Assembly (NCBI GenBank): GCA_030373145.1
Contig: JAUCZK010000005.1
Span: 62,001 to 126,000 of the forward strand
Direction: 5' to 3'
Length of the DNA stretch: 64,000 nt
Origin: Cyanobium sp. CZS48M
GTDB taxonomy: Bacteria; Cyanobacteriota; Cyanobacteriia; PCC-6307; Cyanobiaceae
Shown: one piece after another, positions 1-64,000 of the stretch
How the letters are laid out: each line of letters starts with the position of its first letter
How positions within the stretch are numbered: the stretch's first letter is position 1
Translations under genes and position numbers: made by a program
Notes under the pieces: model-generated
What the model was told of the DNA's origin: nothing
Database searches by the model: none
Seen by the model: the letters and a program-made list of their open reading frames with translations, nothing else

Positions 1-1043
1 CGCTGGGGGTGCCCGGCACCCCGTCGCTGGTGGCCCTGCCGCTGCCGGATCAGCTCTTCGACGGGGTGGAGAGGATTCAGATCCTGGCCTGCGGCACCAG
101 CCGCCATGCGGCCCAGGTGGGGGCCTACCTGCTGGAGCAACTGGCGGGACTGCCCACCGCGGTGCACTACGCCAGCGAATTCCGCTACGCGCCGCCGCCG
201 CTGGTGCCCCACACCCTCACCATCGGCGTCACCCAGTCGGGTGAGACCGCCGACACCCTGGCGGCGCTGCAGATGGAGCAGAAGCGCCGGGAGCTGATCG
301 CCGATCCGGCCTTCGCCCCAAGGCTGCTCGGCATCACCAACCGGCCCGAGAGCTCCCTGGGCCGGCTGGTGCCCCACCTGCTCGACATCGGCGCCGGCAT
401 CGAGGTGGGTGTGGCCGCCACCAAGACCTTCCTCGGCCAGCTGCTGGCCTTCTACGGCCTCGCCCTCTCCTTCGCCGAGCGACGCTCCAGCTGCTCCCCG
501 ACCCGGCTGCTCCAGCTGGTGGCCGGGCTGAGGGCCCTGCCCGCCCAGCTGCAGGTGCTGCTGGAGGAGCAGGATCTGCTCTGCGCCGAGCTGGCCCACC
601 AGTTCGCCGACACCCAGGATGTGATCTTCCTGGGCCGTGGCATCAACTTCCCGATCGCCCTCGAAGGGGCCCTGAAGCTCAAGGAGATCAGTTACATCCA
701 TGCCGAGGGCTACCCGGCCGGTGAGATGAAGCACGGCCCGATCGCCCTGCTGGATGCGAGGGTGCCGGTGGTGTCGATCGCGGTACCCGGCAGCGTCTTC
801 GACAAGGTGCTCTCCAACGCCCAGGAGGCCAAGGCCCGTGATGCCCGACTGATCGGTGTGGCCCCGCGCGGCCCCGACACCGAGATCTTCGATGTGCTGC
901 TGCCGGTGCCGGAGGTGGATGAGCTGCTCAGCCCCCTGTTGACCGTGATTCCGATGCAACTTCTCTCTTATCACATCGCCGCCCACCGTGGCCTTGATGT
1001 GGATCAGCCCCGCAATCTGGCCAAGAGCGTCACCGTGGAGTGA
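1..1043 (+). CDS. glmS: Glutamine-fructose-6-phosphate aminotransferase, C-terminal part (5' end outside window)
   Basis: This is the isomerase half of GlmS, which makes glucosamine-6-phosphate for UDP-GlcNAc and peptidoglycan. The visible 346 residues hold two SIS sugar-phosphate domains: CGTSRHA and QSGETADTLAAL in the first, and EGALKLKEISY with EGYPAGEMKHGP in the second. The protein ends with the typical DQPRNLAKSVTVE tail. The N-terminal glutaminase domain lies upstream of base 1, so the track's GTG at base 9 is an internal codon. The stop overlaps the next start by 4 bases, so the two may be cotranscribed. It is linked in pathway to glmM, 44 kb downstream. Confidence 0.96.
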   Translation, partial: LGVPGTPSLVALPLPDQLFDGVERIQILACGTSRHAAQVGAYLLEQLAGLPTAVHYASEFRYAPPPLVPHTLTIGVTQSGETADTLAALQMEQKRRELIADPAFAPRLLGITNRPESSLGRLVPHLLDIGAGIEVGVAATKTFLGQLLAFYGLALSFAERRSSCSPTRLLQLVAGLRALPAQLQVLLEEQDLLCAELAHQFADTQDVIFLGRGINFPIALEGALKLKEISYIHAEGYPAGEMKHGPIALLDARVPVVSIAVPGSVFDKVLSNAQEAKARDARLIGVAPRGPDTEIFDVLLPVPEVDELLSPLLTVIPMQLLSYHIAAHRGLDVDQPRNLAKSVTVE

Positions 1044-2335
1044 ATCTCAACCTGCTCGCTGCTCTCCTTCCCATGCGCCTGCTCGTTCTGCTGCTGGCCC
1101 TGCTGGCGCTGCTGGCCTTCTTCGCCGCCAGCGAGTTCGCCCTGATTCACCTGCGGCCCAGCCGGGTCAAGGTGCTTGCCGCCGACGGCCACGGCGGTGC
1201 CCTCTCGGTGGAGCGGCTGCAGCAGCGCCTGCGCCGGGTGCTGGTGGCCACCCAGCTGGGGGTGGCCCTGGCGATGGTGGCCCTCGGCTGGGCTGGCCGT
1301 GGTCTGGCGGTGCGGCTCGATCCCGGGGCCGAGCGCCTCTGGGTGGATGTGGCGGTGTTTCTAGGCCTGGTGGGGCTGGCCACCGTGATCGGCGGTGTGG
1401 CCCCCAAAGCCTGGGTGATGCACCGGCCGGAGAGCTCGGCCCTGCAGCTGGCGCCGTTGCTGGAGTGGGTGATCCGTACGCTCTGGCCGCTGTTGATCCT
1501 GGTGGAGCGGTTCGCCAATGGTCTGCTGCGACTGCTGGGTCTGCCGCGCAACTGGGATGAGCTGGTGCCCGCCCTCTCCGCCGGCGAGCTGGAAACCCTG
1601 ATCGAATCCAACAGTGTCACCGGTCTGCTGCCGGATGAGCGCAGCATTCTCGAAGGGGTGTTCTCCCTGCGAGACACCCAGGTGCGGGAGGTGATGGTGC
1701 CCCGCTCCGGCATGGTCACCCTCCCCCTGGAGGTCACCTTCGCCGAGATGATGGAGGCGGTGCACGCCACCGCCCACGCCCGTTTCCCCGTCATCGGTCA
1801 GTCGCTCGATGACGTGCGCGGTGTGCTCGACCTGCGCCGCCTGGCCGAACCGATCGCCCAGGGGCAGCTGCAGGGCGACACGCTCCTGGCCCCCTTCATC
1901 ACCCCGGTGGCACGGGTGCAGGAAACGGTGTCGCTGGCGGTGCTGTTGCCGCTGATCCGCAGCGGTCAGCCCCTGCTGGTGGTGGTGGATGAACATGGCG
2001 GCACCGAGGGCCTGGTGACGGTGGCTGACCTCACCAGCGAGATCGTCGGCGATGAGGATGATCTGATCACGATCCGCCAGAACCTGCAGCGCCTTCAGGA
2101 CGACACCTGGCTGGTGGCGGGCGATCTGGAGATCTTCGAGCTCAACCGCCAGCTCGACCTCGCCCTGCCGGAGGCCGACGGCCACCACACGCTGGCGGGC
2201 TTCATGCTGGAGCGGCTGCAGCACATCCCGGCCCCCGGCGAGAGCCTGCGCTGGAAAGGACACCAGTTCGAGATCAGCGCCATGGACGGCCCCCGCATCG
2301 AGCGGGTTCAGATCACCCGCCGCGCCTCCGACTGA
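1040..2335 (+). CDS. CNNM/CBS-domain membrane protein (hemolysin-like, TlyC/CorC family)
   Basis: The 431-residue protein has the family's usual order: an N-terminal DUF21/CNNM membrane domain (hydrophobic segments to about residue 140), a pair of CBS domains (about 200-330, with REVMVPRSGM and VVVDEHGGTEGLVT), and a C-terminal CorC/HlyC transporter-associated domain. Relatives act in divalent cation (Mg/Co) transport at the plasma membrane; the old hemolysin name is not supported as a function. The GTG start overlaps the glmS stop (GTGA). An ATG at 1073 is an alternative start, at MRLLVLLL just before the first hydrophobic helix. Confidence 0.88.
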   Translation: MNLNLLAALLPMRLLVLLLALLALLAFFAASEFALIHLRPSRVKVLAADGHGGALSVERLQQRLRRVLVATQLGVALAMVALGWAGRGLAVRLDPGAERLWVDVAVFLGLVGLATVIGGVAPKAWVMHRPESSALQLAPLLEWVIRTLWPLLILVERFANGLLRLLGLPRNWDELVPALSAGELETLIESNSVTGLLPDERSILEGVFSLRDTQVREVMVPRSGMVTLPLEVTFAEMMEAVHATAHARFPVIGQSLDDVRGVLDLRRLAEPIAQGQLQGDTLLAPFITPVARVQETVSLAVLLPLIRSGQPLLVVVDEHGGTEGLVTVADLTSEIVGDEDDLITIRQNLQRLQDDTWLVAGDLEIFELNRQLDLALPEADGHHTLAGFMLERLQHIPAPGESLRWKGHQFEISAMDGPRIERVQITRRASD

Positions 2336-2347
2336 GGCAACGCCTCA
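2333..2347 (+). other. Short hairpin at the stop codon of the CNNM gene
   Basis: TGAGGC-AAC-GCCTCA is a perfect 6-bp stem with a 3-base loop that begins at the stop codon itself. No T-run follows, so an intrinsic terminator is not established. It could mark an RNA 3' end or be chance. Confidence 0.3.
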
Positions 2348-2437
2348 ACAGCGCTGACGCAACCGGAGCGGATGATCATTGATAATGCCTGCACTGGAAC
2401 GCTGGGAGATCACGTTGGCGGGTGTGCTGGTGCGGCG

Positions 2438-3445
2438 ATGAGCAGCGATCCCATCACCCCGGTCAAGGTGGGGGTCATCGGCATCGGCAACATGGGGTGG
2501 CACCATGCCAGGGTCCTGAGCCTGTTGCGGGACGCCGAGCTGGTGGGAGTGGCCGATCCCGATCAGCGCCGCGGCCAGCTGGCCATTGAGCAGTTCGGCT
2601 GCCGCTGGTTCGAGAACTTCGACGACCTGCTGCCTGAGGTCGAGGCGGTCTGCATTGCCGTGCCCACCCTGCTGCACCACCGGGTGGGCATGGCCTGCCT
2701 CCAGGCCGGTCTGCATGTGCTGATCGAGAAGCCGATCGCCGCCAGCCAGGAGGAGGCCAGCGCCCTGATCGGGGCGGCGGAACTGGCGGGTCGCCAGCTT
2801 CAGGTGGGCCACATCGAGCGCTTCAACCCCGCCTTCCGCGAACTGCTCAAGGTGGTGGCTAACGAAGAAGTGGTGGTGCTGGAGGCACGGCGCCACAGCC
2901 CCCATGCCGATCGCGCCAACGATGTCTCGGTGGTGCTTGATCTGATGATTCACGACATCGATCTGGTGCTTGAGCTGGCCGGCTCCCAGGTGGTGCGGCT
3001 GGCGGCGGCGGGCGGGCGCAGTTCCGAGGGCCCGATCGACTACGTCAATGCCACCCTTGGCTTCAGCAACGGGGTGGTGGCCAGCCTCACGGCCAGCAAG
3101 ATGGCCCACCGCAAGATCCGCAGCCTCAGCGCCCATTGCCGCGCCAGCCTGGTGGAAACCGATTTCCTCAACCGCCGGCTGCACATCCACCGCCGCGCCC
3201 ATGAGTGGGTCTCTGCCGACCACGGCGAGTTGCTCTATCGCAATGATGGCTTCATCGAGGAAGTGAGCACCACCTCGATTGAGCCGCTCTATGCCGAGCT
3301 GGAGCACTTCCTCCTCTGTCTGCGCGGCCGGGAGGTGCCGGCCGTCGATGGCCAGCAGGCCTCCAGGGCGCTGATGCTCGCCAACCTGATCGAGCTGGCG
3401 GTGGATCAGCCCTCGCTCTGCATGGCCCTCGACGCACCGATCTGA
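2438..3445 (+). CDS. Gfo/Idh/MocA family NAD(P)-dependent oxidoreductase
   Basis: This 335-residue protein has an N-terminal Rossmann fold (VGVIGIGNMGWHHARVL) and the family's EKPIA motif near residue 95, where the lysine takes part in catalysis. A C-terminal substrate-binding domain follows (VGHIERFNPAF, LMIHDIDLVLEL). Relatives oxidise or reduce sugars and related polyols; biliverdin reductase is also a distant member, and the substrate cannot be read from sequence. I place the start at ATG 2438, because the track's extension from 2372 has no family resemblance. Its 3' end overlaps the 3' end of the opposite-strand GH15-like gene by 40 bases. Confidence 0.87.
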   Translation: MSSDPITPVKVGVIGIGNMGWHHARVLSLLRDAELVGVADPDQRRGQLAIEQFGCRWFENFDDLLPEVEAVCIAVPTLLHHRVGMACLQAGLHVLIEKPIAASQEEASALIGAAELAGRQLQVGHIERFNPAFRELLKVVANEEVVVLEARRHSPHADRANDVSVVLDLMIHDIDLVLELAGSQVVRLAAAGGRSSEGPIDYVNATLGFSNGVVASLTASKMAHRKIRSLSAHCRASLVETDFLNRRLHIHRRAHEWVSADHGELLYRNDGFIEEVSTTSIEPLYAELEHFLLCLRGREVPAVDGQQASRALMLANLIELAVDQPSLCMALDAPI

Positions 3446-6400
3446 GCACCGCCGGCGGCCCCGTCCGCGACCTCGGTGAGGTCGCGCAGAGCAAGGATCT
3501 GCCAGCGGCGGCAGCAGGCTGGAGACGAGGCATAGAACAGATCCCAGGCCGCTGATTTCTGCTGGGCATAGTCCTCCCCAGCCAGCTCAGGATGGGTCTG
3601 CTGCCAGCCCACCCGCACCGCGTGGCCGATCACCACATCAAGGGCTAGGTAGTCGTCGAAGCGCACCTGGGTGTTGGCCCCCACGAACACCACCAGCGAG
3701 AGCAGGGTCTCGGTGCAGAGCTGGCGGTATTCCGGCGCCTCGATCTTGTTGAGCAGGTGCTCCACGACGGCGGCGAAGTTGCGCTCGCCAGGGGTCTTCT
3801 CCGAGAGCAGGGGCTCGCTCACCAGGCGGTTGCGGCGCTCCAGCTTGTCGCCGATCACCAGGCCGCGGCAGTGGTGCAGCAGATCCCAGATGCCGGCGTA
3901 GAAGTCGCGCGGGACCCGCTGCAGGGCCCCCAGGCGCTGGCGGTGCTGCATCCAACCGCAGCCACTGCCCAGGGGCAGGTCGTCGAGGGGGTCGGGCACC
4001 TCCCAGAGCACCCGCCCGCTCAGGTGGAGCTGTTCCTTGCGGCGCAGGGCCTCGCGGGCATGCTCCACATCCGCCAGCACCGTGCGCAGGCGGCGGCGGA
4101 TGGCGTGGGGCGGCAGATCGCAGAGCGCTTCGAAGGCGTCGTCGGCGGTGAGATCCCGCTCGGCCGCCAGCTCGCCGGTGAGCAGCAGCAGCAGCTGCCC
4201 CAGCTGGATCGTCAGGCTGCCGCTGAGCAGCTCCGGCTCCGAGCGGCCCAGGCCGTCGAGGGCCAGCAGCAGTTCCTGCTGCAGCATCCACTCGCGGCCG
4301 TCGTCGCCGCTGAAGCGGCGGATCATGGCGCCGATCATCGCGCTGCCCTGGGGCTGGCTGATCAAGGAGTCATGGGTGTAGTTCCGACCCACCACCACCT
4401 GCTTCTGGCGCACCAGGATGTCGGTGAGGGCATCCTCCAGTTGGGGATGCACCAGCTGCATCAGACCGGCGCAGCGCCGCACCACGTTCCAGTCGCCCTC
4501 CGCCAGGCCCCGCCGGTAGATCTCCTCCACCAGCGCCTGCAGCTTCAGCGGTCCGGCGCTGGCTGGGCCCTGCAGGATCGCGCTCTGCCCCAGCCGCTGC
4601 ACCAGCTGCTCAAGCACCTCTGCCTGCTCCGGCAGCGAGGTGCTGCGCCAGAGCAGATCCGCCAGGCCGGGGATGGCGATGTCCTCCAGTTCCTGCTCCT
4701 GCTGGATCGTCAGCGGCTGCTGGCTGGTGCTGCTGCGCAGCACCGGGGCCGCCGACTGGCTGCGCCTGGCCGGCGGCTGCTCCAGCAGTGGCGGCAGCTC
4801 CTCCCAGCAGACCTGATCGATCAATCCCTCCAGGCGATCGAGCTGCACCGGCACCCCCTCCACCAGGCCGCTGCGCAGGGAGTCCCCCAGGCGGATCAGG
4901 GCGGCGGGATCGCGCTGAAAGGGGCTGGCGGCCAGGGGGATCAGCAGCAGGGGCAGGCCATCGCCGCGCCACTGCCGCTGCAGCAGCCGCAGTTCGCTGG
5001 CCACCGTGTCTGCCAGCTGTTCGGGGTCGTCCGCCAGGTAGAAGGTGCCCTCCTCCAGCACCGAGGGCAGGAAGGCCATCATCTCGTCGCTGCCAGCGTC
5101 GCCCTTGCCGGCGGGGCTGCGGTAGAGCAGCGCCGTGGCCATGGTTTCCATCCGCACCGGGGGATAGCCACTGAGGCCGAGCCTGCTGTTGGCACCCACC
5201 GAGGCCATGCGTCGGCCCAGCTCCCTGGAGCTGGCCACCCGCACCGAACCCTGGGCGTGGGTCACCGGCAGGCCGGCCTGCTCCAGCGCCGCGGCGATGG
5301 ACTCATTCTCGGGCACCAGGGCCACCAGCACCCGCTCGGCCCCCAGCGGAGCCGGCAGGCGCCGGTGGCTGGGATCGATGTCCTCCGGTGTCAGCAGACC
5401 GTGGAGCAGCAGGTCCCCCAGCCAGGTGAGGCTCTGGGTCCAGAGCAGGGGGACGTTCTCATTGGCGATCCGCTCCTGGGTGCCGGGATGGAGCCGCTCC
5501 GCCTCAATCGCCTCGGCCGGCACCAGGTAGAGCTCGGGCAGCTCGGGCACGCCATCGACGTCCACGCTCACCGCCTCCAGGCGCCGCCGCCAGTGCCAGG
5601 CCTCCCCCCAGCGTTCCTCACAGCAGGCCGTGACCAGCTCATAGGCGAAGAACAGGGGCCATTCACACTCGATGCCCTCGAACTGGGCCAGTTCCTCCGG
5701 CTGGTAGTGCAACCGTTCGTGGTCTTCCACCAGGGTCTGGTGGCCGTCACGGCGAAAGCGCTTGTAGCCGTAGGCGCCACCGAGGTCGCGGCGGATCTTG
5801 CGGCGGGTGCGCTCCACCAGCTCGGGGTCTTCGACCGCCCAGGCGGGGTAGCCGATCACCGAGAGGCAGGCGCTGTCCACCTCCTTGCTGGCCGACTCCC
5901 GCGGCAGCAGGGCCTGCAGGGCCCGCCGCAGCCGCACGATCGCCGGATGGGGGATGTGCAGGCAGCAGCTGCCGTCGCCATGGGGGCCGTAGAGGTCGAG
6001 GCCCTCCAGGGCTTCCAGAGCCGCCTTGACCATGCCGATCGAGCTGGCGTTGCGTTCCGGTTCGCCGTGGTTGCCCTTGTCGCCCCGCTCCCAGATGCCG
6101 TAGTCGGCGATCCGGTAGGCCCGGGCCACGTAATACACGAGGTTTTGCAGAAAATCGCGCTCATGGCTGCTCTGTACCACCACCAGCCCAGCCCGGGTCA
6201 GCTGGGCCAGCTGCAGCAGATAGAGGGCCGTGGCGTCGAGCTGCAGGTGGCCCCAGCCGTCGTCGGCAACCACTGGGTGGCCTGTGCCGGTGTCGAACTT
6301 GGCGTGGATGGCATCAAGCCGGTCGAGGCTGCGCTTGAAGCGCTCCACTTTCGGCGCCTGGCGCAGCATGACGGTGAGCAGGCCGCGCATCAGCTGCAGC

Positions 6401-6717
6401 ACCCGCTGATTCAGCTCATGGCTTCGGGTGCAGGGTCCGTTCAGGCGGCGGTGGGCCTGGGCCAGCCCCCAGACGCACTGGATCGAGTAGACGCAGTCGC
6501 GCACCCAGGCATCTCCGTAGTTGCCGTGCACGGTGTTGGCGGTGCTGGCGGGCAGCAGGCCGGTGATCGGATGCTGGCGCGCCAGCACCACCCGCTCGAT
6601 CTGGTCATCGAGGTGGCGCAACAGCTCGCGGGCGTCCTCATCGCTGAGCTGGCGCGGACCCAGCTGCTCCTGCAGGGGCGGCTCCAGTCCGCCGTCGCTG
6701 GTCCACTCGTTCGTCAT
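3406..6717 (-). CDS. GH15 / phosphorylase-kinase-regulatory-subunit-like protein
   Basis: The first half of this 1103-residue protein is an (alpha/alpha)6 glucoamylase-like domain, with HGNYGDAWVRDCVYSI near residue 63, WGHLQLDATALYLLQLAQ, YGIWERGDKGNHGEPE and EGIECEWPLFFAYEL. These acidic sites match the GH15/PHK alpha-beta superfamily. The second half is a long helical region seen in cyanobacterial homologues. Proposed roles in the family range from hydrolysis of alpha-glucosides to a glucan-binding regulator; none is proven here. There is no signal peptide, so it should be cytosolic. The start ATG is 94 bases from the divergent WecG-type gene. Confidence 0.82.
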   Translation of the reverse strand: MTNEWTSDGGLEPPLQEQLGPRQLSDEDARELLRHLDDQIERVVLARQHPITGLLPASTANTVHGNYGDAWVRDCVYSIQCVWGLAQAHRRLNGPCTRSHELNQRVLQLMRGLLTVMLRQAPKVERFKRSLDRLDAIHAKFDTGTGHPVVADDGWGHLQLDATALYLLQLAQLTRAGLVVVQSSHERDFLQNLVYYVARAYRIADYGIWERGDKGNHGEPERNASSIGMVKAALEALEGLDLYGPHGDGSCCLHIPHPAIVRLRRALQALLPRESASKEVDSACLSVIGYPAWAVEDPELVERTRRKIRRDLGGAYGYKRFRRDGHQTLVEDHERLHYQPEELAQFEGIECEWPLFFAYELVTACCEERWGEAWHWRRRLEAVSVDVDGVPELPELYLVPAEAIEAERLHPGTQERIANENVPLLWTQSLTWLGDLLLHGLLTPEDIDPSHRRLPAPLGAERVLVALVPENESIAAALEQAGLPVTHAQGSVRVASSRELGRRMASVGANSRLGLSGYPPVRMETMATALLYRSPAGKGDAGSDEMMAFLPSVLEEGTFYLADDPEQLADTVASELRLLQRQWRGDGLPLLLIPLAASPFQRDPAALIRLGDSLRSGLVEGVPVQLDRLEGLIDQVCWEELPPLLEQPPARRSQSAAPVLRSSTSQQPLTIQQEQELEDIAIPGLADLLWRSTSLPEQAEVLEQLVQRLGQSAILQGPASAGPLKLQALVEEIYRRGLAEGDWNVVRRCAGLMQLVHPQLEDALTDILVRQKQVVVGRNYTHDSLISQPQGSAMIGAMIRRFSGDDGREWMLQQELLLALDGLGRSEPELLSGSLTIQLGQLLLLLTGELAAERDLTADDAFEALCDLPPHAIRRRLRTVLADVEHAREALRRKEQLHLSGRVLWEVPDPLDDLPLGSGCGWMQHRQRLGALQRVPRDFYAGIWDLLHHCRGLVIGDKLERRNRLVSEPLLSEKTPGERNFAAVVEHLLNKIEAPEYRQLCTETLLSLVVFVGANTQVRFDDYLALDVVIGHAVRVGWQQTHPELAGEDYAQQKSAAWDLFYASSPACCRRWQILALRDLTEVADGAAGGAQIGASRAMQSEG

Positions 6718-6811
6718 GGTCGGCCTGGCAGCGAGGTTGATGGAGGGATCTGCGCCGCAGATGGGTACTCTGCCTGGACTCTCCCCTGCGGTTCGAAGGG
6801 ACCTGGCCGTG

Positions 6812-7543
6812 ATGGTGACGGAAACTCAGGTTCCCGCTGGCCTGCGCTCGAAGGTGCTGGGGCTGCCGATCGATGTCTGCGCTGATGTGGCCGAGGCCGC
6901 CCTGGCGCTGCACGGCCGCGGCGGTGGCCAGATCGTCACCCTCAACGCCGAGATGACGATGGCGGCCCTCGAGGATCCGGCCCTCGGGGATGTGATCCGT
7001 GCCGCCGAGCTGGTGATCCCCGATGGGGCCGGGGTGGTCTGGGCCCTGGGGCGGCAGGGGCACCGGGTGCGGCGCAGCCCGGGCATCGAGCTGGCCGATC
7101 AGCTGCTGGTGGAGGCCGCCGAGCGCGGCTGGCGGGTGGCTTTGGTGGGGGCGTCTCCTGAGGTGATGGAGCGCCTGAAGGAGCGGCTGCTGCTGCGTCT
7201 GCCGGGCCTGGATCTCATCGCCACAGTGCACGGCTATCAGCCCGCCGAAGCCTGGCCGGGGCTGGAGACCAGCCTGCAGGCCAGCCAGCCGGATCTGGTG
7301 CTGGCGGCCCTGGGGGTCCCCCGCCAGGAGATCTGGATCCAGCGCCTGCATCGGGGCCAGCCCGGCCTCTGGATGGGGGTGGGCGGCAGCTTCGATGTCT
7401 GGGCAGGAACCAAAAAAAGGGCCCCCGGCTGGATGGGGGCCCTGCAGATTGAATGGTTGTACCGGTTGATCCAGGAACCGAGCCGCTGGCGGCGGATGCT
7501 GGCCCTGCCCGCCTTTGCCTGGGCAGTGCTGCGGGGCGGCTGA
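6812..7543 (+). CDS. WecG/TagA/CpsF-type glycosyltransferase (GT26)
   Basis: The 243-residue length fits the GT26 family, which adds a sugar (typically ManNAc or ManNAcA) to a polyprenyl-pyrophosphate-linked acceptor in surface polysaccharide synthesis. Family motifs are NAEMTMAALEDP, LVIPDGAGVVWA, LVGASPEVMERL, GGSFDVWAGTKKRAP and IEWLYRLIQEPSRWRR. I chose ATG 6812; the upstream ORF extension is antisense to the GH15-like gene. The 3' end carries, on the other strand, a strong terminator serving psbK. No polysaccharide cluster adjoins it, although a WecA-like transferase lies at 23.5 kb. Confidence 0.87.
   Translation: MVTETQVPAGLRSKVLGLPIDVCADVAEAALALHGRGGGQIVTLNAEMTMAALEDPALGDVIRAAELVIPDGAGVVWALGRQGHRVRRSPGIELADQLLVEAAERGWRVALVGASPEVMERLKERLLLRLPGLDLIATVHGYQPAEAWPGLETSLQASQPDLVLAALGVPRQEIWIQRLHRGQPGLWMGVGGSFDVWAGTKKRAPGWMGALQIEWLYRLIQEPSRWRRMLALPAFAWAVLRGG
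7412..7442 (-). terminator. Rho-independent terminator for tgt-psbK, inside the convergent GT26 coding region
   Basis: On the minus strand the sequence reads GGGCCCCC, an 8-base loop, GGGGGCCC and then seven T residues. It lies about 105 bases after the psbK stop and wholly within the GT26 coding sequence, over the codons for KKRAPGWMGA. The perfect GC stem and T7 tract make it one of the clearest terminators in the window. Confidence 0.85.
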
Positions 7544-7546
7544 AGG

Positions 7547-7699
7547 TCAGCGGAAGCCGACGGAGGCCTGCCAGACGAAGGCCAGCAGCAGGAAGAACAG
7601 GGGGATGATCGGCAGGATGTCGACCAGGGGACCAAAGGCCTGGTAGGCCTCGGGAAGCTCGGCCAGGGTGGTGGCGGTGATCAGTGTGGAGAAGACCAT
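7547..7699 (-). CDS. psbK: Photosystem II reaction centre protein K
   Basis: PsbK is a single-helix thylakoid protein of the photosystem II core that helps bind PsbZ/Ycf12 and stabilise the CP43 side. The 50-residue product ends in [20 protein letters not shown] followed by VGFR, the family's hallmark membrane segment; the part before it is the propeptide. I start at ATG 7699 and reject the track's longer 80-residue form, whose extra 30 residues run back into tgt. It lies 34 bases after the tgt stop on the same strand, so the two are likely cotranscribed, ending at the terminator inside the GT26 gene. Confidence 0.95.
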
Positions 7700-7733
7700 C
7701 CCTGAACGTCGAAATCGTGATATGGGCTGGACG

Positions 7734-8879
7734 CTACCACGTGTGAGCGGCCGTGGAGCTGGGCTCCCAGGGAGTGAAATCCTCTGCAAAACAGCCCTCG
7801 CGGATGGCCGTGGCCATGGCTGCGCTGAAGCGCATCAGCTGGGTGAGGTTGTGCAGGCTGAGCAGGATCCGGCCCAGCAGTTCGCCGCTGCGGAACAGGT
7901 GGTGCAGATAGGCCCGGCTGTGGCCGGTGCAGGCCGGACAGGCGCAGCTGGAATCCAGTGGGCTGTGGTCGTGGCGGAAGCGGGCATTGCGCAGGTTCCA
8001 GCGCTCGCCCCCCACCAGGGCGGTGCCGTGCCGTCCCAGGCGGGTGGGCAGCACGCAGTCGAAGAGGTCGATGCCCTGGGCCACGGCGATCGCCATCTCC
8101 CGCAGGCTGCCCACCCCCATCAGGTAGCGGGGGCGATCTCGGGGCAGCAGCGGCGCCAGCTGGCGCACGATCTGGTGCATCGACTCCACCGGCTCGCCAA
8201 CGCTCACGCCGCCGATGGCGATGCCGGGCAGGTCCATGGCGCTCACCGTCCGTGCCGCCTGCTCGCGCAGATGGGGGAAAGTGCCCCCCTGGACGATGCC
8301 GAACAGGGCTTGGTCGCGGCGATCGTGGCTGGCGACGCAGCGCTGCAGCCAGGCGTGGGTGCGGCGGCAGGCTTCGGCTACGTCGTTTTCACTGGCGGGA
8401 TAGGGCGGACATTGATCGAAGGCCATGGCCACATCGGCCCCGAGCGCCATCTGGATCTGCATCGAACGCTCCGGTGTGAGGCTGATGCGCGAGCCGTCCC
8501 GGGGCGAGCGGAACACCACCCCCTCGTCGCTGATGACGTTGATGTCACCGAGGCTGAACACCTGGAACCCACCCGAATCGGTGAGCAGGGGCCCATCCCA
8601 GCCCATGAAGCGGTGCAGCCCACCGGCTTCCGCCACGATGTCCTCCCCGGGCTGGAGGTGCAGGTGATAGGTGTTGGCGAGCACCATCTGGGCGCCGGTG
8701 GCCGCCAGCTGGGCCGGGGTCACCCCCTTGACGGTGCCCAGGGTGCCCACCGGCATGAAGCGGGGCGTCTCGATGTTGCCGTGGGGGGTGCGGAAGACGC
8801 CGCAGCGGGCCTGGGTCCTGGGGCAGTGGGCCGTCGCCTCGAACCGGAAAGAGTCGGCCGCTGCGGCGGAGCGGGTCAC
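7734..8879 (-). CDS. tgt: tRNA-guanine transglycosylase
   Basis: The 381-residue enzyme exchanges guanine-34 of GU(N)-anticodon tRNAs for the queuosine precursor preQ1. It shows the substrate-pocket motif [12 protein letters not shown] (with one catalytic Asp), FGIVQGGTF, the second active Asp in [16 protein letters not shown], and the zinc site CACPACTGH with a later His. The length is as expected for bacterial Tgt. It is upstream of psbK in an apparent two-gene unit and divergent from cobS across 53 bases, which must hold both promoters. Confidence 0.96.
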
Positions 8880-8932
8880 GGCGGCTGGAACAGTTCGGGA
8901 CTGAACCTAGATCGCGTCCCGGGGGCTGGCCG

Positions 8933-9712
8933 ATGAGGCCCCCGGCGGCGCCCCCCTGGCTGCGGGACCTGGCCGGGGCCTGGATCTTCTACACGGTGCT
9001 GCCCGCCTGGCCGCGGCCCCAGCCCCGTTTCGAGCGCATGGCCCGCTTCGCCCCCTGGATCGGACTGCTGCAGGGACTGCTGCAGGGCCTGCTCTGGTGC
9101 CTGGCCGAAGCCTGGCTGCCGGCAGGGGCCCGCGTGGCCCTGGTGCTGGCCCTGGGCCTCTGGCTCACGGGAGGCATCCATGCCGATGGGGTGATGGACA
9201 CCGGCGATGGTCTGGCGGCCGGCGATCGGGCCCTGGAGGCCATGGAGGACAGCCGGGTGGGGGCCAGCGGCGTACTCGCCCTGCTGCAGGTGCTGCTGCT
9301 GCGGACGGCGGCGCTGCTCACCCTCGCGGAGCTGAATCTCGGACCCCTGCTGGCCCTTGCCCTGGTCTGGGCCGGGGTGTGGGGCCGCATCGCCCCGTTG
9401 CTGGCCATCCAGCACTTTGCCTATCTGCGCCCCGCCGGCACAGCGGCCTTCCATCAGCGCCACTGGCTCGGCCTTCGCCGGGAGCTCAGGCCCGCGCTGC
9501 TGTTGCTGCTGCCGCTCTCTCTGGTGGGGGCGTCGATGGGCTGGCCCTGGCAGGGCTGGCTGGGTCTGCTGCCGGCCTGGTTGCTGCCGCTGGCTCTGGG
9601 CCGCCGCCTGGGGGGGCACAGCGGCGACAGCTACGGCGCCTGCGTGGAATGGGTGGAGTCGTTGACGCTGCTGCTGCTGGCCCTGGCGGCTCTGGTGGCC
9701 GGGGCCGGCTAG
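8933..9712 (+). CDS. cobS: Adenosylcobinamide-GDP ribazoletransferase (cobalamin synthase)
   Basis: CobS joins adenosylcobinamide-GDP and alpha-ribazole in the last stage of (pseudo)cobalamin assembly. This 259-residue membrane protein shows the conserved acidic motif GGIHADGVMDTGDGLAAG (family form GGxHxDGLxDxxDG) and several hydrophobic helices, ending with RRLGGHSGDSYGACVEWVES. No other cob gene adjoins it. A P-loop-degenerate relative of the cobalamin adenosyltransferase sits at 39.3 kb. It ends 10 bases from the convergent histidine kinase gene. Confidence 0.93.
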   Translation: MRPPAAPPWLRDLAGAWIFYTVLPAWPRPQPRFERMARFAPWIGLLQGLLQGLLWCLAEAWLPAGARVALVLALGLWLTGGIHADGVMDTGDGLAAGDRALEAMEDSRVGASGVLALLQVLLLRTAALLTLAELNLGPLLALALVWAGVWGRIAPLLAIQHFAYLRPAGTAAFHQRHWLGLRRELRPALLLLLPLSLVGASMGWPWQGWLGLLPAWLLPLALGRRLGGHSGDSYGACVEWVESLTLLLLALAALVAGAG

Positions 9713-9722
9713 GCGCTTCGCT

Positions 9723-10838
9723 TCAGGCGCTGGGCGGCAGCTCCAGCAGGAAGGCGTTGCCGGCACCGGGGAGATCGCTGGCGGCACGGCTGGGGGGGCA
9801 GAGCAGGCTCAGCTCACCGCCGAGGCTGCGGGCCAGATCCCTGGCCAAGGCCAACCCCAGCCCCGTGCCAGGCAGCTCCTGACCCCTTTCCCCACGGATC
9901 CCCCGCCCGAAGATCGATTCGTGCTCGTGATCGGCGATCGCCAGTCCCCCATCCCAGACCGTGAGCCTGGGGCAGCCGCCTGGGGCCAGGGCGCTGTGCA
10001 GACCAACGCTGCTGCCTTCGGGGCTGTAGCGGAAGGCGTTCTCCAGCAGGTTGGCGAGAATCTCGGCCACCACAGCGCTGTCACCGCGCCAGTCCGGCAG
10101 GGTGGCGGGGGCCTGCCAGGGGCGCCCCTGCAAAGAGGCGGTGGCGGCGGCGCGCTGCAGCAGAGGTTCGACCCGCTCCCGCAGCGGCGTTGCCTCGCCG
10201 GTCCGGAGGGATGGGGGCAGCAGCAGGGGGCCTGCGCTCTGGGGGCCGGCCTGGAGCGCCGTTGGATCCGTGAGCCCGTCGATCGCTTCGATGTAGCGGT
10301 GCAGCTGCTGCCCTTCCACCAGCAGGTTCTCCACCAGGGCCCGGTTCTCGGGATCGCCCTCGAGCCGTCGTTTGAGCAGCTGGGCAAAGGTGCGCAGGGC
10401 GGCCAGGGGGTTGCGCATCTGGTGCACCAGCAGGCGCAACTGCTGCTGCTGCCGCTCCAGCTGCCCGCTCAGGCGCTGGTGCTCCAGATCCAGCAGCAGG
10501 GCTTCGGTCAGCGCCTGGGCCGCCGCCTGCAGCCGGGGATGGAGGTTGGCGGGCCAGGCGCTGCCGGCCAACTCCACCCGCAGGGCGCCCAGCAGGGTGC
10601 TCTGGTGGCGCAGGGGCAGCCAGCGGCGCTCCGCACTGGGCAGCAGCAGGCTCTGGTCTTCCTCCACGGCGGGAAGTGCCCTGCGCTGCGGCGGCCAGTG
10701 GCCAGCCGGCATCAGCGCCAGCTTGCCGTCATCCCGGGGCATGGCCAGATACACCACCAGGGAGCGGAGATCGCTGCGGTCAGCGAACTGCTCAAGCTGC
10801 AGCTGCAGCAGAGTCAGGAAGCGCGGTGACACCTGCAT
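9723..10838 (-). CDS. Orphan sensor histidine kinase
   Basis: The 371-residue kinase lacks transmembrane segments, so it should be cytosolic. A roughly 140-residue N-terminal region may be a GAF-like sensor. Then come the H-box VHQMRNPLAALRTF (phosphorylated His), the N-box LLENAFRYSPEG, a G1 box in VWDGGLAI and a G2 box GTGLGLALARDLA. No response regulator is adjacent, so its partner is elsewhere. The start ATG is followed upstream by a 406-base gap shared with the DUF3155 gene. The signal it senses cannot be inferred. Confidence 0.88.
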   Translation of the reverse strand: MQVSPRFLTLLQLQLEQFADRSDLRSLVVYLAMPRDDGKLALMPAGHWPPQRRALPAVEEDQSLLLPSAERRWLPLRHQSTLLGALRVELAGSAWPANLHPRLQAAAQALTEALLLDLEHQRLSGQLERQQQQLRLLVHQMRNPLAALRTFAQLLKRRLEGDPENRALVENLLVEGQQLHRYIEAIDGLTDPTALQAGPQSAGPLLLPPSLRTGEATPLRERVEPLLQRAAATASLQGRPWQAPATLPDWRGDSAVVAEILANLLENAFRYSPEGSSVGLHSALAPGGCPRLTVWDGGLAIADHEHESIFGRGIRGERGQELPGTGLGLALARDLARSLGGELSLLCPPSRAASDLPGAGNAFLLELPPSA

Positions 10839-11244
10839 CTGGAGCTGAACGGGAGAGCCTGCGAAAAAAATTCCTGGATCCGTGCTGAAAATCTCGGAAA
10901 CTGCCTTAAGATTTACGTATCGACCATTACTTCGCGGTCCGCGAGCGGACCTCCAGGTGCAGGGGCGAACGCATCGGTTGCACTTTCCTGCAAACGAGGC
11001 TACAGCAGAGGGAGACCCGTCTCTCTCTGCTGTTCGGAGCTTTCCCCTGGGATCGCTCCGGGATGCTTCCTCTCTGGCGATTTCTTGAGCAGCTGCCAGC
11101 AGCCGCCCCAGGACTTCCGCTCCCGGTTGCCAGATGTCTGGACGTGCCTGCGCTCCCCCAAGGGGCGCTCAGCCGATCTGTCTCGCACTGCGAGACCGGC
11201 CCATCCTTCCCATCCCTCTCCATCTCCCCCTCGGGAGTTGTTTC
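10839..11244. other. 406-base gene-free divergent region
   Basis: This stretch separates the histidine kinase from the DUF3155 gene. It contains an AT-rich part at about 10860-10930 that could hold promoters and a strong hairpin at 11003-11032. The short ORFs here (10882-11088, 11000-11188) have no family resemblance and are not called. Confidence 0.6.
11003..11032 (+). promoter_or_regulatory. 13-bp hairpin in the leader of the DUF3155 gene
   Basis: CAGCAGAGGGAGA and TCTCTCTCTGCTG pair completely (one G-T) around a CCCG tetraloop, 213 bases before the DUF3155 start. No T-run follows. It may be a leader RNA element or the body of a small RNA; no known riboswitch class was recognised. Confidence 0.5.
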
Positions 11245-11616
11245 ATGTCCAAGAAGCGCAAGCGGATCAGTCGCCGTCGTCTCGCCGGTCAGCGCGTGCT
11301 CGCCCACGTGCCCACCCACAACCTGGAGACAGGAGAACACAAGCCGGTCACCGCGGCTCGCCGTTACATCGCCGAAACCGGCCTTGAGGCGCCTGCCCTG
11401 CTCAACGTCCGTCGCAACGAGCACACCACCGATCGCTTCTTCTGGGGCGAAAAGGGCCTGTTCAGCGCTCAGTACGCCGAGGAGAACCATTTCCTCTTTC
11501 CTTCCCTGCGCCTGATCGTTGATCAGGTTGGTGAAGACAATATCTTCGCTGGCCTCGAAGCCAATGGCTCCGACGACTGGGAGGAAATGGAAGAGTACGA
11601 ATACGCCTTCGTCTGA
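11245..11616 (+). CDS. DUF3155 family protein
   Basis: This 123-residue protein matches a cyanobacterial family of unknown function. The N-terminus is strongly basic (KKRKRISRRRLAGQRVL), the core reads HKPVTAARRYIAETG and GEKGLFSAQYAEENHFLFPSL, and the C-terminus is very acidic. The basic start suggests nucleic acid binding, but that is inference. ATG 11245 is preceded by GGGAG at a good distance; the longer track ORF starts in unrelated leader sequence. The long structured leader suggests post-transcriptional control, and a strong terminator follows. Confidence 0.8.
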   Translation: MSKKRKRISRRRLAGQRVLAHVPTHNLETGEHKPVTAARRYIAETGLEAPALLNVRRNEHTTDRFFWGEKGLFSAQYAEENHFLFPSLRLIVDQVGEDNIFAGLEANGSDDWEEMEEYEYAFV

Positions 11617-11644
11617 GCCCAGCCCCCGGGCCCACGGACCCAAC

Positions 11645-11680
11645 AACCCCCGCTGGATCCCTGGATCCGCGGGGGTTTGT
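11645..11680 (+). terminator. Intrinsic terminator between DUF3155 and the convergent esterase gene
   Basis: AACCCCCGC pairs perfectly with GCGGGGGTT, with a second GGATCC/GGATCC pairing inside, followed by TTTGTT. It lies directly between two convergent stop codons. It should serve the plus-strand gene best; the minus-strand T-run is weaker. Confidence 0.75.
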
Positions 11681-12286
11681 TCATGGGGATGGCTGCGGCC
11701 AGTGCTCCAGCAGGAAGGAGCGGATCGACGGGAACAGGGCCGGGTCGATGGTGTGGCCCCCCGGGAAGCCCAGCAGCTGGCTCTCGCCGCCGGCGCCGCG
11801 CCAGAGCCGTTGCAGTTCTTCGCTGGCGGCGTAGGGCACCACTGGATCCGCTCGGCCGTGGCTGAGCAGGATCGGCGGCAGGGGGGCATGGGGGCTCCAG
11901 CCGGGGTGGGGATAGCCGCTGCAAGCGATCACGGCGGCCACCGGCAGATCAGCCGCCACATCGAGGGCCATGGCGGCCCCCTGGGAGAAGCCCAGAACAA
12001 TGGTCTGCTGCAGGGGCAGGCTCTCCGCCAGGGCCTCCAGCCGCTGGCGCAGCTGCTGCCGTGCGCCCACCAGACCTGGCCACTCCGGCTGCTGCAAGTC
12101 GTACCACTGGCGACCCACTCCGTGGGGATGGGCTTCCGGCGCCCGCAGGCTGATCACCCCCGTGGAGCGCCCGGCCAGCTCTTCGCCCAGATCCAGCAGG
12201 TCGTCGGCATCGGCACCCCAGCCATGCAGGAGCACCAGCCGCTGCTGGGCGGCGGCTGGTCCGCGAATCAGAAGGTCATCCGTCAT
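11681..12286 (-). CDS. Phospholipase/carboxylesterase family alpha/beta hydrolase
   Basis: This 201-residue cytosolic hydrolase has the family oxyanion region LVLLHGWGADADDLLDLG, the nucleophile elbow LGFSQGAAMAL (Ser), HGRADPVVPYAAS carrying the catalytic Asp, and a late GGHTIDP His. Length and motifs fit the YpfH/carboxylesterase group that cleaves short ester bonds; the natural substrate is unknown. I chose ATG 12286. The track ORF extends to 12481, into purH, so the next in-frame ATG at 12349 is the only other reasonable start. It is divergent from purH. Confidence 0.82.
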   Translation of the reverse strand: MTDDLLIRGPAAAQQRLVLLHGWGADADDLLDLGEELAGRSTGVISLRAPEAHPHGVGRQWYDLQQPEWPGLVGARQQLRQRLEALAESLPLQQTIVLGFSQGAAMALDVAADLPVAAVIACSGYPHPGWSPHAPLPPILLSHGRADPVVPYAASEELQRLWRGAGGESQLLGFPGGHTIDPALFPSIRSFLLEHWPQPSP

Positions 12287-12422
12287 GGGAGTGGGGGGTA
12301 CGGCGCGCTCGGGTGGGGGCGCCGGCGGCAGGGCCGGAGCTGGGGCCATGGTGCTGCTCGATCGCGGCCCTTGGGGGTGTGCCGCTGCGTAAGTTGTGGC
12401 CAGCACGCCGTCACGACCGTCC

Positions 12423-13994
12423 ATGGCCCCCACCGCGCTGCTCAGTGTGTCGAACAAGCAGGGTGTGGTGGAACTCGCCACGGCCCTGCACCACCGCCAT
12501 GGCTACAGCCTGCTCTCCAGTGGCGGCACGGCGACCACCCTGGCCGCCGCCGGCCTGCCGGTGACCCGTGTGGCCGATCACACCGGAGCTCCGGAGATCC
12601 TCGGTGGCCGGGTCAAGACCCTGCACCCGCGCATCCACGGCGGCATCCTGGCCCGCCGCGACGATCCGGCCCACCAAGCTGATCTGGAGGCCCAGGCGAT
12701 CACCCCCATCGATGTGGTGGTGGTGAACCTCTATCCCTTCCGCGAAACCGTGGCGGATCCGGCCGTGTCCTGGCAGAAGGCGGTGGAAACGATCGACATC
12801 GGCGGCCCGGCGATGGTGCGCGCCGCCGCCAAGAACCACGCCGATGTGGCGGTGCTCACCGACCCTTGCCAGTACGCCGACTTCCTCGCGGCCCTGGCCG
12901 AGGATCGGCTGGATGCCGCCCTGCGCCGCCAGCTCGCCCTGGAGGCCTTTCGCCACACCGCCAGCTACGACAGCGCCATCAGCGCCTGGCTGGCGCAGCA
13001 ACTGGAGCCAGCCGCCGCGCCGCAGGAGCCTGCCGCTGCTCAGCAGCCTCCCCTGCGGCTGGAGTTGCCCTTGCGCCAGACCCTGCGCTATGGCGAGAAC
13101 CCCCACCAGCAGGCCGGCTGGTACAGCGAGCCAGGGGCGGGCTGGGGCGGGGCCCGTCAACTGCAGGGCAAGGAGCTCAGCTTCAACAACCTGCTGGATC
13201 TCGATGCCGCCCTGGCCACCGTGCGCGAGTTCGGTTATGGCGGCGAAGTGCAGCCGGCCGCCGTGGTGGTCAAGCACACCAACCCCTGCGGGGTGGCGGT
13301 GGGCGGCAGCATCGCCGAGGCTCTGCAGCGGGCTCTGGCGGCCGATTCGGTCTCGGCCTTCGGCGGCATCGTGGCCCTCAACGCGGTGGTGGATGGGGCC
13401 AGCGCCGAGCGGCTCACCAGCCTGTTCCTGGAGTGCGTCGTGGCGCCTGGATTCAGCCAGGAGGCCCTGGCGCGCCTGGGGACCAAGGCCAATCTGCGCC
13501 TGCTGGAGCTGCCTGCCGCCGCGGTGGCCCTGGCGCCAAGGCGTCAGCTGCGCACCGTGCTCGGTGGCCTGCTGGCCCAGGACCTCGATGATCAGGCCGT
13601 CCTTGAAGACGCCTGGCAGGTGGTCAGCCAGCGGCCGCCCAGCCCCGCCGAGCTCGACGACCTGCGCTTTGCCTGGCGCCTGGTGCGCCATGTGCGCTCC
13701 AACGCGATCGTGGTGGCCAGAGGCGGAGTCAGCCTGGGGATCGGTGCCGGACAGATGAACCGGGTGGGCTCCGCCCGCCTCGCCCTGGAGGCGGCCGCAG
13801 CAGCCAGTCAGGGGGCGGTGCTGGCCAGTGATGGCTTCTTCCCTTTCGGGGACACCGTGCGGCTGGCGGCGGAGCACGGGATCAGCGCGCTGATTCAGCC
13901 GGGCGGCAGCGTGCGCGACGGGGAATCGATCGAAGCCTGCGATCAGCTCGGTCTGGCGATGGTCTGCACCGGCCAGCGCCACTTCCTGCACTGA
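12423..13994 (+). CDS. purH: Bifunctional AICAR formyltransferase / IMP cyclohydrolase
   Basis: PurH performs the last two steps of IMP synthesis. The 523-residue protein has an N-terminal MGS-like cyclohydrolase domain (LLSVSNKQGVVELA, GGRVKTLHPRIHGG) and a C-terminal transformylase domain with LRYGENPHQQAGWYS, KHTNPCG (catalytic Lys-His), DSVSAFGGIVALN and GDTVRLAAEHGI. I start at ATG 12423 (MAPTALLSVSNKQG), the usual family N-terminus, rather than at 12396. An inverted repeat follows the stop before the DUF4079 gene. Confidence 0.97.
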   Translation: MAPTALLSVSNKQGVVELATALHHRHGYSLLSSGGTATTLAAAGLPVTRVADHTGAPEILGGRVKTLHPRIHGGILARRDDPAHQADLEAQAITPIDVVVVNLYPFRETVADPAVSWQKAVETIDIGGPAMVRAAAKNHADVAVLTDPCQYADFLAALAEDRLDAALRRQLALEAFRHTASYDSAISAWLAQQLEPAAAPQEPAAAQQPPLRLELPLRQTLRYGENPHQQAGWYSEPGAGWGGARQLQGKELSFNNLLDLDAALATVREFGYGGEVQPAAVVVKHTNPCGVAVGGSIAEALQRALAADSVSAFGGIVALNAVVDGASAERLTSLFLECVVAPGFSQEALARLGTKANLRLLELPAAAVALAPRRQLRTVLGGLLAQDLDDQAVLEDAWQVVSQRPPSPAELDDLRFAWRLVRHVRSNAIVVARGGVSLGIGAGQMNRVGSARLALEAAAAASQGAVLASDGFFPFGDTVRLAAEHGISALIQPGGSVRDGESIEACDQLGLAMVCTGQRHFLH

Positions 13995-14005
13995 AGACCC
14001 TCGAG

Positions 14006-14058
14006 CCACGCCCTCAACGGCTGCACGGCGTGCGCTGAACGGCGCGGGGAGGGCGTGG
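14006..14058 (+). other. Long inverted repeat between purH and DUF4079
   Basis: CCACGCCCTC and GAGGGCGTGG are perfect 10-base complements separated by 33 bases, which themselves contain GCAC-GGC-GTGC. The structure fills most of the 107-base gap. Only a weak TAGTTT follows, so it could be a poor terminator or a structured element. Confidence 0.45.
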
Positions 14059-14101
14059 AGCAGTAGTTTCGCCTCCAACGGAACGGCCTCACCCCGTGAC
14101 C

Positions 14102-14560
14102 ATGCCCGACGCCCTCGCCTTCAACCTCAATTTCCTTCACCCGCTGCTGATGTGGGTGCTGCTTGCCCTCTCCGGCTATGCCCTGTTTCTAGGTATCAAG
14201 GCCAAGAAGACCCGCACCGCCGATGCGGCACAGCGCAAGGAGCTGATCAAGGGCCAGTTCGCCCAGCGCCACTTCCAGATCGGCTCGATCGTGCTGGCGG
14301 TGATGGTGCTGGGCAGCTTCGGCGGAATGGCCGTCACTTACATCAACAACGGCAAGCTGTTTGTGGGCCCGCACCTGCTGGTGGGCATCGCCATGGTCAG
14401 CCTGATCGCCGTGGCGGCCTCCCTCTCGCCGCTGATGCTCAAGGGCAATCTGATCGCCCGCAAGGCCCACGTGGGCCTGAACATGACCCTGATGACCCTC
14501 TTCCTCTGGCAGGCGGTCACCGGCATGCAGATCGTCAACAAGATCTGGACCAACCGCTGA
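14102..14560 (+). CDS. DUF4079 family membrane protein
   Basis: The 152-residue integral membrane protein has about four helices (near residues 10-30, 60-80, 92-112, 120-140) with conserved His residues in FLHPLLMW, RHFQIG, GPHLLVG and KAHVGLNM, as in this cyanobacterial/plastid family of cytochrome b561-like layout. The histidines suggest heme binding, but this is inference. An in-frame GTG at 14096 is an equally possible start, two codons upstream. It is convergent with the DUF1997 gene. Confidence 0.8.
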   Translation: MPDALAFNLNFLHPLLMWVLLALSGYALFLGIKAKKTRTADAAQRKELIKGQFAQRHFQIGSIVLAVMVLGSFGGMAVTYINNGKLFVGPHLLVGIAMVSLIAVAASLSPLMLKGNLIARKAHVGLNMTLMTLFLWQAVTGMQIVNKIWTNR

Positions 14561-14638
14561 AGCCTGATCAGCTGGGATCTGATCCCCTGCCCACGGCTCA
14601 GCGGAGTCTTGTCATGAGCAAGCCCAGCACCGCCTGGA

Positions 14639-15316
14639 TCAGAACGGGGCCCGCCGGCGCGGCGGGCAGGGCAGCTGGTGGGTGGCGTGGAAATCTTCCT
14701 GGACCTTCCAGGTGAGTTTGCGCGAGATCTGCCGCACGATCTGTCGCAGCAGGTGATCGCCGCTGGATTGCACCAGCTTGTCGGGAAGCAGGCCGATCAC
14801 CGCCGGCAGCCGGATCCATACGCAGAGGTCCAGGTCCCAGCGCACCTGGGTGAGGGGGTCGCCCAAGCCCTCTTCCAGCTGCAGGGCGGCGTTGAATTCG
14901 ACGTCGTAGATCTCCTGCAGGCTGGCATCGGGATCGCTCAGGGCCGCCGTGAGAATGCGATAGACGCCCTCGCTCTGGGGCAGGAGCTCAAGGCCGATGG
15001 TGGGCTCCACCTCGAAGCCGAAATTGCCGAAGCGCCCCAGGGTCAGGGCATAGCCGTTGGGCCCGAGCGGCTGAACCTTCATCGGCGCCGCGCAGCGCCT
15101 GAACCAGCCGTCGTGATGGTCTAGGTAGTCGCCCACCACGTGGGACGGCGCCCGCATCTCCATCACATCGGCGAAGGTGCTGGTGTAACGATGAACCCGC
15201 TGATCGTCGCTGTGGCGCAGCGGCAGGGCGGCCTCGGCCGTTGAGCCCTGGGCAGACGGCGGATCCTGGGGAAGGGCCACGGTCGTCGAGGCGTCGCGGG
15301 ACAGGGCGGTGCTCAA
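14639..15316 (-). CDS. DUF1997 family protein
   Basis: This 225-residue soluble protein belongs to a family shared by cyanobacteria and plants. Visible blocks are HRYTSTFADVMEMRAP, YLDHHDGWFRRCAAPM, PLGPNGYALTLGRFGNFGFE, YDVEFNAAL and WDLDLCVWIRLP. No catalytic residues are known to me. About 30 N-terminal residues before the conserved block look unstructured, so a later start is possible. It may be in one transcript with ispH upstream, about 130 bases away on the same strand. Confidence 0.78.
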   Translation of the reverse strand: MSTALSRDASTTVALPQDPPSAQGSTAEAALPLRHSDDQRVHRYTSTFADVMEMRAPSHVVGDYLDHHDGWFRRCAAPMKVQPLGPNGYALTLGRFGNFGFEVEPTIGLELLPQSEGVYRILTAALSDPDASLQEIYDVEFNAALQLEEGLGDPLTQVRWDLDLCVWIRLPAVIGLLPDKLVQSSGDHLLRQIVRQISRKLTWKVQEDFHATHQLPCPPRRRAPF

Positions 15317-15445
15317 AACTGTTCGATCTCCTGGTGGCCCGAGTGACTGCCCCTGGATGGCGGGAGATGAGAATTCAATGTAACTGCTGCTTGCAGGGGG
15401 AATCGCTGCGCTTGTGACAGCGATGGAGCTGAGGCTCGAAGGGCC

Positions 15446-16642
15446 TCAGTCGCCGCAGAGCTGCATCAGGTGGCGGATCACGTCCTCCACCACCCGGTCT
15501 GGAGTGGAGGCGCCGGAGGTGATGCCCACCCGCAGGGGCCCTTCAGGCAGGAACGGGGCCACCACCTCCAGATCGCCCCCCAGGGGCATGTGCTCGATGC
15601 GGTTGCCAGGCCCGATCCGCTCGGGTGTGTCGATGTGGAAGGAGCGGATGCCGCGGCTGATGGCGATCTCCTGCAGGTGCGTGGTGTTCGAGGAGTTGTA
15701 GCCGCCGATGACCACCATCAGGTCGAGCGGTTCATCCACCAGGGAGAACATGGCGTCCTGGCGCTCCTGGGTGGCGTCGCAGATGGTGTTGAAGGCCAGG
15801 AAGTGGTCGTTGAGCTCGGCCGGGCCGTAGCGCTGCAGCATGGTGCGCTCGAACATGCGGCCGATCTCCTCGGTTTCGCTCTTGAGCATCGTCGTCTGGT
15901 TGGCCACGCCGACGCGCGCCAGGTCCCGGTCGGGGTCGAAGCCGGGAGAGGAGGCCTTGGCGAAGTGGCTGATGAAGGCCTCACGGTCGCCCTTCCCGAG
16001 GATGTAATCGCAGACCATCTGCGCTTCGGCCAGGCCCAGCACCACCAGGTAGGTGCCGGCAAAGGAGCTGGTGGCCAGGGTTTCCTCGTGCTTCACCTTG
16101 CCGTGGATGATTGAGCTGAAGGCATGCTTCTTGTGCTTCTCCACGGTGTTCCACACCTTGGACACCCAGGGGCAGGTGGTGTCGACGATGTGGCAGCCGC
16201 GCTCGTTCAGCAGCTGCATCTCCTGAACCGTGGCGCCGAAGGCGGGCAGGATCACAACATCACCGACGCCCACCTCGGAGAAGTCCTTGACCCCTTCCTC
16301 GACGCGGATGAACAGCACGTTCATGTCGCGCAGGTGCGCGTTCACCGAGGGGTTGTGGATGATTTCGTTGGTGATCCAGATCCGCTCGCTGGGGTAGTGA
16401 CGCCGGGTTTCATAGGCCATGGCCACGGCACGCTCCACGCCCCAGCAGAAGCCGAAGGCCTCGGCCAGACGCACGGTCAGCCGGCCATGGCGCAGCTCGT
16501 AGCCGTTCTCACGGATGGTGGCGATCAGCTCGCTCTGATAGGCCTCCTCCAGGTTGACCGCCACCTGCTCGCCCAGGCCGAAGCCGCGGCGGTTGTAGCG
16601 CTCCGAGTGGTGCAGCGAGCGTTTGAAGGCGCGGGTGTCCAT
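15446..16642 (-). CDS. ispH: 4-hydroxy-3-methylbut-2-enyl diphosphate reductase
   Basis: IspH makes IPP and DMAPP in the last step of the MEP pathway, which feeds carotenoid, chlorophyll phytol and quinone synthesis. The three cluster cysteines are visible in [26 protein letters not shown] and [15 protein letters not shown]. The 398-residue length, with a roughly 60-residue N-terminal extension, matches the cyanobacterial/plastid form, which uses reduced ferredoxin. The stop is followed by a 130-base gap before DUF1997. Confidence 0.97.
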
Positions 16643-16700
16643 GGCGTCGCCGCAGGGCAGGCAGGGGCTGACTCTATGGGCTGTGGCCCATCGACGGGCG

Positions 16701-16729
16701 AAAAAAAGGCCCCGGTCGAAACCGGGGCC
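16701..16729 (-). terminator. Rho-independent terminator of amt
   Basis: On the minus strand, GGCCCCGG-(6)-CCGGGGCC is followed by seven T residues. It begins about 40 bases after the amt stop and before the ispH start region. The stem is perfect. Confidence 0.9.
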
Positions 16730-16768
16730 AGCAGCGACCCTGGGGCCGGAATTGGAGGAGCCGGCTGC

Positions 16769-18229
16769 TCAGTTCGCCGTGGAGGCGAAGTCGGGATAGG
16801 CCTCCATGCCGTGCTCGGCGATGTCGAGACCTTCGATCTCTTCCCTCTCGCTGACGCGGATGCCACCGGAGAGGCTTCCGAGCACCGACCAGGTGATCCA
16901 GGCTGTGACGACGGCAAAGATGCCGTAGGCAATCACCCCGAGGATCTGAAGACCGAGCTGGCCGAAGCCATGGCCGAGGAGCAGGCCCTTGTCGGTGTTG
17001 AACAGACCCACCGCGAGGGTGCCCCAGATGCCGCAGGTGCCGTGCACGGACCAAGCGCCCACGGGATCATCGATGCCGAGACTGTCGATGAACGCCACCG
17101 AGAAGACGGCGAGGGTGCCGGCGATGAAGCCCACAACCCAAGACGCGGGCATCGAGAAACCATCGCAGCCGGCAGTGATGCCAACCAGCCCGGCCAGGAT
17201 GCCGTTGATGGTCATGGTCAGGTCGGGTTTGCCTGAGGTGAGCTGGGACACCAGCGTGCCGGCGATACCGCCACCAGCGGCCCCCAGGGTGGTGGTCACG
17301 GCGATGTAGGGAACGGTTTCGTTCATCGCCAGGACGGAGCCCGGGTTGAATCCGTACCAGCCGATCCAGAGCACCAGGCAGCCCAGGGTGGCAATCGCCA
17401 GGTTGTGGCCTGGAATGGCCTGGGTCCTGCCGTCGGTAAACTTGCCGATCCTGGGTCCGAGCAGCATGGCGCCCACCAGGCCACACCAGGCACCCACCGA
17501 GTGCACAAGGGTGGAGCCGGCGAAGTCGATGAAGCCCAGCTGGTTGAGCCAGCCGGCACCGTTCCACTTCCAGCTGCCGGCGATGGGGTAGATGAAGGCG
17601 ACGAGAACAAGCGAGAAGATCACGAACTCGCTGAACTTGATGCGCTCGGCCACCAGACCGGAAACGATGGTGGCGGAGGTGCCGGCGAAAGCCACCTGGA
17701 AGAGGAAGTCGACCGATGGCACCAGGGCGGCATCCTTGACCATCTCCGCAGTGACGGTGGGATCAAAGAACAGACCCAGCGGGCCGCCCTTGCCGTAGAA
17801 GAGCCAGCCGGGGATGACCGGCTCGCCATACATCAGCGAGAAGCCGATCAGCCAGTAGGCACTGGCCGCCAGGGCAAAGACGATCAGGTTCTTGGTGAGG
17901 ATGTTGGTGGCGTTTTTCTGGCGACACAGACCCGCTTCGACCATGGCGAAGCCGGCGTTCATGAAGATCACCAGGATGGCGGCGATCAGCAGCCAGACAT
18001 TGTTGATCAGGAAAGCCGGCGTGAGCTCCGGCAGCTCAGCGGCGTGGGCGGAGAGGTTGAACACCCCGAGGCCGAAGAGGGCCAGGGGCACACAGGCCAG
18101 CCAGGTGAGCGTGCGGGAATTGGAGAGTCCGCGGATGCTGCGCAGCAGCAGTTCAGGAGCTTCGAGCAGGCTCGCCTCCTGAAGACTCCGGGGCCGGCGT
18201 CGCCGAGGGGCGTGAGGAGCAATTGTCAT
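16769..18229 (-). CDS. amt: Ammonium transporter
   Basis: Amt proteins carry ammonium across the plasma membrane as trimers of eleven-helix subunits. The 486-residue protein shows FMNAGFAMVEAGLCRQKNAT, SAYWLIGFSLMYG, GSTLVHSVGAWCGLVGAMLLGPR, WIGWYGFNPGS and DDPVGAWSVHGTCGIWGTLAVG, including the pore His pair. An extra hydrophobic segment and about 65 leading residues precede the first conserved helix, suggesting a signal-like leader. I chose ATG 18229 over the TTG at 18238. A possible NtcA promoter lies upstream, as expected for nitrogen-controlled uptake. Confidence 0.95.
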   Translation of the reverse strand: MTIAPHAPRRRRPRSLQEASLLEAPELLLRSIRGLSNSRTLTWLACVPLALFGLGVFNLSAHAAELPELTPAFLINNVWLLIAAILVIFMNAGFAMVEAGLCRQKNATNILTKNLIVFALAASAYWLIGFSLMYGEPVIPGWLFYGKGGPLGLFFDPTVTAEMVKDAALVPSVDFLFQVAFAGTSATIVSGLVAERIKFSEFVIFSLVLVAFIYPIAGSWKWNGAGWLNQLGFIDFAGSTLVHSVGAWCGLVGAMLLGPRIGKFTDGRTQAIPGHNLAIATLGCLVLWIGWYGFNPGSVLAMNETVPYIAVTTTLGAAGGGIAGTLVSQLTSGKPDLTMTINGILAGLVGITAGCDGFSMPASWVVGFIAGTLAVFSVAFIDSLGIDDPVGAWSVHGTCGIWGTLAVGLFNTDKGLLLGHGFGQLGLQILGVIAYGIFAVVTAWITWSVLGSLSGGIRVSEREEIEGLDIAEHGMEAYPDFASTAN

Positions 18230-18299
18230 GGAGCGCAACGTCGCACAGGATTTTGCGGAACTAAGGATGAATCACGCCCGAGGGCGTTCCTACAAGGCA

Positions 18300-18341
18300 A
18301 AAGTGCACTCTGCGGCACCAATTGCTGGTGGCATCCGCTAC
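18300..18341 (-). promoter_or_regulatory. Possible NtcA-type promoter of amt
   Basis: Reading the minus strand, GTA-N8-CAC (one mismatch to GTA-N8-TAC) is followed after 22 bases by CACTTT, a weak match to TAN3T. The spacing fits the 20-24 bases of NtcA-activated promoters. The gene context supports it, but both elements are imperfect. Confidence 0.4.
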
Positions 18342-18357
18342 AAAATCTTTGATCCGT

Positions 18358-19119
18358 TCACTCGGGTAAGCCCTGGGGCTCCCGGGGAATCAGCTCGGCC
18401 ACGCCAAGCCAGCTCACGGCCGCGGCGCTGAAGCCATAGCGCAGGGGCAGCACCTCAACCCCCGCCGAGAGGGCCTCCCGGAACAGTTCGCCGTAGCGGG
18501 GATCGGCCGAATCCCCCGGCGCGAAGCTCGTCACGTCGGCGCGGCTCAGGCAGGGCACCAGCAGGCCCCGGGCTTCGCTCCCCAGGGCCATCAGCTCCCG
18601 CAGGTGCTTCTGGCCCCTCTCCGTGACGGTGTCAGGGAAGAGGGCCAGCTCCCCTCGGCTCCAGGTGGTGTTTTTCACCTCCAGGTAGATGGGGCGTGGG
18701 TCGGCGGCATCGGCGGTCGGGCTCAGCAGCAGATCGATCCGGCTGCGGCGGCCTTCGCCGTAGGCCACCTCGGCGCGGATCGAGCCGATCGGCCCGATCC
18801 AGGGCTCCAGGCAGCCCGCTTCGATCGTGGCTCGCACCAGCCGGTTGGGCAGCATCGTGTTCACCCCCACCCAGCAGGGCGCGCCGTCGCTGCCGGGCAC
18901 CTGGGCCTGCTCCCAGGTCCAGGCCAGCTTGCGCTCCGGCCTGGGGTCGTGGCGCAGGCGCACGCGCCCACCCGGGAGCAGCACTCCGGTCATGGGACCG
19001 GTGTTGGGGCAATGGGCGATCACCACCTGGCCATCGGCCAGCTCCACATCGGCGAGAAAGCGCTTGTAGCGGCGCAGCAGCACTCCCTCCACCAGGTTCT
19101 GCATCGGCAGAATCGACAT
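18358..19119 (-). CDS. sfsA: SfsA family DNA/RNA-binding nuclease-like protein
   Basis: SfsA has an N-terminal OB-like domain and a C-terminal PD-(D/E)XK nuclease fold. This 253-residue protein carries RRYKRFLADVELADG, HCPNTGPMTG, RSRIDLLLSP, IYLEVKNTTW and FPDTVTERGQKHLRELMAL, placing the acidic Asp, Glu and Lys of the nuclease site. The physiological role is unsettled. I start at ATG 19119; ATG 19104 is closer to the E. coli N-terminus. The track's 538-residue version runs antisense through murJ and is not real beyond that point. Confidence 0.92.
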   Translation of the reverse strand: MSILPMQNLVEGVLLRRYKRFLADVELADGQVVIAHCPNTGPMTGVLLPGGRVRLRHDPRPERKLAWTWEQAQVPGSDGAPCWVGVNTMLPNRLVRATIEAGCLEPWIGPIGSIRAEVAYGEGRRSRIDLLLSPTADAADPRPIYLEVKNTTWSRGELALFPDTVTERGQKHLRELMALGSEARGLLVPCLSRADVTSFAPGDSADPRYGELFREALSAGVEVLPLRYGFSAAAVSWLGVAELIPREPQGLPE

Positions 19120-19278
19120 GCCGGCGGGGCTGGGGCAAGGCTTCGGATCCGGCATCAATTCAGGGGCTGGCCAAGGGGTATTGGCTCTGGCATCCATGCT
19201 GCCGCTCGGCCAGCGGGCCTCGCTGCGGGCGGCTGGGTGGAGAATCCCCCGGTGGATGGGGCCCAACGGCCTGAGTGG

Positions 19279-20892
19279 ATGGCGAAATCCCTGCGGCGCA
19301 TCGCCTTGATCGTGGGGTTGGCCACGGCCCTGAGCAAGGTGGCCGGTCTGCTGCGCCAGCAGGTGATCGCCGCCGCCTTCGGGGTGGGTGCCGCCTACGA
19401 CGCCTACAACTACGCCTATGTGTTGCCGGGATTCCTGCTGATCCTGCTGGGGGGCATCAACGGGCCGTTCCACAGCGCCATGGTCAGCGTGCTGGCCCGC
19501 CGCCCCCGCGAGGAGGGCGCCCATGTGCTGGCGGCCATCAACACCCTGGTGGGGGTGGGCCTGCTGGCGGTGACGGTGCTGCTGCTGGTGGCCGCCGATC
19601 CCCTGATCACCCTGGTGGGGCCAGGACTCGAAGCGGAGCGCCACGCCATCGCCGTGCTGCAGCTGCGCTGGATGGCGCCGATGGCCCTGTTCGCCGGCCT
19701 GATCGGCCTCGGTTTCGGGGCTCTCAATGCAGCCGATGTCTTCTGGCTGCCGTCGGTGAGCCCGCTGGTGTCGAGTGCGGCGATGATCGCCGGCATCGGC
19801 CTGCTCTGGTTTCAGCTCGGTGCGGAGATCGCCCTGCCGGCCACGGCGGCGCTGGGGGGCATCGTGCTGGCGGCCACCACCACCCTGGGGGCGGTGCTGC
19901 AGTGGCTGATCCAGCTGCCCGCCCTGGCGAAGCAGGGCCTGCTCCGCTTTCAGCTCGTCTGGGACTGGAAGCACCAGGGCGTGCGCGAGGTGCTGCAGGT
20001 GATGGGCCCTGCCACCCTCTCCTCGGGGATGCTGCAGATCAATGTCTTCACCGATCTATTCTTCGCCAGTGGCATCATCGGTGCCGCCGCTGGCCTGGGC
20101 TACGCCAACCTGCTGGTGCAGACGCCCCTGGGCCTGCTCTCCAACGCTCTGCTGGTGCCCCTGCTGCCGGTGTTCGCCCGGCTCACGGCCCCGTCGGATC
20201 GCCCGGCCCTGGTGGACCGGATCCGCCAGGGTCTGATGCTCTCCACCGCCAGCATGATGCCGCTGGGGGCTCTGTTCGTGGCCCTGGCCGTGCCGATCGT
20301 GGCGGTGGTCTACGAGCGGGGGGCCTTTGATCGTGGCGCGGCGCTGCTGGTGGCCAGCCTGCTGATGGCCTATGGCGTGGGCATGCCGGCCTACCTGGGC
20401 CGCGATGTGCTGGTGCGGGTGTTCTATGCCCTCGGTGACGGCACGACCCCCTTCCGCTTCTCCCTGGCCGGCATCGGCTTCAACGTGATCTTCGACTGGG
20501 TGCTGGTGGGCGGTCCCACGCCCTGGGGCCTGCAGCTGCCCCGGCTCAACTTCGGTGCCCCTGGCCTGGTGCTGGCCACGGTGGCGGTCAATCTGCTCAC
20601 CTGTGCGGCCTTGCTGCTGGCGCTGCAACGGCGCCTCGGGGGCCTGCCCCTGCGGGTGTGGGGCAAGGACAGCCTTTGGCTGCTGCTGGCCGCGCTGGTC
20701 GGGGGGCTGGCGGCCTGGATGCTCTCCAGCCTCGTGGGCTGGCCCGCCGGACTGCTGGGCCAGCTGCTGCAGTGCGGCCTGAGTGCCGGCCTGGGGCTGA
20801 CGCTCTACGGCCTGATCGCCAGCTGGCTGGGGGTGCCCGAGGCCCGTGATCTGATCCTGCAGGTGCGGGGGCGCTTCAGTCGGGGGTCCTGA
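19279..20892 (+). CDS. murJ: Lipid II flippase MurJ
   Basis: MurJ flips undecaprenyl-linked peptidoglycan precursor across the plasma membrane. The 537-residue protein has about 14 hydrophobic segments and the MVN-family N-terminus (ATALSKVAGLLRQQVIAAAF), with GVGAAYDAYNYAYVLPGFL, and later YERGAFDRGAA and YLGRDVLVRVFYALGDGTTP. ATG 19279 (MAKSLRRIALIVG) gives the normal length; the track's extension is antisense to sfsA. It overlaps the following minus-strand gene by 17 bases at the stop. Confidence 0.95.
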   Translation: MAKSLRRIALIVGLATALSKVAGLLRQQVIAAAFGVGAAYDAYNYAYVLPGFLLILLGGINGPFHSAMVSVLARRPREEGAHVLAAINTLVGVGLLAVTVLLLVAADPLITLVGPGLEAERHAIAVLQLRWMAPMALFAGLIGLGFGALNAADVFWLPSVSPLVSSAAMIAGIGLLWFQLGAEIALPATAALGGIVLAATTTLGAVLQWLIQLPALAKQGLLRFQLVWDWKHQGVREVLQVMGPATLSSGMLQINVFTDLFFASGIIGAAAGLGYANLLVQTPLGLLSNALLVPLLPVFARLTAPSDRPALVDRIRQGLMLSTASMMPLGALFVALAVPIVAVVYERGAFDRGAALLVASLLMAYGVGMPAYLGRDVLVRVFYALGDGTTPFRFSLAGIGFNVIFDWVLVGGPTPWGLQLPRLNFGAPGLVLATVAVNLLTCAALLLALQRRLGGLPLRVWGKDSLWLLLAALVGGLAAWMLSSLVGWPAGLLGQLLQCGLSAGLGLTLYGLIASWLGVPEARDLILQVRGRFSRGS

Positions 20893-21142
20893 GGGTGACC
20901 CGGCGCTCCTCACGCACCTGCACCGGGATCTCCAGGTGGCTGCGGCCGAGCATCTGGGGACCATCGACCGAGAAGATCCGCGCCTCGATCCCGAACTCCC
21001 GGAAGGCGGTCTCCAGTTCCTGGATCAGCGCCTTCTCCACCTGGGCCTCGGCGTCGACCACCTTGCCGATCAATCGGCCCCCGAGGGGGCCGATGCGCTG
21101 CCGGACCACCTCTCGGGCATTGGTGACCTCGATGACCAGCAT
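20876..21142 (-). CDS. Conserved hypothetical protein, 88 residues
   Basis: I do not recognise a named domain. The sequence begins MLVIEVTNAREVVRQRIG, then has an alternating helical stretch (DAEAQVEKALIQELETAFREF) and a strand-rich end (ARIFSVDGPQMLG, HLEIPVQVREERRVTL), which reads as a real small alpha/beta protein. The position after murJ, with a convergent 17-base overlap, and the coding-like composition support a true gene. A role near murJ is not implied by convergent orientation. Confidence 0.7.
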   Translation of the reverse strand: MLVIEVTNAREVVRQRIGPLGGRLIGKVVDAEAQVEKALIQELETAFREFGIEARIFSVDGPQMLGRSHLEIPVQVREERRVTLRTPD

Positions 21143-21237
21143 CCAACGCCTGCAGCGGATTTGAACCCTATTCGCAGCCCATCGCCCAGGCCGGCCCTGT
21201 CGTGCTTCTTCAGCCGCGGCAGCGCGCCCTTGGGGCC

Positions 21238-21528
21238 TCAGTCGCCGATGGTGTCAAGGATGTCTTCGAGGTCACGCAACTGCCCGGGGGGGAGCAGGCG
21301 GGCCAGGGGCAGGCGGCTGGAGCCGCCGCCGATCGGCACCTGTACCGCTTCAAGGGCCTGGCGGGCGCAGACCTCCGGGCCCTGATCGAGGCGGGCGGCG
21401 CATTCGATCGCCAGGGTCTTGGCCAGACCGGCGTCGCCCAGATACAGATGCCAGCTGGCCACCTGGATGTAGAGGCGGTCCGCCAGGGCCAGGCTCAGCT
21501 CCTCGAGTTCCGTTGCCGTCAGGCTCAC
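21238..21528 (-). CDS. DUF3181 family protein
   Basis: The 96-residue protein resembles a cyanobacterial family of unknown function, with LADRLYIQVASWHLYLGDAGLA in the N-terminal helix pair and IPIGGG-like VQVPIGGGSSRLPLARLLP near the C-terminus. It is predicted soluble and mostly helical. It lies in a run of three small minus-strand genes; the next upstream gene starts at 21801. Confidence 0.75.
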   Translation of the reverse strand: MSLTATELEELSLALADRLYIQVASWHLYLGDAGLAKTLAIECAARLDQGPEVCARQALEAVQVPIGGGSSRLPLARLLPPGQLRDLEDILDTIGD

Positions 21529-21543
21529 TGCAGTCGTGCGCGC

Positions 21544-21801
21544 TCAGGCTTCACTTTGGTCGAGGGGCTGGGTTCGTGGCCGCAGCCGCAACACGATGAT
21601 GAGGTGCAGCAGCCAGAGCGCCCCCCAGGCCAGGCTCAGCCAGCTCAGGTGCACCCAGGGATGGCGCAGCCCCTGGACGAACCACAGGCCCGTGTTCACG
21701 GCGGCGAACAGGCCGCCGTGCAGGCAGAGGTTGACCACCCGCTCGTAGTGGCAATAGGTGGGGTCGGCGGGGTCGGCGGGGCCGTACCAGCGGATCGGCA
21801 T
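21544..21801 (-). CDS. 2TM domain-like small membrane protein
   Basis: The 85-residue protein has two hydrophobic helices, LCLHGGLFAAVNTGLWFVQG and LSWLSLAWGALWLLHLIIVL, preceded by a short DPADPTYCHYERVV segment, the layout of the 2TM family. ATG 21801 (MPIRWYGPADP) is preferred; the track start at 21897 falls in low-complexity sequence just before the tRNA. It is separated from DUF3181 by 15 bases, so the two are probably cotranscribed. Function unknown. Confidence 0.72.
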   Translation of the reverse strand: MPIRWYGPADPADPTYCHYERVVNLCLHGGLFAAVNTGLWFVQGLRHPWVHLSWLSLAWGALWLLHLIIVLRLRPRTQPLDQSEA

Positions 21802-21897
21802 GGGGGAAGGGAGACGCAGTGGCTGCGGTGGCGGGCTCGATTGTGCCCCGGCGACAGTTGACGGATGGCCCCCCCTTGCGGTGAGAATGCTTGGCAT

Positions 21898-21971
21898 GCG
21901 CTTGTAGCTCAGCGGATTAGAGCATCTGACTACGGATCAGAGGGTCGGGAGTTCGAATCTCTCCAGGCGCG
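21898..21971 (+). tRNA. tRNA-Arg (anticodon ACG)
   Basis: The 74-base cloverleaf has acceptor GCGCTTG/CAGGCGC, D-arm with AGCTCAGCGGATTAGAGC, anticodon stem TCTGA/TCAGA around loop CTACGGA (anticodon ACG, decoding CGN after deamination), and T-loop GTTCGAATC. CCA is not encoded. A terminator follows within 10 bases, and glyA is downstream. Confidence 0.96.
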
Positions 21972-21977
21972 CTTGTC

Positions 21978-22003
21978 AACCGTCCGACATCGGGCGGTTT
22001 TTT
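21978..22003 (+). terminator. Terminator of tRNA-Arg
   Basis: AACCGTCCG-ACAT-CGGGCGGTT (one G-T) followed by a T-run lies just after the tRNA. It should isolate the tRNA transcript from glyA. Confidence 0.85.
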
Positions 22004-22067
22004 CTTGGCTGGGTTTTCGCCAGGGTGATTTCTTACGATGAGAAGCTTGCGCCTTGCCCTCGATCCC

Positions 22068-23357
22068 ATGGTGGATTCCACCGGTACGCCCCTGAACCAG
22101 TCCCTGGCGGCCGGGGACCCCGCCATCGCGGCCCTGATCGGCCGTGAGCTGGACCGTCAGCAGAGCCATCTGGAGCTGATCGCCAGCGAGAACTTCACCT
22201 CCAGGGCCGTGATGGAGGCCCAGGGGTCGGTGCTCACCAACAAGTACGCCGAAGGCCTGCCCCACAAGCGCTACTACGGCGGCTGTGAGCACGTCGATGC
22301 GATCGAGGAGCTGGCGATCGCCCGGGCCCGCCAGCTGTTCGGGGCCGCCTGGGCGAACGTGCAGCCCCACAGCGGTGCCCAGGCCAACTTCGCCGTGTTT
22401 CTGGCCCTGCTCCAGCCCGGCGACACGATCCTGGGCATGGACCTCTCCCACGGCGGTCACCTCACCCATGGCTCGCCGGTGAATGTCTCGGGCAAGTGGT
22501 TCAAGGCGGTCCATTACGGCGTCGATCCCCACACCCAGCAGCTCGACTACGACGCCATCCGGACCCTGGCCGAGCAGCACCGCCCCCGCTTGATCATCTG
22601 CGGCTACTCCGCTTATCCCCGCACGATCGACTTCGCGGCCTTCCGTTCGATCGCCGATTCGGTCGACGCCTTCCTGCTGGCCGACATGGCCCACATCGCC
22701 GGCCTGGTGGCGACGGGTGCCCATCCCAGCCCCGTCCCCCATTGCCATGTGGTCACCACCACCACCCACAAGACCCTGCGGGGTCCCCGCGGCGGGCTGA
22801 TCCTCTGCAATGACGCTGAGTTCGGCAAGCGCTTCGACAAGGCCGTCTTCCCCGGCAGCCAGGGGGGTCCCCTGGAGCATGTGGTGGCCGCCAAGGCGGT
22901 GGCCTTCGGTGAGGCCCTGCAGCCCTCCTTCCGCACCTACAGCCAGCAGGTGATCCGCAATGCCCAGGCCCTGGCCACTCGGATCCAGGAGCGGGGCATC
23001 GCCGTGGTGTCGGGTGGCACCGACAACCACCTGGTGCTGCTCGACCTGCGCTCGATCGGTCTCACCGGCAAGGTGGCCGACCTGCTGGTGAGCGAGGTCA
23101 ATATCACGGCCAACAAGAACACCGTGCCCTTTGATCCGGAATCGCCCTTCGTCACCAGTGGTCTGCGCCTGGGCACGGCCGCCCTCACCACCCGCGGTTT
23201 CGATGCCGACGACTTCGTCGAGGTGGCCGATGTGATCGCCGACCGGCTGCTCCACCCCGAGGACAGCGTGATCGAGCTGCGCTGCCGCGAGCGGGTGCGT
23301 GCCCTCTGCGCGCGCCATCCGCTCTACGGGCCGAGCCGCATCCCCCAGCCGGCCTGA
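22068..23357 (+). CDS. glyA: Serine hydroxymethyltransferase
   Basis: GlyA interconverts serine and glycine while loading tetrahydrofolate with one-carbon units; in a photosynthetic cell it also serves photorespiratory glycine use. Motifs: [34 protein letters not shown], the PLP lysine in [16 protein letters not shown], and [18 protein letters not shown] 22068 (MVDSTG) gives 429 residues, the family norm; an in-frame ATG at 22038 would add ten residues. Confidence 0.97.
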
Positions 23358-23470
23358 CTCCCACTGCCTAAGCTGGACCCTCGATCTGGCCTCTGCATGG
23401 CACCCCCCGCGTCGTTGCCACCAGCGTTGCCCCGCAGCGGCAACCCGATCCTCGGCAGCGGCCTGTGAGC

Positions 23471-24670
23471 ATGGCCGCCAGTCCGCTCGCTGCGGCCTTC
23501 CTGACCCTGGTTATCTCGGCGCTGCTCACGGCGCTGGTGGTGCCGATTGTGCGGCGCATGGGGCTGCGCTACGGCCTGATCGATCCCCCGGATTCGCGCA
23601 AGCAGCACGACATCCCGATGGTGCGGCTGGGGGGAATCGGCATGGTGGTGGGCTTTTCCCTGGCCCTGGCGATCACCTGGGCCCTGGGTGGCTTCGGCAC
23701 CCTGGCCCCGGACCGGGACCAGCTGATCTGGACCACCCTGGCCGGCGCTCTCTGTTACTTCGTGATCGGGCTTGCCGATGACCTCTTCGCCCTGCCGCCC
23801 CTGCCGCGCCTGGCCGGTCAGGTGGCGGTGGCGGTGGTGGTCTGGAGCGAGGGGGTGCGCATCGGAGCGATCGATCTGCCGCTGGGATGGTTCGGTCTGC
23901 CGTCGCTGGCCTTTCCCCTGCCCGACAGCCTCAGTCTGCTGGCCACGGTGATCTGGTTGGTGGGCATCACCAACGCCATCAACTGGATCGATGGCCTTGA
24001 CGGCCTGGCCGCCGGCGTGGGTGGCATCGCCGCAGTGGGGCTGCTTTCGGTGAGCTTCAGCCTTCAGCAGAGCGCCGCCGGCCTGCTCGCCGCCGCCCTG
24101 GCCGGCGCCTGCCTCGGATTCCTGCGCCACAACTTCAACCCCGCCCGCATCTTCATGGGCGATGGCGGCTCCTATTTCCTTGGTTTTGCCCTGGCGGCGA
24201 TCAGCATCGTCGGCCCGGCCAAGGGGCTCACCACCGTGAGCTTGCTGTTCCCGCTGCTGATTCTCTCGCTGCCCCTGGCCGACATGTCAGCAGTGATCAT
24301 GGGCCGCCTCAGCGAGGGGCACTCCCCCTTCTATCCAGATCGGCGCCATCTCCATCACCGGCTGCTGCGGGCCGGCTTCAGCCATCGCCGCACGGTGCTG
24401 CTGATCTACGCCTTCACCCAGTGGCTGGCGGCCCTGGCCCTGGTGGCGGCCAATGTGGAGCTGCGCTTCCTCTGGCTGGCTCTGGCCACCGCTGTGCTGA
24501 TCGGCGCCGTGATGGGATCCAGGCGCCAGCGCCGCTTGCCGGGGGAGTCCGCCGTTGACAGCACATCGGCGTTTTCCCCAGGGCCTTCGGCCTCCGCCTC
24601 AGTGGCGGCCCCCTCCAACTCCGTTCCCTGTGATGCCGGCCGTGACCCAAGCCTTGATCCAAGGCCCTGA
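23471..24670 (+). CDS. WecA/MraY-family undecaprenyl-phosphate sugar-1-phosphate transferase
   Basis: This polytopic membrane enzyme (399 residues, about ten helices) attaches a sugar-1-phosphate, usually GlcNAc, to undecaprenyl phosphate and so starts surface polysaccharide synthesis. It has the family's acidic motifs [26 protein letters not shown] and [12 protein letters not shown], and the cytosolic loop [10 protein letters not shown]. Lack of MraY peptide-recognition features and the HLHHR loop favour WecA over MraY. The start is ATG 23471 (GTG at 23465 possible). Its last 38 bases overlap cinA in another frame. Confidence 0.9.
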
Positions 24671-25952
24671 GAGCGGCGGCAGCGAAATCCTCTGCATCGG
24701 CACCGAGCTGCTGCTGGGCAACATCCTCAACGGCAATGCCCGCTGGCTGGCGGAGCAGCTGGCGGGCCTGGGGCTGCCCCACTACCGCCAGTCGGTGGTG
24801 GGCGACAACCGCGACCGCTTGATCGCCATGGTGCGGGAGGCCTCCAGCCGCTGCCGGCTGCTGATCTGCACCGGTGGCCTTGGACCCACCCCCGATGACC
24901 TCACCACCGAGGCCCTGGCCGCCGCCTTCGCCACCCCGCTGGAGGAGCGCCCTGAGGTGTGGAGCGACATCCAGGCCAAGTTTGCGGCCCTGGGCCGCAT
25001 TCCCTCGCCGAGCAACCGCAAGCAGGCCCTGCTGCCTGTGGGAGCGGCCGTGCTGCCCAACCCGCTGGGCACGGCCCCCGGCATGATCTGGAGCCCCAGG
25101 CCCGGTTTCAGCCTGCTCACCTTCCCCGGAGTGCCCTCCGAGCTGCGGGCGATGTGGGCCGCCACCGCGGCGCCCTGGCTGCGGGGACAGGGCCTGGCGG
25201 AGGGGGTGTTCGCCAGCCGGATCCTGCGCTTCTGGGGGGCTGGGGAATCGCGACTGGCGGAGCAGGTGGCCGACCTGCTGGAGTGGGCCAATCCCACCGT
25301 GGCCCCCTATGCCGGCACCGGTGAGGTGAAGCTGCGGATCACGGCCCAGGGCCCCACGCTCCCCCAGGCCGAGGCACTCCTGGCCCCGCTGGAGGCTGAG
25401 CTGCGCCAGCGGCTGGGGACCTGGTTCTACGGGATCGACGATGACAGCCAGGCCTCCCTCTGCCTGGAGCTGCTGCGGCAGCGGGGGGAGACCCTGGCGG
25501 TGGCGGAGTCGTGCACCGGCGGTGGGCTGGGCGCGGCCCTGGCGGCGGTGCCCGGTGCTTCCGATGCCTTCCTCGGGGGGGTGATCGCCTATGCCAATTC
25601 CGTCAAGCAAGGGCTGCTGGGGGTGCCTGCTGCCACGCTCGAGTCCCATGGGGCGGTGAGTGATCCGGTGGCGATCGCCATGGCCGAAGGGGCGCGGCGG
25701 GTCACCGGCAGCACCTGGGCCCTGGCCCTCACGGGCGTCGCCGGCCCGGGTGGCGGCAGCCCCGACAAGCCTGTGGGGCTGGTGCACATCGCCCTGGCTG
25801 GGCCCCAGGGCAGCACCAGTGAGGGGGTGCGTTTCGGCTCTGGCCGCAGCCGCGACTGGATCCAGGCGGTCAGCGCCGGTGAGGCCCTCAACCGCCTGCG
25901 CTTGCGTCTGCTGGCCCAGACCCAGAGCGAAGGCCAGGCCCCCCGGACCTAG
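24633..25952 (+). CDS. cinA: CinA-family protein (competence/damage-inducible; NMN deamidase domain)
   Basis: The 439-residue protein joins an N-terminal MoCF-like domain ([46 protein letters not shown]) to a C-terminal CinA domain ([43 protein letters not shown]), which in other bacteria deamidates nicotinamide mononucleotide. I start at ATG 24633, 14 residues before the conserved SEILC block; this overlaps the WecA-like gene by 38 bases, suggesting translational linkage. Confidence 0.93.
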
Positions 25953-25980
25953 GCTGTTGTGTCTTGGTTGTGGGGACACG

Positions 25981-27414
25981 GTGAGCGCCGGCACGCTGTA
26001 CGACAAGGTCTGGGACCTGCACCGCGTGGCGGAGCTGCCTGGAGGGTCCACCCAGCTGTTCATCGGCCTGCACCTGATCCATGAGGTGACCAGCCCCCAG
26101 GCCTTCGCCGCCCTGCGCGATCTGGGCCTGGGCGTGCGTCACCCCGAGCGCACCGTGGCCACGGTGGATCACATCGTGCCCACCACTTCCCAGGCGCGGC
26201 CCTTCGCCGATCCCCTGGCTGAAGAGATGCTCGCCACCCTGGAGCGCAACTGCGCCGAGCACGGCATCACCCTGCACGGCCTCGGCAGCGGTCGTCAGGG
26301 CATCGTCCACGTGATCGCCCCGGAACTGGGCCTCACCCAGCCCGGCATGACCGTCGCCTGCGGCGACTCGCACACCTCCACCCACGGGGCCTTCGGCGCG
26401 ATCGCCTTCGGCATCGGCACCAGCCAGGTGCGGGATGTGCTCGCCAGCCAGAGCCTGGCGATGAACAAGCTCAAGGTGCGCCGCATCCTGGTGGAGGGCC
26501 GCCTACAGCCGGGCGTGTTCGCCAAGGATCTGGTGCTGCACATCATCCGCAGCCTGGGGGTGAAGGGCGGTGTGGGCTACGCCTATGAATTCGCTGGATC
26601 CTGCATTGAGGCCCTCTCGATGGAGGAGCGCATGACCCTCTGCAACATGGCCATTGAAGGGGGCGCCCGCTGTGGCTATGTGAACCCCGATGCCACCACC
26701 TTCGCTTACATCCAGGGCAGACCTTTTGCACCCGAGGGAACGGCCTGGGATCGGGCGGTGGCGTGGTGGAGCAGCCTGGCCAGCGGAGCTGATGCCGTAT
26801 TCGACGACGAGGTGGTCTTCGAGGCCGGCACGATTGCCCCCACCGTCACCTGGGGCATCACCCCAGGTCAGGGCATCGGCGTCGATGAGTCGGTGCCCAG
26901 CCTTGCCGATACCCCGGTCGATGAGCGTCCGCTGGCGGAGGAGGCCTACCGCTACATGGACCTCCAGCCCGGCATGCCGATCGCCGGAGTCCCGGTCGAT
27001 GTCTGCTTCATCGGCAGCTGCATCAACGGTCGCCTCAGCGATCTGCAGGCGGCGGCCGCCGTGGCCCGGGGCCGTCAGGTGGCCCCGGGCCTCAAGGCTT
27101 TTGTGGTGCCGGGCTCGGAGCAGGTGGCGGCTGCCGCCGAGGCCGAAGGTCTCGATGCCGTGTTCACGGCGGCGGGCTTCGAATGGCGCGAGCCGGGCTG
27201 CTCGATGTGCCTGGCGATGAACCCCGACCGCCTGGAGGGTCGCCAGATCAGCGCCAGCTCCAGCAACCGCAACTTCAAGGGCCGCCAGGGTTCCGCCTCC
27301 GGCCGCACCCTGCTGATGAGCCCCGCCATGGTGGCCGCCGCCGCCGTCACCGGCCGGGTGAGCGATGTGCGCGACCTCCTCGCCCTCGTGCCGCTGCAGG
27401 TGCCGGTGGGCTGA
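25981..27414 (+). CDS. leuC: 3-isopropylmalate dehydratase large subunit
   Basis: LeuC with LeuD isomerises 2- to 3-isopropylmalate in leucine synthesis. The 4Fe-4S ligand cysteines appear in [15 protein letters not shown] and [13 protein letters not shown]; other family blocks are [37 protein letters not shown] and [12 protein letters not shown]. The start is GTG 25981, the only one giving the usual N-terminus and 477 residues; the track's upstream extension is cinA in another frame. leuD follows 62 bases later. Confidence 0.97.
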
Positions 27415-27476
27415 GCGCCGCCGCCGGTCTCCCCCTGGATCCGCCCCTTGCCCCGTTCCGTGCCCCGCCTCCTGCC

Positions 27477-28103
27477 ATGAGCAGCTCCCTGCCCCCCAGG
27501 CCCTTCCCAGCCGGCCCCATCGCCAGCGTCACCGGCACCGCTGTGGTAGTGCGCGGCGATGACATCGACACCGATCGGATCATCCCGGCCCGTTTTCTCA
27601 AGTGCGTCACCTTCGAGGGACTGGCAGAAGGGGCGTTTGCCGATGACCGCACCGAGCTGGCCGGAGCCCATGCCTTCGACCAGGCGGAGCACCAGGGGGC
27701 CACGCTGCTGCTGGTCAACCGCAACTTTGGCTGTGGCTCCAGCCGCGAACATGCCCCCCAGGCGTTGATGCGCTGGGGCATCCGGGCTGTGGTGGGCGAA
27801 AGCTTTGCCGAGATTTTCTACGGCAACTGCCTGGCGCTGGGTCTCCCCTGCCTGACGGCTGGCCACGACGCCATGCGCGCCCTGCAGGAAGCGGCCCTGG
27901 CCGCCCCCACCGCGCCCCTCTGCTTAACCCTGGCCGAGGCCACCCTCGAGGGCTACGGCCAGCGCTGGCCTCTGGTACTTCCCGCCGGGCCGCTGCAGAT
28001 GCTGACCACGGGCCAGTGGGATGCCACCGGTCAGCTGCTCTCTCACCACGCTGAACTCAGCCGAACCCTGGCCGCCCTGCCCTACGCCAACGGCTTTCAC
28101 TGA
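27477..28103 (+). CDS. leuD: 3-isopropylmalate dehydratase small subunit
   Basis: This is the swivelling substrate-binding subunit of the LeuCD aconitase-type enzyme. The 208-residue protein carries DDIDTDRIIPARFLK, the signature NFGCGSSREHAPQAL, and VVGESFAEIFYGNCL. ATG 27477 is chosen; the track version starts inside leuC. Placement directly after leuC on the same strand fits one transcript. Confidence 0.96.
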   Translation: MSSSLPPRPFPAGPIASVTGTAVVVRGDDIDTDRIIPARFLKCVTFEGLAEGAFADDRTELAGAHAFDQAEHQGATLLLVNRNFGCGSSREHAPQALMRWGIRAVVGESFAEIFYGNCLALGLPCLTAGHDAMRALQEAALAAPTAPLCLTLAEATLEGYGQRWPLVLPAGPLQMLTTGQWDATGQLLSHHAELSRTLAALPYANGFH

Positions 28104-28135
28104 GCGAGCCGGTCCGCGCCGCCCAGGTTGGAGCC

Positions 28136-31100
28136 TCAGAACGGGGTCCGGCCTGGTCCGCCAGCCCCACCGAGCTGGGGACGGAAGGGAGCGAAGGGCA
28201 CGCCCGTTCCCTTGAAGCCGAAATCGTTGAGGCGGATCCGCACCCCGCCGATGCCCTCATAGGGGCTGTAGAACACGCTGAAGGCATAGGACCGGCGCTG
28301 CCAGCGCAGCTCCACGTAGGACCCGGTCACCTCGCCGTAGTTCGGCGAAGCGGGATCCACATTGAGGCCGATTCCTCCGTTGAACAGCAGCGGTCCGGCG
28401 ATCTGCTGGGTGAGGCCGATGCCCACCGTGCCCAGATCCACCGCCGCGTCGAAGCCGAAGGGGCTGAGGCCATCACGCAGGGTGATACCGCCGGTGACCG
28501 TGAGCTGGGTGAAATCAAAGAAGCGCTTGTTGAAGTGCCCCAGGGTGAGGGTGGGACCTCCGGAGATCGAGAAGGTGTTCTGATACGTGCCATCGCCGAA
28601 GTAGGCCAGGTTCCCCGACAGATTCGTGTTCAGGGCCAAGCCGGGCACGATCGGCTCGGGGGAGTAGCGCAGGGCACCCTCGGGTGTGGAGGGCAGGGCC
28701 GTTCCCTGCCAGAGCTGCAGCGTGCTGTTCAGTGATCCCACGGCGTTCGCTCGCCAGAGCTGGGCAAGATTCCTGGATTCCACTCCGCTGCTGAGGAATT
28801 CGTTGCTCTGGTAGTTGCCCACACCCACTCGCCAGAAGTAGCGGTTGCTGAGCTTGCCCCAGTTCGGCAGGGTTTCTTCCTTCTCCAGGGAGGCGCCGTA
28901 GGCGGAATAAATGTCCTGCTCGCCCAGGGATCCATTCCAGATTCTGAAGCGGTAGGCCCCAAAGAGCCGGGCCGTGGTGGCGCCCACCAGGGGCAGGGTG
29001 ATGTTGCGATCCATCTGGCCCCAGCTGCGGGTGCCGTTGGCGATGTTCTCGGGATTGAAGGTGGAGATGTCCAGGTTCAAGCTGGTGCTGAATCCCAGCA
29101 GCGGGGTTTTGAGCCGGGCCTCCAGGCCGAAGAGATCCCCCAGGGTGTTGTCCTGGCTCACCGAGGGGCCTCCGGCCTGCCCACCCGGGATGGGGTAGCT
29201 GTCGGTGGTGCCCTGGTAGGCCCGCTCGAGCATGAACTGGGGTTCCAGCTCCAGGGTCCCCTTCTCGCCGATCCGGATCGGCCGCAGGCGCCGTCCCACG
29301 TAGAAACCGTCGCGGTCCTCCTGGTCCACCCCCAGCACCCAGCGGTTCTCCACTTCCTGCTGCTTGCGGATGCGGGTGCGTGAGGTCACCGGAATGGACA
29401 GACGGTCTTCCAGGATCAGCCGGTTGCGCTTGGAGGTGATCAGCAGATCACCGTTGGCGTCCTGGTTGACCACCACCTGATCCGCGTCCATCCACGATTG
29501 GGAGGGAGTGAAGGGGTCGTTGCTGAAGCTGGCCCTGTCGCTGCGCCAGCCATTGGCGGTGAGCACGATCCTTGCCGCCTGATAGCGCAGGTGGGTGAGG
29601 GTGCCCTGCACGGCCTGGCGGTTCTTCTCCGAGCGCAGCCGCCGCACCTGGGGCGGCCGTGACGGGCCGAAATCGCTGTCCTGGTCGGTGGCCACGTTGT
29701 CGTTGCTGCCGGTCCCGCGACGGCGCTCGATCAGCAAGCCCTCGCGTTTCTGCACGTTGGAGATGCGCTGCTCGATGGCGGCGGCGGCGGCGGCGCGCTG
29801 GCGCTCCTGCTCGCGCATGGCGCGGAAGGACACTCCGCTCCCGGTCCCCGTGGGGCCCTGGGCCGCCTCAGCGCCGCTGGCTGATGTCCCTGGGTCTTGG
29901 TCCGGCGCCGGAGCCTCTCCTCCCATGGCCACCTGCTCGAGGGCCTCAGGCAGGGAGCGGGGGCGATCCGGCGGCTCCGCTCCACGGTTGGGGCAGCCCT
30001 TGGCCGGCCGCAGATTGGCCTGAGGGTCATCCTGCGGCGCGGGATCGCTGCCGAAGCGATAACGCAGGCCCAGCAGGTAAGCGTTGCTGCCCTCCCTGAC
30101 GCCGTTGTAGGTGCCGAAAGCGCCGGAGCGGTGGTGAATCCGCCCCACCATCGACCACTGGGGCGAGAAGGAGCCCTCGATCTCGAAACCCAGGTAATTG
30201 AGGAGGCGGGCCGATCTCTCGCGGTAGGTGTCTTCGTACTTGCTGAGGTTGGTGTTCAGGCTCACCCCCTGCACAAAGCCCAGGCTCAACCAGGGTTGCA
30301 GCCAGGCCCTCAGCCCGATGCCGCCGGTGAACTCGCCGAAGGTCTGGGCGGGGGTGGAGAGGTTGGCCACTTCGGAGGAGGTGAACGGTCCGATGTAACG
30401 CCCGCCCCGCTGGGCCGAGGCCCAGTGCCCGAGGGCATTGAAATCGAGTTCAAGGGCGAAGGGGCCGGCCTTGATCAGTCGCTTCTGCAGCCCGGCGCCC
30501 AGCACCCGCTCCGGCCGGAAGACCCCCTGGCCGAAGAAGGTCTGGCCGAAATCGGAGTGGAACATCTGCCCGCCCCAGAGGGTGGCGCTCCAGGGGTGGG
30601 GGTGCCAGTCGGGAATCTCGGGCAGCAGCGTGGGGCAGGCGATCGGCTCGGGCTCAGGGAGCGGCTGGGAGGGGGGCTGCTCGATGTCGAGGTCTTCGAG
30701 GCTGGTCTCGAGGTCGAGAACGCCGTAGACGTCCTCCATCTCCCCTTCGCCCTCGATCAGGCCGTAGCGGAACAGGCTGCCCTGCACGTACTGCCGGCCG
30801 CGCCAGAAGCGCACACTGCCGATGGCGTAGACCGTTCGGGTGGTCGTGTCGTATTCGATCCGATCCGCCATCAGCCGGCCACCGGCCAGGACGGCCTTGG
30901 CCTTGCCGGTGGCCACGTAGCGGTTGATCACCACGTCGAACCCCTGTTGATCGGCGCTGATCCCCAGCTCTTTGGGTGGGGTCCTTGGGTCAGTGCCGCT
31001 GGCCTCGGCGGCACTGGGCGGCTCCGTCCCAGTCGGTTTCAGCCTGAGCGGTTCAAGACCTGATGGTTCTGCAGGACCGGTGGTCGGCGCCAATGCTGGC

Positions 31101-31354
31101 TCGGAGAATCCCTGTGGGCTGGCCTCTGTTGGGCTATGAACTGGTTCGGTGGTGGCAGGCGCCAATTCAGCGACTGGGCTGTGCTGGGGCGCCCCAGGCA
31201 CCAGCGGATCGCCACTGCTGACGTCCTCATCGCTTTGAAGCGCAGGTGGGGCGTCTGACTCGAGGGTCTGGGCCCTGCTCACCGCCGGTGTCGCCAGGGT
31301 TGCCGCGCCCACAAGCCCGATGGTCCACCGGATAAGCCTTGCTGAGGGCACCAC
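28136..31354 (-). CDS. DUF3769 outer-membrane protein (OstA/LptD-like)
   Basis: The 1072-residue protein starts with a signal peptide (IRWTIGLVGAATLATPAVS). A low-complexity Pro/Glu/Ser region to about 145 follows, then an OstA-like beta segment (AVLAGGRLMADRIEYDTTTR) and a long beta-barrel region with alternating strands to the end (LGLRYRFGSDP, VELRWQRRSYAFSVFYSP). This matches a cyanobacterial family related to LPS-assembly proteins, so an outer-membrane transport or assembly role is likely. The start is GTG 31354. A Glu/Arg-rich coiled region (about 490-560) interrupts the barrel parts. It is 97 bases after psbI on the same strand. Confidence 0.83.
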   Translation of the reverse strand: MVPSARLIRWTIGLVGAATLATPAVSRAQTLESDAPPALQSDEDVSSGDPLVPGAPQHSPVAELAPATTEPVHSPTEASPQGFSEPALAPTTGPAEPSGLEPLRLKPTGTEPPSAAEASGTDPRTPPKELGISADQQGFDVVINRYVATGKAKAVLAGGRLMADRIEYDTTTRTVYAIGSVRFWRGRQYVQGSLFRYGLIEGEGEMEDVYGVLDLETSLEDLDIEQPPSQPLPEPEPIACPTLLPEIPDWHPHPWSATLWGGQMFHSDFGQTFFGQGVFRPERVLGAGLQKRLIKAGPFALELDFNALGHWASAQRGGRYIGPFTSSEVANLSTPAQTFGEFTGGIGLRAWLQPWLSLGFVQGVSLNTNLSKYEDTYRERSARLLNYLGFEIEGSFSPQWSMVGRIHHRSGAFGTYNGVREGSNAYLLGLRYRFGSDPAPQDDPQANLRPAKGCPNRGAEPPDRPRSLPEALEQVAMGGEAPAPDQDPGTSASGAEAAQGPTGTGSGVSFRAMREQERQRAAAAAAIEQRISNVQKREGLLIERRRGTGSNDNVATDQDSDFGPSRPPQVRRLRSEKNRQAVQGTLTHLRYQAARIVLTANGWRSDRASFSNDPFTPSQSWMDADQVVVNQDANGDLLITSKRNRLILEDRLSIPVTSRTRIRKQQEVENRWVLGVDQEDRDGFYVGRRLRPIRIGEKGTLELEPQFMLERAYQGTTDSYPIPGGQAGGPSVSQDNTLGDLFGLEARLKTPLLGFSTSLNLDISTFNPENIANGTRSWGQMDRNITLPLVGATTARLFGAYRFRIWNGSLGEQDIYSAYGASLEKEETLPNWGKLSNRYFWRVGVGNYQSNEFLSSGVESRNLAQLWRANAVGSLNSTLQLWQGTALPSTPEGALRYSPEPIVPGLALNTNLSGNLAYFGDGTYQNTFSISGGPTLTLGHFNKRFFDFTQLTVTGGITLRDGLSPFGFDAAVDLGTVGIGLTQQIAGPLLFNGGIGLNVDPASPNYGEVTGSYVELRWQRRSYAFSVFYSPYEGIGGVRIRLNDFGFKGTGVPFAPFRPQLGGAGGPGRTPF

Positions 31355-31409
31355 ATCTCCAGGACCGCGGCCGATCCTGCCATGCCCCGGTGGAGGCTGG
31401 TGCTCCGCT

Positions 31410-31438
31410 CAGGTGGGTTGGTTCAGTGCCCCCACCTG
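31410..31438 (-). other. Hairpin between psbI and the DUF3769 gene
   Basis: CAGGTGGG and CCCACCTG pair perfectly around 13 bases, 14 bases after the psbI stop. No T-run follows on the minus strand. It may stabilise the psbI 3' end or reduce read-through into the large downstream gene. Confidence 0.45.
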
Positions 31439-31451
31439 GAGCCGCTGACCC

Positions 31452-31571
31452 TCAGTCTTCGAGGTCCTTGCGGCTGGGGGTGCGGCTGGGATCGCTGGCC
31501 AGGAAGCCGAAGACGAAGATGCCGATGAAGAAGAAAACGACCGAGTAAACGGAGATCTTGAGGGCGAGCAT
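31452..31571 (-). CDS. psbI: Photosystem II reaction centre protein I
   Basis: This 39-residue gene is too short for the ORF track. It translates as a single thylakoid helix beginning [20 protein letters not shown] and ending with [11 protein letters not shown], the near-invariant PsbI sequence. PsbI sits beside D1 and CP43 and helps early PSII assembly. ATG 31571 and TGA 31452 were read directly on the minus strand. The neighbouring GH38 gene is divergent from it. Confidence 0.97.
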
Positions 31572-31672
31572 GGTTCCGTCCGGCGGGTGACAGGGAGTGA
31601 CAGGCGCCAGGTGGGGCCTGAACGACCCTGCGGCAGCCGCATCATCCTATGGGTCACTGATGGCCGGGATCG

Positions 31673-34600
31673 ATGACGCAGGCCCTGGACCCCCAGCTTC
31701 CCCCTGAGATTGAAACGTTTCGATCATGTTCGAGACTCGACCTGCTCGCCGCCTGGCAGAGGCAGGGCGCAGATGGCTCCTGGCAGGGCGCCCTGGCCGA
31801 CCCCTGGGCCCGGCTGCATCGCCCCGACTGGCATGCCCGCGGGCTGATCGCCTGGCCGCGGGGGGGACAGACCCGGCGCCTGGTGCAGGAGCTGAGCTGT
31901 CCCCCCAGCTGGCGCGGCCGGGCTCCGGCGCTGGCCCGCCTGGCCCTGCGCTGGTGGGCTGATGCCGCCGAACTCCGGGTCGACGGCCGCACCGTTCACC
32001 GCGGTGATCTCTTTGACAGCTCCTGCCGCTGGGCCCTGCCGCAGCGCTGGTGGGAGGGGGTGCCGCTGCGCCTGGAGCTGGAGCTGCGCAGCCCGCTCCA
32101 TGACGACGGCGCCCTGATGCTCAGCCGGATCGAGGCGGAGCCCCTGGATCCGGCTGATCCGGACGGTCTGCTGGTGGCCACGCGGCTGGAGCTGGAGCAG
32201 CTGCGCCAGGCCGCGCCTGCTGGACCGCCCGGTTCGTTCCACCTGCTCGGCCATGCTCACCTCGATCTGGCCTGGCTCTGGCCGGTGGCCGACACCTGGC
32301 AGGCCGCCGAGCGCACCTTCCGCTCGGCCCTCGATCTGATCGAGCAGCACCGGAACCTTCACTTCGGCCATTCCACGCCGGCGCTCTATGCCTGGCTGGA
32401 GCGTCACCGGCCCGAGCTGTTCGAGCGGATCCGCGCCGCCATGCACGCCGGCCGCTGGGAGCCGATCAATGGCCCCTGGGTGGAGACCGATTGCGTCCTA
32501 GTTGATACAGCCTCATTGCTGAGGCAGTTCCAGGAGGGGCAGGCCTACAGCCGCCAGACCTTCCCCGAGTGGGAGCACCAGCTGGCCTGGCTGCCCGACA
32601 GCTTCGGCTTCGCCGCCGGCCTGCCGGCGGTGGCGGCGGCCACCGGTGTGCGCTGGTTCTGCACCAACAAGCTGGCCTGGAACGCCACCAACCCTTTCCC
32701 CCACCGGCTCTTCCGCTGGCGCAGCCGCTGTGGCGCCGAGGTGCTGGCCCTGATGAGCGCCCCGATCGGCACCGATGGCGATCCCCTGGCGATGGAGCGC
32801 TACCGGCTGGAGTGGCAGGCGGCCACGGGCGACGCCGAGGCCCTGTGGCTGCCGGGGGTGGGGGACCACGGCGGCGGGCCCACCCGCGAGATGCTGGAGC
32901 AGCTGGACCTCTGGCGTGACGACGAGGCCACGGCGCCCCAGCGGCACGGCACGCTGCGCGACTACCTGCAGCGGCTGGAGCCCCTGGGCGCCCAGCTGCC
33001 CGTCTGGCGCGATGAGCTCTACCTGGAGCTGCACCGGGGCTGCGCCACCAGCCGCCCCGACCAGAAGCGCCACAACCGCAGCCTGGAGCGGCTGCTGCGC
33101 GAGGCCGATCTCGCCAGCGCTCTGCTGGGGGAGCCAGCCGATCCTGCGGAGCCGGATGGCTGGCGGGAGCTGCTGTTTCAGCAATTCCACGACATCCTGC
33201 CGGGCACCTCCATCCCGGAGGTGTTCGAGCAGGCCGAACCCCAGTGGCGGGCGGCGCGCCGCCAGGCATCCAGCCGCCGCGACCGGGCGCTGCGGGCCTG
33301 GCTGGAGCTCGCTGGGGCCAAGGCCCAGGAGCAGGGCTGTGAGGTTGAACTGGGCGGCGAGGCGGAACCGTGGTGGTGGGTCCAGCTGCAGCCCCTGCCG
33401 CCGGCCCCCCTCACCCTGCGCCTGCCTTCGGGCCACTGGAGCCTGGGGGGGCAGAGCCTGCCCTCGCAGCCCGCCCCATCGGGCGGCCACTGGGTGCAGC
33501 TGCCCTATCCCGGCGGCGTGGCGGCCCTCCAGCTCAGCCGTCAACGCCAGCCGCCTGGGGCGCTGCCGCCGCTGACCGCTGACGCCGGGGCCTCGATCGT
33601 CAATCCGGTGCGGCTGGAGAGCCTTGGGGCCGGCGACCGCTGGCGGCTGGGCAATGGCCTGCTCTGGGCCCAGCTCGGCCCCCTCGGCCTTGAGCAGCTC
33701 TGGGGGGCCGACCACAGTCCCCAGCTGGCCGAGCCGCTGCAATGGCGCCGCTGGATCGATCGCGGTGAGTTCTGGGATGCCTGGGATCTGGCCGCCGACT
33801 ACCGCCAGCACCCCCTGCCCCTGCACTGGGAGCCGGGCCCGATGCTGGCGGAGATGGGTCCGCTCTGCAGCCGCCTGGTCTGGCGCGGCCGCTGCGGCGC
33901 CAGCGCCCTGCGCCTCGATCTGCAGCTGCGGGCCGGCTGCCCATGGCTGGAGCTCAACCTGCGGGTCGACTGGCGCCAGCGCCATGAACTGCTGCGCCTG
34001 GAGCTGCCGCTGCAGCACCAGGCCGTGCGCTGGGCCGCCGACACCAGTGCGGGCGTGATCGAGCGGATCGCGGCGACCGCCACGGCACGGGAAGCCAGCC
34101 GCTGGGAGGTGCCGGCCATCAGCTGGCTGGCGAGTCAGGCCGCAAGCGGTGGCCTGGCGGTGCTGCTCGATGGGCCCCAGGGGGTTTCCGGCAGCCCTGA
34201 GGCCCTCGGGGTTTCGTTGCTGCGTGGGCCCACCTGGCCCGATCCCGGGGCCGACAACGGACCCCAGCGCCTGCGTCTGGCGCTGATGCCCTGTGCCCAG
34301 GGCTGGCGCCAGGCCGGGGTGGCGGCGGCGGCGGTGCGTTTCCGCGAGCCCTGCTGGCTGAGGCCGCTCGAGAGCTCGGCCACTGCCCTTGGCTCAGCCC
34401 AGGGTTCAGCCAAGGTCGCTGTGCCTGGGTCGGTGCTGCGCCTGGGGCATCCCGACCTGCGCCTGATCAGCCTCGCCAGCGAAGGCGAAGGCCTGGCGCG
34501 GCTGATTGTGCAGAACCTCTCCCCCTGCCGTCGCTGGCTCGAGCTGGCAGGCCAGTGGGAGGCGCTGGAGCGGATCGACGGGCTGGGGGCTCCCCTGACG

Positions 34601-34714
34601 GCGGCGAGCGGAGCTGAGAACGCCAGTTCAGCCGATGGAGACCTCACCCGCTTGGCGCCTTGGCAGCTGGCCAGCTGGCGGATCAGTCGTCGTGGTCGTC
34701 GAAAGGATCCGTGA
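31673..34714 (+). CDS. GH38 family alpha-mannosidase
   Basis: The 1013-residue protein has a GH38 catalytic core near residues 190-480: LLGHAHLDLAWLWPV (zinc His and Asp), HFGHSTPALYAWLE, GPWVETDC, and LAWLPDSFGFAAGLP containing the nucleophile Asp. A middle helical and C-terminal beta-sandwich part follows, as in ManGH-type enzymes. No signal peptide is seen, so it should be cytosolic and may recycle mannosides or act on stored glycans. It lies between psbI and psbN. The last 32 bases overlap psbN on the opposite strand. Confidence 0.9.
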   Translation: MTQALDPQLPPEIETFRSCSRLDLLAAWQRQGADGSWQGALADPWARLHRPDWHARGLIAWPRGGQTRRLVQELSCPPSWRGRAPALARLALRWWADAAELRVDGRTVHRGDLFDSSCRWALPQRWWEGVPLRLELELRSPLHDDGALMLSRIEAEPLDPADPDGLLVATRLELEQLRQAAPAGPPGSFHLLGHAHLDLAWLWPVADTWQAAERTFRSALDLIEQHRNLHFGHSTPALYAWLERHRPELFERIRAAMHAGRWEPINGPWVETDCVLVDTASLLRQFQEGQAYSRQTFPEWEHQLAWLPDSFGFAAGLPAVAAATGVRWFCTNKLAWNATNPFPHRLFRWRSRCGAEVLALMSAPIGTDGDPLAMERYRLEWQAATGDAEALWLPGVGDHGGGPTREMLEQLDLWRDDEATAPQRHGTLRDYLQRLEPLGAQLPVWRDELYLELHRGCATSRPDQKRHNRSLERLLREADLASALLGEPADPAEPDGWRELLFQQFHDILPGTSIPEVFEQAEPQWRAARRQASSRRDRALRAWLELAGAKAQEQGCEVELGGEAEPWWWVQLQPLPPAPLTLRLPSGHWSLGGQSLPSQPAPSGGHWVQLPYPGGVAALQLSRQRQPPGALPPLTADAGASIVNPVRLESLGAGDRWRLGNGLLWAQLGPLGLEQLWGADHSPQLAEPLQWRRWIDRGEFWDAWDLAADYRQHPLPLHWEPGPMLAEMGPLCSRLVWRGRCGASALRLDLQLRAGCPWLELNLRVDWRQRHELLRLELPLQHQAVRWAADTSAGVIERIAATATAREASRWEVPAISWLASQAASGGLAVLLDGPQGVSGSPEALGVSLLRGPTWPDPGADNGPQRLRLALMPCAQGWRQAGVAAAAVRFREPCWLRPLESSATALGSAQGSAKVAVPGSVLRLGHPDLRLISLASEGEGLARLIVQNLSPCRRWLELAGQWEALERIDGLGAPLTAASGAENASSADGDLTRLAPWQLASWRISRRGRRKDP

Positions 34715-34823
34715 GCTGCTTGGAGGGCGGGCCGAAGGCGGTGTAAACACCGAAGCCGGTGAGGGCAAGGAGCGCCACCAGAACGGTGATCGCCACGGAG
34801 ATGGCTGGGGAGGTTTCGCTCAA
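34683..34823 (-). CDS. psbN: PsbN, photosystem II assembly factor
   Basis: This 46-residue product is absent from the track. It reads ETSPAISVAITVLVALLALT, then GFGVYTAFGPPSKQLTDPFD and DHDD, the typical PsbN helix and tail. PsbN helps assemble the PSII reaction centre and is not a stable subunit. The only start I can see in frame is TTG at 34823 (no ATG upstream before unrelated sequence). It is divergent from psbH and overlaps the GH38 3' end by 32 bases. Confidence 0.93.
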   Translation of the reverse strand: MSETSPAISVAITVLVALLALTGFGVYTAFGPPSKQLTDPFDDHDD

Positions 34824-35014
34824 GGGTGGTGTCTGGGGAGGGACAGGCCGGACTCTGGCCGGGTTGCGGCGGCACGGCTTCAGGCAGCCTTGGCGGCAGG
34901 CGGAGCCCCGAGGGGTCGCCGGTCCGTCACAACTGCCGATGAGGGCTGCGCCTGCCGCCGCTCGACCCTTACAGTAACGGTCTTCACCCTTGTGCCAGAG
35001 AGGACACCACAGCC

Positions 35015-35215
35015 ATGGCCCAACGCACTCCCTTGGGAAACCTGCTGCGCCCCCTGAACTCGGAGTACGGAAAGGTCGTGCCCGGCTGGGGAACCACTCC
35101 GGTCATGGGCATCTTCATGGCGCTGTTCCTGGTCTTTCTGCTGGTGATCCTGCAGCTCTACAACCGTTCCCTGCTCCTCGACGGCATCACTGTCAATTGG
35201 AACGGCATGGGTTGA
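35015..35215 (+). CDS. psbH: Photosystem II phosphoprotein H
   Basis: PsbH is a one-helix PSII core subunit needed for stable QB function and assembly. The 66-residue protein begins [20 protein letters not shown], contains [20 protein letters not shown], and ends [14 protein letters not shown], all family hallmarks. Its start is preceded by AGAGGACA as ribosome site. tatA follows 50 bases later. The divergent psbN-psbH pair is the standard cyanobacterial arrangement. Confidence 0.97.
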
Positions 35216-35265
35216 TCGTCGGGATCACCACTTCGCCGCTGCTCCTCACCTGAGACCCCTCCTCC

Positions 35266-35637
35266 ATGAACTTCTTCGGGATCGGTCTGCCGGAGATGGC
35301 GGTGATCGCCGCCATTGGCCTGCTGGTTTTCGGACCCAAGCGCCTTCCTGAGCTGGGCCGCAGCCTGGGCCGCACCCTCAAGGGCTTTCAATCAGCCTCA
35401 AGGGAGTTCGAGCAGGAGTTCCGCAAGGCTGTCGACACGGAAACCGTGTCGGCCACCAGCCTGGGTTCCGAAGCTCTGGCGGCCGAACCCCTGGCCGCGG
35501 CCGCGAATTCTCTGCCAGCCCCGGATAACAGCCCAGAGACCAGCGCTGCCGAAGCCCAAGCCGGAACCGGGGTTGTGGCGGCTGCCGCTGAGCCGCAGGA
35601 CCTGCCCTCCCCCAACGCCTCCTCCTCCTCCAGCTGA
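35266..35637 (+). CDS. tatA: Sec-independent protein translocase TatA/TatE family protein
   Basis: TatA forms the pore-like oligomer for export of folded twin-arginine proteins through plasma and thylakoid membranes. The 123-residue protein has the one N-terminal helix (MAVIAAIGLLVFGPKRLPEL, with the FGP hinge), the amphipathic helix (GRSLGRTLKGFQSASREF) and a long Ala/Ser/Pro-rich tail. It follows psbH on the same strand and precedes pth. Confidence 0.93.
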   Translation: MNFFGIGLPEMAVIAAIGLLVFGPKRLPELGRSLGRTLKGFQSASREFEQEFRKAVDTETVSATSLGSEALAAEPLAAAANSLPAPDNSPETSAAEAQAGTGVVAAAAEPQDLPSPNASSSSS

Positions 35638-35687
35638 GCGTTGGTGCTGAACCCCGCTGGCTGCCTGTCCCCCGGCGGCCGTCTGCG

Positions 35688-36314
35688 ATGACCTCCACAG
35701 CGGCAGCATCGGTTGACCTGCAGCTGCTGGTCGGTCTCGGCAATCCCGGCGCGAAGTACGACCAGACCCGCCACAACGTGGGCTTCATGGCCCTCGATCA
35801 GCTCGCCCGCCGTGAGGGGGCCTCCTTCCGGGCCAATGGCAAGCTGCAGGGAGCCATCGCCGATCTCGGTCAGGGCTCCGATCGCCTGAGGCTGCTCAAG
35901 CCCAGCACCTTCATGAATGACAGCGGTCGCTCGATCCGGGCCACGCTCGACTGGTTCGGCCTGCGCCCCGACCAGATGCTGGTGCTGGTGGATGACATGG
36001 ATCTGCCCCTGGGGCGCCTGCGCCTGCGCCGCTCCGGCAGTGCCGGCGGCCACAACGGCCTGCGCAGCACCATCAGCCACCTGGGCAGCCAGGACTTCGC
36101 CCGCCTGCGCATCGGCATCGGTGCCCCGGCCCTGGACCCAGCCCTGCGCAAAGCCCGTACGATCTCCCATGTGCTGGGTCGCTTCGAGGCCGACGAGCTG
36201 CCCTTGCTGCAGCAGGTGCTGATCGAGGTTCTCGATGGTGTCAGCTTCACCCGCCGCTGGGGATATGAGCGGGCGGCCACGCGCCTGAACAGTTTTCAAC
36301 CCACCCCTGGTTGA
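35688..36314 (+). CDS. pth: Peptidyl-tRNA hydrolase
   Basis: Pth frees tRNA from stalled peptidyl-tRNA. The 208-residue enzyme carries the active-site blocks LLVGLGNPGAKYDQTRHNVG (catalytic His), LLKPSTFMNDSGRS, LVLVDDMDLPLGRLRLRRSG (Asp) and SAGGHNGLRSTISHLGSQ. The length is normal. It is 50 bases after tatA. Confidence 0.97.
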   Translation: MTSTAAASVDLQLLVGLGNPGAKYDQTRHNVGFMALDQLARREGASFRANGKLQGAIADLGQGSDRLRLLKPSTFMNDSGRSIRATLDWFGLRPDQMLVLVDDMDLPLGRLRLRRSGSAGGHNGLRSTISHLGSQDFARLRIGIGAPALDPALRKARTISHVLGRFEADELPLLQQVLIEVLDGVSFTRRWGYERAATRLNSFQPTPG

Positions 36315-36350
36315 CGCTGGATTCACCTCCACGCTCCATGCCCTGATCCC

Positions 36351-36608
36351 TTGAGCCGCCTGCCCGCCACCACCGCCCAGCTGCGGGTGCTGCATCAGAG
36401 CTTCAGCCATCAGCTGTTAGAGGGGGAGGTGGCCGCCGGCGGCTTCCACTGGACCTTCTGCTGGGCCTTCGGCCGCGGAGAGCTCACGGTGGAGCCCTCC
36501 CTGGGCCGTGCCCTGATCCAGGACGCCCTGCTGCGCTTTCTGCTGCAGGTGGACTATCAGCTTGAGCCCGGCGGTGACTACGCCTTCACCGTGCGGGCCA
36601 AGTTCTAG
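36351..36608 (+). CDS. DUF3146 family protein
   Basis: The 85-residue protein matches a small cyanobacterial family, with LEGEVAAGGFHWTFCWAFGR and TVEPSLGRALIQDALLRFLL, then YQLEPGGDYAFTVRAKF. The conserved end suggests a compact alpha/beta domain; function unknown. The only plausible start is TTG 36351, since no in-frame ATG precedes the conserved part. It is 36 bases after pth and convergent with the next gene. Confidence 0.78.
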   Translation: MSRLPATTAQLRVLHQSFSHQLLEGEVAAGGFHWTFCWAFGRGELTVEPSLGRALIQDALLRFLLQVDYQLEPGGDYAFTVRAKF

Positions 36609-36615
36609 GGCCGCT

Positions 36616-37065
36616 TCAGCGGGTCTCCGGCGCCTTAGCCAGGGGGTGGCCCAGCTGTCGCTCCAGCAGCAGCTGGGCCACCACGTCATCCCAGTCGCGG
36701 GGTGGCTGACGCAGGCCCTGGGGCAACAGCCGCCGCCAGCCGCGGGGCGGGTGCAGGTCCCAGAAGCGCGCTCTGGCGGCCAGGGTTGAGCCATGCTCCT
36801 CCACCAGCAGCACCGGCGCCAGCGGCTCCAGCCTCCGCCGCCAGAGGGCGCTGCCGGTGCCGTTGCCGAGGATCACCGCCGTCACCTCGCCATGGCTGAG
36901 CCAGGCTTCCAAGCGGTCCCAGGCCTGCTCAGGGGGGATCACCAGCGCTTCGAGCAGCCGCCGCCGGGCCCGGTCGGTGCGCACCAGTCCACATTTGCTG
37001 CGACCTGGATCGAGTCCGGCCAGGGCGCCCTGGTCGGGCAGCTCCGGGGCAGGGGGCGGCGTCAT
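36616..37065 (-). CDS. YqgF/RuvX-like RNase H-fold protein
   Basis: The 149-residue protein begins its fold with LAGLDPGRSKCGLVRTDRAR, the DxGxxxxG strand of YqgF/RuvC-type nucleases, and continues with VIPPEQAWDRL and AVILGNGTGSALWR. It ends in a helical RNase H-like tail with DWDDVVAQLL supplying a late acidic pair. Family members process 16S rRNA or resolve junctions; cyanobacterial versions are often simply called resolvase. Its ATG overlaps the DUF3084 stop (ATGA), so translation is probably coupled. Confidence 0.75.
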   Translation of the reverse strand: MTPPPAPELPDQGALAGLDPGRSKCGLVRTDRARRRLLEALVIPPEQAWDRLEAWLSHGEVTAVILGNGTGSALWRRRLEPLAPVLLVEEHGSTLAARARFWDLHPPRGWRRLLPQGLRQPPRDWDDVVAQLLLERQLGHPLAKAPETR

Positions 37066-38303
37066 GGACGCCCGGGACCCTGCCGCTCCAGCCGAGGCTC
37101 GCTGGGGCCCACCGCCAGGCGCAGTTCCAGCACCAGCGGATCGGGGGTTTCGGCGTCACGGACCGCCACGGCCTCGAGGGTCACGGTCTGACCGGGGGGG
37201 CGCTCGCTCAGTTCCCTCCCCAACCGGTTGAAGGTGGCCACGTCGAACTGAACACCATCGGCGATCGAGCCCTGGCGCTGGGCCTTGGCGAAGGAGGCCG
37301 CCAGCAGCAGGTTGAGACGGTTGCGCACCTGCTCACTGGAGCGTTCATTGCCCTCCAGCACCGTGGAGGCCATCAGGTCACCCCGTCGCAGCACCTGGCG
37401 GTTGGGCCTGAGGTCGGGGAAGCCCAGCACCTGGTCCTCGCCGCGCAGCACGTTGGCGGCCGAGAGGATGCTCACCACCCAGGGCCCACCGCGGGAGAGG
37501 CGCGTTTCCAGGGTGGCGATGTCCTGGCGAGGCACCAGCAGGATCTGGCGGTTGGGGGTTTCCGCGGGCAACACCCGCTGGAAGGCATTGAGATTGGCCT
37601 GCCGTAGCAGCGCCACCACTGCCGCATTGGCTTCGGTGGCGTTGCGGGGGTTCACTTTGGCGCTGGCGAGGGGTTGACCGCTGCTGATCACCACATCGCC
37701 GCGGCGCAGGGCGATCAGTTTCCCCTCCAGTCCCTTGAGTTCGCTTTCGCCGGCCGTGATCAGGCCGCGCACCCTTGCCAGTTCCGCTTCAGTTTTGCGG
37801 ATGTCCTGGTCCCTGGCGCGGATGTCCCGGTTGAGGCGGTCGCGCTGGGCCAGCAGTTGCTGCCGCTGGGCCTGCAGGGGCTTGAGTTCACCGCGCAGCT
37901 GGCGCGCCTGGATCTCGGCGGCGGTGAGCTGACGGCGGGTCTGCTCGCGGTCGCGGCGGGCCTGCTGCAGGGCCGCTTCCACCTGGGCCTGCTCCTGGCG
38001 GCTGAGGCGCAGATTCCTCTCGCTGCGCCGCAGGGTGGTGCGGCTCTCCAGCAGCCTGGCCTGCAGGGCGTCGAGTTCGAACAGCCCAACCCGCAGGCGT
38101 TCGCTCACCGCCAGCATCAACCCGAGCGAGACGGCACTGATCAGGCTGCCCGTGAGCACGGTGATCAGCACGGCTGTCTTGCGCGGCCGCAGGTTGAACA
38201 GGCTGAGCCTGGCTTTGCCCACCCGGCTGCCGAGCCGATCGCCCAGGGTGGCCAGCACCCCTCCAAGGGCCAGGAGGGCCAGAATCAGCAGCCAGCCAGA
38301 CAC
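37062..38303 (-). CDS. DUF3084 family membrane/coiled-coil protein
   Basis: The 413-residue protein has two N-terminal membrane helices (LLILALLALGGVLATLGDRL and VLITVLTGSLISAVSLGLML) flanking the conserved GKARLSLFNLRPRKTA loop. A coiled coil of about 120 residues follows (80-200, Gln/Arg/Glu-rich), then a C-terminal globular domain (VVALLRQANLNAFQRVLP, VLRRGDLMASTVLE). This order matches DUF3084 of cyanobacteria; function unknown. The coiled coil probably faces the cytosol or periplasm as a scaffold. It is upstream of the YqgF-like gene. Confidence 0.82.
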   Translation of the reverse strand: MSGWLLILALLALGGVLATLGDRLGSRVGKARLSLFNLRPRKTAVLITVLTGSLISAVSLGLMLAVSERLRVGLFELDALQARLLESRTTLRRSERNLRLSRQEQAQVEAALQQARRDREQTRRQLTAAEIQARQLRGELKPLQAQRQQLLAQRDRLNRDIRARDQDIRKTEAELARVRGLITAGESELKGLEGKLIALRRGDVVISSGQPLASAKVNPRNATEANAAVVALLRQANLNAFQRVLPAETPNRQILLVPRQDIATLETRLSRGGPWVVSILSAANVLRGEDQVLGFPDLRPNRQVLRRGDLMASTVLEGNERSSEQVRNRLNLLLAASFAKAQRQGSIADGVQFDVATFNRLGRELSERPPGQTVTLEAVAVRDAETPDPLVLELRLAVGPSEPRLERQGPGRP

Positions 38304-38348
38304 AGTGCTGTGCGTGAAGGTCCAGTATCCGCCGTGGCGGCTCCCGCT

Positions 38349-39077
38349 TCAGCTGAAGCGCTTGGCCAGGGCCACCGGATCGAAGACTGTGATTTTCTTG
38401 CGGTCGATCTGCACCAGCCCGGCTTGACGCAGATCGCCCAGCAGGCGGGTGATCGTCACCCGGGTGGAGCCGATCGCTTCGGCGATCGCCTGATGGGAGA
38501 GGCGCAGGTCGATCGTGATGCCTTCGCTGCCGGGCACGCCGAAATCCCGGCAGAGCACCAACAGGAAACTCACCAGCCGTGACGACATGTCCCGGTGGGT
38601 GAGGGTTTCGATCATGGTCTCGGTCTGCAGGATCCGCGAGGAGAGGCCCTGCAGGAGCAGCAGGCCCACAGCGGAGTCCTGCTCGATGGCCCGGCGCACC
38701 GAAGCCGCCGGCGCTGCCACCAGCTCAACGCGGGTGAAGGCCACAGCATGGTAAAACCGATCCGAGCGCTGGCCGGTCAGCAGAGAGAGCACGCCGAACA
38801 GGCTGTTTTCACGCAGCAGGGCCACGGTGATCTCTTCGCCCGATTCATACACCCGCGAGAGCCGCACGGCTCCACGGCGCAGGAGGTAAACCCGTTCAGC
38901 CGGATCGCCGGGGAAAAAGATCGTCTTTCCCCGCTCAACGGTTTCGAGCACGCAACCACTCAGGCCGCGCATCACATCCAGCAGGGTGCTCGCTCCGTTG
39001 GCGGCAGCGGCGAGGCCTACGGGGGCCGGTGTCGATGGGCCGCCGGTGCGACTGAATCCGCGCATCGCGCCAACCAT
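38349..39077 (-). CDS. ntcA: Global nitrogen regulator NtcA
   Basis: NtcA is the CRP-family activator that responds to 2-oxoglutarate and controls nitrogen genes. The cyclic-nucleotide-like effector domain ([40 protein letters not shown]), the dimer helix ([20 protein letters not shown]) and the HTH ([20 protein letters not shown]) are almost canonical. The variable N-terminus leaves two starts, ATG 39077 and ATG 39065; I use 39077 (242 residues). A self-regulated promoter is visible just upstream. Confidence 0.97.
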
Positions 39078-39103
39078 GTTTCGGCGGAGCAGGTGTGAGA
39101 CGG

Positions 39104-39145
39104 ACGGTAAGGATCGCCCATGGCTCGCCCTGTAGTCACCGACAC
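39104..39145 (-). promoter_or_regulatory. Probable NtcA-activated promoter of ntcA
   Basis: On the minus strand, GTG-N8-TAC followed by A (one mismatch to GTA-N8-TAC) at 39145-39132 is followed by exactly 22 bases and then TACCGT at 39109-39104, a full match to TAN3T. This is the class II NtcA promoter layout. It predicts a transcription start about 20 bases before ATG 39077. Confidence 0.6.
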
Positions 39146-39284
39146 TAATCAATCGCATCCATTCAAACCCGGCCAAGCCTCGTCTGGGGTTGGAGTACAG
39201 GTGTTCGCGCTAGGGATGGTGGCTGAGGCTTGCTGGCGGCCTGGACACCGCTACATTCGGGTTCGCGCTTCCCTTGGGGTGTTG

Positions 39285-39878
39285 ATGACGGCCAGCCTGC
39301 GCAACGCCTCCACCGAGTCGCGCCCTTCCCTGCGCGCCCTTGGCACGTCCCGGCCGGTGCCGCCCCGGCCCAGGCCGGCGCTCGCCAGGCCCGAAGGCTT
39401 GCTTCAGGTGCACACGGCTCCCTTCCGCGGCAGTTTCGGTGGGGTATTCAGCCAGGCCCTGCGCAGCGCCGGGCTGGGCAGCCGGGTGCTGATCAGCCAG
39501 TTTCTCAAGGGCGGGGTGGAGCAGGGACCCGAGCACAGCCTCAGCCTCTGCGGCCGGCTGCAGTGGTTGCGTCCGGCGGTGCCCTCCTGCCTCACCAAGC
39601 CCGCCGCCGAGGAGCAGGAGCCGGTGCGCGCTGCCGTTCAGGAGGTGTGGGCCTTCAGCCGCAGCCAGCTGCTGGGGGCCGCCGTGGAGCTGCTGGTGCT
39701 CGATGAACTGGGGCTGGCCATTGAGCTGGGTTTTCTCGCTCCCCAGGAGGTGATCAGCACCCTGGAGCAACGGCCGGCCCACCTGGATGTGATCCTCACG
39801 GGGCCGTCGATTCCCCTGGAGCTGCTGGCCATGGCTGATCAGGTCACCCAGCTGCGGCGGGGAGGTGCCCCGTGCTGA
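39285..39878 (+). CDS. BtuR/CobO cobalamin adenosyltransferase homologue with degenerate P-loop
   Basis: The 197-residue protein aligns with the BtuR/CobO family: RSAGLGSRVLISQFLKGG, then ELLVLDELGLAIELGFLAPQ (Walker-B-like), RPAHLDVILTGPSIPLELLA and ADQVTQLRRGGAP. The expected Walker A (GxGKGKTT) is replaced by APFRGSFGG, so the nucleotide-binding Lys and Thr are gone. True adenosyltransferase activity is therefore doubtful; a regulatory or altered role is inference. ATG 39285 is chosen; the longer track ORF begins in the ntcA promoter region. It overlaps dcd by 7 bases. Confidence 0.8.
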   Translation: MTASLRNASTESRPSLRALGTSRPVPPRPRPALARPEGLLQVHTAPFRGSFGGVFSQALRSAGLGSRVLISQFLKGGVEQGPEHSLSLCGRLQWLRPAVPSCLTKPAAEEQEPVRAAVQEVWAFSRSQLLGAAVELLVLDELGLAIELGFLAPQEVISTLEQRPAHLDVILTGPSIPLELLAMADQVTQLRRGGAPC

Positions 39879-40465
39879 AGAACGACCGCTGGATCAAAGC
39901 GCTGGCGGCGGAAGGGATGATCCAGCCCTTCCAGTCCACCCTGGTGCGACATCTGCAGCCGGAAACCAGCTCCAGCCCGGTGCTGAGCTTCGGCTGCTCC
40001 TCCTACGGCTACGACCTGCGCCTCTCTCCGCGGGAATTCCTGATCTTTCGCCACGTGCCCGGCACGGTGATGAACCCGAAGCGGTTCAATCCAGACAACC
40101 TCGAGCCCGCCCCCCTCCATCACGACGAGGATGGCGACTACTTCATCCTGCCGGCCCATTCCTATGGCCTGGGCGTGGCCCTGGAGAAGCTGAAGGTTCC
40201 GCCCATGATCACCGTGATCTGCCTGGGCAAGAGCACTTACGCCCGGCTTGGCATCATCGTCAACACCACTCCGGCGGAGGCGGGCTGGGAGGGCCATCTC
40301 ACCCTCGAGTTCAGCAACTCATCCGGCGCCGACTGCCGGATCTATGCCAACGAAGGCATCACCCAGTTGCTGTTCTTTGAAGGTGATCCCTGCGACACCA
40401 CCTACCAGGATCGCGCCGGCAAGTATCAGCATCAGCCCGAGCGCGTCACCCTCGCCAGGGTCTGA
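39872..40465 (+). CDS. dcd: dCTP deaminase
   Basis: Dcd converts dCTP to dUTP, the source of dUMP for thymidylate. The 197-residue trimeric enzyme shows SFGCSSYGYDLRLSPREFL, CLGKSTYARLGIIVNTTPAE (Ser/Arg and substrate loop), AGWEGHLTLEFSNSS (catalytic Glu) and YANEGITQLLFFEGDP. The start is GTG 39872, inside the end of the BtuR-like gene, indicating coupling. The thyX gene lies just beyond on the opposite strand. Confidence 0.95.
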   Translation: MLKNDRWIKALAAEGMIQPFQSTLVRHLQPETSSSPVLSFGCSSYGYDLRLSPREFLIFRHVPGTVMNPKRFNPDNLEPAPLHHDEDGDYFILPAHSYGLGVALEKLKVPPMITVICLGKSTYARLGIIVNTTPAEAGWEGHLTLEFSNSSGADCRIYANEGITQLLFFEGDPCDTTYQDRAGKYQHQPERVTLARV

Positions 40466-40466
40466 C

Positions 40467-40760
40467 TCAGCGCAGTCCCATGGCCCGACGCACCTGGCCG
40501 ATGCAGGGCAGCCCGCTTGGGCAGAGCCGGATCAGCCGGCCATTGACCACGAAAGGCGTGTCGGCGCTTGGATCGGCCGAAGCGCTGCTCGCCACGGGAG
40601 CCGGTGTTCCTCCTGACAAGTTCCCCGAGGGGGATGGGCCTGAGATACCGCCACTCCCACTGGCTCCCGCCGCGTCGATCAGCGTCTGGCTCCGGGCCGC
40701 AGGCGCGACCAGCAGCATCATGAGCAGCAGCAGCAGCAGCAACGGCAGTGGCGGTGGCAT
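40467..40760 (-). CDS. Hypothetical secreted protein
   Basis: The 97-residue product begins with a strong signal peptide (MPPPLPLLLLLLLMMLLVAP, cleavage likely near AARSQ). A Gly/Ser/Pro-rich linker and a short conserved-looking tail FVVNGRLIRLCPSGLPCIGQ with two cysteines follow. No family is recognised. The repeated CAG/AGC triplets in the signal region could inflate chance ORFs, but the tail looks selected. ATG 40760 is preferred over the longer track version overlapping thyX. It is 1 base from the convergent dcd stop. Confidence 0.55.
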   Translation of the reverse strand: MPPPLPLLLLLLLMMLLVAPAARSQTLIDAAGASGSGGISGPSPSGNLSGGTPAPVASSASADPSADTPFVVNGRLIRLCPSGLPCIGQVRRAMGLR

Positions 40761-40819
40761 GGCGGGGCTTGCAGAGGCTTTTGCAGTCACAGGTCGTCTC
40801 GGCAGATCGGCAGGGGTGC

Positions 40820-41545
40820 TCAGGGGGCCAGGCGCGCTTTGTGCAGCCGGGCTCGGCTGTACCAAGCGGCGAACTCCGGAGCCCACGCCTCCAGGTGGGG
40901 CCACATCAGGTCACAGAGCTGACGGATTTCGAGCTGCGCATCCAGCTTCGCGCGCAGGTCGAGGAAATGCAGAAACGCCCGCAGGCTGAAGCTCACCACG
41001 AAGTGCTGGCGGTAGTCGAACGGCAGGATGCCGCGGGCGTGCTCCTCGGCGTAGCCGGCATCGAGCAGGTCGCGGTAGCGCTCGGCGGCGGCACGGCAGA
41101 GACCGAGATCGATGGCCCGCTGGGCGTCGTCGTAGAGGTACTTCTTGCCCTGGCGGTCGCTGTAGGCGCCCACCGGCCGCAGGTAGAACACCTCCTCCAG
41201 CTCCAGTTCGCCATTGGCGGCCCGGCGGATGCGATCGCCTGTGTAGCGCATGGATTGCACATCGAAACTCACGCCCACCCGGTGGGTACGGGCCTGCTGC
41301 ATCACCGAATGGGGGAACCAGCCGACGTTGAGCACGATCTGGGCATGCTCCAGGGGCCCGTAGTGGCCGCGCTCGCCGGAGAGCAGTCGCTTCACGCAGA
41401 TTTCACCGGCCTTCGTCTCGTCCGGCCAGTCGTCCCGGTCCGCGGCCACGAACCCCTCGCTGTAGTCCTGGTGCATCCCGGCATAGACGCACTGCTGGGG
41501 ATTCGGGGTGGCCGCGATCAAGCTGACCCGGAAGCGGGGATCCAT
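40820..41545 (-). CDS. thyX: FAD-dependent thymidylate synthase
   Basis: ThyX makes dTMP from dUMP with FAD and methylene-tetrahydrofolate, replacing ThyA. The 241-residue enzyme has the ThyX signature region QQARTHRVGVSFDVQSMRY (RHR-like motif with the later Ser), HAQIVLNVGWFPHSVM, and HFVVSFSLRAFLHFLDLR. The first Arg-His pair is spelled RTHR rather than RHR, an allowed spacing variant in some members. With dcd nearby it completes a short dTTP route. Confidence 0.93.
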   Translation of the reverse strand: MDPRFRVSLIAATPNPQQCVYAGMHQDYSEGFVAADRDDWPDETKAGEICVKRLLSGERGHYGPLEHAQIVLNVGWFPHSVMQQARTHRVGVSFDVQSMRYTGDRIRRAANGELELEEVFYLRPVGAYSDRQGKKYLYDDAQRAIDLGLCRAAAERYRDLLDAGYAEEHARGILPFDYRQHFVVSFSLRAFLHFLDLRAKLDAQLEIRQLCDLMWPHLEAWAPEFAAWYSRARLHKARLAP

Positions 41546-41584
41546 GGGCGTGTACGTCGGAATGGGAGGGGGCTGGTGGTGGGC

Positions 41585-42175
41585 TCAGCCGTGGCTGCGG
41601 GGGCCGGCCTGGGCTGGTGCGACCAGGTCAATGCCCTGGGTGTTGCCCTGGGCCTCGCCGCCGCTCAGGGGCGAGAGGTTGCCGACGCCAGCCAGCAGGG
41701 GCAGGGGGGTGTCCTCGATCAACGCAGACATGATCGAGGTCAGCTCAGGGCGGCTGCGGGCCCCCAGGGAGCGCCCGATTGCCTGGCCGCTGCGGTCGAA
41801 CAGCTCCAGCTGGGGGATGCCGTTCACCGCGTAGCGATCGATCTCCGGACTCCAGCGTGGATTGTCCACATTCAGCAGGACCACGTTGAGCTCGCCGCGG
41901 TGCTGGCCCTCAAGGGCCGCCATCGCCGGCGCCATTGAGCGGCAGGCTTCGCACCAGTCGGCATAGAACTCCACGACCGTTGGTTTCCCACTGGCGAGGG
42001 CCAGGGGCAGCTCCGGCGAGCGCCGCGCCAGTTGCTCCAGCGGTGCCTGGGGCTGCAGGCCTCCGCGCAGCCCGAACAGCAGCAACGACAGGGCGGCGGC
42101 GATGGCGGCCAGCACCATCCGCTCCCGTCGCCCCAGGGGGGAGCTGGCATCAGCCGCGGGGTTGGGCAGGGTCAT
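41585..42175 (-). CDS. txlA: Thioredoxin-like membrane protein TxlA (HCF164-like)
   Basis: The 196-residue protein has one N-terminal membrane anchor (ERMVLAAIAAALSLLLFGLR) and a thioredoxin fold with VVEFYADWCEACRSMAPAM, in which WCEAC is the redox pair. HCF164/TxlA relatives face the thylakoid lumen or periplasm and support cytochrome and photosystem redox maturation. I start at ATG 42175; the longer track form covers the divergent leader. It lies 39 bases before thyX on the same strand, so cotranscription is likely. Confidence 0.87.
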   Translation of the reverse strand: MTLPNPAADASSPLGRRERMVLAAIAAALSLLLFGLRGGLQPQAPLEQLARRSPELPLALASGKPTVVEFYADWCEACRSMAPAMAALEGQHRGELNVVLLNVDNPRWSPEIDRYAVNGIPQLELFDRSGQAIGRSLGARSRPELTSIMSALIEDTPLPLLAGVGNLSPLSGGEAQGNTQGIDLVAPAQAGPRSHG

Positions 42176-42335
42176 CGTGACGGGCGGGGAACCTGAACCG
42201 ACGGCACTCTGGCAGCTCTGACGCGGCTGCCGGGGCAACCGGCTCGGGGCTGGCGGCTCGGGGCTGCCCGTCTCCTGGAGGACGGGCGGCCGGTCTGCAA
42301 AGGCTCGATAGCATGGGTCTTCCCTCCAGGCTGCG

Positions 42336-42749
42336 GTGAAGCGTCGCCTCACGATTCACTTCCCGCGCGAAACGGTGCATCACCCGATCACGTACCGGCT
42401 CGCCGTGGATTTCGATATCGCCGCCAAGATCCTGCGGGCCCAGATCGCCCCCAACCAGAGCGGCACCATGGTGGTGGAGCTCTCGGGCGACATCGACGAG
42501 CTGGATGCCGCCGAGCAGTGGCTGGAGGACCTGGGTCTGGGCCTGGATCGGGCCCCCGGTGAAATCCGCATCGACCGCGGCCGTTGCGTCGATTGCGGCA
42601 TCTGCGCCAGCGTCTGCCCCAGTGGTGCCCTGCGCAGCCGCCCGCCGGCCTGGCGGCTGGAGTTCCGGGCCCAGCACTGCCTGGTGTGCGAGCAATGCAT
42701 CCCCAGCTGTCCCCTGGATGCCATCGAGCTGGTGCTGGAGGCCCGATGA
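42336..42749 (+). CDS. NIL-domain 4Fe-4S dicluster ferredoxin
   Basis: The 137-residue protein has an N-terminal NIL domain (LTIHFPRETVHHPITYRLAV, with GTMVVELSGDIDELDAAEQW), otherwise known as the ligand-sensing tail of MetN. It is fused to a bacterial-type ferredoxin with two clusters: CVDCGICASVCPSG and CLVCEQCIPSCP. The combination suggests an electron carrier tuned by a small ligand, possibly in sulfur or methionine metabolism; this is inference. The GTG start 42336 gives MKRRLTIHFP. It overlaps the next gene by 4 bases. Confidence 0.87.
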   Translation: MKRRLTIHFPRETVHHPITYRLAVDFDIAAKILRAQIAPNQSGTMVVELSGDIDELDAAEQWLEDLGLGLDRAPGEIRIDRGRCVDCGICASVCPSGALRSRPPAWRLEFRAQHCLVCEQCIPSCPLDAIELVLEAR

Positions 42750-43264
42750 GCCGTGTGATCGGCGGCATCCTGCGTCTGGCCCTTCTGCCCCTGCGGGCGC
42801 CGTTCCTGCTGGTGCTCCTGCTGGTGAGCATCTTTCTGGGTGTCCAGTGGGTGGTGAACGCTCCAGCCCAGGGCCTGGTGAATTCCGAACATGTCCCGAT
42901 CCACAGTCTGTACTGGACGGTGGAATGTCTGCAGGCGGTGCTGGTGGTGGTGGTGGCCTCGGTGCCCGATCTGCTCCTGCGTCAGCTCTCGGTGCTGATG
43001 GCCGCCAGCCGGGTGATCACCCTGATCATCAGCCTGTTGCTGGTCACCGTCGGGGGCCTCTATCTGCTGCACCTCAGCGCCCTCGCCGATGTGGTGATCC
43101 TGGCCGCGGCGGTGCTGCTGGCCCGTCTGGATCTCATCCGCATCAAGGTGGTCCCTTCACCCCTGTTCACGGCCTTCGCGCTCTCCGGCTACGTGATGCT
43201 CGGTGTCTGGATTGGTCGCCTGTTGCAGCTCGGCGGCCTGCTGACGGGGACGAGCGACAGCTGA
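42746..43264 (+). CDS. Unknown membrane protein partnered with the NIL-ferredoxin
   Basis: The 172-residue protein has about four to five hydrophobic helices (LLVLLLVSIFLGVQWVV, VLVVVVASVPDLLLRQ, LIISLLLVTVGGLYLL, VVILAAAVLLARLDLI, FALSGYVMLGVWIGRLL). No family is recognised. Its ATG overlaps the ferredoxin stop (ATGA), so the two are almost certainly made together, which hints at a membrane partner for the carrier. The track's 226-residue form includes antisense-like sequence from the ferredoxin gene. Confidence 0.75.
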   Translation: MSRVIGGILRLALLPLRAPFLLVLLLVSIFLGVQWVVNAPAQGLVNSEHVPIHSLYWTVECLQAVLVVVVASVPDLLLRQLSVLMAASRVITLIISLLLVTVGGLYLLHLSALADVVILAAAVLLARLDLIRIKVVPSPLFTAFALSGYVMLGVWIGRLLQLGGLLTGTSDS

Positions 43265-43274
43265 GGCCGGCCGA

Positions 43275-45284
43275 TCAGCAGCCGCGCCTGGGCTTCTCCT
43301 GATAACCCCAGAGATTGCCCAGCACCTTTTTGACGTAAAGACGGGTTTCCGGGTACGGGATCGCCTCCACCCAGAGTTCCGGCTCGCTCTGCAGTCGGGC
43401 GTCACGCCAGCCGGCGACGGCGCCTGGACCGGCGTTGTAGCTGGCGATCACCAGAAAGGGGTTGCCAGCCCAGAAGCCGAGCAGTTGAGTGAGGTATTTC
43501 GCCCCCAGTTCGGCATTGAAGGCGGGCTCCCGCAGCTGTTCGCCGCTGACCGCCCCCCCGGCCAGCTCAGCCGCCGTTTCCGGCATCAGTTGCAGGAGGC
43601 CAATGGCCCCCGCCACCGATCCCACCCCTGGGGTGAAGCGTGATTCCTGCCGCGCCACCGCCAGCAGCAGGGTGGGGTCCAGTCCATGGCGGGCCGCCGC
43701 AGCGCTGAAGGCCTCGCCATGGCGCAGCGGCAGCAGCGCCCGCTGCAGGGGCAGGGTGGTGGGGCAGGTGCCACCGGCCCAGCGCAGGTTCGCCTCATCC
43801 AGCTGGCCAAGGCCGGTCCAGTCGTCGCCGACGCCCTGCCGCAGCCGCCCCTCCAGGGTCAGCTCCTGGGGGGAGGTGGGGGTGGCCGATGGACGCTCCT
43901 GACGCCATTGCTCCCAGGCCTCCAGGTTGAGGGCCAGGCGCCAGAGCTGATCAAGCTGGGGCTGACCGCTCTCCAGGGGCCGCCAGGGCTGGGCCGGCAG
44001 GGTGATGGGGCCGCTCGCCCTCAGACGCAGTTCGGGCCGTTCGCCCAGCTGAACTCTGCTGCGCCAGGCGTAGTAACTCCAGGGCACCCGCTGCAGCACC
44101 GCCTGCCAGCTGCGGCGGGCGGCGGGCTGCTGCCCCAGCTGCTGTTGGGCCATGCCCTGCCAGAACAGCTGGCGCACCGCCAGGGGCGGCGGCAGGCTCT
44201 CGGGCGGCAGGGCCTGCAACAGCGCCAGGGCATCGGCGGCTTTCCCTTTGAGCAGGGCGGTGCGGGCCAGCTCCCACTGCAGGTCCCAGCTGGCGGGATC
44301 CTTTGGCCAGCGCCGCAGCACCGATCGCCAGTTGCCACCGCCATCCAGCACCAGCCTGGCCTGCACCGGCGCGCTCTGGCGCAGGGGTTCCGGCAGCTGC
44401 AGCAACTGGGCCGGGGTCACCGTGGGCGCGGGGGTCTGGGCCAGCAGGCGCACGGCCTCCAGGGCTTCGGGCCGCTGGCTCTGGCCTTGGCTGAGGGCCA
44501 GCAGACGCGCCACCCCGGCCTTGGTTTCGGCGGGGTCTCCCTTCAACAGAGCGCGGCCGATCTCCAGCTCCTGGCCGGGCTCGGCCCGCCCCGATCCCAG
44601 GCAGCTCAGGGCCCTGGTGCTGTCCCCCAGCCGGGCCAGACCCGCCGCCAGCGTGCCCCGCTCGGCGGCGCCCAGGGGCGTCGCTGGCTGGGAGCAGATC
44701 TGGCGCAGGCGACCGCCCGCTCCGGGCCAGCGCGGACCCCAGCGAGCCAGATGCAGGGCCCCCTGCTGGCGCTGGACGGGCTTGGGCCCCAGCTCCAGGG
44801 CGGCCGCCAGGGCGGCGGGGTGGGCCGGGAAGCGACGCAGCAGCTCGAGGCGTTGGCTCGGATTCTCGCGGCCGAGGGAATAGAGCGCATCGGCGCTGGA
44901 GGGAGCCTCGGGGAACCGCTGCAGCAGCTCCTTCCACTCGGAGCTGGCCGAGAGGCCCTGGGCTTCCAAGGCCAGGGCCTCTCGCTTCAAGGCCACAGGG
45001 GCCAGTGGGCCCGGTCCCCAGCCCTGCCCCTGCAGCAGCTGGATCTGGCGGGCGGGGTCGTCGCTGCTGGTGGCGGGCAGCAGCAGCAGGCTGGCCTCCC
45101 GGCGCCGCTCGGGATCGGGATCCCAGCGGCGGATGCGCTCCAGGCTGAGGGTTGAGCTCTCAGGGGAGAGCAGGGGCCGCTGCAGCAGCAGCAGGCGTCC
45201 CAGCAGCAGCAGTCCGGCGCAGCCGGCCACGGCGAAGGCCAGCGGCAGAGGCCAGCGGCGGCCGACAGGGGTGGGGTTTGGCAC
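43275..45284 (-). CDS. Soluble lytic transglycosylase (Slt-like)
   Basis: The 669-residue protein has an N-terminal hydrophobic signal/anchor (LPLAFAVAGCAGLLLLGRLL), about 430 residues of TPR-like helices, and a C-terminal GH23 domain. The GH23 domain shows LLLAVARQESRFTPGVGSVA (catalytic Glu), GLLQLMPETA and LVIASYNAGPGAVAGW, then YVKKVLGNLWGYQEK. It cleaves peptidoglycan to anhydromuropeptides in the periplasm. The start GTG 45284 is taken from the track. It is convergent with the membrane protein gene, 10 bases away. Confidence 0.93.
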   Translation of the reverse strand: MPNPTPVGRRWPLPLAFAVAGCAGLLLLGRLLLLQRPLLSPESSTLSLERIRRWDPDPERRREASLLLLPATSSDDPARQIQLLQGQGWGPGPLAPVALKREALALEAQGLSASSEWKELLQRFPEAPSSADALYSLGRENPSQRLELLRRFPAHPAALAAALELGPKPVQRQQGALHLARWGPRWPGAGGRLRQICSQPATPLGAAERGTLAAGLARLGDSTRALSCLGSGRAEPGQELEIGRALLKGDPAETKAGVARLLALSQGQSQRPEALEAVRLLAQTPAPTVTPAQLLQLPEPLRQSAPVQARLVLDGGGNWRSVLRRWPKDPASWDLQWELARTALLKGKAADALALLQALPPESLPPPLAVRQLFWQGMAQQQLGQQPAARRSWQAVLQRVPWSYYAWRSRVQLGERPELRLRASGPITLPAQPWRPLESGQPQLDQLWRLALNLEAWEQWRQERPSATPTSPQELTLEGRLRQGVGDDWTGLGQLDEANLRWAGGTCPTTLPLQRALLPLRHGEAFSAAAARHGLDPTLLLAVARQESRFTPGVGSVAGAIGLLQLMPETAAELAGGAVSGEQLREPAFNAELGAKYLTQLLGFWAGNPFLVIASYNAGPGAVAGWRDARLQSEPELWVEAIPYPETRLYVKKVLGNLWGYQEKPRRGC

Positions 45285-45348
45285 GGACAGGGCAGGGCAG
45301 GCCGCTGGGGCTTTGGCATTCTGGGGTTTGTGTCTTCCTCTCAGGCCT

Positions 45349-45561
45349 GTGCCCCTGTCCTGGCCCCGCTGGTCGGCTCAACTCCCTGGTGCCACAGGGC
45401 GCCGGCGGGCGCTACTGGTGCTCGGGGTGGCACTGGGCGTCTACGTGCTGAGGCCGCTGGTGCCCCTGCTCTGGGTGCCGGGATGGGTGGTGGGCGGTCT
45501 GCTGCTCTGGGCGGTGATCGAGCTGCTGCGCTGGGCCTGGTGGCCGAAGCGCTGGCGCTGA
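45349..45561 (+). CDS. Possible small membrane protein upstream of glmM
   Basis: The frame ending at 45561 encodes about 70 residues with two close hydrophobic segments (RALLVLGVALGVYVLRPLVP and WVVGGLLLWAVIELLRWAWW) and a basic end. GTG 45349 or TTG 45328 could start it; no ATG is available. The track version is longer because it reads antisense through the transglycosylase gene. The pattern of membrane segments supports a gene, but the weak start lowers confidence. glmM begins 51 bases later. Confidence 0.5.
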   Translation: MPLSWPRWSAQLPGATGRRRALLVLGVALGVYVLRPLVPLLWVPGWVVGGLLLWAVIELLRWAWWPKRWR

Positions 45562-45612
45562 GCTGTGGTGGTGGCCGGTCGGCTTAGCCTGAATTTTTTC
45601 CTCCCCCACCTG

Positions 45613-47022
45613 ATGCTGGAGCTGGCTTCGTCCCCCATCGGCGCCCCCCTCGGGGAGGCCTGCACCGGTTTCGGTACCGATGGCATCCGGGGGCAGGTGG
45701 GCAGCCTGATCACACCGCTGCTGGCCCTGCAGGTGGGCTACTGGTGCGGCCGGGTGCTGCCGGCGGAGCGCCCGGTGCTGATCGGCATGGACTCCCGCAA
45801 CAGCGGCCCGATGCTGGCCGCTGCCCTCACCGCCGGACTGACCGCCGCTGGTCGGGAGGTGTGGAACCTGGGGCTGTGCCCCACCCCCGCGGTGCCCGGC
45901 ACGATCCGCCGGGCCGGAGCCGCCGGTGGCCTGATGGTCTCCGCCAGCCACAACCCCCCCGGCGACAACGGCATCAAGGTGTTCGGGCCTACGGGCGACA
46001 AGATCGACCGAACCCTGCAGGCGGCGATCGAGGCGGGGCTGCGCGGAGACGAGGCCGCCACGATCCAGACCACGGGCCTGAGCGGCCCCCGCGGCTGTGG
46101 CCCGGCCCATCAACGAGAGGATCTGCTCGAGAACTACCGCGAAGCGCTGATCGCCAGCGTCGCCGGGCGGCGTCTGGATGGCTGCCGCATCGTGCTGGAT
46201 CTCTGCTGGGGCTCAGCCACCGCCTGCGGCGCCGAGGTGTTCCGGGCCCTGGGGGCCGACCTGACGGTGCTGCACGGCGAACCCGATGGACAGCGCATCA
46301 ATGTGTCCTGCGGCAGCACCCACCTGGAGGCCCTGCGCCAGGCGGTGCTGCACTCAGGTGCCCAGATGGGCTTCGCCTTCGATGGCGATGCCGATCGGAT
46401 GATGGCGGTCGACGGCAAAGGCCGGGTCGTCGATGGCGACCAGGTGCTCTACCTCTGGGGGGGCGAGCTGCTGGAGAGTGGCGATCTGCCTGGCCGGCTG
46501 CTGGTGGCCACCGTGATGTCGAACCTGGGCTTCGAGCGGGCCTGGCAGGCCCGGGGCGGCCTGCTGCAGCGCACCGATGTGGGCGATCAGCACGTGCATG
46601 CGGCGATGGCCGCAAGCGGGGCCGGCCTCGGGGGCGAGCAGTCGGGCCATATTCTCTCGGCTCAGCACGGCATGAGTGGCGACGGTCTGCTCACCGCCCT
46701 GCAGGTGGCCACGCTGATCCACAACGGCACCGGCTCGCTGGCCGACTGGATGGAAGCCAGCTTCGAGCCCTATCCCCAGGCCCTGGTCAACGTCACCGTG
46801 CCCGACAGGAGCCGTCGCCAGCAGTGGCAGCGCTGCGATCCCCTGCGCCAGGCCGTCGAGCAGGCCGAGACCGCCATGGCCGGCAGCGGCCGGGTGCTGG
46901 TGCGCGCCAGCGGCACCGAACCGCTGCTGCGGGTGATGGTGGAGGCGGCGGAGCAGCAGGCTGTCGATCACTGGTCGTCGCACCTGGCGGCGCTGGCCGC
47001 GGCTCACCTCAACCGGGCCTGA
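45613..47022 (+). CDS. glmM: Phosphoglucosamine mutase
   Basis: GlmM interconverts glucosamine-6- and -1-phosphate toward UDP-GlcNAc. The 469-residue protein has FGTDGIRGQVG, the phosphoserine loop GGLMVSASHNPPGDNGIKVF, the metal loop FAFDGDADRMMAVD, the sugar loop GGEQSGHIL and the phosphate-binding RASGTEPLLRVM. GTDGIRG and the ASHNPPGDNG loop identify GlmM over PGM. I chose ATG 45613 over the GTG at 45565. It overlaps the next minus-strand gene by 14 bases. Confidence 0.95.
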   Translation: MLELASSPIGAPLGEACTGFGTDGIRGQVGSLITPLLALQVGYWCGRVLPAERPVLIGMDSRNSGPMLAAALTAGLTAAGREVWNLGLCPTPAVPGTIRRAGAAGGLMVSASHNPPGDNGIKVFGPTGDKIDRTLQAAIEAGLRGDEAATIQTTGLSGPRGCGPAHQREDLLENYREALIASVAGRRLDGCRIVLDLCWGSATACGAEVFRALGADLTVLHGEPDGQRINVSCGSTHLEALRQAVLHSGAQMGFAFDGDADRMMAVDGKGRVVDGDQVLYLWGGELLESGDLPGRLLVATVMSNLGFERAWQARGGLLQRTDVGDQHVHAAMAASGAGLGGEQSGHILSAQHGMSGDGLLTALQVATLIHNGTGSLADWMEASFEPYPQALVNVTVPDRSRRQQWQRCDPLRQAVEQAETAMAGSGRVLVRASGTEPLLRVMVEAAEQQAVDHWSSHLAALAAAHLNRA

Positions 47023-48046
47023 GCGCACCAGGGTCAGGCGAAGTGGAGTTGAGCGCGGCCTGGGGCCTCTCCAGGCTGAGAAGCCCGGCGGCCAGTTGCA
47101 GGGCCCCCTGGCAGGCATCTCCGCGGGGAGGCACCAGCTGGGCCTGCGGTAGGACCAGCCTCAGGCGGCGTTGATAGGCCGCGCTGAAGAGGCTGAGGTG
47201 TTCCAGGGCCCCGCCCAGGCCGCAGACCTCACCGCCTTGAAGGTCGAGGGCCTGGGCCACACCAGCCACCAGCTCCACCAGTCCCCGGGCCGAGCGCTCC
47301 AGCACTGAGTTGGCGTCGGGATCGCCGGCTTCCGCCAGGGCATGCACCGCCGGGGCCAGCCGTGCGAAGCCGGCGGCGCCGAAGCCAGGCTCCACCACCA
47401 TCGCCTTGATCCGCTGGGGGGTGATGGTGCCGTCCCCCAGGGCCGCCCAGAGGCGGCTGCGAAAGTCGCTCTCGTGCCGTCGGCCGTCGGCCATCTCCAG
47501 AGAGCGGATCAGGGCATCGCGGCCGATGTCGCAGGCTGAGCCGGCCTGATCCAGCAGCCAGCCCCAGCCACCGCAGCGGTGCTCGTCCCCACTGCTGTTG
47601 CGGCCCAGGGCGATGCAGCCGGTGCCGCTGATCACCACGATGCCCGGGCCGCCGCCAAAGGCGCCCAGCAGGGCGGTGCGCTCATCTCCGCTCACCAGCA
47701 CGCGCTCCAGCGGCAACCCGATTGCAGCGGCGGCCAGGGTGGTGCCGAGGCGCTGCACCGCGCTGCCCTGCTCGATGCCGCTGGCCCCAACGGCAGCGGC
47801 ATCGAGCAGGGCCGTGGACAGGGCCTGCTCACCCTTGCTGGCAGCGGCGGCGCGGGCCCGCTGAAGGCTGAGGCGCAGGGCGGCGCTGAAGCGCTCCTCG
47901 CCAGCGGCCGCTGCCAGGTGGCTCACTCCGGGCCCGTCGCCTTCAGCCAGCACCCGCAGGCTGCCGTCGCTGTGGCGATCGGCCAGGCGGCAGGTGGTGT
48001 GGGTCTGGCCGGCATCGAAGCCCGCCAGCAAGACTGGCTCAGGCAT
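47009..48046 (-). CDS. BadF/BadG/BcrA/BcrD-type ATPase, probably an amino-sugar kinase
   Basis: The 345-residue protein has the ASKHA fold: phosphate-1 loop LLAGFDAGQTHTTCRLADR, VLVSGDERTALLGAFGGG, phosphate-2 GIVVISGTGCIALGRNS, and adenosine loop VCGLGGALEHLSLF. Closest family function is N-acetylglucosamine kinase; the distant Bcr-type reductase activators carry Cys ligands not seen here. A role in recycling GlcNAc would suit the adjacent glmM, but they are convergent, not one operon. It is the last gene of the ictB unit (8-base overlap). Confidence 0.82.
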   Translation of the reverse strand: MPEPVLLAGFDAGQTHTTCRLADRHSDGSLRVLAEGDGPGVSHLAAAAGEERFSAALRLSLQRARAAAASKGEQALSTALLDAAAVGASGIEQGSAVQRLGTTLAAAAIGLPLERVLVSGDERTALLGAFGGGPGIVVISGTGCIALGRNSSGDEHRCGGWGWLLDQAGSACDIGRDALIRSLEMADGRRHESDFRSRLWAALGDGTITPQRIKAMVVEPGFGAAGFARLAPAVHALAEAGDPDANSVLERSARGLVELVAGVAQALDLQGGEVCGLGGALEHLSLFSAAYQRRLRLVLPQAQLVPPRGDACQGALQLAAGLLSLERPQAALNSTSPDPGALRPG

Positions 48047-49382
48047 CCGAGTCCGCAGCCGGCAGGGTGGCCAGGGTGGCGAGGCAGAACCAGCCGGTCA
48101 GCTGCACCTCAGGGCGGAAGAAGATCGTGTCGGTGAGGCCCTGCACGCAGAGTCCCAGGATCGCCGCCACGGCCCCCAGGGCCGGCAACACCTGGGGGTG
48201 CTCCCGCCGCAGCTGGGCCAGGCCCTGGCGCAGGCTGCACTGCAGCAGGCCCAGTCCCGCCAGCAGGCCGGGGATGCCCCCCTCCACCGCCAGCTCCAGG
48301 GGGATCGAGTAGGCGCTGAGGGCGTTGAACTTCGGTTGCTGATAGAGCGGATAGATCAGGTTGAAGATCGTGTTGCCAGGGCCGATGCCCAGCCAGGGCC
48401 GGTCGTGGACCATCTGCAGCGCCGCCATCCAGACGTTGATGCGGAAGTTGTTGGAGCTGTCCTCGCGGCCCGCCACCAGGCTCAGCACCCGCACCCGCAG
48501 CGGCTCGATCTGACTCACCGCCAGCACCAGCACCAGACCGCCCCCCAGCAGCAGCACCAGGGGAAACAGACGGCGCAGCAGGGGGGACCAGTGGCGGCTG
48601 GTGCGCAGAGCCAGCAGCAGGGCCAGGCTGCCCAGGGCCGCCACCATGCCCAGCCAGCCCCCACGGCTGTAGGTGAGCAGCAGGGCCACCGCACCGATCA
48701 GCAGTGCTGAGAGGGCATAGAGGCGGGCCATCGGGCGCCGCCAGCGCAGCAGCGCCACCGCCGCCAGGGGCAGGATCGGCAGCAGGTAGCCCGCCAGCAG
48801 GTTGGGGTTGTCGAGGGTGCTGTAAATGCGCACCGTGCCCTCGGCCACCGAATTGGGATCCGACCAGCGGGCCAGGGCAGAGCTGTCGCCATAGAGCTGG
48901 CGGATGCCGATCACCGCCGTGATCAGTTGCCCGCCCAGCAGGGCCGCCACGATCCGGTCCCACCAGGGGGGAGCACTGGCCAGCAGCTGGCGCATCAGGG
49001 CGTAGACGCCCAGGTAGCTGAGCAGCTTGAGCAGGCCCTTGGCGGCGGCGACGGGTACGGGCGAGAAGCCGGTGGAGAGCACCGCCACCGCCAGCATCAC
49101 CAGCAGCCAGCCGCTGAGCCGGCCGATGCGGCCGGCGGGGGTGCAGAGGGCCCAGATCAGCCAGAGCAGGCCACTGGAGACGATCAGCAGACTCAGCCCG
49201 GCCCTGGTGACCAGCGGCAGCCCCGCCATCAGCGCGCAGAGCACCAACCCGCAGAGCAGGGGCAGGTGCCGGGCCAGGGGCCCGGCCGAGGATCGGGCGA
49301 ACAGGCCCTGCCAGCGCAGCAGCCAGGGCACCCGCCCCTCCCGCTCCGCTGAGGCGATGGCGTGGGCGGTGGGGGTGGACAT
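48039..49382 (-). CDS. ictB: IctB family membrane protein (O-antigen ligase fold)
   Basis: IctB was first linked to inorganic carbon accumulation; its fold is that of O-antigen ligases (Wzy_C). The 447-residue protein has about ten helices and the loop LTYSRGGWLGMVAALGSLAL, SNNFRINVWMAALQMVHDRP and WLGIGPGNTIFNLIYPLYQ, matching IctB. Its ATG overlaps the trmB stop by one to two bases and its end overlaps the kinase gene, so it sits inside a four-gene unit. Whether it acts on carbon or glycans is unresolved. Confidence 0.9.
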   Translation of the reverse strand: MSTPTAHAIASAEREGRVPWLLRWQGLFARSSAGPLARHLPLLCGLVLCALMAGLPLVTRAGLSLLIVSSGLLWLIWALCTPAGRIGRLSGWLLVMLAVAVLSTGFSPVPVAAAKGLLKLLSYLGVYALMRQLLASAPPWWDRIVAALLGGQLITAVIGIRQLYGDSSALARWSDPNSVAEGTVRIYSTLDNPNLLAGYLLPILPLAAVALLRWRRPMARLYALSALLIGAVALLLTYSRGGWLGMVAALGSLALLLALRTSRHWSPLLRRLFPLVLLLGGGLVLVLAVSQIEPLRVRVLSLVAGREDSSNNFRINVWMAALQMVHDRPWLGIGPGNTIFNLIYPLYQQPKFNALSAYSIPLELAVEGGIPGLLAGLGLLQCSLRQGLAQLRREHPQVLPALGAVAAILGLCVQGLTDTIFFRPEVQLTGWFCLATLATLPAADSDA

Positions 49383-50053
49383 CAGTGGCCGGCGGGGCTG
49401 GCCGACGGATTATGGGCGCCTTCGGCCCTGCGGCGGTAGAGCACCCGGTACACCGGCAGCCCCTGGGCGAGCACGATCCGCTCCCGCTCCGTCGGCACCG
49501 GCAGTGGGTTGTCAGTCCGCCAAGGACGCCCATCTTCCGCTGGCCGCAGGAACCAGCCGCTGGCTTCGCTGAGGGCCACCATCGGCTCGATCACCGCGGT
49601 CACATCGCTCTGCAGGAACAGCTCGCCCCCCTCGGCCAGGGCCGCGGCCAGAGCCTCCAGCAGATCGCTCTGCAGCACCCGTCGCTTGTGGTGCCGGCTC
49701 TTGAACCAGGGGTCGGGGAACTGGATCGTCACCCGTTGCAGCCGCCCGGCCGGCAGGGCCCGCAGCCAGCCCAGCAGACTCACATTGGCGTTGCAGAACA
49801 GGAAGCGCAGGTTGCTGCTGGCCTGCGCCAGGCGGTCGCGCTCGGCGGCCTCCACCAGCGGCCGGCGGATCTCGACCCCCAGGAAGTTCCACCCAGGCTG
49901 GAGCGGTGCCATCGCCAGCAGGAAGCGGCCTCGGGCACTGCCGATGTCGAGGTGGAGCGGCTGCTGTGGCCGCTCGAACAGGTCCGCCGGTGCTGGCAGC
50001 TCAAGCGGTTGCTGGTGCACCCGCGAGAGGGGGTTGACGTGCTGGCGCACCAC
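49382..50053 (-). CDS. trmB: tRNA (guanine-N7-)-methyltransferase
   Basis: TrmB makes m7G46 in tRNA with SAM. The 223-residue enzyme has the SAM loop [31 protein letters not shown], the catalytic region [18 protein letters not shown] and the late [17 protein letters not shown] tail. The start is GTG 50053, three bases after the FIST gene stop. The tight packing points to cotranscription with FIST and ictB. Confidence 0.95.
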
Positions 50054-50056
50054 CGC

Positions 50057-51364
50057 TCAGGCCTCAGGCGGCTCTGCTGATACCGCGGCGTCCGGGCGGG
50101 GCACCAGGAAGCCCCAGCTGGCGGTGTAGCCATGCAGATAGGTGCTGCCCGCCACCGGCCCGATCTCGCCGTTGCAGAAGGCCCCGGCCATGGGCAGCTC
50201 CGGAAACTCCCCCTGGGCAATCCTCACGTCGCCATCGGCTTCGCCGTAGAGGCCCTTGCCCCGGCCCAGACAGGCGAAGAGCAGGCCCGCCAGGGGCGGC
50301 TCGGATCCCCTGGCCTGGCTGCGCAGCAGTTGCCGCAGCTCCTGGCGGGAGGCGTCGGCATCCCGGAGCTGGAACTGCACCTGCTGGCCCACCCTCAGGC
50401 GCTCGGCCACCGCCACCGCTCCGTTGCGGGGATCCACCCCGATCAGATTTCTCACCAAAAAGGCCGTGGTCTCGCCGTTGTCGCCGCCGCCGGCCATGTT
50501 GAAACTGTTGCGGGCCACACCGAGGAAGAGCGAGTGGCGCACCAGTTCCCGCTCGGCGGGGTTGAGGGTCTGGAGGATCGTCTGCAGGCAGTTCACCGGT
50601 GTGTTCTGCTGGTCGCCGCGGCTCAGCTGCAGCACCACATTGCGCTCGGCCTGCTCGATCTCGAACACCGGACCGATCGGTCGGCAGCCCTGGGCCACCA
50701 ACGGATCGATGGTCCAGCTGCCGCCGATCAGGCAGCCCACGGCGCCGGTCACCACCCGGTCGTCGAACAGCAGGGATCCATGGCTGGCGCTGTGGGGGCC
50801 GGCGATCCCCCCCACCTTGGCCAGGCCCGGGAAGGCGTAATCCAGGCCGCTGATCAGATCGTTGATGGCCTGGCAGGTGGGGTCCACCAGCAGCACCATG
50901 GCGTTGGCCCGTGCCGGATCGGCACCCACCCAGTCGATCCAGACGCGGCTGTCACCATCGAGATCGGGCAGCTGATCGGTGTCGAGCTCGAACAGCTGCA
51001 ATTCGGCTCCCGGCAGACGCAGCAGCATCACGCTCAGGGCCGGCTCCTGCTCCACCTCATGGGCGCTGCCGCCCGCCCCGGTGCCCACTACTCCACCGCC
51101 GGCGGCGCCCAGCCAGTGGCGGGCCTTCAGACGGGTGCGCAACAGGGGCATCAGCCGCTGCAGGTCGCTGGCGTAGCTGGTGGAGCAGAACACCAGCGCC
51201 AAGTCCGCCTCGCCCCGGACCGCGGCGCCGAAGCCCTTGGCATTGAGCTGCTGCACCACCTCGCTGACGGCGTCTTCGAGGGAGGGCAGGCGTGAGAGCG
51301 CCGTGCGGCAGGACGCCTGCTCATCACCGCGGCGGAGCCAGGAGAACAGGGGAGGCGCAGGCAT
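50057..51364 (-). CDS. FIST N/C-domain signal protein
   Basis: FIST domains bind small ligands and are found in signalling proteins. The 435-residue protein has the FIST_N region (ADLALVFCSTSYASDLQRLM, HWLGAAGGGVVGTGAGG, GGIAGPHSASHGSLLF) and a FIST_C region (FLVRNLIGVDPRNGAVAVAE, GLLFACLGRGKGLYGEADGD, PMAGAFCNGEIGPVAGSTYL). No output domain is attached, so it probably acts with a partner. ATG 51364 is chosen over the TTG at 51367. Its start is only 22 bases from the divergent DUF3177 gene. Confidence 0.88.
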   Translation of the reverse strand: MPAPPLFSWLRRGDEQASCRTALSRLPSLEDAVSEVVQQLNAKGFGAAVRGEADLALVFCSTSYASDLQRLMPLLRTRLKARHWLGAAGGGVVGTGAGGSAHEVEQEPALSVMLLRLPGAELQLFELDTDQLPDLDGDSRVWIDWVGADPARANAMVLLVDPTCQAINDLISGLDYAFPGLAKVGGIAGPHSASHGSLLFDDRVVTGAVGCLIGGSWTIDPLVAQGCRPIGPVFEIEQAERNVVLQLSRGDQQNTPVNCLQTILQTLNPAERELVRHSLFLGVARNSFNMAGGGDNGETTAFLVRNLIGVDPRNGAVAVAERLRVGQQVQFQLRDADASRQELRQLLRSQARGSEPPLAGLLFACLGRGKGLYGEADGDVRIAQGEFPELPMAGAFCNGEIGPVAGSTYLHGYTASWGFLVPRPDAAVSAEPPEA

Positions 51365-51386
51365 CAACCGAACTTACTGGTGAAGC

Positions 51387-52037
51387 ATGGCGCGGATAAT
51401 GGCGCCTTCCCGTACCCAAGCTGTGCCCGACCTGCTGTACCGCACCCTGGTGTGGCTCGACTTCCGTCTGGCGGTGGTCTTCACCCTTGGTCTGCCCCTG
51501 GTGCTGCTGGTCTGGGCGGCGTGGCGGCGGGAGGGGGCGCTGCTGCGGTTGATGGGCATCTATTGGAAGGTGGCCAGCCTGTCGGCGATCGCGGTGCTCT
51601 TGTTCGTCGACGCCCGGCCCCTGGCCTATCCGCTGATGGTCGTGGCCAAGCTGCTCATGGTGGCGTCGCTCTGGTTCTGGGTGGATCTGAACGAGGAACT
51701 GGCTGATCTGCCCCCCTGGCGGCCGCTGCCGCTGGCAGTGCGCAGCTGGCGCTGGGCCCTCACGGCCTTCGGCCTGCTGGGGGCCGCACTGGGAGTGGGT
51801 GCCATGGGCTGCGGTCTTGGCGCGACGGGCACGGCCTTCTGCCAGACCTGGCTGGAGGCGCCCCGTCGCCTGCACGGTGGGGCCGCCCAGGTGTTCTCCT
51901 TCGTGTTCGGCGCCGACCTCACCCCCACCCTCACCGCCTTTTTCGGCTACCTGGCCCTGGTGGCCTACGTGGTGGGCCTGATGCAGTGGATCCTGGTGCG
52001 TCTGCCCCGCCAGGGGCGGGTGGCGGGAGGGTTCTGA
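51387..52037 (+). CDS. DUF3177 family membrane protein
   Basis: The 216-residue protein has about six hydrophobic helices, with YRTLVWLDFRLAVVFTLGLP near the start, AYPLMVVAKLLMVASLWFWV, and FFGYLALVAYVVGLMQWILV at the end. It matches a cyanobacterial membrane family of unknown function. A second in-frame ATG at 51399 is also possible. Its stop overlaps the start of the next gene (TGATG), so the pair is cotranscribed. Confidence 0.8.
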   Translation: MARIMAPSRTQAVPDLLYRTLVWLDFRLAVVFTLGLPLVLLVWAAWRREGALLRLMGIYWKVASLSAIAVLLFVDARPLAYPLMVVAKLLMVASLWFWVDLNEELADLPPWRPLPLAVRSWRWALTAFGLLGAALGVGAMGCGLGATGTAFCQTWLEAPRRLHGGAAQVFSFVFGADLTPTLTAFFGYLALVAYVVGLMQWILVRLPRQGRVAGGF

Positions 52038-52360
52038 TGGTGGTCGCTTTGCTGGCCCAGCTGGAAGCGATCAGCCGCGGCAGGCCTGACCGTGTCCTGC
52101 GTCTGCGGGGCACTCTCCCCTCGTTGGTGGGTCCAGGGGGCGAAGAAGGGACAGAGGAGGAGTTCGAACTGCTGATCTTCCGAGGCTTTTCCAGCAGCGT
52201 GACCCATCCCACCGCCTTCGATCCCGATCAGCCGGCGCTGCCGGAGGGGGCAAGCCTGGGGAGCGCCGAGCTCCTGCAGGGGCCAATGAACCCAGAGTCT
52301 GAGCTGGTGCTGGCCGGACCAGAGCCGGTGGAGAGATTCCTAGACCCTGACCGCTGGTGA
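52037..52360 (+). CDS. Conserved hypothetical soluble protein, 107 residues
   Basis: The protein reads EAISRGRPDRVLRLRGTLPS, then EFELLIFRGFSSSVTHPTAF and DPDQPALPEGASLG, a strand-rich compact pattern that appears conserved among cyanobacteria and plastids, though I cannot name the family. ATG 52037 overlaps the DUF3177 stop. The stop lies in a 15-bp hairpin that marks the edge of the accessory segment. Confidence 0.72.
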   Translation: MVVALLAQLEAISRGRPDRVLRLRGTLPSLVGPGGEEGTEEEFELLIFRGFSSSVTHPTAFDPDQPALPEGASLGSAELLQGPMNPESELVLAGPEPVERFLDPDRW

Positions 52361-52382
52361 GTTTCGTTCACTAGCGGTCAGG
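52346..52382 (+). other. 15-bp inverted repeat over the stop codon at the accessory boundary
   Basis: CCTGACCGCTGGTGA and TCACTAGCGGTCAGG pair at all 15 positions (one G-T) around a 7-base loop. The left arm is the end of the coding region, including its TGA. No T-run follows. It may be an RNA 3' end or one side of an old insertion; sequence becomes AT-rich just beyond. Confidence 0.55.
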
Positions 52383-52702
52383 ATCTACCCAGCGCCGCGT
52401 GATTCGAACTTCTGTGATTTGGCCCGTAGAAGGGAAAACTAATAAGCCAATGCCCAGAGATTTAAAGGCTATTTTTATATTGACAAGGAGCATTGTGCTG
52501 TTGGCCGAGTTCAGTTGATCAACTCATTTCAGCGAGTGCTGGAGTGGCGAGGACTAAGGTCTAAAGTGGTCAGTGACTTGGAGAGCGCCAGGGGGGGCAG
52601 AACGTGCTTCATCCCTGGCGCCATACTCGAATAAGTTTGAAGCTTCAATGCCCCGACCTGGCCTCTTCAGGCGAGATACCAGACCGTGCCGCTGATCCTG
52701 AT
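52361..52702. other. 342-base gene-free stretch, AT-rich
   Basis: This interval holds the right arm of the hairpin, an AT-rich part at about 52430-52500 and a perfect 12-base palindrome AGTTGATCAACT at 52513-52524. No ORF with family resemblance is present; the plus-strand ORF 52604-52918 is antisense to the CsbD gene. Confidence 0.6.
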
Positions 52703-53029
52703 TCAGCCCATTCCGGTCTTGTCTTTAACGTCTTCGACGGCATTCCTGACTTTGGCCTCGGCCTGCTTCGCCTTGCCGGCGAGGCGATCTCCCTGATTGC
52801 CAGTGACGTTGCCAATCGATTCCTGGGTCTTGCCCTCGAACTTCTTGGCGCCGGCCTTGACGCGGCCAACGGTGGCGGCCAGGGGCAAGCCGGAGGCGCT
52901 GAGGGTGAAGGCTGCTGAGGCCTGGGCGGGAGCGCTCAAGGCCGGCGTGGCGATCAGCACCAGCAGGCTGAAGGCCAGGCCAAGGCAAGTGGCGGCCAGC
53001 TGGCGCAGAAGGCGAAGTTGGTGATTCAT
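52703..53029 (-). CDS. CsbD family protein with signal peptide
   Basis: The 108-residue product has an N-terminal signal peptide (RQLAATCLGLAFSLLVLIAT, cleavage near ALSAPAQA) and a C-terminal CsbD-like helical repeat (KKFEGKTQESIGNVTGNQGD, then KAKQAEAKVRNAVEDVKDK). CsbD proteins are small stress-induced helical proteins normally cytosolic; an exported version is notable. ATG 53029 is preferred over the TTG at 53038. It lies in a cluster with DUF1328 and a second CsbD. Confidence 0.78.
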   Translation of the reverse strand: MNHQLRLLRQLAATCLGLAFSLLVLIATPALSAPAQASAAFTLSASGLPLAATVGRVKAGAKKFEGKTQESIGNVTGNQGDRLAGKAKQAEAKVRNAVEDVKDKTGMG

Positions 53030-53110
53030 GGTGATCAAGGCGAAGGGGAATGAGAATTAGCGCTTGACTAGACTCTATTGCAGCAACCAGAATGTTCCAT
53101 ATTATTCGAG

Positions 53111-53128
53111 CATCAGTGATCACTGATG
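53111..53128. promoter_or_regulatory. Perfect 18-base palindrome upstream of the exported CsbD gene
   Basis: CATCAGTGATCACTGATG is identical to its reverse complement over all 18 bases. It sits about 80 bases before the csbD-like ATG and next to AT-rich sequence suitable for a -10 region, so it is a good operator candidate. Confidence 0.5.
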
Positions 53129-53181
53129 GCGCAGCCCAGATCGCAATGATCTGATCGGAGCACCGTGATTCACGCAGCTAT

Positions 53182-53346
53182 TCACATTACGCTGCGCCGG
53201 CCGGTGAGGAAAGAGATCACGGCAAGCACGAGAAACACAAGAAACAGAATCTGGGCGATGCTCGCCGCAGAGCCGGCGATGCCACTGAAGCCGAGGACGG
53301 CAGCGACGATCGCAATGATAAAAAAGGTTATGGCGTAGTTCAGCAT
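53182..53346 (-). CDS. DUF1328 small membrane protein (YtjA-like)
   Basis: This 54-residue gene is not in the track. It reads [20 protein letters not shown], then [20 protein letters not shown], two helices with the family's GFSGIAG motif, and a basic end. DUF1328 proteins are common in stress-related operons next to CsbD. The ATG is at 53346, ten bases after the upstream CsbD stop, so the two are one unit. Confidence 0.88.
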
Positions 53347-53356
53347 GACGGGGCTC

Positions 53357-53542
53357 CTAGGGAGTGTTGATCAGCTCAGAAATCTCTTGTTGGCTCTTGC
53401 CGAGCTTCTTCTGCAGATGGCCAAGCAATTCCTCTTCCTGGCCCTCGGTGTAGGCCAAGTCGTCATCGGTGAGATCGGCGAACTTCTGCCTGAGCTTCCC
53501 TTTCAATTCATGCCATTCACCTTTGAACTGGAGTTTGTTCAT
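53357..53542 (-). CDS. CsbD family protein (YjbJ-like)
   Basis: The 61-residue protein reads [20 protein letters not shown] and [20 protein letters not shown], then [18 protein letters not shown], almost the textbook CsbD/YjbJ pattern of a helical hairpin. Members are induced by stress in many bacteria; the mechanism is unknown. It is first in a short minus-strand operon with DUF1328. Confidence 0.92.
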
Positions 53543-53931
53543 GATCAGGTCCGCAAGGGTGTGAGATCAATGCCAGAGCAGATGGAACGGCCAGATCGCT
53601 GCCAGAGCAAATCCGTTCGCCTGTCACGCCATAGCTCCTCTCATTTCACTATGGGTCTGAAACTGGTGCTTGACTGCTGCAGATGCGCCCCATATCTACG
53701 GCAAAATAACGGTCAACGTTGTAGCTGGTTCAACTGTGCTGCCCTGATCCCATGAGCTTGTGTTCTGTGTCAGTAATTCCCCTTTCTCGACGCATCGCCG
53801 CTTTTTCCTGCCTACGTTTCGAATAAGAGCAGGTTGCTGCCAACCCCTGCTGCGCCACCTCGGTGACCGCAGATGTGCATTCTGGGCGCCCATAGGGGTG
53901 GGCTGCCAGTTAATCCTTCAAGTGCAAGCCG
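53543..53931. other. 389-base divergent intergenic region
   Basis: The region separates CsbD from the glycosyltransferase. It contains TTGACT at 53670-53675 with an AT-rich CATATCTA about 17 bases downstream, a possible promoter reading toward the glycosyltransferase, although the -10 match is poor. No coding sequence is recognised. Confidence 0.5.
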
Positions 53932-55011
53932 ATGCGGATCGCCCAGATTTCACCACTGTTTGAAAGTGTACCGCCGCTGCGATATGGCGGAACGGAACGA
54001 GTTGTTCACTATCTCACAGAAGAATTTGTCAACCGTGGTCATGAGGTCGTGCTGTTTGCCAGCGGTGACTCCCTCACCAGCGCCGAGCTCTTCCCCTGTG
54101 TGCCGCGAGCCCTCAGGCCGGCCGGCTATCGGGGCGATCCACGGGTGCCCGAGGATCGCCAGCTTGATCAGGTGATCGCTCAGCTCGATCGCTTCGATAT
54201 TGTCCATTTTCATACAGGCCATGGCCTCCACCCCGGCATCGCCCGTCTGCCGGTGGCGCAGCTCCACACCTTGCACGGGCCCCTGACGGGTCCGGAGATG
54301 GCCCAACTCCACGGGGGTGTCGATCCGGTGCCCCTGGTGTCGATTTCGGAATCCCAGCGGGCGCCTCTGCCTGGGGCTCACTGGCTCGGCACCATTCACC
54401 ATGGTCTGCCCAGCGATCTGTACCGCTTCCAGCCGTCACCCTCCGAGTACCTGGCCTTCGTGGGGCGGATTTCACCTGAGAAGCGTCTTGACCGTGCCAT
54501 CGCCATCGCCAACGCTCTGGGTCTGCCCCTCAAGGTGGCCGCCAAGATCGATGCCGTTGATCTGGATTATTTCCACACCACAATTGAACCTCTGTTGCGT
54601 GAAAGTCCACTGGTGGAGTTCATCGGCGAGGTCGATGATGCCGGCAAGCAGGAGCTGCTCGGCAACGCCCTGGCTCTGCTGTTCCCGATCGACTGGCCCG
54701 AACCCTTCGGCTTGGTGATGATCGAAGCCAACGCCTGCGGTACGCCCGTGATCGCCTGGCGCAACGGCTCCACCCCCGAGGTGATTCGGCCCGGCCGCAA
54801 TGGCGTGCTGGTGGGAACAATCGAGGAGGCCGTGACGGCGGTGCGGGGAATCGAGCGACTGGATCGCCGGCGGGTTCGCCATGATTTTGAGCAGCGTTTC
54901 ACAGTCGCCCGGCAGGCGGCCGACTACGAACGTCTCTTCCAACGCCAGATCGAGACCCGTCGCCGTCCCTCCCCGGCCAGGCTCCTTGCCGCGTGTTCCC
55001 ATGCCGCATGA
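53932..55011 (+). CDS. GT4 family glycosyltransferase
   Basis: The 359-residue enzyme has the two GT-B domains: N-terminal RIAQISPLFESVPPLRYGGT and DIVHFHTGHGLHPGIARL, C-terminal EYLAFVGRISPEKRLDRAIA, VEFIGEVDDAGKQELLG and the EX7E-type LFPIDWPEPFGLVMIEANAC with GTPVIAWRNGSTPEVIR. GT4 enzymes retain configuration and use nucleotide sugars. It overlaps the debranching-enzyme gene by 11 bases, so both probably act on one alpha-glucoside or glycan. The substrate is unknown. Confidence 0.9.
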   Translation: MRIAQISPLFESVPPLRYGGTERVVHYLTEEFVNRGHEVVLFASGDSLTSAELFPCVPRALRPAGYRGDPRVPEDRQLDQVIAQLDRFDIVHFHTGHGLHPGIARLPVAQLHTLHGPLTGPEMAQLHGGVDPVPLVSISESQRAPLPGAHWLGTIHHGLPSDLYRFQPSPSEYLAFVGRISPEKRLDRAIAIANALGLPLKVAAKIDAVDLDYFHTTIEPLLRESPLVEFIGEVDDAGKQELLGNALALLFPIDWPEPFGLVMIEANACGTPVIAWRNGSTPEVIRPGRNGVLVGTIEEAVTAVRGIERLDRRRVRHDFEQRFTVARQAADYERLFQRQIETRRRPSPARLLAACSHAA

Positions 55012-57121
55012 TCTGCTCCCCCCGTTCGTACTCAAGGATGGGGAAACCTTCGCGATGCTCGATCGCCGGGGTGAAATCTGCCCCGAGACCCATCCCGATT
55101 CCGGCATCTATCACCGCGGCGCTCGCCATGTGAGCCGCCTGGAGCTCCGGCTCTGGGATCAGTCCCCGATCGTGCTGAGCTCCGCCGAGAGTGAGGAGAT
55201 GGGGCTTCACGTGAGCCATCTCAGCAACGACATCGACGGGCCCGGTGCGCCCCCGCCCGGGTCCGTGCACCTGAAGCGCAGCACTGTTCTGACCCCCACG
55301 AGCTGTTTGCAGGCCCTCGATTTCACCAGTTACCTGGGCGGTGCGGTGTTGCTGCCGTTGACCCTGCGCTTCGACGCCGATTTTCGCGACATCTTCGAGA
55401 TCCGTGGACACCAGCGTCCCCAGCGCGGCCGCACGGTCCACCAGCACACCCAGGATGTCCTGGAAGTGGCTTACGGCGGGCTTGACGGGGAGGATCGCCG
55501 CACGCTCCTGCGGGTGGAAGGTGTGGCGGCGGAGGTGGGTGAGGCCCACATCACCTTGATCCTGCAGCTGGAACCTCGCTGCACCCGTCGCGTCCATCTC
55601 CTGCTCGATTTCCATCCCGCCGGTGATCGACTCGCGGTTGAAGACGCCTTTGATGTCGCACTGGCGGCGACGAACGAGCGCTTGCGCGACAGCCAGCGTC
55701 AGGCAGCCTCCATTGCCAGCGACAACCAGGCGTTCAACTGCTGGGTGACGCGCTCCATGTCGGATGTGCATCTGCTCTCCAGCCAGCTCGAGCACGGCCT
55801 CTACCCCTACGCCGGCGTTCCCTGGTTCAGCTGCCCCTTCGGCCGTGATGGGCTGATCACCGCCCGCCAGATGCTCCTGGTGGAACCGCGCCTGGCCCGC
55901 GGCGTGCTCGGCTACCTGGCGGATCAGCAAGCCAGCCACTTCGACCCTGCGGTCGATGCCGAACCCGGAAAGATCCTGCATGAAGCCCGTCTGGGCGAAA
56001 TGGCGGCCCTGGGGGAGGTGCCCTTTGCCCGTTACTACGGTTCGGTGGATGCCACGCCTCTGTTCCTGATCCTGGCGGGCGACTACCTCCTGCGCAGCGA
56101 TGACAAGTCCTTCATCGACCAGCTGCGACCGGCGCTGAACCAGGCGATGGATTGGATCAGGGCCGCCGAAGCGCGTAGCCAGGACGGATTCCTGCGCTAC
56201 CAGTGCGCCGCCCAGGGCGGCCTTCGCAACCAGGGTTGGAAGGATTCCGATGATGCCATCCACCACGCCGACGGCCGCCTGGCCGAGGGTTCAATCGCCC
56301 TTTGCGAGGTGCAGGCCTACGCCTACGGGGCCCGCCGCGCCATGGCGGGCATTGAGCAACGCTTCGGGGGTGCCGCCGAAGCCGAGCAATTGCGCGAGGA
56401 AGCTCATCAGCTGCGCCGTCGCTTCCATGCAGCCTTCTGGTGCGATGCCATCGGCACCTATGCCCTAGCGCTCGACGGAGAGGGCACAGCCTGTGCCGTG
56501 CGCAGCTCCAACACAGGCCACTGCCTCTGGACCGGCATCGCCAGCCGCGACGCGGCGGCGTCGGTGGCACGACAGCTGCTTGCACCCACCAGCTTCAACG
56601 GCTGGGGCGTGCGCACTCTCGATGAACGAGAGGCCCGTTACAACCCGATGAGCTATCACAACGGCTCAATCTGGCCCCACGACAACTCCTTGATCGCCCT
56701 GGGCCTGGCCCGCTACGGCCACATGCCAGAGGCGATGCGAATCCTCACCGGCTTGTTCGACACGGCCCGGGCGATACCGCAGTTCCGGTTACCCGAGTTG
56801 TTCTGCGGATTCCCTCGTCGCGACGATGAAGCCCCCACCCTCTACCCGGTGGCTTGCAGCCCCCAAGCCTGGGCCAGCGGCTCGGTGTTTGGTTTGCTGG
56901 AAGCGATCACCGGAATGGGCATCGGTCGCGACGCCGAAACGGACCGGGTGCAGGTGCTGTTCCGCAAGCCGGTGCTCCCGAAGGGCATCAACCTGCTGGA
57001 AGTCAATGGGCTGCGGCTTGGCGAGGAGGAGATCGACCTGCAGCTGCATCGCAGCGAGCACGACACCGGCGTCCTGGTGCGACGGCGAACGCCAGGTGTT
57101 GATGTGATGATAACCAAGTGA
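55001..57121 (+). CDS. Amylo-alpha-1,6-glucosidase-type glycoside hydrolase (GDE family)
   Basis: The 706-residue protein has a GDE_N-bis beta domain (ETFAMLDRRGEICPETHPDS, GIYHRGARHVSRLELRL) and an (alpha/alpha)6 catalytic domain (about 290-640). The catalytic domain carries WFSCPFGRDGLITARQMLLV, GWKDSDDAIHHADGRLAEG (catalytic Asp) and SYHNGSIWPHDNSLIALGLA. It is annotated broadly as a debranching enzyme, but relatives cleave small alpha-glucosides such as glucosylglycerate. ATG 55001 (MPHDLLPPF) begins inside the GT4 gene. No signal peptide is seen. Confidence 0.88.
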   Translation: MPHDLLPPFVLKDGETFAMLDRRGEICPETHPDSGIYHRGARHVSRLELRLWDQSPIVLSSAESEEMGLHVSHLSNDIDGPGAPPPGSVHLKRSTVLTPTSCLQALDFTSYLGGAVLLPLTLRFDADFRDIFEIRGHQRPQRGRTVHQHTQDVLEVAYGGLDGEDRRTLLRVEGVAAEVGEAHITLILQLEPRCTRRVHLLLDFHPAGDRLAVEDAFDVALAATNERLRDSQRQAASIASDNQAFNCWVTRSMSDVHLLSSQLEHGLYPYAGVPWFSCPFGRDGLITARQMLLVEPRLARGVLGYLADQQASHFDPAVDAEPGKILHEARLGEMAALGEVPFARYYGSVDATPLFLILAGDYLLRSDDKSFIDQLRPALNQAMDWIRAAEARSQDGFLRYQCAAQGGLRNQGWKDSDDAIHHADGRLAEGSIALCEVQAYAYGARRAMAGIEQRFGGAAEAEQLREEAHQLRRRFHAAFWCDAIGTYALALDGEGTACAVRSSNTGHCLWTGIASRDAAASVARQLLAPTSFNGWGVRTLDEREARYNPMSYHNGSIWPHDNSLIALGLARYGHMPEAMRILTGLFDTARAIPQFRLPELFCGFPRRDDEAPTLYPVACSPQAWASGSVFGLLEAITGMGIGRDAETDRVQVLFRKPVLPKGINLLEVNGLRLGEEEIDLQLHRSEHDTGVLVRRRTPGVDVMITK

Positions 57122-57130
57122 TGAACGGGC

Positions 57131-57390
57131 TCAGGTAATATCTAAAAAAACCGCTGAAATCCATCCAGATTCAAGACTGCGACTGGATTGGATGGGCCGC
57201 ACCGACACCGGCGCAAAAGTGGATCCGAGGAGATCAATGTAATCAGAGTGATCCACGATCTTCCGTCGGCACCGAAATGCAGATGGGTGATGCCGGAAAA
57301 GACGAACTCGATCCCCTTGACCTTCAGGCCCATGGTCCACTTCATCAAGGCCCTCTCGCCGCTGAGCACCACGGCACCGAGCTCGATCAA
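57131..57390 (-). pseudogene. Frameshifted, truncated NTF2/SnoaL-like relic
   Basis: Frame A reads LGAVVLSGERALMKWTMGLK and FVFSGITHLHFGADG, then loses sense. Frame B continues it exactly with KIVDHSDYIDLLGSTFAP. Removing one base near 57263 separates the halves, so a single deletion (GG for GGN) is the simplest cause. The joined text matches the C-terminal half of NTF2-like proteins; about 50 N-terminal residues are missing. It lies downstream of the sigma factor on the same strand. Sequencing error is the alternative. Confidence 0.65.
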
Positions 57391-57409
57391 GCGTCATCAC
57401 AGCAGAGCA

Positions 57410-58270
57410 TCAGGCCTTCCTGGGCAACGAATGACAAGGGGGTGTGAGTTGTCGCCGCAGCTTGCGCAGCACTCTCCGTTCGAGACTCTGCACCTGACCC
57501 TTGCTCATCCCCATCGAGCCGGCCACCTCGGCATAGGAACGGCTCTCCTCCGTGCCAAAGCGAAGCTGGAGTAGATGCTTTTCACGGCTATCGAGAGTTT
57601 GAACATGTCTAAGAAGCCATTGGTAGTCGTCCTGGGCAGTCAGACTCTTTTCGTCGCGGACTAGATCCATCAGGCAGGTATCCTCGCCCATGATTCCAAC
57701 CTTTTGGTCGAGTGATGTGGTGCGGCACTCCCGAACAGTGCGTAATGAATTCTCCACACGTCGTTCTGATTCTCCGAGATGAACCGCCATGGTGCGGGTG
57801 GAGAGAGCCTGATCGGAGGAGGCTTGCAGACGTTCAGCACGGAAGGCGAGATTGAGGATCGTCTTTGGAATCCTGATGCCGCTGCTACCTTCGCGCATGG
57901 CATGCGTGACCGCCTCGCGAATCCACCAGAAGGCATAGGTGGAAAATTTGTAGCCGCGGGCGGGATCGAACAGTTCAACAGCTCGGATCAATCCGAGATT
58001 GCCGGCCTGCAGAAGGTCAAGCATCTCTAGTTGGAGGCTGCCGATCCGGTCCTTATACTTGAGGCCGACCAGCGCCACCAGCCTGAGGTTGGCGGATACC
58101 ATGCGGTTCTTGGCCCTGGTGCCACCTTTGATCAGAGCCTTTGGTGGATTGGCATGGTTGAGCCACTCCTGCACGATTCCGGCCAGATGCAGTTCTTCAT
58201 CAGGAGCCAAAAGTGGAGTGCGTTTGATCAGTCTCAGATAGTTGTTGAGACTATCGCCGACAGCGTTCAT
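57410..58270 (-). CDS. Sigma-70 family factor, group-2-like
   Basis: The 286-residue factor has region 1.2 (DSLNNYLRLIKRTPLLAPDE), region 2 (RMVSANLRLVALVGLKYKDR, DLLQAGNLGLIRAVELFDPA, GYKFSTYAFWWIREAVTHAM), region 3, and region 4 with the HTH (RSYAEVAGSMGMSKGQVQSL). The inserted DRIGSLQLEML and other changes make it divergent from housekeeping RpoD, as in picocyanobacterial alternative factors. It lies in the accessory segment, so it may direct stress promoters there. ATG 58270. Confidence 0.9.
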   Translation of the reverse strand: MNAVGDSLNNYLRLIKRTPLLAPDEELHLAGIVQEWLNHANPPKALIKGGTRAKNRMVSANLRLVALVGLKYKDRIGSLQLEMLDLLQAGNLGLIRAVELFDPARGYKFSTYAFWWIREAVTHAMREGSSGIRIPKTILNLAFRAERLQASSDQALSTRTMAVHLGESERRVENSLRTVRECRTTSLDQKVGIMGEDTCLMDLVRDEKSLTAQDDYQWLLRHVQTLDSREKHLLQLRFGTEESRSYAEVAGSMGMSKGQVQSLERRVLRKLRRQLTPPCHSLPRKA

Positions 58271-58659
58271 GCTCGGACGGTTTTTAAGCCTATTCTCTCA
58301 GAAGAATTGGTCTCGCTGGCTTCTATGTGTTAGGCGTCTCATTCACTTGTTCATGCTAGAACGCATCCACTGGACCCGAGGATCGCAGACAGCTTGTCAG
58401 CATGGTTATGTGATACATGCGCTTTCCTTGTCCCCGGCTTGCTGGCTTGATCAAGGTGAGCAGTCCATTGCTGGTTGACCCCAAAGGGAGAGGATCTCTG
58501 CATCAACCCAGTGGAACGACCCAGCGCGGCTCCTGTGCTGCTGATGTGTTCCTGCTGGCGAAGACCCATCAGGAGCGATTCCTCTTCCCCATTCAGTCCA
58601 AGCCATTGAGCTGGGATGCCCTCGGCCGTCCTCTCCCCTGAACTAGCGACCCGCTTGTT
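58271..58659. other. 389-base gene-poor region upstream of the sigma factor
   Basis: Two overlapping ORFs (58417-58641 plus and 58351-58569 minus) have no recognisable pattern and are not called. The segment probably holds the sigma-factor promoter near 58290-58320, where the minus strand reads AATAGGCTTAAA. Nothing else is supported. Confidence 0.5.
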
Positions 58660-58935
58660 TTAGACTGAACCGCGCATCAAGACGTCCTCGACGTCTGTGG
58701 TGATTCCGCAATCATTGTAGGCCGATGCTGGCGGGAATCCCAGATCACGTAGCCATTCCACCAGCAGACGTCGATCCTGCATGGCCGAGGCCAAGGGCGA
58801 TAGAGCTGATGTGATGGCAGAGTCTGCCAGAATTTCTAGCTGTAGATCTTCCAGAGCGCAACAGATGACTCGATACAATGCATAGCTCTTGGGATCGAGT
58901 TCACCGAGTTGACTGCGTCGTCTCTCTGTCATCAT
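58660..58935 (-). CDS. Hypothetical protein, 91 residues
   Basis: The ORF has a mixed, coding-like residue composition: RRSQLGELDPKSYALYRVIC, then ALEDLQLEILADSAITSALS and LLVEWLRDLGFPPASAYNDC. It predicts a mostly helical soluble protein with three Cys. No family is recognised and no strong ribosome site precedes the start. It could be a lineage-specific gene of the accessory segment. Confidence 0.45.
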   Translation of the reverse strand: MMTERRRSQLGELDPKSYALYRVICCALEDLQLEILADSAITSALSPLASAMQDRRLLVEWLRDLGFPPASAYNDCGITTDVEDVLMRGSV

Positions 58936-59037
58936 TCAGGCGAAATCCAGGGCTTAGGCAGCAGAATGGCTCACATTACTGTATAGCTGTGAGTGAAACT
59001 CTATGCAGCGAGGCCCACTCGGAATTTCAAGTTGTGA

Positions 59038-59051
59038 GGCCTGATCAGGCC
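59038..59051. repeat. Perfect 14-base palindrome at the 3' end of the RHH-like gene
   Basis: GGCCTGATCAGGCC is self-complementary and spans the stop codon of the 72-residue gene. It could be an RNA 3' element or protein site; there is no T-run. Confidence 0.4.
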
Positions 59052-59263
59052 ATGGTCACGAGATTGTCGGAAACAATGACTTTCATGGGAGTGGAGCAAA
59101 TCTTGTGGCCATATCTGGAAGGGGTGTAGTTGACCGCTGTACGGAGGGTTTCCAGGTGAACAGCCAGAATGTCCTCAACACTGGTTCCCAGGGCTTCTGC
59201 AACGCGCTGGATCACGTCGGCAGTCCCAGGAGAAAGACTGAGTTCAACGATTAATTTATCCAT
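59045..59263 (-). CDS. Small ribbon-helix-helix-like protein, 72 residues
   Basis: The N-terminus KLIVELSLSPGTADVIQRVA followed by EALGTSVEDILAVHLETL has the strand-helix-turn-helix rhythm of MetJ/Arc/CopG DNA-binding proteins. The 30-residue tail is not recognised. AAGGAAA lies at good distance before ATG 59263. It is head-to-head with a second RHH-like gene at 59629. The fold call is from pattern only and the gene has no known family to me. Confidence 0.55.
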   Translation of the reverse strand: MDKLIVELSLSPGTADVIQRVAEALGTSVEDILAVHLETLRTAVNYTPSRYGHKICSTPMKVIVSDNLVTMA

Positions 59264-59628
59264 GCCGTTTCCTTGCCTTCATCTTCAGGGTAGTCACAGA
59301 GATGTGGCAGGGATGCCGTCGATCTGCCGTCGATTTGTGGCTGATCTGCAGGACGCTCCGCTCAGGTATGCCGATTCTGGGCACTGTTGCGTTTTGGCCA
59401 GGCGTGGATGAGGATTGCAGCAGAACTGCCGCAGATCTGATCCTGATCTGCGGCAGTGAGAGCCGCGCGCCTGGTCCATGCCTCGCCACTGGCATGCCGT
59501 CAAGACGCAACAGCGTTAGGTTGAGACTGTAACGGGTCCGATCCCATTGATGCTCAATTGGCCCGCCCTGCTGGTCGCACGCAATGACCGATCGTTTCTT
59601 TTGATTGAGTCAGGGAGAGGAAGCGACC
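59264..59628. promoter_or_regulatory. 365-base repeat-rich region between two RHH-like genes
   Basis: Between the divergent starts lie several copies of GATCTGC or GATCTG (near 59318, 59342, 59434, 59445), an imperfect direct repeat GCCGTCGATCT/GCCGTCGATTT, and the long hairpin at 59426-59456. Such repeats would suit binding by RHH dimers. ORFs in the region have poor coding character. Confidence 0.45.
59426..59456. repeat. Perfect 12-bp inverted repeat with 7-base spacer
   Basis: CTGCCGCAGATC and GATCTGCGGCAG are exact complements around TGATCCT. No T-run follows on either strand within a few bases, so a terminator is unlikely. It is a candidate operator or a recombination-type site. Confidence 0.65.
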
Positions 59629-59913
59629 ATGAGAAGTGAACACCGGGTTTCCTCTGCTTTCCGGTCTCCCGTACGCATCAGCATCACCATCCCAGACAGC
59701 GTTCATGAGGGATTGGCTCAGATTGCCAACCAACAGGGGCGATCCCTCAGCAATCTGGCGGCCTATCTGCTGGAGTGGGCCCTCTCAGAAGAACAGAACT
59801 GTCAGTTGATTCTTCATCGGACTTCATCAGAGGAGCGCCCCTCACCTGCTGGACTGCCGATGCTGAACCAGCCGTCTTCTCCCGATCAGGACACCCAGTC
59901 TGATCGGGATTGA
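59629..59913 (+). CDS. Ribbon-helix-helix (CopG-like) DNA-binding protein
   Basis: The 94-residue protein has the RHH block PVRISITIPDSVHEGLAQIA followed by NQQGRSLSNLAAYLLEWAL, with the expected strand, helix, turn and second helix. A hydrophilic tail of about 45 residues follows. GAGAGGAAG precedes ATG 59629 as ribosome site. No toxin gene adjoins it, so a plain regulator is as likely as an antitoxin. Its divergent neighbour at 59045 has the same fold pattern. Confidence 0.72.
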   Translation: MRSEHRVSSAFRSPVRISITIPDSVHEGLAQIANQQGRSLSNLAAYLLEWALSEEQNCQLILHRTSSEERPSPAGLPMLNQPSSPDQDTQSDRD

Positions 59914-59972
59914 CCACGGGATCCAAGCCCTGGGTCCAGACTGGGATCGCATCAAGCCCTCACCAGCCGCTT

Positions 59973-62990
<3,018 letters not shown>

Positions 62991-63032
62991 GGCTCCGGAA
63001 GGGCGGCAAGGCCGAATTATCGACCCCAGCCC

Positions 63033-63668
63033 TCAGGGTCTGTCGTCGTCATCGGCCGTCGGCTCGGCGTCGGCTTCCCCAGCGGCTGCAGTGGCGTCAG
63101 CCGCTGGGCCCTGATCTGAATCCACCACTGGGGGAGCGTCTGGGCTCTGTGCACCGGCCTGCTCGATCAGCTGCTCGATTTCGGCGAACGACTCCACGGT
63201 GGTCACATTGGGGTCGCTGGCTTCGGGCTCGGGACGCACCCAGCGCTTGCTGCTGGCCTGGACCTTGGCGCTGGCTTCGCGCCGCTCTTTGAGCCAGGTG
63301 CTCAGGACCCCCAACTTGGATCCCGCCAGGCCGATCAGCCCCATCAGGGCGGCGCTCAGTTGCTGCAGGCTGGTGCGCCAGCGCTCCACGCCGGTGAGGC
63401 GTACCTGCTCCTCGCGACTGAGCTGGCGCCAGCGGCCCAGGCTCACCTCCGTGCTCAGCCGGCCGATCAGCAGGCCGCCGCAGAGCACGGCCAGCATCGG
63501 GGCCCCGCTGAGGCGCTCGGCGCTGGTGACCAGCACCAGGCCCAGCATCAGCACCAGGGCGCCCCAAACTGAATCGCGAGGGCGGCTGAGTTCGGGCACC
63601 AGCAGTGGCAGCAGCAACACCAGCAGACCGGCAAGAAGTGCCAGGGATCCACCGAGGGTGGCGAGCAT
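63033..63668 (-). CDS. Ycf66-like membrane protein
   Basis: The 211-residue protein has two to three N-terminal helices (MLATLGGSLALLAGLLVLLL, WGALVLMLGLVLVTSAERLS, APMLAVLCGGLLIGRLS), a third hydrophobic stretch near 110, and a long acidic, disordered tail ending DADAEPTADDDD-like. The helical pattern is like cyanobacterial Ycf66 proteins, of unknown function; sequence identity is not strong enough to be sure. ATG 63668 is chosen over the longer track form reaching toward the tRNA. Confidence 0.6.
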   Translation of the reverse strand: MLATLGGSLALLAGLLVLLLPLLVPELSRPRDSVWGALVLMLGLVLVTSAERLSGAPMLAVLCGGLLIGRLSTEVSLGRWRQLSREEQVRLTGVERWRTSLQQLSAALMGLIGLAGSKLGVLSTWLKERREASAKVQASSKRWVRPEPEASDPNVTTVESFAEIEQLIEQAGAQSPDAPPVVDSDQGPAADATAAAGEADAEPTADDDDRP

Positions 63669-63722
63669 GGCGGCGGAAGCGGCGGTGCGGCCATTCTGAG
63701 CCGCTCGATACAGTTGGCTCAC

Positions 63723-63804
63723 GCCCACCTGGCGGAATTGGTAGACGCGCTGGTTTTAGGTACCAGTGGCTTCGGTCGTGGGGGTTCAAGTCCCCCGGTG
63801 GGCA
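63723..63804 (+). tRNA. tRNA-Leu (anticodon TAG)
   Basis: The 82-base cloverleaf has acceptor GCCCACC/GGTGGGC with discriminator A, D-stem GCG/CGC, anticodon stem CTGGT/ACCAG around TTTAGGT (anticodon TAG, CUN codons), a long class II variable arm, and T-arm GGGGG-TTCAAGT-CCCCC. CCA is not encoded. It is divergent from the Ycf66-like gene. Confidence 0.96.
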
Positions 63805-63812
63805 TCGCTGAA

Positions 63813-64000
63813 TCAGCGCAGTTGCAGGGCCAGTGGTGCGAAGGCCACCAGGCCGCCGCCGAGGGCCAGAGCCACTGCCAGCCGGGTGGTGACGCTGCAG
63901 GGGAGACGGCGCAGCGCCAGCAGCGTGCCACCGCTCACCAGCAGCGAGCCCACGAAGGCCCCCAGCCACCAGGAGAGGGAGGTGTGATCGCTGGGGGCTT
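63813..64000 (-). CDS. C-terminal part of an unknown membrane protein (5' end outside window)
   Basis: About 62 residues are visible on the minus strand, not reported in the track: SWWLGAFVGSLLVSGGTLLA and LAVALALGGGLVAFAPLALQ, two hydrophobic helices separated by RRLPCSVTTR, then LQLR and TGA at 63813. The start is beyond base 64000. No family can be named from this fragment. It lies 8 bases from the convergent end of tRNA-Leu. Confidence 0.65.
   Translation of the reverse strand, partial: APSDHTSLSWWLGAFVGSLLVSGGTLLALRRLPCSVTTRLAVALALGGGLVAFAPLALQLR

Follow-up and report, generated by a model that had tools for sequence, protein, structure and literature searches.

What might a protein of the cobalamin adenosyltransferase family do in a cyanobacterium once its ATP-binding loop has been replaced? 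The question is raised by a gene in the window, by which we mean the whole stretch of 64,000 nucleotides of Cyanobium sp. CZS48M analysed here. The original prediction described the gene as a BtuR/CobO homologue in which the P-loop had been lost and the remainder preserved. Our findings suggest that the encoded protein is probably a dedicated, non-catalytic helper rather than the product of a dying gene, and that it occurs in nearly all cyanobacteria with a B12-dependent RNR. The features that bear on its ATP site are as follows.

39285..39878, + strand: P-loop-less CobO paralogue (PRK07414 family), 197 aa, from ATG to TGA, assigned by profile matches and an AlphaFold2 model
39417..39440, + strand: altered Walker A codons; APFRGSFG replaces G-x-G-K-G-K-T-T, with Arg48 nearly invariant in the family
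39804..39806, + strand: Pro174 codon; TGR161 of CobA becomes TGP in the alignment

Fold, altered ATP site and maintenance of the protein

The window protein belongs to the CobA/CobO sequence family and fold. Pfam profile PF02572 (CobA_CobO_BtuR) matches it at 90.6 bits against a cut-off of 25.7 (E 1.7e-25) and is its sole Pfam match above cut-off; the protein falls outside the PduO family. The BtuR/CobO landmarks QFLKGG, LVLDELGLAIELG and VILTGPSIPLELL are all present, and the start ATG with the codons that follow it is kept in most of nine aligned relatives. The AlphaFold2 model is confident (pLDDT 89.6), and a Foldseek search places CobA structures 4hut (E 4.4e-11) and 1g64 as its best PDB matches (TM 0.66-0.83), with thymidine kinases as the next structural neighbours, weakly.

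The loss of the P-loop is borne out by the alignment, in which residues 36-43 of Salmonella CobA (GNGKGKTT) are matched without a gap by residues 45-52 of the window protein (APFRGSFG). The original prediction framed this loss as a peculiarity of one genome; it is instead fixed in a cyanobacteria-wide family, which rules out a recent local event. Indeed, none of 154 relatives, which span picocyanobacteria, Nostocaceae-type and many further families, has the Walker A pattern GxxxxGK[ST]. Arginine replaces CobA Lys39 in 152 of 153 relatives, serine or phenylalanine stands in place of Lys41, and mostly phenylalanine in place of Thr42. In CobA numbering, R51, Q63, K66, G67, W109, D127 and E128 are kept family-wide, whereas K41, T42, W69 and R161 are lost. 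The last of these losses, TGR to TGP, comes in addition to the missing Walker A motif, so that the ATP side is changed at both ends. Both W69 and R161 are invariant in CobA and in cyanobacterial CobO and are missing from the window protein, and the P-loop-less proteins have invariant residues of their own, among them W94, R96 and W122. In CobA, W69 and F91 lie near the corrinoid. Because W69, and probably F91, is not kept in the P-loop-less protein, corrinoid binding is not assured, F91 and W93 of CobA falling in a stretch where the alignment with the window protein is uncertain.

The altered nucleotide site that was also proposed might still be active, in which case the arginine in place of Lys39 and the retained D-E pair would serve another nucleotide or reaction. 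The near-invariance of that arginine and the retention of VLDE and R51 are consistent with such a site, but most of the loop glycines have gone together with Lys41, Thr42 and R161, and a bulky phenylalanine sits in the loop of most members. We regard this explanation as quite improbable.

Phylogenetically, the P-loop-less proteins form one clade separate from CobO and from two-domain (tandem) CobO (SH-aLRT 99), in a tree of the three groups whose long branches leave the order among them unsettled. The best NCBIfam match of the window protein is NF005648/PRK07414, named 'P-loop NTPase family protein' (E 2.7e-52). Its 176.9 bits lie below the curated cut-off of 248, which is reached in none of 251 Cyanobiaceae genomes, and all picocyanobacterial members scored against the profile are likewise below it. 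Orthology is nevertheless evident in the single clade formed with members above the NF005648 cut-off and in their common synteny with dcd. The window gene thus belongs with the cyanobacteria-wide orthologous PRK07414 family, of which loss of the P-loop is the fixed state, and the name given to NF005648 is a misnomer, a P-loop being present in no member examined. Proteins of genus g19 and of genome G163 (L150, L151, L152) have an insertion after QFLKGG and before VLDE. This insertion splits the HMM match, and the apparent absence of the gene from G018, G068 and G163 was therefore false. A contig titled Bifidobacterium breve (L200, CALPNT020000040.1) encodes a 60% identical, picocyanobacterial-type protein, and its bin is probably mislabelled.

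Within the genus of the window, dN/dS of the P-loop-less gene is 0.11-0.26, as expected of purifying selection. Together with the invariant residues and the confident fold, these ratios indicate that the gene encodes a maintained protein rather than being a dying gene. The new role envisaged in the original prediction is thereby supported, both by the absence of Walker A from the relatives and by the dN/dS values, which also speak against random decay among close relatives. One clear pseudogene does exist (G579:C1:1599676-1600215); it contains seven stop codons, and its genome has retained NrdJ. That a decaying gene is simply carried along by the neighbouring dcd is, however, extremely improbable: the gene has its own conserved promoter and is retained where dcd is not adjacent, and decay is ruled out by the dN/dS values and the invariant residues.

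Paralogues and co-occurrence with class II RNR

A second intact btuR gene had been anticipated in the genome, and two intact CobO-type genes are found. One is a CobO with the motif GDGKGKTT, encoded beside pyrH and frr; the other is a two-domain CobO with GDGKGKSQ and GEGKGKST. The window genome also has an RTPR-type, adenosylcobalamin-dependent nrdJ.

We compared the distributions of the P-loop-less gene and RTPR-type NrdJ across 291 Cyanobacteriia genomes that are at least 95% complete, tallying two-by-two counts from two lists. The gene is present in 262 of these genomes and NrdJ in 258; 251 have both, 11 the gene only, 7 NrdJ only and 22 neither. Strict one-to-one coupling to RTPR-type NrdJ is ruled out by the 11 exceptions; a second type of class II enzyme accounts for most of them. 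Ten of these 11 genomes encode a different RNR large subunit; three of the ten, representing two families, were scanned, and all three score above the cut-off of TIGR02504, the profile of the adenosylcobalamin-dependent class II enzyme NrdJ_Z. No RNR was found in the eleventh, the contaminated draft G592. Both scanned non-holders, G264 and G054 (the latter being the only picocyanobacterial one), have class I NrdA, and in all 15 tested genomes with neither gene, leaving G301 aside, there is a PF02867 large subunit scoring like that of G264. Given NrdJ_Z in genomes with the gene only and class I RNR in the scanned non-holders, the P-loop-less gene seems to follow the use of B12-dependent RNR, whichever of the two types it is. 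A Synechococcus elongatus control genome scored above cut-off for both the P-loop-less family and NrdJ. In the single-contig genome G301, RNR was not found by PF02867, by TIGR02505 or by a DNA search with nrdJ, and G301 was left out of the profile argument for this reason; its genus-mate G462 has NrdJ and the P-loop-less gene.

An rpoC1 tree indicates about three losses of class II RNR, with the P-loop-less gene missing each time. An independent-pairs test on this tree yields only three pairs, too few to reach significance, and the co-occurrence is thus not significant alone. The P-loop-less gene was lost oftener (nine changes in all) while NrdJ stayed, and class II RNR without it is found in G304, G369, G614, G616 and three drafts that are 95-97% complete. 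The retention of NrdJ without the gene, and the pseudogene of G579, argue that the gene is helpful to class II RNR and not strictly required by it. The complete genome G614 (G614:C1:2350500-2355000, L153), of family f55, encodes NrdJ and a diverged two-domain CobO and is without both canonical CobO and the P-loop-less gene.

Two-domain CobO (PRK07413; G000:C1:428415-429539, L307) tracks class II RNR closer than the window gene does. It is present in 266 of the 291 genomes, including all 18 in which the P-loop-less gene and RTPR-type NrdJ disagree, and may be an RNR-dedicated AdoCbl synthase.

These paralogues give substance to the main rival of a cofactor-escort role, namely that the P-loop-less protein is a regulatory partner. 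CobA is a homodimer, and heterodimers formed with CobO or two-domain CobO would tune AdoCbl synthesis or steer it to RNR with no carriage of cofactor. The modelled retention of the CobA fold, the two intact paralogues in one genome and the closer tracking of class II RNR by tandem CobO all fit this explanation. The tandem CobO gene, however, lies elsewhere in the genome and has no operator of the kind described below, and on balance we think a regulatory partnership of this type unlikely.

The dcd operon and a putative NrdR-type operator

The surroundings of the gene comprise three neighbouring genes and four upstream elements.

38349..39176, - strand: ntcA (TIGR03697), divergent neighbour; outside the conserved module elsewhere
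39207..39222, + strand: NrdR-box-like palindrome, GC-rich and degenerate, GCGCTAGGGATGGTGG; conserved in close relatives
39230..39235, + strand: -35-like TTGCTG, from sequence inspection; conserved in close relatives
39248..39263, + strand: second, weak box, CCGCTACATTCGGGTT, 41 bp after the first and overlapping the -10
39252..39257, + strand: -10-like TACATT, 16 bp from the -35, from sequence inspection; conserved in close relatives
39872..40465, + strand: dcd, dCTP deaminase, its start overlapping the P-loop-less gene; conserved operon partner
40820..41545, - strand: thyX, FAD-dependent thymidylate synthase; on the same strand as dcd in Prochlorococcus-type loci

The gene had been described as joined by overlap to dcd and lying next to ntcA, and both statements are accurate for the window. 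The GTG start of dcd at 39872 gives an overlap of 7 bases, with the encoded Dcd scoring over the cut-off of TIGR02274, and ntcA, on the opposite strand, matches TIGR03697 at 371.8 bits (cut-off 244.95). As meaningful context, dcd stands and ntcA does not. Of 40 neighbourhood loci picked to be diverse, 32 have dcd immediately downstream in the same orientation, many non-picocyanobacterial families included. The divergent upstream neighbour differs elsewhere, often being rph or adk, which rules out a general link to ntcA. Often thyX follows dcd, and it overlaps dcd in Prochlorococcus-type loci. An Rfam search of 18 loci returned no cobalamin riboswitch near the P-loop-less gene, its sole match being a tmRNA at one locus. 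In two IMG/VR contigs (L235:241-2057 and L236:9-1627), a Prochlorococcus-type block of P-loop-less cobO, dcd and thyX continues into phage-like genes. The junction appears to lie inside thyX, L236 starts with an unrelated fragment fused in frame, and the contigs may represent an assembly chimera or host-phage recombination at thyX.

Upstream of the family's genes lies a 16-bp NrdR-box-like palindrome, exemplified by ACACTATATATTGTAT in locus L079 and ACACCATAGATAGTGT in several marine picocyanobacteria. Scored against what we take to be the NrdR box consensus, boxes of at least 13/16 occur in 14 of 100 picocyanobacterial upstreams (0.25 expected) and in 10 of 54 others (0.35 expected), counts that do not represent independent events because the upstream sequences are related; the downstream control region has none. 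Pairs of boxes 41-42 bp apart with a sum of 18 are present in 65 of 95 picocyanobacterial upstreams against 9.4 expected, and with a stricter sum of 21 in 18 of 54 others against 0.4 expected; both exceed the control spacings, which are themselves somewhat raised since one strong box lifts every pair. The upstreams of nrdJ have box pairs at 31-32 and 41-42 bp, and those of CobO and two-domain CobO have pairs at chance level. Known NrdR boxes are separated by spacers of 15-16 and 25-26 bp (PMC12051234), equivalent to 31-32 and 41-42 bp from start to start, as found here. By its paired boxes the family would belong to the NrdR regulon, the boxes of the window itself being degenerate, and the P-loop-less gene and nrdJ are predicted from their upstream sequences to have a similar NrdR-type operator in common. 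We found no report in the literature of a P-loop-less cobO gene as an NrdR target. Among 8 loci in which dcd is not adjacent, 5 still have a box of at least 12; the NrdR-like site therefore follows the P-loop-less gene, and an operator belonging only to dcd is ruled out. The coupling to class II RNR and the NrdR-type operator, neither of which figured in the original prediction, are the most informative context of the gene.

A role wholly in deoxynucleotide metabolism also has to be considered here, in which the protein would have no tie to cobamides and would act alongside Dcd or ThyX, for instance as a regulator that binds dNTPs. The tight operon with dcd, and often thyX, would suit such a role, as would the loss of W69 and, weakly, the thymidine kinases among the structural neighbours. 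It fits less well with the absence of the gene where class I RNR replaces class II, with its persistence when one class II RNR is swapped for another, and with loci that keep both gene and operator without a nearby dcd. We judge a purely deoxynucleotide role to be rather improbable.

Proposed role and relation to known systems

Taken together, the loss of Walker A, purifying selection, the dcd operon, the class II RNR profile and the NrdR-type operators common with nrdJ lead us to read the protein as an accessory of class II RNR. We hold its membership of a class II RNR module to be highly probable. That it is a conserved pseudo-adenosyltransferase of CobA/CobO fold, kept as an accessory that supports NrdJ, has in our view an even chance of being correct. 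Most likely it serves as a cobamide escort or loading factor, or as a regulatory partner, of class II RNR, a biochemical step that we infer.

It is tempting to speculate how such an accessory would operate. The ATP site of an ancestral CobA/CobO-fold protein would have been lost early in cyanobacterial evolution. A shortage of dNTPs would cause NrdR to release both nrdJ and the P-loop-less cobO-dcd operon, and the P-loop-less protein would then support NrdJ. At the likeliest step, it would hold adenosylcobamide from catalytic CobO or two-domain CobO, or hand it over, with no use of ATP; alternatively, it may swap a damaged cofactor, again without ATP. The escort step taken alone is a tentative proposal, made by analogy with human ATR, and a shade more tentative is the idea that the protein, descended from a dead CobO, is a factor dedicated to loading or repairing the cofactor of class II RNR and is co-induced with that enzyme through NrdR. 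To our knowledge, no chaperone or reactivating factor of this loading kind is known for class II RNRs. The corrinoid-sensing or scaffold role put forward originally is possible.

The gene is near-universal in class II RNR-dependent cyanobacteria, including Prochlorococcus and marine Synechococcus, which need adenosylated cobamide for DNA replication. If it is true that the protein loads or guards this cofactor, it would reveal how DNA synthesis in cyanobacteria is tied to the supply of cobalt and B12. Furthermore, of the three btuR/cobO copies that B12 surveys count, one is very probably not an adenosyltransferase.

Three btuR copies have been described in cyanobacteria, one being a cyanobacteria-only single-domain clade (Tery_2088). 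Different adenosylation substrates were proposed for them, and all three proteins were detected in Trichodesmium (Walworth et al. 2018; PMC5816740). By length and distribution, the Tery_2088 clade is most likely the P-loop-less family. In the parts of that paper available to us the copies are treated as adenosyltransferases, and there is no mention of a missing P-loop or of a connection with RNR. The open-access literature yielded no experiment on the family and no paper on its lost P-loop, RNR link or operator. It appears, then, that the family is known as the third btuR copy, and that the lost P-loop, the RNR coupling and the NrdR-type operator are new.

Cyanophage P-SS2 carries a class II RNR, two-domain cobO, dcd, thyX and thioredoxin (PMC2784084), an independent sign that these functions travel together; as evidence against the proposed role, however, its tandem cobO is the sole match to the P-loop-less protein in this phage. 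The two-domain CobO of cyanobacteria and P-SS2 is likewise a cyanobacterial CobO paralogue that follows class II RNR, but it differs in having both P-loops intact, in forming a separate clade and in that no NrdR-type operator was found for it. Human MMAB/ATR, an adenosyltransferase, acts in addition as an escort that delivers AdoCbl to a client enzyme (PMC8633584). The likeness would be functional only, since MMAB/ATR belongs to another family, is catalytically active and serves methylmalonyl-CoA mutase. The closest comparison is with CobA/BtuR/CobO itself (PF02572; PDB 1g64, 4hut), with which the P-loop-less protein has family, fold and residues Q63, K66, G67, R51, D127 and E128 in common, and from which it differs by the loss of Walker A, R161 and W69, by its separate clade and by its gene context.
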